DNA from: a virus
Length of the DNA stretch: 29,416 bases
Strand: one strand, 5' to 3'
IMG/VR virus record: IMGVR_UViG_3300001473_000090
Location: 1 to 29,416 of that record
A program made the position numbers and the translations under genes. Below the pieces are notes generated by a model, which ran no database searches, had not been told where the DNA came from, and was given only the letters and a program-made list of their open reading frames with translations. Shown here one piece after another: positions 1-29,416 of this stretch; the first letter of the stretch is position 1; each line of letters begins with the position of its first letter.

Positions 1-600
1 GCCTCCGCTGTTCTCCGACGCCACAAAATGCTGGCCACCATCGGTTTCGGCCCACGCCTTCACGAAGTCGGCGATCTCCTCGCCGTCGATCAGCGCCTTT
101 CCGTCGGCGATCGTCGGCTTGTGCTGGCGCAGTAGCAGCGCCTTGGCCGCATCCATGAGCGGTCCAGCCACGTTCGCCTTCGTCAGGGCCTCCGTCAGAC
201 CATTCTCGACCAAGAGAGTGTGAAGCTGGCCCTCGGCGTCGTCAGCGCGCTTGTTAGCCTTCTCTAGCTCGCGCTCGTGCCGCTTCTTCAGGCGTTCAGT
301 GATCTTCTGCTCAAGCGCCGTCTCGTCCGGCTCGCTCTTCTCGCGCAGGCGGGCGTACTCATCGGCGTCGAAGTCGTCCGGGATCTCGGCGAGCTTGTCC
401 TTGGCGGCCTCGAGCTCTGTCCGGGCCTCGCGCAACTGCCGATCGAGGTTGTCCGCCGTCTGCTTGATGGTCTGGAAGGCCGGGTGGGCCTTAGGGTCAC
501 CGAGCGATAAGACGAACTTGCCGCCCTCCTCACGATAGAACGGATGCAGGGCCTCTGGCACACCGTCCAGAGTCTCAAGCACTGTGGTTAGGCTTTCCAT
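1..600 (-). CDS. Phage scaffold-like protein, partial (C-terminus beyond the window)
   Basis: The frame opens with ATG at 600 and stays open for 200 codons to the window edge, so the C-terminus is missing. A clear Shine-Dalgarno (AAGGAGA) lies 3 nt upstream. The protein begins MESLTTVLETLDGVPEALHP and is then highly charged, with a predicted coiled coil at about residues 45-115 (many E/K/R, heptad-like leucines). A charged coiled-coil protein directly downstream of the portal/minor-head block is typical of a phage scaffolding protein that guides prohead assembly; the major capsid gene would be expected next, off the left edge. Seen: start, SD, coiled-coil composition, position. Inferred: the scaffold role. 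It could instead be another capsid-assembly factor. Confidence 0.75.
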   Translation of the reverse strand, partial: MESLTTVLETLDGVPEALHPFYREEGGKFVLSLGDPKAHPAFQTIKQTADNLDRQLREARTELEAAKDKLAEIPDDFDADEYARLREKSEPDETALEQKITERLKKRHERELEKANKRADDAEGQLHTLLVENGLTEALTKANVAGPLMDAAKALLLRQHKPTIADGKALIDGEEIADFVKAWAETDGGQHFVASENSGG

Positions 601-626
601 TGGTCTCCTTCTGGCCACTGGCCATG

Positions 627-657
627 AAAAAGGCCGCCTCGCAACCTGCGGGCGGCC
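627..657 (-). terminator. Rho-independent terminator after the two-TM moron
   Basis: Read on the minus strand, GGCCGCC and GGCGGCC form a 7-bp GC stem around a 12-nt loop, followed by TTTTT. It lies between the two-TM gene (stop at 734) and the SD of the scaffold-like gene. It would stop the moron transcript and also attenuate late transcription that comes from the portal side. Confidence 0.8.
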
Positions 658-733
658 GGAACTTGGGGTCCGATGCGCAAAGCCTGAAGGCTTCGCAACT
701 GATCAGACTCGAACGAACAAGCTTAACGTGTTG

Positions 734-1909
734 TTAGATACGCAACCTTTTCCTGATGTCGACGGCGGCTGGCGGAAAACGAACCTTATCGGAATCCGAC
801 TCTGCTGATCCGCTAGGCTCCGCAACCGGCTCCGTCATATATACCCAAGCCTTGTCAAAGTTGTTGCCTCTAGCAGGATCGATTAGAGGCACACTAGCGT
901 TGATGACTGTGGCGCGCCTGAACTTGGACCTCCTAATGTGGTCTCCACCGTAGAATCCACTTTCCGGGAAGACGATGCGTGCGCCGTCAAACTGTGCGTT
1001 GACACAATGTCGCCCGAAATCGACCCCGACAGCCTCGAAGGCGACCTGCATCGTTAGGCGCGCAAACAACTTGACTGCAAAATGATACATCTCGGCAACT
1101 TCACCGTCGGACACGGTCTCATCAATTGCGCCACTCGCCCTGAGTGTGGCGCCGGAGGTCGAGTCACCCTCGAGGAGCACACGGAGCCGATCCAGCAAAT
1201 CCATGGGAAGCGACATTTTATCTAGTTCAAAACGCTTGAGAACATCGGTTCGATATGTGCCGAATTTCATAAGGCCGAAAAGGACTTCGGCGCTCTTGGC
1301 ATCGTCTTCGTATCTTCCATCCGAAAACGTAACGCTGTTGCAGACAACGTCCCTAAACGATACCTGCCGTAGCACCGTTCGCTCGCCAGGAGCGTAGAAG
1401 CTAGAGCGCGATATGTTTGTCACGCGATTGTCGCGAAACGAGACACTCGACATTCTCAGCCCAGCCAAATCAAATGACGTGGTGTATCTACCGAGGCGCC
1501 TCAATGCCCCAAATATCCTGAAATGAGCTTCGGGGCTGTCCCACGGGCGATAGTCATCAATGATTTCTAGGTTTCTATCGATCGTCTCCTGCTTTTTTCT
1601 TCTATCTTCGTCATAGATCCTGACCACAAAAAGAACGACGCCGAATAGCGCTATATCAAATAAAAAGCCAACTGCCTCGATGTGAACGCCTGAAACAAAA
1701 TCCAATAGGCTCTGACTCGCGCCCTGTGTTCCATAAAGAGGAATGTAAGCGAATCCCAGTATTACGGCCAAAAGCACGAGGACCCACAGAACAGCTTTGA
1801 GCTCACTGCTGAGAAGGGCGGATTTCAGTCCGCTCGAGCTGACTATTGCCTTAAGCCTTCGCTGCAATTTCGCTCCAGTGACCAGGCTTTCAGTTTCGAC
1901 TATCAGCAA
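734..1909 (-). CDS. Two-TM membrane protein with pentapeptide-like segment (probable moron)
   Basis: This 391-aa protein has two hydrophobic segments near the N-terminus (about residues 38-57 and 78-97). Next comes a basic/acidic stretch (YDEDRRKKQE) and a region of about 140-200 with F-x-x-x-x spacing (SFDLAGLRMSSVSF, then VSFRDVVCNSVTF) that resembles degenerate pentapeptide repeats; a shorter one recurs near residue 340. The likely start is TTG at 1909; no ATG precedes the membrane segments. Codon use and base composition are visibly more AT-rich than the flanking head genes. It is followed by its own terminator at 627-657. Function is not recognised. A membrane-anchored cytoplasmic protein inserted in a late operon is typical of morons, such as superinfection-exclusion or abortive-infection genes, but that role is inference. 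Confidence 0.75.
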   Translation of the reverse strand: MLIVETESLVTGAKLQRRLKAIVSSSGLKSALLSSELKAVLWVLVLLAVILGFAYIPLYGTQGASQSLLDFVSGVHIEAVGFLFDIALFGVVLFVVRIYDEDRRKKQETIDRNLEIIDDYRPWDSPEAHFRIFGALRRLGRYTTSFDLAGLRMSSVSFRDNRVTNISRSSFYAPGERTVLRQVSFRDVVCNSVTFSDGRYEDDAKSAEVLFGLMKFGTYRTDVLKRFELDKMSLPMDLLDRLRVLLEGDSTSGATLRASGAIDETVSDGEVAEMYHFAVKLFARLTMQVAFEAVGVDFGRHCVNAQFDGARIVFPESGFYGGDHIRRSKFRRATVINASVPLIDPARGNNFDKAWVYMTEPVAEPSGSAESDSDKVRFPPAAVDIRKRLRI

Positions 1910-1941
1910 GGGCCGAAGATGTCCTCGCGCTCACAGGCAAG

Positions 1942-2151
1942 CTACCGCGCCTCAGTCACCACACCACGCGCGAGACAGTAGACGCAGGCGTGGATCTTGG
2001 TTCCCATCGACTTGCGGACGTTGCCATCGGGGCCGATGTATGGCCCTAACAACACTTCAGTCGTCGCGCTGGTCGCCACACCTGTCTCGGATTTGCAGCG
2101 CCAGCACTCCCACTGGCGCAGCCCGCGCTTGATGTTTCTGCGGTCGCTCAT
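1942..2151 (-). CDS. Small zinc-ribbon protein
   Basis: This 69-aa protein has two Cys pairs, CWRC (about residues 16-19) and CVYC (about 56-59), separated by about 37 residues, as in a zinc ribbon. It starts with ATG 5 nt after the stop of the minor head protein, so it is probably co-translated with it. The weak SD (AGG) fits translational coupling. No family was recognised. A structural role (head completion) or a nucleic-acid-binding role is possible; only the zinc-site geometry and the operon position are actually seen. Confidence 0.7.
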   Translation of the reverse strand: MSDRRNIKRGLRQWECWRCKSETGVATSATTEVLLGPYIGPDGNVRKSMGTKIHACVYCLARGVVTEAR

Positions 2152-2156
2152 GCAAC

Positions 2157-3197
2157 CTATAGTCCTTCGCGCCGGCTCAGCTCGTCAAGCGTGTACGCAC
2201 GGCCACTTCGGTCAACCATGCTGTCGATCGAAGTTCCATCGCGAAACAATGCGGCTCGAGTGGCCCCGAGGTAGTCGTCCTGGAACTCGTCTGATTGCGT
2301 GCGCAACCATTCCTCGAACGTCGTGGTCGCAGGCAGCTGGCCGTCCAGGCTGGCCCGCGTCCCAGGCGGCGCGTCGTCGAGATCCAGACCCATCTCGCGC
2401 CACGATCGCATCACGGGCGCTGTGGTGGACCGACAGCCTACATGCGCGGGCGGCCGTGGCCCATCGTCGACCGGAAACACCTGACCGTCTCGTGACGCAC
2501 AAATCAGCGTCGTTCGGCTGTCGAGTGTTGCGACCCACTGCACGCCTTTGATCAGATCGAGGTTCTCGCCGTACAGCGTGTCCCGTGCTTCACTCGAAAC
2601 ATGGGTCACGGCCGTCCGAACCACCGCTTGCGCGTCACGCCGGCCGATTTCCAGCACTCCGTCCCGATACTGCCTCGCTCGCGTGCCCCGCACGCGACGC
2701 ACGAGCTGGTCAATTGTGTCGCCCTCGACCATCCCGATGCGCATATGCGACTGGATGCGCGCGAACTGGCTGTCACGCAGCGTGTCGGTCCATTCGCTCA
2801 GATAGCGGCCCTGGAACGGCCGTGACTGGACGATGGCCTGCAGTTGAGCCCGCGACGGCCGCTCGAAGCTGACGTTGACCGGGATCTCATCCGCCAGCAT
2901 CCGCACCTGAAACTCGGGCTCGTAGCCCGCGATCGCCTCGAGCTCTTCGGTGAGCGCGCGACCGATTGTGGTGTAGCCTTCCCGATTGATCGCTCGCACA
3001 TTCGATAGAATGCGCTCCAGTCGCGTCCGCGAAATACTGGATGCTTCCTCGAGGTTCCGCCGCAGGCGCTCGCTCAGATCGGCATCGACCCGATTCAGCA
3101 GCGCAATGATGCGCCGAACGACACCCGCCTTCAGCCGCTCCAGACCGATCGCATGAGACACCGAGCGGTCGCGCAGCCGCTCATTCGTCGTCGCCAT
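2157..3197 (-). CDS. Phage minor head protein, Mu gpF / SPP1 gp7 family
   Basis: The C-terminal half carries the Phage_Mu_F signature: AVVRTAVTHVSSEARDTLY, then WVATLDSRTTLICASRDGQV and PPAHVGCRSTTAPV at about residues 195-265 (the conserved D-x-R-T-x-x-x-C, PP-x-H-x-x-C-R pattern). Members bind the portal and are packaged in small copy number; some help DNA ejection. The N-terminal half is helical. I use the ATG at 3197, which overlaps the portal stop by 17 nt; an upstream TTG at 3206 is an alternative. Gene order terminase, portal, gpF-like is the standard head-module order. The family call is secure; the precise role in this phage is inferred. Confidence 0.92.
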   Translation of the reverse strand: MATTNERLRDRSVSHAIGLERLKAGVVRRIIALLNRVDADLSERLRRNLEEASSISRTRLERILSNVRAINREGYTTIGRALTEELEAIAGYEPEFQVRMLADEIPVNVSFERPSRAQLQAIVQSRPFQGRYLSEWTDTLRDSQFARIQSHMRIGMVEGDTIDQLVRRVRGTRARQYRDGVLEIGRRDAQAVVRTAVTHVSSEARDTLYGENLDLIKGVQWVATLDSRTTLICASRDGQVFPVDDGPRPPAHVGCRSTTAPVMRSWREMGLDLDDAPPGTRASLDGQLPATTTFEEWLRTQSDEFQDDYLGATRAALFRDGTSIDSMVDRSGRAYTLDELSRREGL

Positions 3198-4599
3198 CGG
3201 CGCCAATCATGCCGAGCGCGGGGCCGTCGCTGGCGAGACGCTCCTCTTCCCCCTCGAAGGTGAGGTCGTCGCGCACCAGCTCGCCCTGTTTCAGCGCCTC
3301 GAAGAACGTTTGCCGGCTCACGCCGCCGCCCTGCAGCGCGCCCATCCAGGCCGTCAGTTCCTGCGATGTCATCGGCGCCGGCATGAAGTCGCGGTTGAGC
3401 TCGACTGTCGCGTCGCCGGACAACCCACCCCACTCCACCATCCGTGCCAGGACGGCCGTCAGCGCCTGCCCCACGCCGTTTGCGAGCGATGCCAGCACCG
3501 ATGCTTCGCCGGCCGTGCGCAGCGCCAGTGTATCCGCCGCCTCGGCAGCCTTCTTCTCCGGAGCCAGCATGCGCGCGCCAAGGGCCGCCATCTGAGCCTC
3601 TTTGACCTCGCGGCGCTTCTCCAGCCCCTCCAGGCCCTGGCCAGTGAACTCGAGGAGGCCGACGGTCACGTCTTTGTCCTCTGAATGCCAAAGCTCCGTC
3701 GGGCCCACGGCCGATGGAGCATGATCGTCTTGAACGCCGAAGCAGTATGGTGTCGGCAGAGCCACGAAGTGCGCTCCGTGCTCCAGATCGGCCAGCGTGC
3801 GATAATGGGACAGGTTCAGATTGACCAGGTCCAGCAGAAGCGGCCGCTCAACGCCGTTCGTCAGGCCCCGCGCGCCGATCGGATAGAACGGAATGCGATC
3901 GAGCGGCGCCCCGCGCATCAGCGGCTCGACCTCGTCGACCAGCCGCCATTCTGCATCTTCGCCTTTCTGAAACACACGCTGCCGATAGCCGCGATCGTCC
4001 AGGTCAAGTACCCGCACTTGTTCTATTTCGGTCTCGGCGAACTCGTCGTCGGTTGCCGGCTCGGCCGCAGTCTCTCGCAACCGAACCTGCGTAATGACCG
4101 TGACGTTGTCGCGCTGCCCAACACGGATATCGAGGATGTCCTCTGCCCGATACAGCGTCACGAAAGGCCGCAGGTTGGAGGCCGTCGCCTGCGCCTGGGT
4201 GACCAGCTCGCCCGACGCTCGCGGCATGTCGACCAGCAGTCCGACCCGGGTGACGGTCAACAGCTCTTCAACAGCCTCTTCAGCGAAGCGAGCGAAGGTG
4301 GTCCCGGCCAAGTCGATATCGGTCAGCCAGGGCTCCGCAGCAGGCGGCGCCATAACGATTGGCGGCTTCCTGAAGATCAACCCCGATAGCCCGTCGATTG
4401 TCCGCCTGGTCGCATTGTAGAAGCCTGCCCGGCGCTTATAGGCGTCGTACTCGGTAGCGACCTGGCCGCCGAGCTTCGGCAAGTAGGTCTCACCTACGCT
4501 CAAAACCGCCTCTTCGCCAGCCGACACGTCGCGGCACTTCTGCCAGAGGCCCACGACGTTCTTGTAAGCGCTAGACGGCTCAGCGACCGTCGTTGTCAT
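3181..4599 (-). CDS. Phage portal protein, DUF4055 type
   Basis: This 472-aa protein has the DUF4055 signature near the N-terminus: a Y-L-P-K-L motif, then YKRRAGFYNATRRTIDGLSG and the LIFRKPP segment (about residues 37-80). The family forms the dodecameric portal ring, the DNA entry and exit gate of the capsid. The middle contains IPFYPIGARGL and SHYRTLADLEHGAHFVALPT (about 235-290), typical of this portal group. The ATG start at 4599 overlaps the large-terminase stop in a TGATG junction, so the two are translationally coupled. The acidic C-terminus (EGEEER to GADGDDE) is common in portals. Length is normal for the family. Confidence 0.93.
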   Translation of the reverse strand: MTTTVAEPSSAYKNVVGLWQKCRDVSAGEEAVLSVGETYLPKLGGQVATEYDAYKRRAGFYNATRRTIDGLSGLIFRKPPIVMAPPAAEPWLTDIDLAGTTFARFAEEAVEELLTVTRVGLLVDMPRASGELVTQAQATASNLRPFVTLYRAEDILDIRVGQRDNVTVITQVRLRETAAEPATDDEFAETEIEQVRVLDLDDRGYRQRVFQKGEDAEWRLVDEVEPLMRGAPLDRIPFYPIGARGLTNGVERPLLLDLVNLNLSHYRTLADLEHGAHFVALPTPYCFGVQDDHAPSAVGPTELWHSEDKDVTVGLLEFTGQGLEGLEKRREVKEAQMAALGARMLAPEKKAAEAADTLALRTAGEASVLASLANGVGQALTAVLARMVEWGGLSGDATVELNRDFMPAPMTSQELTAWMGALQGGGVSRQTFFEALKQGELVRDDLTFEGEEERLASDGPALGMIGADGDDE

Positions 4600-6053
4600 C
4601 AGAGGCCCGCCAACTTCTTGCGCTTCACGACGCCCGGCTTCGAGGCCAGCACGCGATATCGGGACTCATCCGCCACATGATCCTCCGCGTCCGTGTCGAT
4701 ATCGTCCGGGTCTTTATCGCTGCGTTCCAACACCGGCACGGTCCTGATGAAGTGCCGGCAAGTGTCGAAGACGAACAGTCCAGGCTCTTCCATCGGGGCG
4801 CCTTCCTCCGTCTTGGCCGCCTTCAGCCGCCGTCGGATGGCTTCCCAGCCCCGCTTGCGGCTGCCGGGCGACTTATCTGCCGCAACCCACCTCACGCCGT
4901 GCCGAGCCTGGATTTCCGCCGGGCTGTCCGCGTTGGTTTCGTCATAGATCGAACTGTCAGCCGGGCCGGGCTTCACCCGCGTCGCGATCCCTAGCTGGCC
5001 TTCGCGTTCCTTGATACCGCGCGCGATCTCGCTGTCGACCATGCGGCAGCCTTCGTTGGGCCGCTTGTTCCAGCCGTACCATTCGCCGATGCGGAACAGC
5101 GTGCCGCGCGGGAACGATTGCCGCTTGCCGTCGGGCATCTCGGCATCCGTGCCGTTGCTCTCTGCCCACCAGCCGACCGAGAACGGCTTGGCTGACCCCC
5201 AGTCAAATGACCGGTCAATGCGCCACGACAACGGGATATCGAAGTGCGGCAGGACATGCCTTTCGCGGTCCCAAACATCGTCAAACATGCCGCCGGCGAC
5301 CACATCCCAATCACCTTCGAGCCAAGCCTTCCGCTTGTTCGGGTCACTGATGCTCTTCAGGGTCGCCAGATACTCAGGGTCGCTCTGCAGCAGGATCCGG
5401 TTCTCGTAGATCGAGCCGAAGATGGCGACGCGCGCCCGGCCCTCTTTGCCTCGGATCACCGTCCCGTTCGGCGCCGGATCGATCAGCCGCGCTTTCACCC
5501 AGTTGTGGCCGACGCCGTACGGATTGGTCGTCGCTCGATAGCGACGCGGCAAGCCCGGGGTCGAAGACCGGCACAAGGTCATGAAGTCCTCGTACGGACC
5601 GCTGTCAGGCCACTTGGTCAGCTCCTCCCAGCCGATCCACGGGTACTCGTGGCCGTGATACTTCCAGTAGTCCGCGGCTCGCTTGACCACACGGAAGAGC
5701 AGCTCTTCCCCGGTCGGGAACTTCCACTTGTAATCCGCGTTGCTTTCGAGGAACCGAGCGCCGGCGAAGATCTGCGGAAACCAGCGCTTCGACTTCGTGA
5801 CGACGTCGTCGAGATCCTTGTACTCGCGCGCCAGCAGCAGGCCACGCCAAGCCGATCCAAAGCCCCGGCCAACGTCGCGGGCGAAGTCCATCAGCAGCGT
5901 GTCGGTTTTTCCTGGGCCGCGCGTGCCGTGATAGAGGGCTTCGAAAACAGGACACGACAGGAACAGCGATTGCGAGCCGGGCTGCGGCGCCCAGACTATG
6001 TTTGGCTGGTGCTCTTGGCCTCTTGCTGTTGCTGCTGCGCTTGCGCCTGCCAT
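4599..6053 (-). CDS. terL: Terminase large subunit (packaging ATPase/nuclease)
   Basis: This 484-aa protein has the Walker A site GTRGPGKT at residues 43-50 and a Walker B-like WIGWEELTKW (the acidic residue pair EE in place of the usual DE). The GDWDV sequence near residue 250 ends the ATPase domain. A RNase H-fold nuclease follows, whose first metal ligand is probably the D of RSFDWGSAKP, and later acids lie in GPADSSIYDE. TerL pumps DNA into the prohead through the portal and cuts concatemers. The ATG at 6053 lies inside the 3' end of the small-terminase gene (58-nt overlap); no better internal ATG precedes the Walker A motif. The stop overlaps the portal start by 1 nt. Confidence 0.95.
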   Translation of the reverse strand: MAGASAAATARGQEHQPNIVWAPQPGSQSLFLSCPVFEALYHGTRGPGKTDTLLMDFARDVGRGFGSAWRGLLLAREYKDLDDVVTKSKRWFPQIFAGARFLESNADYKWKFPTGEELLFRVVKRAADYWKYHGHEYPWIGWEELTKWPDSGPYEDFMTLCRSSTPGLPRRYRATTNPYGVGHNWVKARLIDPAPNGTVIRGKEGRARVAIFGSIYENRILLQSDPEYLATLKSISDPNKRKAWLEGDWDVVAGGMFDDVWDRERHVLPHFDIPLSWRIDRSFDWGSAKPFSVGWWAESNGTDAEMPDGKRQSFPRGTLFRIGEWYGWNKRPNEGCRMVDSEIARGIKEREGQLGIATRVKPGPADSSIYDETNADSPAEIQARHGVRWVAADKSPGSRKRGWEAIRRRLKAAKTEEGAPMEEPGLFVFDTCRHFIRTVPVLERSDKDPDDIDTDAEDHVADESRYRVLASKPGVVKRKKLAGL

Positions 6054-6400
6054 GTCTCCATGTCGGTTGTCGTCGGGGCGACCAGGACGCCGCCTGTGAC
6101 GTTTGCGTCGACCCTATGGTCAAGTCGCTTGCGGTACTTCTCTGGTCGACGACCATTCAGTAGGAAAATCAGCATGGTGTCGCTGGTCTTGGCACGCTCA
6201 AGTGCCAGATCCTCTAGCAGGTCGGTGCCGCTCTCAACCGCGTCGTCCCACTCTTCACAGAACGCCTCGTCATCCTTGCGCCACGCGTAGAGCGCGGTTC
6301 GTCCAATGCCCGCCGCCTTTGCTGCTGCGGCCGCACTCAGGCCCTGGCCAAGCGCCTTGAGAACCTGCCCCCTCTTTTTCTGCGTTCGAATGGTTCGCAT
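5996..6400 (-). CDS. terS: Terminase small subunit
   Basis: I start at the ATG at 6400 (134 aa; MRTIRTQKKRGQVLKALGQG). It carries an N-terminal helix-turn-helix, GLSAAAAAKAAGIGRTALYA (about residues 19-38), the usual DNA-recognition domain of small terminases. A W-R-K-D-D-x-x-F motif follows, then a helical oligomerisation region and a Q-rich tail (QAQAQQQQQ). Small terminases bind the pac or cos site and regulate TerL, encoded immediately downstream with a 58-nt overlap. A 20-residue upstream extension from TTG 6460 is possible, and no strong SD is seen for either start. The position and HTH support the call. Confidence 0.85.
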   Translation of the reverse strand: MRTIRTQKKRGQVLKALGQGLSAAAAAKAAGIGRTALYAWRKDDEAFCEEWDDAVESGTDLLEDLALERAKTSDTMLIFLLNGRRPEKYRKRLDHRVDANVTGGVLVAPTTTDMETWQAQAQQQQQEAKSTSQT

Positions 6401-6596
6401 ACGGCACCGCCGTGGTTGTGAGCCAACGGCCCAGACATCTGCTATACTTAGGGCGACCAAGCTTCACCAAATGCTCGAGTCGCTGAGGGACCGAAATGCC
6501 CCTGGCTGCCCGACGAACACGATACCCGGACAGCGGAGCGCCGACAGGGTTATCACTCAAGGGCCCAAGGGCGTCTTGCACTAAGCGAGCGAGGCG

Positions 6597-7655
6597 CTAT
6601 TCGTCGCCGTCAAGTTCGTCGGTTATCTCGCTCGAGATTGCGCCACCCAGTGCTTCAGCAAGCGCTTCGATCGATGCTCGGGCCGCTATTGCATCCGGGA
6701 CGGCTGACCCCGTCTCAACCACCCCCACACTAATCTCAAATATGGCATCAGAGCGTGCTGGAGCAGCCAGAATTGGGGTGGTCTGACCTTCAAGACCACT
6801 TTGAGGAACGGGCACGCCATATGTCATACGGCTGAAGTCGAACGTGGCTTCTGATATTGTCTCGACTACCGGCCGTCTTGCACCGCTGCTCGATCTGGCC
6901 ACGCTTCCTGCGAAGGCAACGCTTAGGCTGACCGGCTCGCCATCACCGGTTTGAGCTACTGACGAGTTCATGCACGCATAGACCGGCCTGAGCGAGAAAT
7001 ACTGTGGAAGTCTATTGCCTAATACCTCCTGCGTCTCGATCCTGAGCGCAACCACCAAACCCGGCGAGTATCCTCTCGCACCATCCGCGAGCGCCGGTCG
7101 AGAACTTGTCACGTCCGGGCATAGCGGTTCGCTTCCTTGCGGCGTTTGGCTGCCGTCAGCTGCACTCTCGGATGATATCTCAACCGCTGGCGCTCTGACC
7201 AAAATGAGGCACTTTGCATCGCTCAAGAACTCTCTAGGAATGACGCGAAGGCGACCTGCGTGATACCGACTTGTCCCAGCTTCTTGGACTTCCTGTATCT
7301 CGTCCGCCAGATAGTCGGCGACGTACGACAAGGTTTGCTGCACCGCAAACCCTGCTACTGCGGCAATGATCGCCGGCAGGAACCCTTGGATTTCGTCACC
7401 TCGGCATAGACTGTAAATCGGCGAATTGTCCGGAAGCACGTCAGGCAGCGAAACCGACGATGCAGGGCTTGATGGATCGCTCAGACTGGTAATGTCATCG
7501 CCCGCAAGAAAAATGCGGGTGATTTGCTGTCCTTCTACGCCACTTCGACTGTCCCTTTGAAAATTCGCAGCTGCAAAGTAAGCGCAACCACCTAGCAGTA
7601 CCGCCGCGCTTGCGGTCGCAACCAGTTTCGGTGTGATCTTCTTGCGGATCGCCAT
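6597..7655 (-). CDS. Predicted lipoprotein of unknown function (moron-like)
   Basis: This 352-aa protein begins with a lipoprotein signal peptide: basic MAIRKKITPK, a hydrophobic stretch and the lipobox LLGGC with Cys at about residue 24. It should be exported and lipid-anchored. A second hydrophobic stretch, FLPAIIAAVAGFAVQQTL (about residues 92-109), could insert in a membrane. The rest is Ser/Ala-rich, with two or three Cys that could form disulfides. No family was recognised. Base composition is less GC-rich than the terminase genes next to it. It is not in a coupled operon (non-coding gaps of about 200 nt on both sides). A prophage lipoprotein is often a lysogenic-conversion or exclusion factor; that is inference. 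Confidence 0.8.
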   Translation of the reverse strand: MAIRKKITPKLVATASAAVLLGGCAYFAAANFQRDSRSGVEGQQITRIFLAGDDITSLSDPSSPASSVSLPDVLPDNSPIYSLCRGDEIQGFLPAIIAAVAGFAVQQTLSYVADYLADEIQEVQEAGTSRYHAGRLRVIPREFLSDAKCLILVRAPAVEISSESAADGSQTPQGSEPLCPDVTSSRPALADGARGYSPGLVVALRIETQEVLGNRLPQYFSLRPVYACMNSSVAQTGDGEPVSLSVAFAGSVARSSSGARRPVVETISEATFDFSRMTYGVPVPQSGLEGQTTPILAAPARSDAIFEISVGVVETGSAVPDAIAARASIEALAEALGGAISSEITDELDGDE

Positions 7656-7860
7656 GGTTTATCGCCCCATCAACACTGCCTCACAAGACAATCAACCATA
7701 AATCCCGCCAGCACAAGACTAAAAAGTGAAGATTGTGCCGACTACCACATCATTTATGTGCACGTTGCCTCGGCCCATAACTCTACCAACTGTCGGAGGT
7801 CGCGAAGTTTCGCCCTACCCACCCCCAGTTCAGTACTACAAGCGTTGCGGGCCACCGGCC

Positions 7861-8199
7861 CTAGGGTCTCGTAACCTTCTCAATCCAGGCAATCAGATCT
7901 GGGTTGTCTCGCCACACCTGCTGAAGCCCAACGGCAAGGGTAGTAACCACCTGCTCCTCGCCATCTTGGCTTCGTGCGTTGAAGCCCCACCAGACCGCGT
8001 GGATCAGCTCGTGAATAACGATCTCGGCCGCTCGGCTCGCTGTCGGAAACGTTGGCGCCACCAAAATCTCAACATCGACCTGGCTGAATTCGCCGTGGTG
8101 ATCGGTAGCAACGCGCCATTGCTCGGACTGAACCTTGATCGCCACGTCATGACCGGCGACACGAACTGACGAGGGCAGGCCCTCAACCTTGAAAGTCAT
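7861..8199 (-). CDS. Small phage zinc metallopeptidase-like protein (HExxH)
   Basis: This 112-aa protein has a zincin motif, VIHELIHAVW (HELIH at residues 63-67), followed 14-15 residues later by an acidic pair (DGEEQVV) that could give the third zinc ligand. The N-terminal half is predicted beta-rich and a short helix precedes the motif, as in minimal SprT/ImmA-like or phage zincin domains. Related small HExxH proteins are common in tailed-phage genomes and their substrates are unknown. The ATG start at 8199 abuts the divergent plus-strand promoter at 8200-8229, so the two genes may be co-regulated. A small 5-bp GC hairpin at 7849-7861 follows the stop but has no T-run. Confidence 0.8.
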   Translation of the reverse strand: MTFKVEGLPSSVRVAGHDVAIKVQSEQWRVATDHHGEFSQVDVEILVAPTFPTASRAAEIVIHELIHAVWWGFNARSQDGEEQVVTTLAVGLQQVWRDNPDLIAWIEKVTRP

Positions 8200-8229
8200 T
8201 CGACACTTCGTTTCTCTTTATGCTAGAAT
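8200..8229 (+). promoter_or_regulatory. Sigma70-type promoter for the 75-aa plus-strand gene
   Basis: TCGACA (8200-8205; one mismatch to TTGACA), an 18-nt spacer and TAGAAT (8224-8229; one mismatch to TATAAT). A TGC precedes the -10, giving an extended -10. It directly precedes the small gene at 8265, which has a strong SD. Confidence 0.7.
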
Positions 8230-8264
8230 AGTTGGTCCTAACTCAGAACCATCAGGAGGATGCA

Positions 8265-8492
8265 ATGAGTTGGTTCATACCTAGAGACCGAGACGCGTTC
8301 ACTTGGCCTGACCTTGGCGATGTATCCGACGCCATTGACGAAGTGCCGACCGGGCTGCTGTTGCCTGCCGTCCAGAAGATCCGGTCTGCATTCAAAGAAC
8401 CCGACCCTGACATCATTCCCGAGCTCGATGTTGAGTTTGGTTTCGACCCAGAGCCAGTAACTGTCGTTCTGGAGTACTTCGTGCTCGCCTAG
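8265..8492 (+). CDS. Small acidic protein of unknown function
   Basis: This is a 75-aa acidic protein (MSWFIPRDRDAFTWPDLGDV...). A strong SD, AGGAGG, lies 5 nt upstream of the ATG at 8265 and a good promoter lies at 8200-8229, so this is a convincing single-gene transcription unit opposite to its neighbours. No domain was recognised; the C-terminal half is very acidic (PDIIPELDVEFGFDPEP). Small acidic phage proteins transcribed on their own are sometimes DNA mimics or antirepressors; nothing here proves that. A 9-mer in its leader (CTAACTCAG, 8238-8246) recurs in front of the next small gene. Confidence 0.75.
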   Translation: MSWFIPRDRDAFTWPDLGDVSDAIDEVPTGLLLPAVQKIRSAFKEPDPDIIPELDVEFGFDPEPVTVVLEYFVLA

Positions 8493-8610
8493 ATCAAGAG
8501 CACGCGTAGCAATCGTTCCCTAGAGAACTGCGCCAGCGGCGCCGTGTGGTAGAGCTTGCGGTACTGTTGTGCTACTTTGCTGCGTGATCTTTCTAACTCA
8601 GGAGCCTGGG

Positions 8611-8802
8611 ATGTCATTCGCTACAGCGAAAGCTCAATTTCAAGACAACGTTGATCGCCACGCACGAGCCCAAGACAATCCCGCTCTGTACAATCTCAGC
8701 GCTGGGCTTCTTCAACTGACTCAAGCAATGGAGAGCGAAATTCGGAGTCTGCGTGACGAGGTCCGTCGATTACGGCACGACGTTCAAGACATTCGGCGGT
8801 AG
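8611..8802 (+). CDS. Small coiled-coil protein of unknown function
   Basis: This 63-aa protein starts at the ATG at 8611, with AGGAG about 6 nt upstream (8600-8604). The N-terminal half is polar (MSFATAKAQFQDNVDRHARA); the C-terminal part is a coiled coil (about residues 33-63) with LTQAMESEIRSLRDEVRRLR-type heptads. The leader shares CTAACTCAG with the previous small gene, and a TGCTACTTT element at 8570-8578 resembles an extended -10, but no good -35 is visible. The protein could be a small oligomeric regulator. The terminator just after it (8824-8852) reads on the other strand. Confidence 0.65.
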   Translation: MSFATAKAQFQDNVDRHARAQDNPALYNLSAGLLQLTQAMESEIRSLRDEVRRLRHDVQDIRR

Positions 8803-8823
8803 CCAGCTAACCTCGCATCCATC

Positions 8824-8852
8824 AAAAAACCCGGCCGCCGTTTGGCGCCGGG
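8824..8852 (-). terminator. Rho-independent terminator of the early minus operon
   Basis: On the minus strand a GC-rich stem (CCCGGCGCC / GGCGGCCGGG, one bulge, AAAC loop) is followed by TTTTTT. It lies 34 nt after the stop of the DUF6456-like gene and closes the long operon that starts at the Cro-like gene. No T-run follows it on the plus strand. Confidence 0.85.
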
Positions 8853-8885
8853 TCAACATCTAGCCGCACTTCGCGACCTCAACCG

Positions 8886-9428
8886 CTACATACCCGATCT
8901 GCTTATTCCTGGCAAGCCAAAATGGTCGGCGAGTGCGCACAACCCCAACCGCAGGGCAACAATACCGCCAGCCGGATTCTGCCCGGTGCGTTTCGCCCAG
9001 GCGCTCGCTGTTCCGTCGGCCAAGCAAACGTGAACCAGGACCGGCGATAGCTGCTTGCCGGCAGCCTGAAGCGCTGCGCTGAAATCGGCCCACGCATCGG
9101 CCCTTCTGCCTTCCGCCTCTTCGTCTCCACCGCGAACGGCGAAGAGATTGGCCGCGACCACAGGCGAACGGCCCGCGGCAAACCATAGCCGGTAGAGCTT
9201 CTCCCCTGCCGCATACTCCCGGCTATCGATATCCCCGCGCTGCGCATACCGATCCAACACCCGCTGCGTCATGACCCGCTTGGCGGTGACGCCGGCGACC
9301 TCGGTGGGGCTATCGACGATGACGTCGCCATGCTGATAGCGTTGGGCAGGCCCGTGGTCGGCTTCAAACGTCGGGGCGGGCTTGCGGCGGCGCTTAGCTG
9401 CTGCGGCCACCTGAGTCGCCAGTATCAA
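8886..9428 (-). CDS. DUF6456-like phage protein, possible late-gene regulator
   Basis: This 180-aa protein has a central segment, RVLDRYAQRGDIDSREYAAG then EKLYRLWFAAGRSP (about residues 55-90), and a C-terminal helix pair, SAWAKRTGQNPAGGIVALRL to GLCALADHFG (about 142-170). This pattern is typical of DUF6456 proteins found in alphaproteobacterial genomes and prophages; the last part looks like a DNA-binding helical bundle. It is the last gene of the early minus operon, before the terminator and the late head genes. That is the position of Q-type antiterminators or late activators in lambdoid phages, so a late-regulator role is a reasonable but unproven inference. The ATG start at 9428 overlaps the previous gene by 35 nt. 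Confidence 0.65.
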   Translation of the reverse strand: MILATQVAAAAKRRRKPAPTFEADHGPAQRYQHGDVIVDSPTEVAGVTAKRVMTQRVLDRYAQRGDIDSREYAAGEKLYRLWFAAGRSPVVAANLFAVRGGDEEAEGRRADAWADFSAALQAAGKQLSPVLVHVCLADGTASAWAKRTGQNPAGGIVALRLGLCALADHFGLPGISRSGM

Positions 9429-9612
9429 CCCCCAGGCCGTAACGGTTCAGGCTCTCAACGCTGACGCGATCAGCCCAAGGCTTCTTTCCTTTCGGCATCA
9501 TTAGTCCCGCCAACATCCAATCGCGACTAGACCCCGAATGACCGGGCTGATCGTTGGAATAATCGATGGCTTCCCACCGATCCCCGTCAGAACAAATGGA
9601 TAAACAAATCAT
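9394..9612 (-). CDS. Small hypothetical phage protein
   Basis: This 72-aa protein begins MICLSICSDGDRWEAIDYS. Its ATG forms an ATGA junction with the stop of the 29-aa gene upstream, and an AAGGAAAG SD-like tract lies about 13 nt before the start. It overlaps the DUF6456-like gene by 35 nt. No domain was recognised. The WEAIDYSNDQPGHSGSSRDW segment suggests a small globular protein. Both overlaps support real expression as part of the operon. Confidence 0.55.
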   Translation of the reverse strand: MICLSICSDGDRWEAIDYSNDQPGHSGSSRDWMLAGLMMPKGKKPWADRVSVESLNRYGLGVDTGDSGGRSS

Positions 9613-9698
9613 ACCAAAGCACCCTTTCCTTTTTGATCGCCCAATTCTGTACTTTCTGGGGGCTTAGGCAATGGTGTTCCGCGAACTTTTTTAACCAT
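9609..9698 (-). CDS. 29-aa phage microprotein
   Basis: This frame has exactly the signals of its neighbours. ATG at 9698 is preceded by GGAGGTG at a 4-nt spacing (inside the end of the previous gene), the start overlaps the previous stop by 8 nt, and the stop overlaps the next ATG in an ATGA junction. The peptide is basic and proline-rich (MVKKVRGTPLPKPPESTELG...). No function is recognised. It fills what would otherwise be a 78-nt gap in an operon with almost no gaps. It is too short for usual gene callers. Confidence 0.6.
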   Translation of the reverse strand: MVKKVRGTPLPKPPESTELGDQKGKGALV

Positions 9699-9903
9699 CA
9701 CCCACCTCCAGATACCCCCGCAACTCCGCCGCATCGGCCGTCAACCGCCCTCCGACCTGCGGGTTCACGGTCCCGACCCGGTGCGCCGCCCATTCCAGCG
9801 TCATGGTGAGCTGGTCGACGAAGGTGCGCGGGATGGTGACGGTCGCCTCCGTCGAGCCCACCGGCTCCGACCAGGACACATTGGCGGTTGGGTTATTGGC
9901 CAT
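9691..9903 (-). CDS. Small hypothetical phage protein
   Basis: This 70-aa protein starts at the ATG at 9903 (MANNPTANVSWSEPVGSTEA). The start is inside the last codons of the TM gene, at one of the repeated GGCGTGATG junctions. It is predicted to be a beta-strand followed by two helices (IPRTFVDQLTMTLEWAAHRV). No family was recognised. An in-frame upstream extension to 9984 exists but would run through the TM gene and is not favoured. Confidence 0.65.
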   Translation of the reverse strand: MANNPTANVSWSEPVGSTEATVTIPRTFVDQLTMTLEWAAHRVGTVNPQVGGRLTADAAELRGYLEVGDG

Positions 9904-10153
9904 CACGCCAACCCTTCCGCCAAAGCTCGCGAAGGCTGATCCGGACGCCGACCAGAGCAAGAAGCCCGAAGCAGAGCGTGGCAACCACTGCGACCGCTAT
10001 GGCCAAACCAATGCCGGCTATGACCAGCGCAATCGGTATCCAAAGCGGCGACAGAACCCACCACCACGACCAGTCGATGTTGTCCGTCAGCTTCAGCACC
10101 ACAAACACGATCAGCAAGACCGTCAGGATGCTCGCGCCGCCACCTCGTGCCAT
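9893..10153 (-). CDS. Small two-TM protein, Fragile-X-F/TMEM185-like phage family
   Basis: This 86-aa protein starts at the ATG at 10153 with a strong SD (GGAGGAGA, 7 nt upstream). Two hydrophobic segments, ILTVLLIVFVVLKL (about residues 8-22) and PIALVIAGIGLAIAVAVVAT (about 38-60), flank the DNIDWSWWWVLSPLWIP motif. This motif is typical of the short phage proteins often annotated as transmembrane Fragile-X-F. They sit in early operons of many temperate phages; function unknown. The C-terminus is basic (RISLRELWRKGWRDGQ) and overlaps the next start by 11 nt. Confidence 0.75.
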   Translation of the reverse strand: MARGGGASILTVLLIVFVVLKLTDNIDWSWWWVLSPLWIPIALVIAGIGLAIAVAVVATLCFGLLALVGVRISLRELWRKGWRDGQ

Positions 10154-10222
10154 CACCCAATCTCCTCCGGAACGGGTTTCCAACGGCCGCACTCTGCCAC
10201 AGCTCGCGCTCCTGAGCTTCCA

Positions 10223-10564
10223 TCACGCCGCCCTCCTTTCCCGCCTCAGCCTGCGCGCCCGGACCATCTCGATCCGGCTGCGAAGCGTCCAGTTGAACGC
10301 GTTGTCGGCGAGGCCGTTGCAATCCGCGCATGCCGGGACCTTGATCAGCAGGCGTCGATACTGCCGCTTGCTGGGATCTTCGGTCGACCCATCGCCGAAC
10401 CGTGATGCAGCCAGGCTGACCGGCAGCACGTGATCAATCCCGGTCGCCGCATCGCCGCAGTAGATGCAGCGTTTGCACCAGCGGAACTTCTTCCGGTACA
10501 GCCGACCGACGGCCTTGAGGTTGCAGCGTCGTCGCCATCCCGGCGGCTTGAACGGGTTGCCCAT
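10223..10564 (-). CDS. HNH-type zinc endonuclease-like protein
   Basis: This 113-aa protein has an HNH-like core: CKRCIYCGDAATGIDHVLPV (about residues 30-50), with the D-H pair after the first Cys pair, then VPACADCNGLADN (about 77-90) with the second Cys pair and an N-x-x-x-x-N end. HNH proteins nick DNA or, when phage-encoded near the terminase, help packaging; here the gene sits with replication genes. The ATG at 10564 forms TGATG with the upstream stop. A GTG one codon earlier is possible. The 3' end again shows the GGCGTGATG junction but no gene follows directly. Confidence 0.8.
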   Translation of the reverse strand: MGNPFKPPGWRRRCNLKAVGRLYRKKFRWCKRCIYCGDAATGIDHVLPVSLAASRFGDGSTEDPSKRQYRRLLIKVPACADCNGLADNAFNWTLRSRIEMVRARRLRRERRAA

Positions 10565-11022
10565 CACGCCACGTCTGCCGCCTGCTGGGCTTCGCGGACA
10601 GAGGCCCCAACCACCTCCCGCTCAAGCCGGCTCCGAAGTATGCGCCGGTACTCCGATTTCGACGACAAGATGCGCTCCAGCTCATGCCAGGAAGGCCACC
10701 ACTTGCCGTCCTTACGCCTGGGCCATTCGGCAAGCGTTTCGCGCACCACGTCGGCCGGGAACCGCGCCAGCTCGTCGGCATAAGCGGCGACGGTGATTTC
10801 CATGTCGACGGCCGACTCAGCCCTAGCCTTGGTCAGCGCCCTGAGCTTCGTCAGAGCCGCGGCGATTCCAGCTGGAGGCATGGGCGTCATCGCCAATTCA
10901 ACCATCGCCAGCGCCTTGCGAACGTCTGCACCGGCCAGATCGCCGAACGAGATGCGCTCGATCACCCGGTACATCGGCGCGTCATTCGGGAACATTGTCC
11001 GGCGATGAACCTCGTGCGGCAT
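10564..11022 (-). CDS. Replication-associated protein, likely helicase-loader-like
   Basis: The helical C-terminal region has ITVAAYADELARFPADVVRE followed by TLAEWPRRKDGKWWPSWHEL, a pattern common in alphaproteobacterial phage genes next to DUF1376 replication proteins. It probably helps load the host replicative helicase, by position. The start is uncertain. I use the ATG at 11022 (GAGG 12 nt upstream), giving a 41-nt overlap with the DUF1376 gene. ATG 10995 gives a 14-nt overlap. The longest start, ATG 11241, has the best SD (GAGGG, 8 nt) but would overlap by 260 nt. Confidence 0.65.
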   Translation of the reverse strand: MPHEVHRRTMFPNDAPMYRVIERISFGDLAGADVRKALAMVELAMTPMPPAGIAAALTKLRALTKARAESAVDMEITVAAYADELARFPADVVRETLAEWPRRKDGKWWPSWHELERILSSKSEYRRILRSRLEREVVGASVREAQQAADVA

Positions 11023-11812
11023 AGCGCATTGCTGCCTCAGCGAAGCTTGGAGGTTCCTGTCGGTGTCGGCCGCCGGCTGCGTGGCCATTTTGGCGAGGGC
11101 CGCCTGCCTGACTTCGCTCGTCAGCGTCACGGCGGACCCAGTTTCGCCAGGTGGCTGGCCAATCAGCTTTGCGGCCAGACTTCCCACCTTTTCCGGCCCA
11201 GTAGTCTCGGAATCGTGCCGCGGTTCGGTCGATGTCTGCATCCGTCAAGCCCTCGGATTTGGCAAATTTTCGGTCTGTCGGCGACGGCTCCCAGCCGTCT
11301 GGCAAGCGGGTTTCACGCTTGGGTGTCGGATTGGCCTTTGGCTCAGGCGAAGCTTCGGAAGGGGGGGAGACACCCGACAGGGTGTCGGGGGTTATACTAG
11401 TAGATAAGGTTTTGGTTGCATCGTCGCGGCGCCCGTCCGGCATACGCTTTGGCTTTGCCGTGGCGTCTTGCTTTTTCCTTTTTCGCCAGCCACTTGTGGC
11501 GCGGTCGCTCTGTTTCTTGCTTTTTTCACGGACCTTATCGCGCACGTTTAGTTGTCGAAGTTGCTGAAACTCGTTGCGCCTTTTGTTCAGGCGCCAAAAC
11601 CCCATCACGACGTCGCGGTTTTCGACCCACTCGTCGTCGCTCATGCTGGCCCAGCGGGCCAACTGACGATCATCGTTCGGTAGCGAGCAGGATGGCCGGC
11701 GCCACGCCTCCATCAGCAGCAGCAGATAGGCGCCATGCTGAGCGGCGGTCAGATGACGGGTGTCCGCTAGGTAGGCGTCGGTCCAGATGGGCATGGCAGG
11801 GTACTCAGCCAT
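10982..11812 (-). CDS. DUF1376 (YdaU-type) phage replication initiation protein
   Basis: This 276-aa protein opens with MAEYPAMPIWTDAYLADTRH and HLTAAQHGAYLLLLMEAWRR, the DUF1376 signature, a small winged-helix-type domain (residues about 4-90). A basic linker (KKQSDRATSGWRKRKKQ) follows. Near the C-terminus is a DnaT-like segment with RFRDYWAGKGGKSGRKADWP and ATWRNWVRR (about 210-240), which in DnaT binds ssDNA and primes helicase loading. The gene therefore most likely acts in replication initiation with the downstream loader-like protein. I use the ATG at 11812, which overlaps the upstream nuclease gene by 8 nt; an in-frame upstream extension is not favoured. Confidence 0.85.
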   Translation of the reverse strand: MAEYPAMPIWTDAYLADTRHLTAAQHGAYLLLLMEAWRRPSCSLPNDDRQLARWASMSDDEWVENRDVVMGFWRLNKRRNEFQQLRQLNVRDKVREKSKKQSDRATSGWRKRKKQDATAKPKRMPDGRRDDATKTLSTSITPDTLSGVSPPSEASPEPKANPTPKRETRLPDGWEPSPTDRKFAKSEGLTDADIDRTAARFRDYWAGKGGKSGRKADWPATWRNWVRRDADERSQAGGPRQNGHAAGGRHRQEPPSFAEAAMRYAARGSSPDNVPE

Positions 11813-12374
11813 GGCTCTCTGGGTCGAACTCGACCATGATTTCGGCCGCAAGCGTGCAGATTTCGTGGCTGGCCTTGAATGGGTCGCGCCAGAGTTCGCT
11901 GCCGCTGAAGCGAAGAGGACGATAACCCAGGGCCGTTAGCTCACGATCCCTCTGCCGGTCCGCAGTCGCTCGAGCCTTATCTACGTTATGCCATTCGTGG
12001 CCGTCGCACTCGATGGCCAAGGCCGCTATTCGTTCCTCGTTGTAGGTTATGTAAACGAGAAAATCGACGCGGTAGGTCCCGACAACAGCTTGAGGCACGA
12101 GCATCGCTGCATATCGACGGTAGCGACCAATATGCCCCTTGGCCTTGAGTTCTGCGAACCGGTCTGGAGCGGCACAGAGGATGTCGACATCCTCGCCGAA
12201 AATCTGCTCGCCGAGGCAAAGCATATCTACGGTCAAGGCTAAACCGAAGGCTTCTTCTATGGGGCTTTCGCAGAAGCGTCGCCACATGCTGACCGCGTGC
12301 GTGAAGCGTGATTGGGCCTCGTCAAGGACCGCCTCAAGCGCCTCGTTCTCGAGATCCTTAATCCTGTCGTTCAT
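11805..12374 (-). CDS. DUF559/Vsr-like PD-(D/E)XK endonuclease
   Basis: This 189-aa protein reads SPIEEAFGLAL (about residues 37-47), TYRVDFLVYI (about 99-108), then LAIECDGHEWHN (about 117-128) and a basic helix DKARATADRQRDRELTALGY with LRFSGSELWRDP at the end. This is the layout of the DUF559/Vsr-like PD-(D/E)XK nucleases: helix E, D of VDF, E-C-D with nearby His. It should be an active metal-dependent endonuclease, although its DNA target is unknown. The SD GGAGG lies 8 nt before the ATG at 12374. It sits inside a replication operon and is slightly less GC-rich, so it may be a late acquisition. Confidence 0.75.
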   Translation of the reverse strand: MNDRIKDLENEALEAVLDEAQSRFTHAVSMWRRFCESPIEEAFGLALTVDMLCLGEQIFGEDVDILCAAPDRFAELKAKGHIGRYRRYAAMLVPQAVVGTYRVDFLVYITYNEERIAALAIECDGHEWHNVDKARATADRQRDRELTALGYRPLRFSGSELWRDPFKASHEICTLAAEIMVEFDPESHG

Positions 12375-12396
12375 CGGCTATCCTCCGGCCTCCCCA

Positions 12397-12780
12397 TCAC
12401 GTAGCCCTCCGCCGGCGCAGATACCCAGCCGCGCGCAGAAAGCGAACCTCACGCGCCGTCAGCCGGTTATTCTTGCCGCCATAGCCGCCGGCGTCTCGCA
12501 ACGTCTGGATGGCGGCGTCGTATGGCGTCGGCGGCTCGTTGTGCGCTTCGATCCGGCGATCGCGTGCCATATGGCAGCTGGCACCGTCGCATGCGGTCCT
12601 GGCCCCGCTGCGCAGAGACGTCGCCGTGACCAACTTCAAGGCGCCGCACTCGCAACGGCAGTAGACGCGCGTTTCGCCTCCGCCGCGCCCTCGCCGAGGC
12701 TTGGGCGGACCGACACTCAGGACGGCCAGCAGGCCATACTTCTGGCCAACCATGTCGGTCCCGATCGTGCGGCGGCCCAT
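12397..12780 (-). CDS. Zinc-finger protein resembling the N-domain of AP2/HNH phage proteins
   Basis: This 127-aa protein begins MGRRTIGTDMVGQKYGLLAV. The sequence GQKYGLLAVLSVG is followed by YCRCECGALKLVTATSLRSG (about residues 40-60) and ACDGASCH. This G-x-x-F/Y-G-x-L-x-V ... C-x-C-x-C-G ... L-x-S-G layout is the treble-clef-like N-terminal part of AP2/HNH homing-type phage proteins. The C-terminal part has a predicted helix pair ending in a basic tail (RRRRAT) and no HNH triad, so it may bind DNA without cutting. The ATG is at a TGATG junction with the GcrA-like gene. Confidence 0.65.
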   Translation of the reverse strand: MGRRTIGTDMVGQKYGLLAVLSVGPPKPRRGRGGGETRVYCRCECGALKLVTATSLRSGARTACDGASCHMARDRRIEAHNEPPTPYDAAIQTLRDAGGYGGKNNRLTAREVRFLRAAGYLRRRRAT

Positions 12781-12959
12781 CACGCCGCCTCGCTCTTCGG
12801 CACATACGCCACGTAGCAGACCTCGTGATGCTCATCGCAATACGCGCTCTCGTCCCGCGCAGGCTTGGCGCAGAACAGCTGCGGCGGGTCTTTCGGCCCA
12901 CCGAGCGGGTATCGGCAGTCGAACGGCCCGAGGTCGCGGAGGGGTTTGGGGTTGGTCAT
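12780..12959 (-). CDS. Short GcrA-like zinc-knuckle protein
   Basis: This 59-aa protein has the pattern CRYPLGGPKDPPQLFCAKPA then ESAYCDEHHEVCYV. C-x-x-P-x-G ... F-C ... Y-C-x-x-H is the zinc-binding C-terminal pattern of GcrA, the alphaproteobacterial cell-cycle factor that binds sigma70 RNA polymerase at methylated DNA. The N-terminal DNA-binding domain of GcrA is absent. The ATG at 12959 overlaps the methylase stop in an ATGA junction and the stop forms TGATG with the next gene, so it is a real link in the chain. Whether it competes with host GcrA or is only a generic zinc knuckle is open. Confidence 0.7.
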   Translation of the reverse strand: MTNPKPLRDLGPFDCRYPLGGPKDPPQLFCAKPARDESAYCDEHHEVCYVAYVPKSEAA

Positions 12960-13537
12960 GCGGCCTCCGGGAACTTGTCGACCTCATCGCCCCACGAATC
13001 CCAGCCTGGACGGCGTTGACGCGAGAACAGGTCGAGGTACGGCCCGCCCGCATAGGCTTCAATGCGGTCATAGGTTTCGTCTGGCTTACGGCTGTGCTCT
13101 CGGCGCGGCGCGACGATTAGTTCGCGCACCGCTTTGGATTTGCGCTTCGGGCTACCGCGCCTGCCAAGCAGGCAGAACTCAACGTTCTTGCGCGTCGTGT
13201 GGCCCATACCGACATGGAACGAGGCCGGCGACCAATTGCCGTCTGCCGGCGCGCGCGGGTTCAACTTCGCCCAAGTGAACCCCATCGACGAGTAGCGAAA
13301 GACCCACGCCTCGATGACCTCTAGAGCCTGCGGCAGGTTTGGCGTCGTAGACCACAGGAAAAGGTGGCAATCGCGGGCCGCTAATTCGACCACCGGGAGC
13401 GCCTTGACGTCCGGCAGTCGCATGGTCTCGTAGTGCCGAGAGGCCGACTTGCCCTCGCCCTTTGGCGAAAACACCTGATAGCGCCATGGCGGGTCGGCCA
13501 GGATCACGTTGTACGGTGGGTTCAGGCCATCAAACAT
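12956..13537 (-). CDS. MT-A70 family DNA adenine N6-methyltransferase
   Basis: This 193-aa protein has the catalytic DPPW motif in NVILADPPWRYQVFS (about residues 10-25), the HLFLWSTTPNLPQALEVI segment (about 58-76), and GHTTRKNVEFCLLGRRG (about 112-128). Near the end are HSRKPDETYDRIE and GPYLDLFSR, all MT-A70/phage adenine methylase signatures. It should methylate adenine N6 in DNA, usually to protect phage DNA from restriction. The ATG at 13537 overlaps the VRR-NUC stop (TGATG), and the stop overlaps the GcrA-like start. No cognate restriction gene is adjacent, so it looks like an orphan methylase. Confidence 0.92.
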   Translation of the reverse strand: MFDGLNPPYNVILADPPWRYQVFSPKGEGKSASRHYETMRLPDVKALPVVELAARDCHLFLWSTTPNLPQALEVIEAWVFRYSSMGFTWAKLNPRAPADGNWSPASFHVGMGHTTRKNVEFCLLGRRGSPKRKSKAVRELIVAPRREHSRKPDETYDRIEAYAGGPYLDLFSRQRRPGWDSWGDEVDKFPEAA

Positions 13538-13914
13538 CACGCCGCCACCTTCGCCCGCAACGGCACGCCGGCCTGATGCAGCGCGAACGCCACGTCATCG
13601 ACCGACCGGCAGCAGTACCAGCGCAGGCCTAGCGACTTGACATCGTGCGCGAACTGCTCTTGCTCGCTGCCTAAGCGGCCAGCCTTGGCCTTCAGTTCGA
13701 TGAACACCACCGGTTCGACGGCCGGCGGCCCAAAAATCACGATGTCAGGGAAGCCCGGCCGCGCGCCCTTAGCCTTCAGTAGGCCGGCTTCGGTCTTTGT
13801 GCGCTTGCCGCCCATATCCACCGTGGACCACACCCAGCCGGTCGGCAGCGCGATGGCGAGGTACTCCGCGACCGCGATGTGCAGCGCGTCTTCGGGCTTG
13901 TAGCGGCGCCTCAT
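13537..13914 (-). CDS. VRR-NUC domain nuclease
   Basis: This 125-aa protein is a stand-alone VRR-NUC domain: ALHIAVAEYLAIAL at the start, then ARPGFPDIVIFGPP (about residues 50-64) with the catalytic D, and VVFIELKAKAGRLGSEQEQF (about 68-88) with E-x-K. The family cleaves branched DNA (bacterial and phage members resolve Holliday-type structures), and phages often carry it in replication operons. It probably resolves recombination or replication intermediates before packaging. Coupled by ATGA to the gene upstream and by TGATG to the methylase. Confidence 0.92.
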   Translation of the reverse strand: MRRRYKPEDALHIAVAEYLAIALPTGWVWSTVDMGGKRTKTEAGLLKAKGARPGFPDIVIFGPPAVEPVVFIELKAKAGRLGSEQEQFAHDVKSLGLRWYCCRSVDDVAFALHQAGVPLRAKVAA

Positions 13915-14120
13915 CGGCCGGCCCCAAATTGGCGCCGAAGCGCGGCCATGAAGCTTCCCAGGTTGCCGAGCACCCGTTCGTTCTGCCGTTGCGCTGCCTC
14001 AACCTTCAGCCGCTCCGTCATCGCCGCCCTCAGGTCGGCTCCCGTCCGGTGCTGAGACCGCGTGTCGCCGCGCTTCACCGCGTCCTGGTGCGCGGCGTGG
14101 GCTTGGTCGTAGTCGGTCAT
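13911..14120 (-). CDS. Small hypothetical phage protein
   Basis: This 69-aa, basic, almost fully helical protein (MTDYDQAHAAHQDAVKRGDT...) overlaps both neighbours by ATGA junctions. It has no recognised domain. The sequence KRGDTRSQHRTGADLRAAMT suggests a short helical hairpin. A regulator or accessory of the downstream nuclease is possible only by position. Confidence 0.65.
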   Translation of the reverse strand: MTDYDQAHAAHQDAVKRGDTRSQHRTGADLRAAMTERLKVEAAQRQNERVLGNLGSFMAALRRQFGAGR

Positions 14121-14497
14121 TGGGTCGCCATCGCGAGCGCGGCTTCCAGCTTGGCTTTGTCGGCGTAGACCAGGGCGGTGTTGCGCTTCGATGACTTCAA
14201 GCCCGCGGGACGATCCTTGATGGCGTTCCGCAACACCTCGCTAACTGCGTTCGCGCCCCTGCAGTGCTTTGGCAGGAAGGCCATCGGCCGAACTGCCGGC
14301 CTCTCGTGGACGGCGTACTGCTCGCGTGCCTGGTTGTGACGGTACGCTTCTAAGGATGCCTTCGCGGTTTGAAGGATTGCGGCAGCGGATAGTTCGCAGG
14401 CGTTTGTTCCGTGACGCATTAGGTTGAGGCTCTCTGCGGCGGCGCTAAGCCGAACCTGCTTGTACTTACCGGTTTTGGGATCAATCACCATCGTCAT
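14117..14497 (-). CDS. Hypothetical phage protein
   Basis: This 126-aa protein (MTMVIDPKTGKYKQVRLSAA...) has a basic start and mostly helical content. Central KASLEAYRHNQAREQYAVHE and C-terminal ALVYADKAKLEAALAMATQ are predicted helices. No family was recognised. It is joined by ATGA overlaps to the GapR/GIY-YIG fusion upstream and the 69-aa gene downstream, so it is co-translated with DNA-metabolism genes. Confidence 0.7.
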   Translation of the reverse strand: MTMVIDPKTGKYKQVRLSAAAESLNLMRHGTNACELSAAAILQTAKASLEAYRHNQAREQYAVHERPAVRPMAFLPKHCRGANAVSEVLRNAIKDRPAGLKSSKRNTALVYADKAKLEAALAMATQ

Positions 14498-15486
14498 GCG
14501 CTCGCCTCCTGGCTGGCTCGGTCGCCCGGCCAGCGCCGCAGGAAGTCCGGAACATCCGGCATGCCTTCGTCGTCTCGGTTGGCCCCTCGCGGCCCGCCGG
14601 ATTCGCGCTGATCAGAACGGCAACCCGACGGAACGCCATTCACGCAACCCTCGCCGCCCGTGCTTACATCACGGTTAGAGGGGCCCTCTGGGTAACTCGA
14701 TATCTCGGAGGCGGCTTGCGAACCTTCGGCCATTCTAACGTCGGCCGCTGCAACGGCGGGTGACGCGGAGGGCTCCGGGTCAGGTTCGCTTGGTTCGCTC
14801 GGGCTGCCGTCATCGCCCGCTGAGTAGGCCTCCTGCCGTGATGGTTTGGGCTCAGGGGTCGTGTGCGCACGCCCGAGCTTCTCGCCAAACTCGATCAGCT
14901 CGGGCGCGGCCTCGAACCATTCGCCATGCGTGCGGAGCGCAGAAAACTGAGCGTGGATTTCCATCTCTCTTTTCCTGCCGCCCGGGCAGGTCGCTAGAAG
15001 CCTAAGCTCGCAAGGCGATTGCGTGGTGAGAGCCAGAATCCTGCGTTTCGGGGTTCGGGAAACGCCGATCTTCACGCGGTTGAGATCGGGCGCCAGCAGG
15101 AAGTAGACGGTGCCTGACGTGTCTGTGCCGGGGATTTTTCCCTCGTCTTCAAGGGCGTCAAAAATCACCTGACGCGCGCGCCACATTCTCCGAGCCGGGC
15201 CGTCGTCTTCGTCTCGCGCGCGTGCGCGAGGGGGCCGCTCACCGGCGTCGCAGTCCAACGCGCGCATGTAGAGATCGATGATCTCGTTGAGTTCCGCGTG
15301 GCCAGTAGGATCGGCCTCGCGATTGCGACGAATGCCTATCACCGCCTTCAGTGCCGGCAGGCTCAATCCGACCGATTTGGCCTCTTTGTAGACCTCGGAT
15401 TTGTCGGCATTGAGCGCCCGCGCCTCTTCCTCAAGGCGCTCGATCCGCTCGACGAAGGAGCGCAAAACCTGATCGGACGCGGTCAT
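14494..15486 (-). CDS. GapR (DUF2312) domain fused to a GIY-YIG/T5orf172-type domain
   Basis: Residues about 5-78 match GapR/DUF2312 end to end: LRSFVERIERLEEEARALNA, then SEVYKEAKSVGLSLPALKAV and INDLY-type ending (NEIIDLYMRALD). GapR is the alphaproteobacterial nucleoid protein that clamps overtwisted DNA. Residues about 125-195 carry a GIY-YIG-fold T5orf172/Mug113-like domain: GTVYFLLAPD, VKIGVSRTPKRRILAL, an E in KREMEIHAQF and HGEWFEA. The VYF, KIG, R and E positions match the family's key residues. A low-complexity Ser/Pro/Glu tail (about 205-330) ends the protein. The fusion would place a probable nuclease on supercoiling-stressed DNA. ATGA junctions join both neighbours. Domains are seen; the joint role is inferred. 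Confidence 0.85.
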   Translation of the reverse strand: MTASDQVLRSFVERIERLEEEARALNADKSEVYKEAKSVGLSLPALKAVIGIRRNREADPTGHAELNEIIDLYMRALDCDAGERPPRARARDEDDGPARRMWRARQVIFDALEDEGKIPGTDTSGTVYFLLAPDLNRVKIGVSRTPKRRILALTTQSPCELRLLATCPGGRKREMEIHAQFSALRTHGEWFEAAPELIEFGEKLGRAHTTPEPKPSRQEAYSAGDDGSPSEPSEPDPEPSASPAVAAADVRMAEGSQAASEISSYPEGPSNRDVSTGGEGCVNGVPSGCRSDQRESGGPRGANRDDEGMPDVPDFLRRWPGDRASQEASA

Positions 15487-15971
15487 GACGCCACCGCCTT
15501 CGGCCCGGAGTGCTCGGTGAGGTATCGGCAGCAGGCGATCTTCAGCGCCCTGACATGTGGAACCATGGCCCGATGTTCGGTCGCATCGATCTGGCCGTCT
15601 TCCAGCGCCTCACCGAGCGTGGCCGACATGGCCCCGACCTGCGCGTTGAACTTGTAGCCGTCGATGCCCTCGCCCTCGACGGCATGCGCGCCCTGCCCAG
15701 CGGGGCTGAGGATCTCTGACGTGAACGCCGGCCCGAGCGCGGCCATGATCCGCCAGAGCTTTTCGCCCAGCGGCACCTTGCCGTTCCGGTAGCCTTCGAG
15801 CGTGCGGACATCGAGGCCGGTGACTTCCGCAAGCGAGCGGATCGACCAGGGCTTACCCAGGCCCACGTGCCGGCGAAACGCATCACTCACGATCTCGGAG
15901 AGCAGGTCCGACGTGATCGCCGTGATCTTCCCGCTGTCAATGTTGACGGGGGCATCCTTAGTGTTCGGCAT
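15483..15971 (-). CDS. HTH transcriptional regulator (CII-like position)
   Basis: This 162-aa protein has a helix-turn-helix, SIRSLAEVTGLDVRTLEGYR (about residues 43-62), followed by NGKVPLGEKLWRIMAALGP. The C-terminal half is helical. The start at ATG 15971 has a near-ideal SD, GGAGGTGATC, 5 nt upstream; the longer TTG start at 15989 is therefore rejected. It follows the LexA-like protein in the cro operon, the place of CII-type activators in lambda-like phages. I did not recognise a named family, so the CII role is positional inference. Confidence 0.75.
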   Translation of the reverse strand: MPNTKDAPVNIDSGKITAITSDLLSEIVSDAFRRHVGLGKPWSIRSLAEVTGLDVRTLEGYRNGKVPLGEKLWRIMAALGPAFTSEILSPAGQGAHAVEGEGIDGYKFNAQVGAMSATLGEALEDGQIDATEHRAMVPHVRALKIACCRYLTEHSGPKAVAS

Positions 15972-16305
15972 GCGACGGATCACCTCCAATTCGGGAACTC
16001 ACTTGCCGGCACAGGTCACTGCCGAGCGCCTGCCCTTCGTTCAGGGCGGCCTTGACGGATGACCATGTGTCGGCATCAACGCGGATCTGGCCTTGACCGG
16101 TCCGCAGAACCTCGATCGCGCGGGCCTTGCCCGGAATGCGGCGGATGTAGCCGCGATCTTCCAAGCCAAGGATCAGGCGATCGATGCCAGATTTCGCCGC
16201 CAGCCCCATGGCTTCGGCCATCTCGTCAAACGACGGCGCGACGCCGGTCTGGCCAATGTGATCGTCCAGCAGATGAAGCAGTTTCGCTTGCTTCGCGGTC
16301 AGCAC
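15958..16305 (-). CDS. Stand-alone LexA-type winged-helix protein
   Basis: This 115-aa protein is the LexA N-terminal DNA-binding domain: LTAKQAKLLHLLDDHIGQTG, VAPSFDEMAEAMGLAAKSGI and LEDRGYIRRIPGKARAIEVL (residues about 1-68). The peptidase domain of LexA is absent; instead a short polar C-terminus follows. I start at the GTG at 16305 (GGGGG SD about 7 nt upstream), which puts LTAKQ next to the start as in LexA. An ATG at 16395 would add about 30 residues. It probably binds LexA-like (SOS) operators or phage operators, but it cannot be cleaved by RecA. Confidence 0.75.
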   Translation of the reverse strand: MLTAKQAKLLHLLDDHIGQTGVAPSFDEMAEAMGLAAKSGIDRLILGLEDRGYIRRIPGKARAIEVLRTGQGQIRVDADTWSSVKAALNEGQALGSDLCRQVSSRIGGDPSHAEH

Positions 16306-16354
16306 GTCGCGGCCCCCAGCCCATCGGCGTTGTCGTTCGACGTGTGCTGGCGGG

Positions 16355-16558
16355 TCACGGGGTGACAACCCATGCTGTGTCAGGACGGGCGCCATGAGAC
16401 GCTGGGATTGGCCCGACACTGTTTGTGCAGCGCGCGCAGCGATACTGCTCGCCTTCCGGGCCGTTCCAGTAGTCTTGCGGGATGTGCATGCGACCGGATG
16501 TTCCGGGCTTGGTCGGGTTCACAAATTGTCCGCACGTCACGCAATTCGGTGGATACAT
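16355..16558 (-). CDS. Small zinc-ribbon phage protein
   Basis: This 67-aa protein begins MYPPNCVTCGQFVNPTKPGT and later has EQYRCARCTNSVG: two C-x-x-C pairs 36 residues apart, a zinc ribbon. The ATG at 16558 overlaps the upstream stop by TGATG. It is followed by a 49-nt gap before the LexA-like GTG start. The function is unknown; such ribbons are frequent in phage early operons. Confidence 0.7.
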   Translation of the reverse strand: MYPPNCVTCGQFVNPTKPGTSGRMHIPQDYWNGPEGEQYRCARCTNSVGPIPASHGARPDTAWVVTP

Positions 16559-16899
16559 CACGGCTTGGGCTCCCAAAACACGCCGGCCTCTCCGCACCGC
16601 CCGTTGCGAGATCGCGCCTCATCGCACAATGCATTGTCGATGGTTGGCTGGCCCTTCGGGATATGCCAGCGCACAGCGCGGTTCATGCAGGTGTCGACGG
16701 ATCGACCCGAGCGGGGCTGGTCATCGTAATGGATGCAGTTGATGCAGGGGCGCTGCATACCAAGCTCGACGAATTCACGGTCTATTGCCGCGTAATCGGA
16801 TGCGGTTGGTCGTTCCGTGACTGGCCGGGCGCCAATGCCATCGGTCTCGTTAGGCGCGCCAACGTCAGCGCCGCATTCAAAGCAAACCTCCCCGCTCAC
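16558..16899 (-). CDS. Cysteine-rich phage protein, probable zinc binder
   Basis: This 113-aa protein has CFECG near the start, CINCIHYDD (about residues 52-60), a lone C in SVDTCMNRAV, then LCDEARSRNGRCG. The pairs suggest two zinc sites. The start is GTG at 16899 in a GTGA overlap with the Cro-like stop. No named family was recognised, but the RPCINCIHY type motif with C-terminal CD-E-R-RCG is common in alphaproteobacterial prophages. A regulatory or DNA-binding role is only a guess. Confidence 0.7.
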   Translation of the reverse strand: MSGEVCFECGADVGAPNETDGIGARPVTERPTASDYAAIDREFVELGMQRPCINCIHYDDQPRSGRSVDTCMNRAVRWHIPKGQPTIDNALCDEARSRNGRCGEAGVFWEPKP

Positions 16900-17111
16900 G
16901 CCGCGCCTCGCTCGTCGGGGGCCGGCATCTCCAAGAAGTCATTTGCTGTGACAGCGCCGTTGGTTACGCGGACGAGAACTTCGGCGACCTCTTTCGGAGG
17001 GTATGATTTGCCCGATCGGTAGCGACTTACCTGCGGTCGGCTAACGCCAAGCATTTCGGCCATCTGCCAATCGCGCAGATTATTGGCGGCCATGTAGTCT
17101 GAAAGCGTCAT
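16896..17111 (-). CDS. Cro-like HTH repressor
   Basis: This 71-aa protein starts at the ATG at 17111 (MTLSDYMAANNLRDWQMAEM). It has an HTH with QMAEMLGVSRPQVSRYRSGK (about residues 16-35) and ends with a short dimerisation-type tail. Size, HTH and divergence from a larger repressor are those of Cro. The promoter (17120-17148) puts the predicted start of transcription about 2 nt before the ATG, so the mRNA would be almost leaderless; no SD is seen. It is the first gene of the minus-strand early operon, joined by GTGA to the next gene. It should shut down the repressor gene and later its own operon. Confidence 0.85.
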   Translation of the reverse strand: MTLSDYMAANNLRDWQMAEMLGVSRPQVSRYRSGKSYPPKEVAEVLVRVTNGAVTANDFLEMPAPDERGAA

Positions 17112-17119
17112 GAGCCCGG

Positions 17120-17148
17120 AAAGTACGGGAAATGCACACTCTAGGCAA
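17120..17148 (-). promoter_or_regulatory. Predicted early promoter (PR-like) of the cro operon
   Basis: On the minus strand TTGCCT (17148-17143) and TACTTT (17125-17120) are 17 nt apart. The spacer contains GTGCAT (ATGCAC on plus, 17132-17137), one half of the palindrome found at 17192, so the repressor could block this promoter. Confidence 0.6.
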
Positions 17149-17191
17149 CCGGTTTTTTCGGACCTTCTCGCTTTCGGTTTAGCCCTCAAAA

Positions 17192-17206
17192 GTGCATAAC
17201 ATGCAC
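17192..17206. promoter_or_regulatory. Palindromic operator of the immunity region
   Basis: GTGCATAACATGCAC is a perfect 6+3+6 palindrome just upstream of the repressor gene, and half of it (ATGCAC) recurs inside the divergent promoter spacer. It overlaps a weak -10-like CATAAC on the plus strand. A repressor operator with autoregulation is the simplest reading. Confidence 0.65.
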
Positions 17207-17224
17207 AAATCCTCTGGGGGCATG

Positions 17225-17842
17225 ATGGCCAAGCCCAAGCATTTCATTCGCCAATGGAGAAAGTACCGCGGCCTCACGCTCAAAGACGTGGCCGCGCGAT
17301 GCGACTCGTCTCATGCCACGATCTCACGAATTGAGCGCGGCGCAGTCGCCTACACCCAGCAGAAACTAGAGTGCTTTGCGCGCGTCTTTCAATGCGCCGC
17401 CGGCGATCTGCTGACGAAGAATCCTCTTGAGGGGCCCGTCGGTGCTTCTGATGGCGGCCCCGACGTGGCTGCAACGCCACTAAGCAAGCCCAACTTCCTG
17501 AAGGATTGGCGAGACTTCAGAGGCTTGCGTCAGGCCAATATCTCGATGCTCTTGGGCCTGTCTACCCAACAGATCTCCAATATCGAACGGGGCGTTGGCG
17601 AACTGACGCCTGAACTATTGGATGCTTTCGCTGACATCTACAAGACAACAACAACCGACTTGCTGACCCGACCGCCGCCGAAACGAGCGCTCGCCAGAAG
17701 CCTCATCGACCGCCTTGATGAACGGGATTTCGCTGTTGCTTTGGCGTTACTCGAAGCCTTGGCCGAGCGCCCGGCCGCTCGCTCCACTACCGAGGCCGGC
17801 GTAACGGAGTCCGGGGCTATGCCGGAATCGAAACTGCGTTAG
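17225..17842 (+). CDS. Phage repressor with two tandem XRE HTH domains
   Basis: This 205-aa protein contains two XRE-type HTH domains: FIRQWRKYRGLTLKDVAARC with SSHATISRIERG (about residues 7-65) and FLKDWRDFRGLRQANISMLL with STQQISNIERG (about 90-145). They are clearly duplicated. A short helical tail follows; the S24/LexA-type peptidase domain of lambda CI is missing. It should therefore not be cleaved in the SOS response. The start at ATG 17225 uses GGGGG 4 nt upstream; ATG 17222 and GTG 17192 are alternatives. It is divergent from the Cro-like gene and its operator candidates lie between the two. Role as the immunity repressor: strong inference. Confidence 0.85.
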   Translation: MAKPKHFIRQWRKYRGLTLKDVAARCDSSHATISRIERGAVAYTQQKLECFARVFQCAAGDLLTKNPLEGPVGASDGGPDVAATPLSKPNFLKDWRDFRGLRQANISMLLGLSTQQISNIERGVGELTPELLDAFADIYKTTTTDLLTRPPPKRALARSLIDRLDERDFAVALALLEALAERPAARSTTEAGVTESGAMPESKLR

Positions 17843-17846
17843 AGCC

Positions 17847-18824
17847 TCACTGCAACCCCGCAAAAGGCGCGAACTTCTTCAGCTCAGCCTGCACCTCTGT
17901 CAACGAGCGCGCGCCAGTAGCCATCTGGACCCGCATCACAGCCGCCCTAATCGCTCCGCGCGAGATCGGCATGACTCGTGCAAGGTCGCCCTCCGCGTAC
18001 CCCTTCATGATGCCGAGTAACGCTTCAGATTGGTCTGTGTCGGTGCCGAACTTTGCGCCGTAGGCCACAACGGGCGAATACCTCATGGTCGGATCGAAGA
18101 AACGCACAACAGCGAGAACTTCGTCTGTGAGCGCGCTCGGCAGCCGGATCGGCTCAGCCTGGACCTGAACACGGCGCTGCCGCGAGTCGCCCATTTCCAA
18201 GGTCACGGTTGAATTCAGAGCGCTGCCGTTCTCGACTGCGGCCCGGATCGTTTCCAACAGGAATGATCGCGACGGCTGGCCCGGGCCGGTGATCCCGAAC
18301 TCGCCGTAGCTCACCACGTCAGGTGATTGCGACAAGAGGTCATCGACAGCCGCGTTTGCGCACACGATCGATCCGTTGCTCTTGACTATTGCGGTCGGCA
18401 CCTCGCCAAACACCAGCGCGTGCTTGAGGTCGACCAGCTTCCCCACCTCTTCAGAACTCTCTGCCTTCCACTCTCTGACCGTAACGATGTGGTCTTCATC
18501 AACGACCTCGTGGGCCGCAAACAACACGCGGCCATTGTTGTAGAAACGTGCCTGATAGGAAGATGGCTGAGTTGTCCGCCGAAGCATTATGGCTCGGTTG
18601 ATGTAATCCGAGTGGCTGATATTCATGTTTATGTTGACAAGGGATAAGCTAAGGGATTGCTCCATGTACTCCTGATACCACTTTGGTTGATATGTGAAGT
18701 TCTCTTCGAAGTACTCGTCGAGTATGGAATTCGTGTAAACTATCCTGCCTGCTTTCGTGGTCGCCATCACCTCGAAGCCATGGCTTGTCCAACTCCTTAT
18801 CTTTTCAAAGTAGATTCCCGCCAC
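17847..18824 (-). CDS. PAS-like sensor with LuxR-type HTH, transcription regulator
   Basis: This 325-aa protein has two PAS-like segments: FEVMATTKAGRIVYTNSILD (about residues 17-36), and HALVFGEVPTAIVKSNGSIV with CANAAVDDLL (about 134-165). At the C-terminus is a LuxR-like HTH: SEALLGIMKGYAEGDLARVM, PISRGAIRAAVMRVQMATGA and RSLTEVQAEL (about 268-318). It probably senses an internal signal and controls transcription. The start is GTG at 18824 with AGGGTG upstream. It is convergent with the repressor gene (4 nt between stops). Base composition is more AT-rich than the phage operons, so it was probably acquired as cargo. Ligand and target are unknown. Confidence 0.8.
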   Translation of the reverse strand: MAGIYFEKIRSWTSHGFEVMATTKAGRIVYTNSILDEYFEENFTYQPKWYQEYMEQSLSLSLVNINMNISHSDYINRAIMLRRTTQPSSYQARFYNNGRVLFAAHEVVDEDHIVTVREWKAESSEEVGKLVDLKHALVFGEVPTAIVKSNGSIVCANAAVDDLLSQSPDVVSYGEFGITGPGQPSRSFLLETIRAAVENGSALNSTVTLEMGDSRQRRVQVQAEPIRLPSALTDEVLAVVRFFDPTMRYSPVVAYGAKFGTDTDQSEALLGIMKGYAEGDLARVMPISRGAIRAAVMRVQMATGARSLTEVQAELKKFAPFAGLQ

Positions 18825-18940
18825 GATGACACCCTAGGAAAGCCACCTGCGCTCTATCTCTGGGGGCTAGCGCATAGATAGAAAATGTAATACACTTCTA
18901 ATGTATAAACTAGTTTTGCAATTTCGTGAAGGGGTAAAGG

Positions 18941-19324
18941 ATGGCTCTACCAATCAAGGAAATCGAAACGCGGCTCGTTGAGGCCGGTCACTCCGACGAA
19001 GAGGCGCGGCTAGCCGGCCGTCTCTACAAGATGTTTGTCGCGTTCGCTGGGCAGCATCCAGGCCGGATGATTGCCCCGCCCTACTTAGCCGACATGGCTT
19101 GGCACGAACACTTGGCGATGGCGGGTTATACTCAGGACACAGTAGCGGCCTGCGGGCGGGCGTTGGTGCATGACGCTGACGAATTTGACAGCGAGCCCTT
19201 CTGGGAAGCGTGGGCGTTTTCTCGCGAATTGTTCAGCGAAGAGGGGGTGAACCTTCCGCGCAGAGGCGAGGATTCTGCCGGTTCCAGCCTTCGGCCGCAT
19301 ACATGCGTTGTCTTGGCTGCTTAA
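18941..19324 (+). CDS. WHEHL-motif protein of unknown function
   Basis: This 127-aa protein has an AAAGG SD 1-5 nt before the ATG. The segment PPYLADMAWHEHLAMAGYTQ (about residues 46-65) resembles the DxxWHxHL-x-x-x-x-Y motif of glycine-rich-domain (GRDP/DUF1399-type) proteins, and YxxD(M)xWHEHL is its hallmark; HDADEFDSEPFWEAW follows. I cannot name a reaction; the two His could bind a metal. It is transcribed divergently from the PAS regulator across a 116-nt AT-rich gap, so that regulator may control it. Moderately sure that it is a gene, unsure of its family. Confidence 0.7.
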   Translation: MALPIKEIETRLVEAGHSDEEARLAGRLYKMFVAFAGQHPGRMIAPPYLADMAWHEHLAMAGYTQDTVAACGRALVHDADEFDSEPFWEAWAFSRELFSEEGVNLPRRGEDSAGSSLRPHTCVVLAA

Positions 19325-19329
19325 ACGGG

Positions 19330-19354
19330 CGCGGGCGGCCCAGCGTCGCCCGCG
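19330..19354. repeat. Perfect 8-bp hairpin after the WHEHL gene
   Basis: CGCGGGCG and CGCCCGCG flank a 9-nt loop a few bases after the stop at 19324. There is no T-run, so it is a transcript-end stabiliser or weak terminator rather than a standard intrinsic terminator. Confidence 0.5.
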
Positions 19355-19398
19355 TCGTCTGCATCGTGGCGAGGGAGGTGTGAGGGGTCGACCGGGTG

Positions 19399-19427
19399 TG
19401 TACACCTCGTTACGACGAGAGTAGAAT
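19399..19427 (+). promoter_or_regulatory. Promoter of the PIN cassette
   Basis: TGTACA (19399-19404) and TAGAAT (19422-19427) are 17 nt apart. The -10 overlaps the left arm of the palindrome at 19425-19447, as expected for a promoter repressed by a protein bound there. Confidence 0.55.
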
Positions 19428-19447
19428 CTTTCCTGAAAGGAAAGATT
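19425..19447. promoter_or_regulatory. Operator-like palindrome of the PIN cassette
   Basis: AATCTTTCC, a 5-nt centre (TGAAA) and GGAAAGATT form a perfect 9-bp inverted repeat that covers the -10, the expected transcription start and the AGGAAAG SD of the first gene. It can act as an operator for autoregulation, or as an RNA hairpin that hides the SD. Confidence 0.65.
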
Positions 19448-19450
19448 TGG

Positions 19451-20194
19451 ATGGCTAAGCCGGATCAGATACCGACTGACCTCACCATTGATCTCGGAGA
19501 CGAACTCGCCCCCGACGAGTTTGTTGGCGCTGTCCGGAGTTTCTTTGGCTATGTTTCTGAAATCACAGAGGCCCAACGGGGCGACGGCTCCGAGATAAGC
19601 TGGACGGTGCGCGTGAAGGAGGGCAGCGCACTCATCGGTGTGGAGCCAAACGCAGCGGCCCCAACGTCTCGCCTCGCCATGATATATGCAAAGGCCATGC
19701 ACGGCCCATTGTCTTTGGCTAAAGGCGATATTCAAGGCGCCGGCCTCACTGAGAAGGCCATCGGACACCTGAAAAGCCTGTCTGACTTGGCTGAAAAGAA
19801 GCGAGACGGTGAGGGCGTTAGGCTGTGGGTGGAACGTAGGGCCGTCAGTATAAAAGGGGCTATCGCAAAAACCATCCGCGAAGACTGGGAAAGCGATTAC
19901 TACGACTACGGCACTATTGAGGGCAGGCTAGAGGCAATTCTTGACGCTAGAGGAGCCCTAAAAATAAGGGTTAAGGACTTCCTGTATTCCCGGCCGATTA
20001 GCTGCGTTGTTCCGGAAAAGCTGATTGACAAGGTGCTTAGTAGTTTTCGCCGCAGGGTCGAGATAGATGGCCGCATTCACTATCGCAAGAACGGCACGCC
20101 AATAAGCATAGAAGCCGATAACATTGGCCTTCTCCCGGAAGATGACGAGTTGCCGACCCCTGACGATGTCCGCGGAATCATGGTGTCTGCGTGA
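19451..20194 (+). CDS. Partner protein of the PIN cassette, unknown family, OB-like C-terminus
   Basis: This 247-aa protein has an N-terminal mixed alpha/beta part (about 1-145) with no recognised family. From about residue 150 the segment YYDYGTIEGRLEAILDARGA, LKIRVKDFLYSRPISCVVPE and RVEIDGRIHYRKNGTPISIE gives alternating beta strands like a small barrel. The stop overlaps the GTG start of the PIN gene by GTGA, so the two are translated together. It has the antitoxin's usual place (first gene), but it is larger than VapB and has no visible AbrB, RHH or HTH domain. The promoter, palindrome and terminator that bracket the pair make it a self-contained, AT-richer cassette. Antitoxin or sensor role is inferred. 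Confidence 0.8.
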   Translation: MAKPDQIPTDLTIDLGDELAPDEFVGAVRSFFGYVSEITEAQRGDGSEISWTVRVKEGSALIGVEPNAAAPTSRLAMIYAKAMHGPLSLAKGDIQGAGLTEKAIGHLKSLSDLAEKKRDGEGVRLWVERRAVSIKGAIAKTIREDWESDYYDYGTIEGRLEAILDARGALKIRVKDFLYSRPISCVVPEKLIDKVLSSFRRRVEIDGRIHYRKNGTPISIEADNIGLLPEDDELPTPDDVRGIMVSA

Positions 20195-20673
20195 CGGTCG
20201 AAAAAATATACTGGGACAGTGATTGCTTTTTGGGATTTTTTCAGGCTGAACCCGAAAAAGTCGGCAAGTGCGGCGCCGTTATAGATCGAGCTGAGCTTGG
20301 CGATGTGCTGATTGTAACGTCGGCCCTCACTATTGCTGAAGTGCTTTGGATGAGGAACGCGCCCAAACTCCGCAAGGAGAAAGCGGATGTGCTTCGGCGG
20401 TTTTTTCGGCGCTCGATCATGCGTGTCCACAATGTCACGAGAAAAATCGCTGAGGATGCTCAGGACCTTGTTTGGGACCATTCAATCAAACCAAAGGACG
20501 CGCTACACGTTGCCACCGCTCTGCACTTAAGGGTGGATGCGCTCGAAACGTTTGATGAACGGCTGCTTTCCAAAAGCGGCACAGTTGGCAGCCCTCTTCT
20601 GCTCATACGGGAGCCACAAGACCATGCCCAAGGATCCATGAATTTAGTGCTGCCGGGAGGCGAGCCAGCCTAG
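20191..20673 (+). CDS. PIN-domain ribonuclease (VapC-like)
   Basis: This 160-aa PIN domain has its four acidic positions: D in KIYWDSDCFLGFF (about residue 9), E in SALTIAEVLW (about 50), D in KPKDALHVATAL (about 103), and D in LETFDERLL (about 121). PIN proteins cleave RNA in a metal-dependent way; VapC toxins do so on tRNA or rRNA. The start is GTG, overlapping the previous stop. A strong terminator (20705-20729) follows. Toxin of a TA-like pair is the first hypothesis; a defence effector that is activated by the large partner is the alternative. Confidence 0.85.
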   Translation: MTVEKIYWDSDCFLGFFQAEPEKVGKCGAVIDRAELGDVLIVTSALTIAEVLWMRNAPKLRKEKADVLRRFFRRSIMRVHNVTRKIAEDAQDLVWDHSIKPKDALHVATALHLRVDALETFDERLLSKSGTVGSPLLLIREPQDHAQGSMNLVLPGGEPA

Positions 20674-20704
20674 GCCAACCCTCAACCTTGTATGCTAGCC
20701 ACCA

Positions 20705-20729
20705 CCCCGCCCCGGCGGGGTTTTCTTTT
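20705..20729 (+). terminator. Rho-independent terminator after the PIN gene
   Basis: CCCCGC and GCGGGG form a 6-bp stem (CCCG loop), followed by TTTTCTTTT. It ends the two-gene PIN transcript and insulates the plus operon. Confidence 0.9.
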
Positions 20730-20756
20730 GGGCGGGTGGTGGGCGAGACCGCCGAG

Positions 20757-20798
20757 ATGTTCATTAAATGCAAATTTTGCTTGACCATTATGTTCATT
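20757..20798. repeat. Direct repeat ATGTTCATT, 33 bp apart
   Basis: ATGTTCATT occurs at 20757-20765 and 20790-20798, on the same face of the helix (33 bp is about three turns), around AT-rich sequence with TTGACC between the copies. Regulator-binding sites for the plus-operon promoter are likely. Confidence 0.5.
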
Positions 20799-20815
20799 TA
20801 CCGCACTCTCTCCCC

Positions 20816-20952
20816 ATCAGGCCAAACGCCTGATCGCCTCCGGCCCGGTCTCTGACGTCGCTGTTCGGTGCCGGGCCCGGAGGCGCCCGTTCAACGAAGG
20901 GCGTAGCCGCCGGCCTCGCCGGTAAAGACCCCTTAGCGGTGGGGTCGGCGGC
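20816..20952 (+). ncRNA. Structured leader RNA (four consecutive hairpins)
   Basis: Four stems follow one another: ATCAGGC/GCCTGAT (20816-20834); a 13-bp stem with one bulge, GCCTCCGGCCCGG/CCGGGCCCGGAGGC, with a 22-nt loop (20836-20884); CGCCC-TTC/GAA-GGGCG (20884-20903); and a two-layer helix GCCGCC/GGCGGC plus GACCCC/GGGGTC (20906-20952), whose 5' side can also fold as CCGGC-ctc-GCCGG. None has a T-run, so they are not terminators. The last stem ends 14 nt before the first ATG of the operon, just before its SD. A riboregulator, a put-like antiterminating RNA or an independent small RNA are all possible. The pairing is seen; the role is inferred. Confidence 0.5.
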
Positions 20953-20966
20953 AGGGGTGGAGAGAG

Positions 20967-21233
20967 ATGGGCAAGAACTTCATTCGGTTGGAGCAGAGCA
21001 TCGACGGGCTGATGGTTACTGCCCGCGCAGACTATCATCCCCATCCTGTCGACGGTTGGGATTGCTTGGTTCGTTGCGGCCAATACAAAGAGTATCGGAC
21101 GCCCAATCAGACCGGCAATGACGTCTGGTCGACCCTGCATGACATGATTGACTTGGCCGTGTTTGACGCCCGCAGGCGGGGTGTGGGCTACCCCGGACGG
21201 GTTGGTCATTCCCTGGCGGGCGCCACCCAATGA
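20967..21233 (+). CDS. Hypothetical protein, first gene of the plus operon
   Basis: This 88-aa protein (MGKNFIRLEQSIDGLMVTAR...) has a GGAGAGAG SD directly before the ATG. It is a predicted beta-rich fold with two central Cys (WDCLVRCGQY) and a helix at STLHDMIDLAVFDARRRGVG. No family was recognised. It lies 14 nt after the structured leader, so its translation would be the first affected by any RNA switch there. The stop overlaps the next gene (ATGA). Confidence 0.7.
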   Translation: MGKNFIRLEQSIDGLMVTARADYHPHPVDGWDCLVRCGQYKEYRTPNQTGNDVWSTLHDMIDLAVFDARRRGVGYPGRVGHSLAGATQ

Positions 21234-21481
21234 CCGCCGTCGCCCTCTACCACCACGTCTACCGCGCCGACGATGGCGAGCCAATCATGAGCGGCCAGTT
21301 CCAGGACGAGTACGAGGCGCTGGAGGATCTGGCCGAGAGCCCGAGCCGGTGGACGAGCTACTGCTACACGGCCGTGATCACCACGCTCGGCTGCACGATC
21401 ACGAACATGGAAGACGACGCCCGGGCGCTCGCTGATGAGTGGCGGGCTGAGCGGCGCTTCCTGCCGATGGCGGCGGAGTGA
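21230..21481 (+). CDS. Hypothetical phage protein
   Basis: This 83-aa acidic protein (MTAVALYHHVYRADDGEPIM...) is coupled by ATGA to the previous gene. The pattern is beta-hairpin, helix (FQDEYEALEDLAES), beta-hairpin, helix (MEDDARALADEWRAERRF). No family was recognised; size and position are typical of phage accessory proteins. Confidence 0.65.
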   Translation: MTAVALYHHVYRADDGEPIMSGQFQDEYEALEDLAESPSRWTSYCYTAVITTLGCTITNMEDDARALADEWRAERRFLPMAAE

Positions 21482-21486
21482 GGCTC

Positions 21487-21672
21487 ATGACCGACCTCGA
21501 CGAAATCCGAAAGCGGCTGGCCTTTTTCTATTGGCCGGCAGACGTTGACCGCTGGCTCTCGCGGCCGCACCCACAACTGAGCGGACAACGGCCTATCGAC
21601 CTCATCAACGCGGGCAGCCCGCAGCCGGTCCGCCAGATTCTCGATCGGCTCGAAGCGGACGCCTATCTGTGA
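21487..21672 (+). CDS. Stand-alone ParS/MbcA/Xre antitoxin-type C-domain (DUF2384-like), copy 1
   Basis: This 61-aa protein has DVDRWLSRPHPQLSGQRPID then DLINAGSPQPVRQILDRLEA (about residues 20-58): the W-L-x-x-P-x-x-x-L-x-G-x-x-P-x-D-L-I pattern of the toxin-binding C-domain in Xre/ParS/MbcA antitoxins. The HTH that usually precedes it is absent and no RES-type toxin gene is near. A similar gene occurs at 26754. I use ATG 21487 (GGAG 8 nt upstream); GTG 21478 is possible. It may bind host RES-family toxins as a decoy antitoxin; that is inference. Confidence 0.75.
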   Translation: MTDLDEIRKRLAFFYWPADVDRWLSRPHPQLSGQRPIDLINAGSPQPVRQILDRLEADAYL

Positions 21673-21800
21673 TGAACCGCCCCCGCTTCATCCGCGACAT
21701 GATCGCGCTGATCATGCTGCTGGCCATCCTCTACATCGGCGTGAACGTGGTATTCGCGGCGGCCGATCCAGCCGCATGGTCGCTGGCGGTGACGTCATGA
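21672..21800 (+). CDS. Small single-TM protein (42 aa)
   Basis: The ATG at 21672 overlaps the previous stop (TGATG), and the stop overlaps the next ATG (ATGA). The peptide has a basic start (MNRPRFIRD), one hydrophobic helix (MIALIMLLAILYIGVNVVFA) and a short tail. Small inner-membrane peptides of this sort are frequent in phage operons. Function unknown. Confidence 0.65.
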   Translation: MNRPRFIRDMIALIMLLAILYIGVNVVFAAADPAAWSLAVTS

Positions 21801-22408
21801 GCGAACGCGGACTCCGCTGGCCAGCCAACCGGCCGCGCACGCCAGCCGGTCAGCGCAAGTACGGGCGGTTCGCAACGCGCCACATCCCGCACGGCCGGTC
21901 GTGGTCGCAGACAGAATCGGTGACGATCTCGCAAGCTCTGGATCGCCTCGACGACGAGGTTGAGCGCCTTGGCGGCCGGTATCCCAACGTCACGACCGAC
22001 GTCGAGACCCGCCTTGACGGCCGCCCCCGGTCCGGCGCGCGCAAGCCTGATGATCCAGGCGTTGCGGTCTACTTTGTCCTTCACGGTGAAGAGATCGTGT
22101 TGGCCTGCGATACCTACACCGAAGTCGCGCAAAACATCGCCGCCATCGCAGCCCATATCGACGCCACGCGGGCGATCGAACGCTATGGCGTCGGTACTGC
22201 CCGCGAGATGTTCCAGGCGTTCTTGGCCCTGCCAGAGCCCGGCGCCAAGCGCAATTGGTGGGAAGTGCTGCAGGTCGATCCGGGCGCCAGCTATGAGGCT
22301 GTCCGCGCGGCCTACAACCGCCTTGCAAAAGAGCGACACCCCGACCGCGGCGGGTCCGACGCCATGATGGCTGAATTGAACGCCGCCCGCGACGAAGGGC
22401 TGGCGTAA
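21797..22408 (+). CDS. J-domain (DnaJ-like) phage protein
   Basis: This 203-aa protein has a C-terminal J-domain: WWEVLQVDPGASYEAVRAAY then NRLAKERHPDRGGSD (about residues 152-192), with the HPD motif intact. J-domains recruit and activate the host Hsp70 DnaK. The N-terminal part has a basic Trp/Arg segment and a helical region (SQALDRLDDEVERLGG) of unknown function. I use ATG 21797, which overlaps the previous stop; the upstream GTG adds 7 residues. Lambda-like phages need DnaJ/DnaK to start replication, so a phage J-protein next to recombination genes is meaningful. Confidence 0.85.
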   Translation: MSERGLRWPANRPRTPAGQRKYGRFATRHIPHGRSWSQTESVTISQALDRLDDEVERLGGRYPNVTTDVETRLDGRPRSGARKPDDPGVAVYFVLHGEEIVLACDTYTEVAQNIAAIAAHIDATRAIERYGVGTAREMFQAFLALPEPGAKRNWWEVLQVDPGASYEAVRAAYNRLAKERHPDRGGSDAMMAELNAARDEGLA

Positions 22409-23310
22409 TGAAGATCACCGAGCTCGGCGCCTACGACGGCATCCCCGCCGCCGACTATCACGGCGACCTGCTGACGCCAGAGCCTGCGCTGTCTTCGTCT
22501 GGCGCGCGACGCCTGCTTGCGACGTGCCCGGCCAAGTTTTGGTATGAGCGCAACAACCCCAAGGCCGATACCGAGGCGCTGCATATTGGGCGGTGCGCTC
22601 ACGAGTGGTTGCTGGAACGAGAGGCATGGGCAGAGCGGCACGTCGTTCTGCCGGAAGATCACAACGGGCGCACCAAGGTGGGGCAGGCTCGTCTCGCCGA
22701 GATCGCCGAGGCCGGCAAGACGAGCCTCAGATTCGAGCAATTCGAGATGATCAAGGCGATGGCGGAAGCGCTGGATGCGCACCCGATCGCGCGTAAGTGC
22801 TTCGCCAACTGTCGAACCGAGGTCAGCGGCTTTTGGATCGACGAGCGTTGGGGCATCTGGCGCCGCGTCCGGTTCGACGCCTTGCCGAACGATGGCCGCA
22901 TTATCGGTGACTACAAGACCTGCGCGAGTGCCGCCGATGCCGATCTGAGGGCCGCCATCACGCGCTACGGCTACCACATGAACGCCGCTTGGTACCGCGA
23001 GGCCGCGAGCGCTCTTGGCCAAATCGAAAACGCCGGGTTCGTGCTGGTCTTTCAAGAGAAAGACCCGCCCTACCTCTGCCGACCGGTTGTCATTGATGAC
23101 GAGGATATCGGTTGGGGCAACCTGGAAAACTGGCGCGCCTGTGAGGTGTTCGCGCGATGCCTCCGCAACAATCATTGGCCCGGTTATACCGACACCGCCT
23201 CAAAGCTGGGCCTGACCAAATGGGGCCGTCGGCAGCGTGAAGACGCCGACGAACGCGGCCTGTTTCAACTCTCCTACGACGCACAGAAGCCCTTGGAGGC
23301 AGCGGAATGA
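22408..23310 (+). CDS. RecE-like PD-(D/E)XK exonuclease (DUF3799)
   Basis: This 300-aa protein has an N-terminal SYH-like ADYHGDLLTPEPALSSSGAR, ALHIGRCAHEWLLE (H as metal ligand), RRVRFDALPNDGRIIGDYKT (D ... D-x-K, about residues 152-172) and Y-HMNAAWYREAASA. These are the DUF3799/RecE C-terminal nuclease motifs. RecE degrades one DNA strand 5' to 3' to make ssDNA for annealing by its partner, here probably the next gene (overlap ATGA). The start overlaps the previous stop by TAATG. Length and motif spacing fit the family. Confidence 0.88.
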   Translation: MKITELGAYDGIPAADYHGDLLTPEPALSSSGARRLLATCPAKFWYERNNPKADTEALHIGRCAHEWLLEREAWAERHVVLPEDHNGRTKVGQARLAEIAEAGKTSLRFEQFEMIKAMAEALDAHPIARKCFANCRTEVSGFWIDERWGIWRRVRFDALPNDGRIIGDYKTCASAADADLRAAITRYGYHMNAAWYREAASALGQIENAGFVLVFQEKDPPYLCRPVVIDDEDIGWGNLENWRACEVFARCLRNNHWPGYTDTASKLGLTKWGRRQREDADERGLFQLSYDAQKPLEAAE

Positions 23311-24428
23311 ACGCTCAAGAGACGCAACAAGCCTTGGCGGCACAGGCCAACGGCCATCATCGGCCTCCGTCCAGCGAGGCCACCAAAGTCGAACAGTCGC
23401 GGGCCATCGCGCAGGTGCAAGGCGCCTTGCTGGTCGCGATGCAGAACCCGCGCGATGAACTGCGGGCGATCGAGCGGATGCGGGATGCGTGCGGTCAGTT
23501 TCAATTGGCAGACAACGCGTTCTTCAAGTACTCGCGCGGCGGGTCGACGGTGACCGGCCCGAGCATCCATCTGGCGACCGAACTCGCGCGGTGCTGGGGC
23601 AACATCGAATACGGCGTCAGCGAGATGCGTCGCGATGACGCCAGCGGCGCGTCGGAGATGGCGTCGTACGCCTGGGATCAAGAAACCAACAACCGGGTCA
23701 CCACGACGTTCATTGTCCCTCACAAGCGCGACAAGCGGGGCGGCGCCGTTCCGCTGGTCGACCTGCGGGACATCTACGAGAACAACGCCAACAACGCGGC
23801 GCGCCGGCTCCGCGAGTGCATCCTGCGCGTGCTACCCAAGGCGTTCGTCGAAGAGGCAAAGACGCTCTGCATGCGCACGCTCGAACACGGCGGCGATGTG
23901 CCCCTCAACGAGCGTCGGGCAAAACTGCTGGAAGCTTTCGCGTCGCTCGGTGTCACCAAGGCTCAGATTGAGCACAAGGTCGGCCGGAAGGCGGACGCGC
24001 TCACAGGGCTAGATCTTGGCGTGCTGCGCGTCACCTTCACGTCGCTCAAGCGAGGCGAAACGACCGTCGAGGATGAGTTCCAGGTCGACCAGACAGAAGA
24101 GGTCGCGGCGCAGATCGAGGCCCAGGCGAAGGCCGCGAAGAAGCCGGCCGCCCGCAAGGCGAAGAAGCTACCTGATCCTATCCCGGCCGAGCCCGTCGAG
24201 AACGAGGCCAGCGCAAGCGACAAACCAAGCGGCCAGATGACAACAGACGAGTTCCAGTACTTCCTGGATCAGGTTCAGAAAACCCACAGCAGCATCGGCG
24301 CCAAGGGGTTTGAGGTCTATCGCAACTCGCCGTCATTCAAAGACCCGTATGCGCGGCTGACAGAGAAGCAAAAGACATCCTTCGACGAATGGGTTGGCGC
24401 GCTGACAAAAGGTGACGCCACGTCATGA
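23307..24428 (+). CDS. Putative single-strand annealing protein (RecT/Red-beta-like)
   Basis: This 373-aa protein has the pattern of a widespread phage family found beside RecE-like nucleases: AIAQVQGALLVAMQNPRDEL, the ACGQFQLADNAFFKYSRGGS segment, then TVTGPSIHLATELARCWGNI and YAWDQETNNRVTTTFIVPHK, and DLRDIYENNANNAARRLREC. Its fold is thought to be RecT/Red-beta-like. The C-terminal part has a Lys/Ala-rich linker (AKAAKKPAARKAKKLPDPIP). Annealing activity is inferred from family and neighbour. It overlaps the RecE-like gene by ATGA and the next gene by ATGA. Confidence 0.75.
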   Translation: MNAQETQQALAAQANGHHRPPSSEATKVEQSRAIAQVQGALLVAMQNPRDELRAIERMRDACGQFQLADNAFFKYSRGGSTVTGPSIHLATELARCWGNIEYGVSEMRRDDASGASEMASYAWDQETNNRVTTTFIVPHKRDKRGGAVPLVDLRDIYENNANNAARRLRECILRVLPKAFVEEAKTLCMRTLEHGGDVPLNERRAKLLEAFASLGVTKAQIEHKVGRKADALTGLDLGVLRVTFTSLKRGETTVEDEFQVDQTEEVAAQIEAQAKAAKKPAARKAKKLPDPIPAEPVENEASASDKPSGQMTTDEFQYFLDQVQKTHSSIGAKGFEVYRNSPSFKDPYARLTEKQKTSFDEWVGALTKGDATS

Positions 24429-24742
24429 CCACCAAGAAGCCCGACGTCTACAAGCCCGCCCCCCGCCACCTGATGACGGACAAGCCGGAAGCCGAACGCG
24501 CGCTGCGCCAGATGGAGCGGGCGACCACCCCACCCAAGCCCGCCGCGCCGAAGCTGAGCGTTCCAACGCCCGCCCAAATCATTAGCGATGTCAGTTGGCT
24601 GAAGGCAGCCGCAGCCGAGATCGCCTCAAGCAGCCCTGATCTGGACGCGGCTGGGTTCGATCGCATCCCAATGGGGATTGCCGATCATCTACAGGCCCTC
24701 GCCGCCGATGCCGGGGCGGAGGGCGATGGGGGTGGGGCGTGA
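24425..24742 (+). CDS. Hypothetical phage protein
   Basis: This 105-aa protein begins with a Lys/Pro/Arg-rich disordered part (MTTKKPDVYKPAPRHLMTDK) and ends in a helical part (IISDVSWLKAAAAEIASSSP) with a Gly/Ala tail. ATGA to the previous gene, GTGA to the next. No family was recognised. It may be an accessory of the recombination pair, by position only. Confidence 0.65.
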   Translation: MTTKKPDVYKPAPRHLMTDKPEAERALRQMERATTPPKPAAPKLSVPTPAQIISDVSWLKAAAAEIASSSPDLDAAGFDRIPMGIADHLQALAADAGAEGDGGGA

Positions 24743-25044
24743 GTGACGAGATTGACGACCTGATTCAGAGGCTTCGACAACTCGGCGTCGATTTGGCCGC
24801 CAAAGAGGCATCTGACAACGAGGAAATGTGCAGGTTGCGTATTCGCATCGCCGCCCAGGACGCGGCCCTCGCGGATGCGCGGGAGGTGGTGCGCAGCTTC
24901 GATTTCCCGACACACGGCAACCACGGCGGTCCGTTGGTGGCCGGCAAGGTCTGGTACGAGGACGGCACCGAAAAGCCGATTGCAAAGGAAGACATAGCCC
25001 GAGCCCGCGCGTGGCTCAAGGACCATGGGGAGGGGCAGAAGTGA
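24739..25044 (+). CDS. Hypothetical coiled-coil phage protein
   Basis: This 101-aa protein starts with GTG (GTGA overlap) and opens with a coiled coil (about residues 1-50, DDLIQRLRQLGVDLAAKEAS...). A WYEDGTEKPIAKEDIARARA segment at the C-terminus resembles DUF-type tails in alphaproteobacterial phages. No catalytic motif was seen. It directly precedes the C5 methylase with no gap. Confidence 0.65.
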   Translation: MSDEIDDLIQRLRQLGVDLAAKEASDNEEMCRLRIRIAAQDAALADAREVVRSFDFPTHGNHGGPLVAGKVWYEDGTEKPIAKEDIARARAWLKDHGEGQK

Positions 25045-25764
25045 ATGCTTCGTCACCTCGATCTGTTTTCTGGCATCGGCGGGTTCGCGCTTGGTTTGGA
25101 ACGCACGGGCGGTTTCCAGACAGTAGGCTTCTGCGAGATCGACCCCTATTGCCAGCGCGTGTTGGCGAAACACTGGCCGGGTGTGCCGATCTATGACGAT
25201 GTCCGAACCCTTGACCCAGCAGCAATTGGACCTGTGGACATCGTCACGGGCGGGTTCCCATGCAAACAGACAAGTGTCGCCGCTGCGATCCACGGAAAGC
25301 GCACGGGTCTTGATGGCCAGGAAAGCGGCCTATGGTGGGAGTATCTGCGACTTGTGCGCGCCATCCGGCCAGCTTGGGTCGTTGTCGAAAATCCAACAGG
25401 CGTCAATGCATGGGCCAGTGAAATCGCTGGTGGTCTGGCGGGGACTGGCTACCGAGTTTCCCGACACGAACTGTCGGCTGCGGATCTTGGTGCGCCTCAT
25501 GCGCGAAGGCGTGTCGTCTTTGTTGCCAACCGTCACGTCAAGGGATTGGAGGTCGCCTGGCCGGCCGGATCACCCCAGATTGCTGCGCTCCCGTGGCCTG
25601 CCTCTTCCCGAGACCTTTGGCGAGCGGATCAGTCCGGAACTCTGCGAATGGATGATGGGCTTCCCGATCGGATGGAGCGAATTGTGAGCCTTGGGAACGC
25701 ATTCATGCCTCAGAAGGCGCAAGCGATCGGCTACGCGATCCTCAAAGCGGAGAACGCCCCATGA
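25045..25764 (+). CDS. DNA cytosine C5 methyltransferase (Dcm-type)
   Basis: This 239-aa protein has motif I DLFSGIGGFALGLE (about residues 5-18), motif IV TGGFPCKQTS with the catalytic PC (about 68-78), motif VI VVVENPTG (ENV-type, about 112-118), motif VIII ARRRVVFVA, and motif X SLGNAFMPQKAQAIG near the end. It methylates cytosine C5. The target-recognition region between VIII and X is short (about 60 residues), so the protein is small for the family but has all main motifs. No endonuclease neighbour is seen; orphan, likely anti-restriction. It overlaps the next gene by ATGA. Confidence 0.92.
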   Translation: MLRHLDLFSGIGGFALGLERTGGFQTVGFCEIDPYCQRVLAKHWPGVPIYDDVRTLDPAAIGPVDIVTGGFPCKQTSVAAAIHGKRTGLDGQESGLWWEYLRLVRAIRPAWVVVENPTGVNAWASEIAGGLAGTGYRVSRHELSAADLGAPHARRRVVFVANRHVKGLEVAWPAGSPQIAALPWPASSRDLWRADQSGTLRMDDGLPDRMERIVSLGNAFMPQKAQAIGYAILKAENAP

Positions 25765-26504
25765 CCACCCCGCCGACGCCGCCCGCGCCGCTGCCGCCGA
25801 GTGCGCGGGATGTCACGATTGGCCCGTGTCGGCTGATCTGTGCAGATGCCCTGCAGGTCATGCCCGGCTTGCCGTCGGTCGATACGATCCTGACCGATCC
25901 GGTCTGGCCCAATGCGCCCGCGAACTCGGTGGCCGGCTCCAATGATCCGTGGGCGCTTTGGTCCGATGCCTGCGCGTCGATGCCCGAAACCAAGCGGACA
26001 ATCGTGGTGATGCGCTGCGACAGCGATCCCCGCTTCCTGCAAACCGTGAAGGGCAAGTTCTTCCGCTCAATGCAGTTGCCCTACGTCATGCCAGGTTATC
26101 TTGGCCGCGTGCTTGGTGGCGACGAGACCGCGTACTGGTTTGGCGACCCGATCAAATGGGCAGATGGGCGCCGCGTTGTGCCCGGTCGCGGTCCAAGAGT
26201 TCAGCCCGGCGGGAGATCCGCGAACGATCATCCTATGTCGCGCGCTCAACAGCACTTCGATTGGCTGGTTCATTGGTGTAGCGACGATGACGAATTGGTT
26301 CTTGACCCGTTCATGGGTAGCGGAACGACCGGCGTCAGCTGCGTCAAGATGGGTCGCCGGTTCATCGGAATTGAGATTGACCCCGGCTTTTTCGACATCG
26401 CCTGCAGACGCATTCAAGAGACCGTTGACCAGCCAAGCCTATTCACCCCCGCCGGCCGCGCGGCGCTAAGGGCGATGGAAGGAAAAGACAATGCCACACC
26501 ATAG
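25761..26504 (+). CDS. Beta-class DNA methyltransferase with DPVW catalytic motif
   Basis: This 247-aa protein has the catalytic motif first, DTILTDPVWPNAP (about residues 41-53), and the SAM motif I at LVLDPFMGSGTTGVSC (about 184-199) with IGIEIDPGFFDIACRRI after it. That order is the beta class (N4-cytosine or N6-adenine). DPPW/Y is replaced by DPVW; Val at the second proline occurs in some phage methylases and may alter activity. ATGA joins it to the C5 methylase and its end overlaps the next gene by 14 nt. Anti-restriction is the likely role. Confidence 0.88.
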   Translation: MTTPPTPPAPLPPSARDVTIGPCRLICADALQVMPGLPSVDTILTDPVWPNAPANSVAGSNDPWALWSDACASMPETKRTIVVMRCDSDPRFLQTVKGKFFRSMQLPYVMPGYLGRVLGGDETAYWFGDPIKWADGRRVVPGRGPRVQPGGRSANDHPMSRAQQHFDWLVHWCSDDDELVLDPFMGSGTTGVSCVKMGRRFIGIEIDPGFFDIACRRIQETVDQPSLFTPAGRAALRAMEGKDNATP

Positions 26505-26757
26505 TTCACGTGGGCCGTTTCACGACGAGCCGCCCGAAGAATTTGACAAGATGCGCGACATGCTTGGCCCAACTGGCAAGTTCCCTCAGGGAAAGCTTGG
26601 GCCACATGATGAGGGCGAGTTTCGTTACCGGATTGGGATTGTTGACGGCAAGGTCGTGGTCGACTTTGGCAAGCCGGTCCACTCGATTGGGTTGGATCGA
26701 TCGACCGCACGGGAACTGGCTAAGTTCCTGCTTACCAAGGCTGCACAAGTCCCATGA
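26491..26757 (+). CDS. Hypothetical phage protein
   Basis: This 88-aa protein has a GGAAGGAAAAGA SD region before ATG 26491 and overlaps the methylase end by 14 nt. The sequence RYRIGIVDGKVVVDFGKPVH looks like a small beta sheet and LDRSTARELAKFLLTKAAQ is a helix. No family was recognised. Confidence 0.7.
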   Translation: MPHHSSRGPFHDEPPEEFDKMRDMLGPTGKFPQGKLGPHDEGEFRYRIGIVDGKVVVDFGKPVHSIGLDRSTARELAKFLLTKAAQVP

Positions 26758-26978
26758 CCGCCCGCACGCCGGCGCCCGGCTCGCGCTGCCCTCGGTGCAC
26801 GCTTGCCGATGTTCGCGAGCGTCTGAGTGCCCTCTACCACGCGCATGAAGCCGAAGAGTTTCTGTACTCGACGCAGCCGCTATTGGACCACCGCCGCCCC
26901 ATGGACCTGATCAGCGAAGGCAAGGGTGACGAGGTGATCCATCTACTCGATCAGCTAGACAGCGGGGTTTATCTATGA
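26754..26978 (+). CDS. Stand-alone ParS/MbcA/Xre antitoxin-type C-domain (DUF2384-like), copy 2
   Basis: This 74-aa protein is related in pattern to the gene at 21487: VRERLSALYHAHEAEEFLYS then LLDHRRPMDLISEGKGDEVI and HLLDQLDSGVYL. The P-x-D-L-I core and C-terminal helix match, but the Trp of copy 1 is Phe-Leu here. An extra N-terminal stretch has two Cys (RCPRCTLADV). Again there is no HTH and no RES toxin nearby. ATGA junctions on both sides. Probably also a toxin-binding module. Confidence 0.7.
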   Translation: MTARTPAPGSRCPRCTLADVRERLSALYHAHEAEEFLYSTQPLLDHRRPMDLISEGKGDEVIHLLDQLDSGVYL

Positions 26979-27334
26979 GCACGACTGACGCGCCGGATCT
27001 GAAAGCGCTGCGCAACCCCGAGAGTTGGCCGCAACTAGCCGAACATCTCCGCGATCGCCAGTCGCCCATGATTCCAACATCGGATGTTGAGGCATGGCTG
27101 CGAGCTTTGGATAGAAATCCGAACAATGCGGGGAGGGTCTACACCCGCTCGATCGATGATGCGGCGGCCCTCGTCGAGGGATATCACTTCAGCTGGCGGC
27201 TGCATTCAAACGGGTGGGCTCAGGTCGGCAGAAAGTGGTTTGCCAAGGAGTACGGAGATCCGGCCCTCGCCCTATGCCAAGCGTTCGTCGACGCCCTCAT
27301 CGCCACCCGTGACCGCGAGGCGCGCGATGGCTGA
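26975..27334 (+). CDS. Hypothetical phage protein
   Basis: This 119-aa protein (MSTTDAPDLKALRNPESWPQ...) is coupled by ATGA to copy 2 of the antitoxin-type domain. The central YHFSWRLHSNGWAQVGRKWF (about residues 70-90) is a beta-rich region and DPALALCQAFVDALIATRD is a helix. No family was recognised. Confidence 0.65.
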   Translation: MSTTDAPDLKALRNPESWPQLAEHLRDRQSPMIPTSDVEAWLRALDRNPNNAGRVYTRSIDDAAALVEGYHFSWRLHSNGWAQVGRKWFAKEYGDPALALCQAFVDALIATRDREARDG

Positions 27335-27566
27335 TCGTGAGAAGCGCCCATCGGCTTCGTTGCCGAGGTTACATGCGGAAGCCAAGTCTGTCAGGGATTG
27401 GATTGCGGGAAGCTCGCACCTAGGCCGCGAGTATCAAGAGATCCATGACTCCTGCAACGACATCGTCGAGCGTATAGAGGCGATCTCGCGGTATCGACAA
27501 GAGCACGGCCTCGACACCGGCATTTCCACTGAAGACAGCCCAGACGACGGAGAGCGCGATGGCTGA
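27327..27566 (+). CDS. Hypothetical phage protein
   Basis: This 79-aa protein starts at the ATG at 27327, in an 8-nt overlap with the previous gene. It is helical and charged (LPRLHAEAKSVRDWIAGSSH, then EIHDSCNDIVERIEAISRYR). The stop overlaps the next ATG by 8 nt. No family was recognised. Confidence 0.6.
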   Translation: MADREKRPSASLPRLHAEAKSVRDWIAGSSHLGREYQEIHDSCNDIVERIEAISRYRQEHGLDTGISTEDSPDDGERDG

Positions 27567-27924
27567 GCCGAAGCTGCTGCCGTGTCCGCCTGATTTACTC
27601 AAACGGATGGCGGATGATCTGCAAGACCGCATTGAAGATCAGTATCGATACGGCGACCGAAAGTGCCATCCTGGCTTGATACACCGCTACGACCGCGACA
27701 TGGAGCCGGTCGTCCGGGCGCGGAAGCTGCTCAACATGATGGCCGCTGATTTGCGGGCTTGTCGGTGCGGCTCAACGGACGTTTCAAAAGATCATGACAT
27801 GGTCGAATGCCAGAGTTGCGGGCTGTCCGTGCGCGGATTCGGGATGCCGGCCGATCTGCATCTTGCTTGGGCAATTCTGGAGTGGAACACCCGCGCCGAG
27901 GCGCGCGACAGCGGGAAGGAGTGA
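27559..27924 (+). CDS. Lar-like restriction-alleviation protein (zinc ribbon)
   Basis: The C-terminal half of this 121-aa protein carries CRCGSTDVSKDHDMVECQSC and GLSVRGFGMPADLHLAWAIL, then EWNTRA (about residues 69-113). C-x-C-G ... C-x-x-C-G ... A-I-x-x-W-N-x-R is the Lar-family zinc-ribbon pattern. Lar proteins relieve type I restriction. The N-terminal half (LLPCPPDLLKRMADDLQDRI) is an added helical part. It fits with the three methylases as an anti-restriction set. Confidence 0.75.
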   Translation: MAEPKLLPCPPDLLKRMADDLQDRIEDQYRYGDRKCHPGLIHRYDRDMEPVVRARKLLNMMAADLRACRCGSTDVSKDHDMVECQSCGLSVRGFGMPADLHLAWAILEWNTRAEARDSGKE

Positions 27925-27928
27925 GGGG

Positions 27929-28129
27929 ATGGAAGGAACAGCCAAGCATCTCAGAGACTTGAGAGATCACTTGATCGGGGCTTGCGACGCATGGCCTGCG
28001 CTAAACCACAAGCAACGGCTGAATCGTCTACAGCGAATGGTGGCCATGTCATCCGACGCTCTGCTCGCTGAGATCAAGGAGGCAAGAAGCGAGGCCGACG
28101 CCCCGCCACGGCGGCCGGCTGAGCGGTGA
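27929..28129 (+). CDS. Small hypothetical helical protein
   Basis: This 66-aa protein begins MEGTAKHLRDLRDHLIGACD, with a GGAAGGAGTGAGGGG SD region just before its ATG. It is helical and basic at the end (PPRRPAER). The gene follows the Lar-like stop by 4 nt and precedes the excisionase-like gene by 4 nt. A longer in-frame upstream start at 27794 would lie inside the Lar-like gene and is rejected. Confidence 0.65.
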   Translation: MEGTAKHLRDLRDHLIGACDAWPALNHKQRLNRLQRMVAMSSDALLAEIKEARSEADAPPRRPAER

Positions 28130-28133
28130 CGGG

Positions 28134-28478
28134 ATGGCGCGTCGGGCCACATCACAGCGCTACGTTTCAGCCAGCCATCTGGCTCGTATCACTGGCCGTT
28201 CGGCAAGGTGGTTGACCGGCATGGCTGCCAAGGGTGGGATACCGGGCGCTTTCCAACCGTCCGGCCCCAACAGCGCCTGGCTATTCGACGAAGGCCAGTT
28301 TTGGGGTTGGTTTCAAAACGGGAGACCGGTGCCATGGCAACCATCTACCGACGCGGGCGAACGTGGTGGGGACGTGTCCAGCGTCAAGGCAAGGAACTCA
28401 GGCAGTCCCTTAAAACAACGGCTCGCGGCGTTGCGGAAAAACGCCTCAAGAAATGGGTCGATGAACTCGATGCGATAG
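28134..28478 (+). CDS. xis: Excisionase-like HTH protein
   Basis: Residues about 9-65 form a winged-helix HTH of the excisionase/MerR type: YVSASHLARITGRSARWLTG, then MAAKGGIPGAFQPSGPNSAW with LFDEGQFWGWFQNGR. Xis bends attachment-site DNA and steers the integrase to excision. The second half of the frame, about 48 codons, overlaps the integrase start (145 nt) and is low-complexity, so the functional part ends near the HTH. The position directly before the integrase supports the call. Confidence 0.75.
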   Translation: MARRATSQRYVSASHLARITGRSARWLTGMAAKGGIPGAFQPSGPNSAWLFDEGQFWGWFQNGRPVPWQPSTDAGERGGDVSSVKARNSGSPLKQRLAALRKNASRNGSMNSMR

Positions 28479-29416
28479 CCTACGGCGAAAGGCCGCGGCG
28501 CACGTTCGACGACATGGCGCTGCGCTTTGAGGAAGACTATCTCCCGACCCTCAAACCATCGTCCGCCAAACGATACCAGCTCTCTATCGATGTGCTCGCC
28601 GAGACGTTGGAGGGCCTGTATCTCGACGAAATCACCAGCGCGAAGCTGTCCGAGTTCGAGACATGGCGGCGACGGAGAGGTGTCCGCTTGCCGGATGGCC
28701 AGACGGCGCATAAGCCGACACGCCCCATAAGCAGCAGTTCCATTCGTCGCGACCTCGCCTGCCTGTCGAGCATGTTTACCGAGGCGGAGGATTGGGGGTG
28801 GTTCGAAGGCAATCCGGTGCCACGCTACCTGCGCAGGCGGCGCAAGAAGGGCCTCAAGGAAGGATCGCCGGGCCGTCGGTATCTGACCAGGGATGAAGAG
28901 GCGCGCCTACTGGCAGAAGCGGGTGGCACCCTCGCCATCGCTGTCCAACTCGCGATCGATACTGGCCTGCGGCGGGAAGAACTGTTCTCGCTGAAATGGC
29001 ATCAGGTCGACCTTGCCAGGGCCATCGTCAGCACCACAACCGACACGAAGAATGGCAAGCCACGCGACGTGCCTCTGCTGCCCCGGTCGGCACAAATCCT
29101 GGCACATCTGCCACGGCACATTCGCAGCCCGTACGTGATCCATCACCCAGACGGTCGGCGGTTCGTTCATCTGAGCCGGAGCTTTACCGGCGCCATGAAA
29201 CGGGCCGGCCTCAAACCTGCAGTTTGGCATGATCTGCGCCGTACCTGCGGTTGCCGATTGCTTCAGGATCACGGCAAGGCGATGTCGCATGTTCGCGACT
29301 GGTTAGGACACGAGAGCATCAGGACCACGGAAAAGTCGTATGCCTTCCTAGAGCTTGAGCACCTTCAGCAGGGCCAGAACGCCGGCACAAAAACCGGCAC
29401 ACGGTCTGCGCAATAA
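28334..29416 (+). CDS. int: Phage tyrosine integrase
   Basis: This 360-aa protein starts at ATG 28334 (MATIYRRGRTWWGRV...), an arm-binding-type N-terminus. A core-binding domain follows (TFDDMALRFEEDYLPTLKPS), then the catalytic domain: R213 in TGLRREEL, H299 and R302 in HDLRRT, H326 in GHESIRTT, and the nucleophile Y336 in EKSYAFL. All key residues are present, so it should be active. It integrates and excises the phage at att sites. The stop TAA is the last three bases of the window, so attP should lie just beyond the right edge. An in-frame upstream start at 28208 would run through the excisionase-like gene and is not favoured. Confidence 0.95.
   Translation: MATIYRRGRTWWGRVQRQGKELRQSLKTTARGVAEKRLKKWVDELDAIAYGERPRRTFDDMALRFEEDYLPTLKPSSAKRYQLSIDVLAETLEGLYLDEITSAKLSEFETWRRRRGVRLPDGQTAHKPTRPISSSSIRRDLACLSSMFTEAEDWGWFEGNPVPRYLRRRRKKGLKEGSPGRRYLTRDEEARLLAEAGGTLAIAVQLAIDTGLRREELFSLKWHQVDLARAIVSTTTDTKNGKPRDVPLLPRSAQILAHLPRHIRSPYVIHHPDGRRFVHLSRSFTGAMKRAGLKPAVWHDLRRTCGCRLLQDHGKAMSHVRDWLGHESIRTTEKSYAFLELEHLQQGQNAGTKTGTRSAQ

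Follow-up and report, generated by a model that had tools for sequence, protein, structure and literature searches.

A diverged PAS-LuxR-like regulator and a GRDP-like small protein in a virus record resemble a probable sensor module of Azospirillum plasmids and phage Cd

The regulator gene at positions 17847–18824 (minus strand) of the virus record IMGVR_UViG_3300001473_000090 is more aptly viewed as half of a conserved sensor module than as a prophage regulator standing alone. The other half is the neighbouring gene at 18941–19324 (plus strand), whose 127-aa product is homologous, by profile comparison, to the GRDP-like (glycine-rich domain-containing protein-like) family PF07173. The balance of the evidence tips slightly towards a reading in which the regulator is a diverged one-component regulator of PAS-PAS-LuxR type that forms, together with the GRDP-like protein, a sensor module of the Azospirillum type, carried as phage cargo beside the immunity repressor. 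Regulator and small protein probably function as a unit that senses the state of the host cell.

The window, by which we mean the whole stretch of DNA analysed, comprises 29,416 bases of a virus record that names no host and may be a fragment. Terminase, portal and head genes occupy its left part on the minus strand, while recombination genes, methyltransferases (two of them side by side at 25045–26504, within the recombination region) and an integrase occupy its right part on the plus strand. Between the two arms lies an immunity region with a Cro-like and a repressor-like gene. The Cro-like HTH gene (16896–17189, minus strand; HTH_3, E 7e-6) is divergent from the probable immunity repressor (17192–17842, plus strand), which carries two XRE-type HTH domains (HTH_31, E 2e-19; HTH_3, E 2e-18), and both fall into the PHROG category transcriptional regulators and repressors. 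Because no peptidase domain was found among the Pfam matches of the repressor, RecA-linked self-cleavage is not expected. A perfect palindrome, GTGCAT-AAC-ATGCAC (17192–17206), which has a single exact match window-wide, is by its sequence a candidate repressor operator; since it spans the GTG listed as start codon of the repressor gene, translation more probably starts at the ATG at 17222 or 17225. Just past the Cro-like gene, 15958–16419 encodes a LexA-type DNA-binding domain (PF01726, E 1.5e-15), and here as well a peptidase domain was absent from the Pfam matches. At 19451–20673, an overlapping gene pair encodes an orphan 247-aa protein and a PIN-domain protein (PF01850, E 1e-14); it is followed by a terminator-like site (20704–20721) and resembles a defence or toxin-antitoxin-like cassette. 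Neither this pair nor the regulator and its small neighbour had a match in Padloc. Scanning of the window returned two promoter-like sites (2.0 expected) and seven terminator-like sites (4.6 expected).

The regulator gene is real, as had been proposed in the initial annotation, with 325 intact codons from a GTG start and a GC content by codon position of 0.57/0.42/0.71, which is coding-like. The chance of an open frame this long at the gene's own base composition is ~2e-6, and the other frames of the locus contain 5–15 stops each. Its tail-to-tail position with the immunity repressor was likewise borne out, the two stop codons being 4 nt apart, and no terminator-like site was found between them. 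Such an arrangement could mean that minus-strand transcription running antisense into the repressor gene is the main effect of the locus and that the encoded protein is secondary. However, the coding-like codon positions and the conserved protein partner indicate that the protein matters, and convergent gene arrangements of this kind are common in phages, which leaves transcriptional interference a very improbable main function. The host-like composition attributed to the gene was unsupported: the regulator has 56.4% GC compared to ~64% for the virion genes and sits within a lower-GC stretch of the window, and the record names no host against which composition could be judged.

Comparison of the regulator with Pfam, PHROGs and NCBIfam yielded nothing above cut-off, a PDB sequence search gave chance-level matches only, and in a tblastn search of the phage collection nothing matched at E 1. 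Single-sequence searches of viral contigs, phages, plasmids and genome contigs revealed no close relatives; two of these searches were pattern-seeded, a procedure by which distant relatives can be missed. For the C-terminal 81 aa (residues 245–325; 17850–18092, minus strand), single-sequence AlphaFold2 gave a model with a mean pLDDT of 67.7, in which the predicted helices (H19–34, H37–40, H45–59 and H64–72 of the segment) follow each other in LuxR-type order. Foldseek with this model returned 0 matches at E 0.001 or better. In a second look with VIA-align against 92 chains, ten reached Z 2; LuxR-type HTH proteins made up six of the top seven entries, all at a low Z of 3.3–4.3: GerE (6jqs, Z 4.3), phage VqmA (7dwm, Z 4.0), V. 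cholerae VqmA (6ide, Z 3.9) as well as FixJ, spr1814 and CviR, the last three of which we take to be LuxR-type proteins. It is the agreement in the kind of matches, rather than the low Z values, that argues for a likely LuxR-type HTH in this model. Compared to 5,000 shuffles of itself, the segment ranked 13 out of 5,001 against the LuxR profile and 154 out of 5,001 against the HTH profile of the module family described below, whereas the GerE domain (PF00196) was undetected in the window and in the regulator even at E 10. In favour of the LuxR-type HTH claimed initially are a weak profile signal and helices in the appropriate order, but PF00196 was not recovered and the fold is of low confidence in both pLDDT and Z. 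Taking both sides together, we consider it quite likely that the C-terminus is LuxR-type. The undetectable GerE domain, the weak HTH scores and the absence of close relatives from the collections searched could also be signs of a decaying gene with a degenerate HTH, whose product is no longer a functional DNA-binding protein. Set against this, the 325-codon frame is intact, GC at third codon positions (0.71) is coding-like and the partner gene is intact, so that we rate decay as highly improbable.

The two PAS-like segments fared unequally. The second (18108–18401, minus strand; ~residues 142–239) matched PF00989 at E 0.074, below cut-off, and is favoured by low-Z fold matches: although folding the full-length regulator from its single sequence gave a poor model (mean pLDDT 43), this consisted of mixed strand-helix segments followed by a C-terminal helix run, and residues 175–249 of this low-confidence model matched LOV/PAS chains and the PAS domain of VqmA at Z < 4.5, which we used as weak support only. 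For the first segment, a Pfam match was absent, and residues 66–112 align weakly to the N-terminal half of Azospirillum PAS-LuxR proteins. The combined profile and fold signals, both weak, make a sensor-regulator plausible.

The neighbouring small gene led to the relatives of the pair. A tblastn search with the 18941 protein, which contains a WHEH motif and ends in CVVLAA, revealed relatives on eight Azospirillum plasmid records. At locus L024, the small gene adjoins a gene for a helix-turn-helix regulator of 351 aa that weakly matches PAS_7 and GerE, and the same pairing is found at L025–L027. Locus L028 encodes a more divergent partner with a 381-aa PAS-LuxR regulator directly upstream, in reversed gene order compared to L024. 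In the reverse test, the L024 regulator (P0001) was the sole tblastn query and matched 12 of 72,556 plasmid records, with the small gene adjacent in all 12 (nine regions were viewed, and three were assigned from coordinates). These records, comprising four of the L024 type, the three assigned from coordinates, A. lipoferum (L087) and four of one further type, represent three lineages rather than 12 events; L028 is a fourth. Because the tblastn searches with small proteins had missed the partner genes at L087 and L088, the test with P0001 comes close to an independent check. In addition, GerE matches are sparse in the records W05 (five in 2.05 Mb) and W01 (three in 0.64 Mb), and in both, one of them directly adjoins the sole strong small-gene match; this adjacency is unlikely to be due to chance, for which a rough 2-kb count gives ~1–2% each. 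Homologues of the 18941 protein adjoin PAS-LuxR genes on Azospirillum plasmids and in phage Cd, which supports the earlier suggestion of a possible link between the regulator and the cassette at 18941.

A profile built from five partner proteins, with the window left out, matched the 18941 protein with 60.9 bits (E 1.1e-20), while the best of 2,000 shuffles reached 1e-4. Its rows (L024, L026, L028, L087 and L088) stand for four partner-protein groups; L027 was left out of the profiles as a near-duplicate, and the phage Cd-type copies L094–L096 were also absent. On these sequence comparisons, the homology of the 18941 protein to the PAS-LuxR partner proteins is solid. The window protein itself had no Pfam match at E 5, and so did not pass the curated cut-off of PF07173, which the L028 partner does pass (29.3 vs 22.7 bits). 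Of the papers listed for PF07173, most deal with plant proteins. All five of the aligned partners (window, L024, L028, L087 and L088) have a cysteine in the tail and an Ala-Ala end, and the LAA end of the window protein is like that of ssrA-type degrons.

Locus L088 is 100% identical to Azospirillum phage Cd (NC_010355) over 75% of the length of L088. In phage Cd, an EamA transporter (gp01), a PAS-LuxR regulator (gp02), a small protein (gp03) and an HTH regulator (gp04) follow in this order, gp04 being on the opposite strand and tail to tail with the module. BLASTP aligned the small protein of the window to gp03 at E 3e-7 and the window regulator to gp02 at E 3e-4, the latter over one 58-aa stretch. 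With a family profile of six regulators (L024, L025, L026, L028, L087 and L088), to which two of its stretches align, the window regulator scored E 4.7e-6 (one sequence) and ranked first against 2,000 shuffles and the other window ORFs, by a narrow margin over the best shuffle (3.6e-5). In the alignment, it is 16–18% identical to the module regulators, and BLASTP against P0001 gave it no match below E 0.13. From these comparisons, homology of the window regulator to the module regulators is probable, a grading that leans on the solid homology of the partners. A 216-aa HTH protein beside the L088 pair was considered as the equivalent of the window's repressor and rejected, as BLASTP found no similarity. 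When 27 chosen ORFs of the window were compared with phage Cd, three matched at E 1e-3, namely two early genes (weakly) and the small protein. Since the window and phage Cd are otherwise nearly unrelated, the module would sit in two different temperate phages. Both are probably phages of alphaproteobacteria, which is certain for phage Cd only. Scans of viral contigs with the partner alignments recovered a single contig, IMGVR_UViG_2551306490_000002, with a match 100% identical to the phage Cd-type pair, and the scan with alignment A6 found no contig.

A general pairing of GRDP-like small proteins with PAS-LuxR regulators was rejected. The small-protein searches listed 20 and 22 records, and at the ten distant loci that were examined (Cupriavidus twice, Variovorax, Rhizobium, Azospirillum B510, A. 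ramasamyi, Halomonas, Deinococcus, Piscirickettsia and Stanieria), a PAS-LuxR neighbour was seen in none, indicating that the pairing is a trait of one subclade. For L035, L037, L038 and L039, ORFs were inspected by eye, for L036 and L040–L044 the annotation was used; the Streptomyces (H133), Macrococcoides (H135), Rhizobium (H130 and H155), Planktothrix (H150) and Rhodococcus (H156) records were left out, and the Variovorax record W10 lay outside the GerE scan. Some of the distant loci adjoin other signalling genes, such as those for an EAL protein, a kinase-like ORF or a LuxR and AHL synthase pair. Several distant GRDP-like proteins (L035, 2971–3579; L036, 2995–3609; L037, 2974–3549; L039, 2842–3435) have tandem Cys-containing tail repeats, with AYCAR in Cupriavidus, AWCSL in Variovorax and ADCLREA in Azospirillum B510, which to us resemble the repeated core segments of modified peptides.

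Whereas all other pairs are tandem, the window pair is divergent, and the two start codons enclose a 116-bp gap (18825–18940) as a shared control region, in which a sigma-70-like promoter was not found. It contains the palindrome ATACA-N7-TGTAT (18890–18906), a candidate operator whose pattern was chosen after viewing the sequence; the match is exact and the sole one in the window, and 9 of 100 shuffles match at ≤1 mismatch. In the favoured reading as an Azospirillum-type sensor module, the PAS segments would bind a small molecule or a redox cofactor, and the HTH dimer would bind the divergent region, perhaps at the 18890–18906 palindrome. The bound regulator would switch the small gene, whose product would act as module output or as co-regulator. 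The module would be host-derived, of alphaproteobacterial (Azospirillum-type) origin, and picked up by temperate phages. The module may also influence induction of the phage itself; the reading does not need this, because the module is also found on plasmids beside transporter genes, and for the same reason a cellular role would be primary and a role in phage control secondary.

On the plasmids, the module adjoins ABC-transporter or EamA genes. EamA transporter genes were seen next to it at L087 (1550–2482), in L088 and in L094–L096, and after the A. lipoferum module, two more short ORFs with LuxR-like HTH sequences were noticed by eye (L087, 4727–5956). As the EamA transporters of phage Cd and A. 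lipoferum share 48% identity, the host-side unit may comprise three genes including EamA; no such gene was noticed in the window. These transporter neighbours, together with the position of the window module in a lower-GC stretch with the PIN-domain cassette, as is typical of cargo, would also suit pure lysogenic conversion, in which host promoters would be the targets of the regulator and the small protein would serve as an effector of host physiology, leaving the decision between lysis and lysogeny untouched. However, the position of the module, which abuts the repressor in the window and lies near gp04 in phage Cd, also fits a link to phage control, and we regard conversion alone as unlikely.

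PMC10432266 and PMC8284805 describe VqmA of phage VP882 as a PAS plus HTH protein, and TF-smORF modules as a regulator with a counter-oriented small ORF that acts on the repressor. By this model, the ligand-bound regulator of the window would activate the small gene, and the small protein would inactivate the repressor, resulting in induction free of DNA damage. Regulator, counter-oriented small ORF and repressor indeed lie together in the window, as in TF-smORF modules, the HTH model has VqmA chains among its top structural matches, the repressor is not expected to undergo RecA-linked self-cleavage, and the phage Cd module faces an HTH gene in the same way. In contrast, the small protein has 127 aa and belongs to a family that also occurs on non-phage plasmids and in many bacteria, and the HTH proteins beside the modules of the window and phage Cd are unlike each other. 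A switch of the VqmA-Qtip type is accordingly an unlikely explanation, and a manner of working like that of TF-smORF modules is possible for the window module. More speculative still, and in our estimate improbable, is that two nearly unrelated temperate phages share the module as an SOS-independent input into lysis-lysogeny, in which the regulator would read a host or population signal and the GRDP-like protein would be a new antirepressor or, more boldly, with its conserved Cys-containing tail ending in Ala-Ala being processed, a precursor of the signal itself.

Only a small and recent class of phages reads signals of the host or its population, and the main worked examples in PMC10432266 and PMC8284805 are VqmA-Qtip and the LuxR/XRE-smORF modules found in phages of Vibrio and Aeromonas. 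The phage Cd pair would add a testable case in another bacterial class. The host of phage Cd, Azospirillum brasilense, is a culturable and harmless plant-root bacterium. For the widespread and unexplained GRDP-like small proteins of bacteria, the pairing would provide a first context. The titles and abstracts listed by literature searches, a set without the phage Cd genome paper, do not describe a pairing of PAS-LuxR regulator and small protein.

Compared with the known systems, the module of the window resembles in content phage Cd gp02-gp03 and the Azospirillum plasmid pairs, where a PAS-LuxR-type regulator likewise lies directly beside a homologous GRDP-like protein. Phage Cd additionally shares the tail-to-tail position of the module with an HTH gene, whereas the tandem order of these pairs, which in phage Cd and A. 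lipoferum have an EamA gene next to them, differs from the divergent order of the window. With the TF-smORF modules of PMC10432266, the window shares the opposed orientation of regulator and small ORF within a temperate phage. Yet those small ORFs have 171 nt and 156 nt and belong to linear plasmid-like phages (repA, telN), while the window record, possibly a fragment, has an integrase gene, and the small protein of VqmA-Qtip is of another size and family than the 127-aa GRDP-like protein. The window module may therefore work like TF-smORF modules rather than belong to them, its small protein being of a different family.
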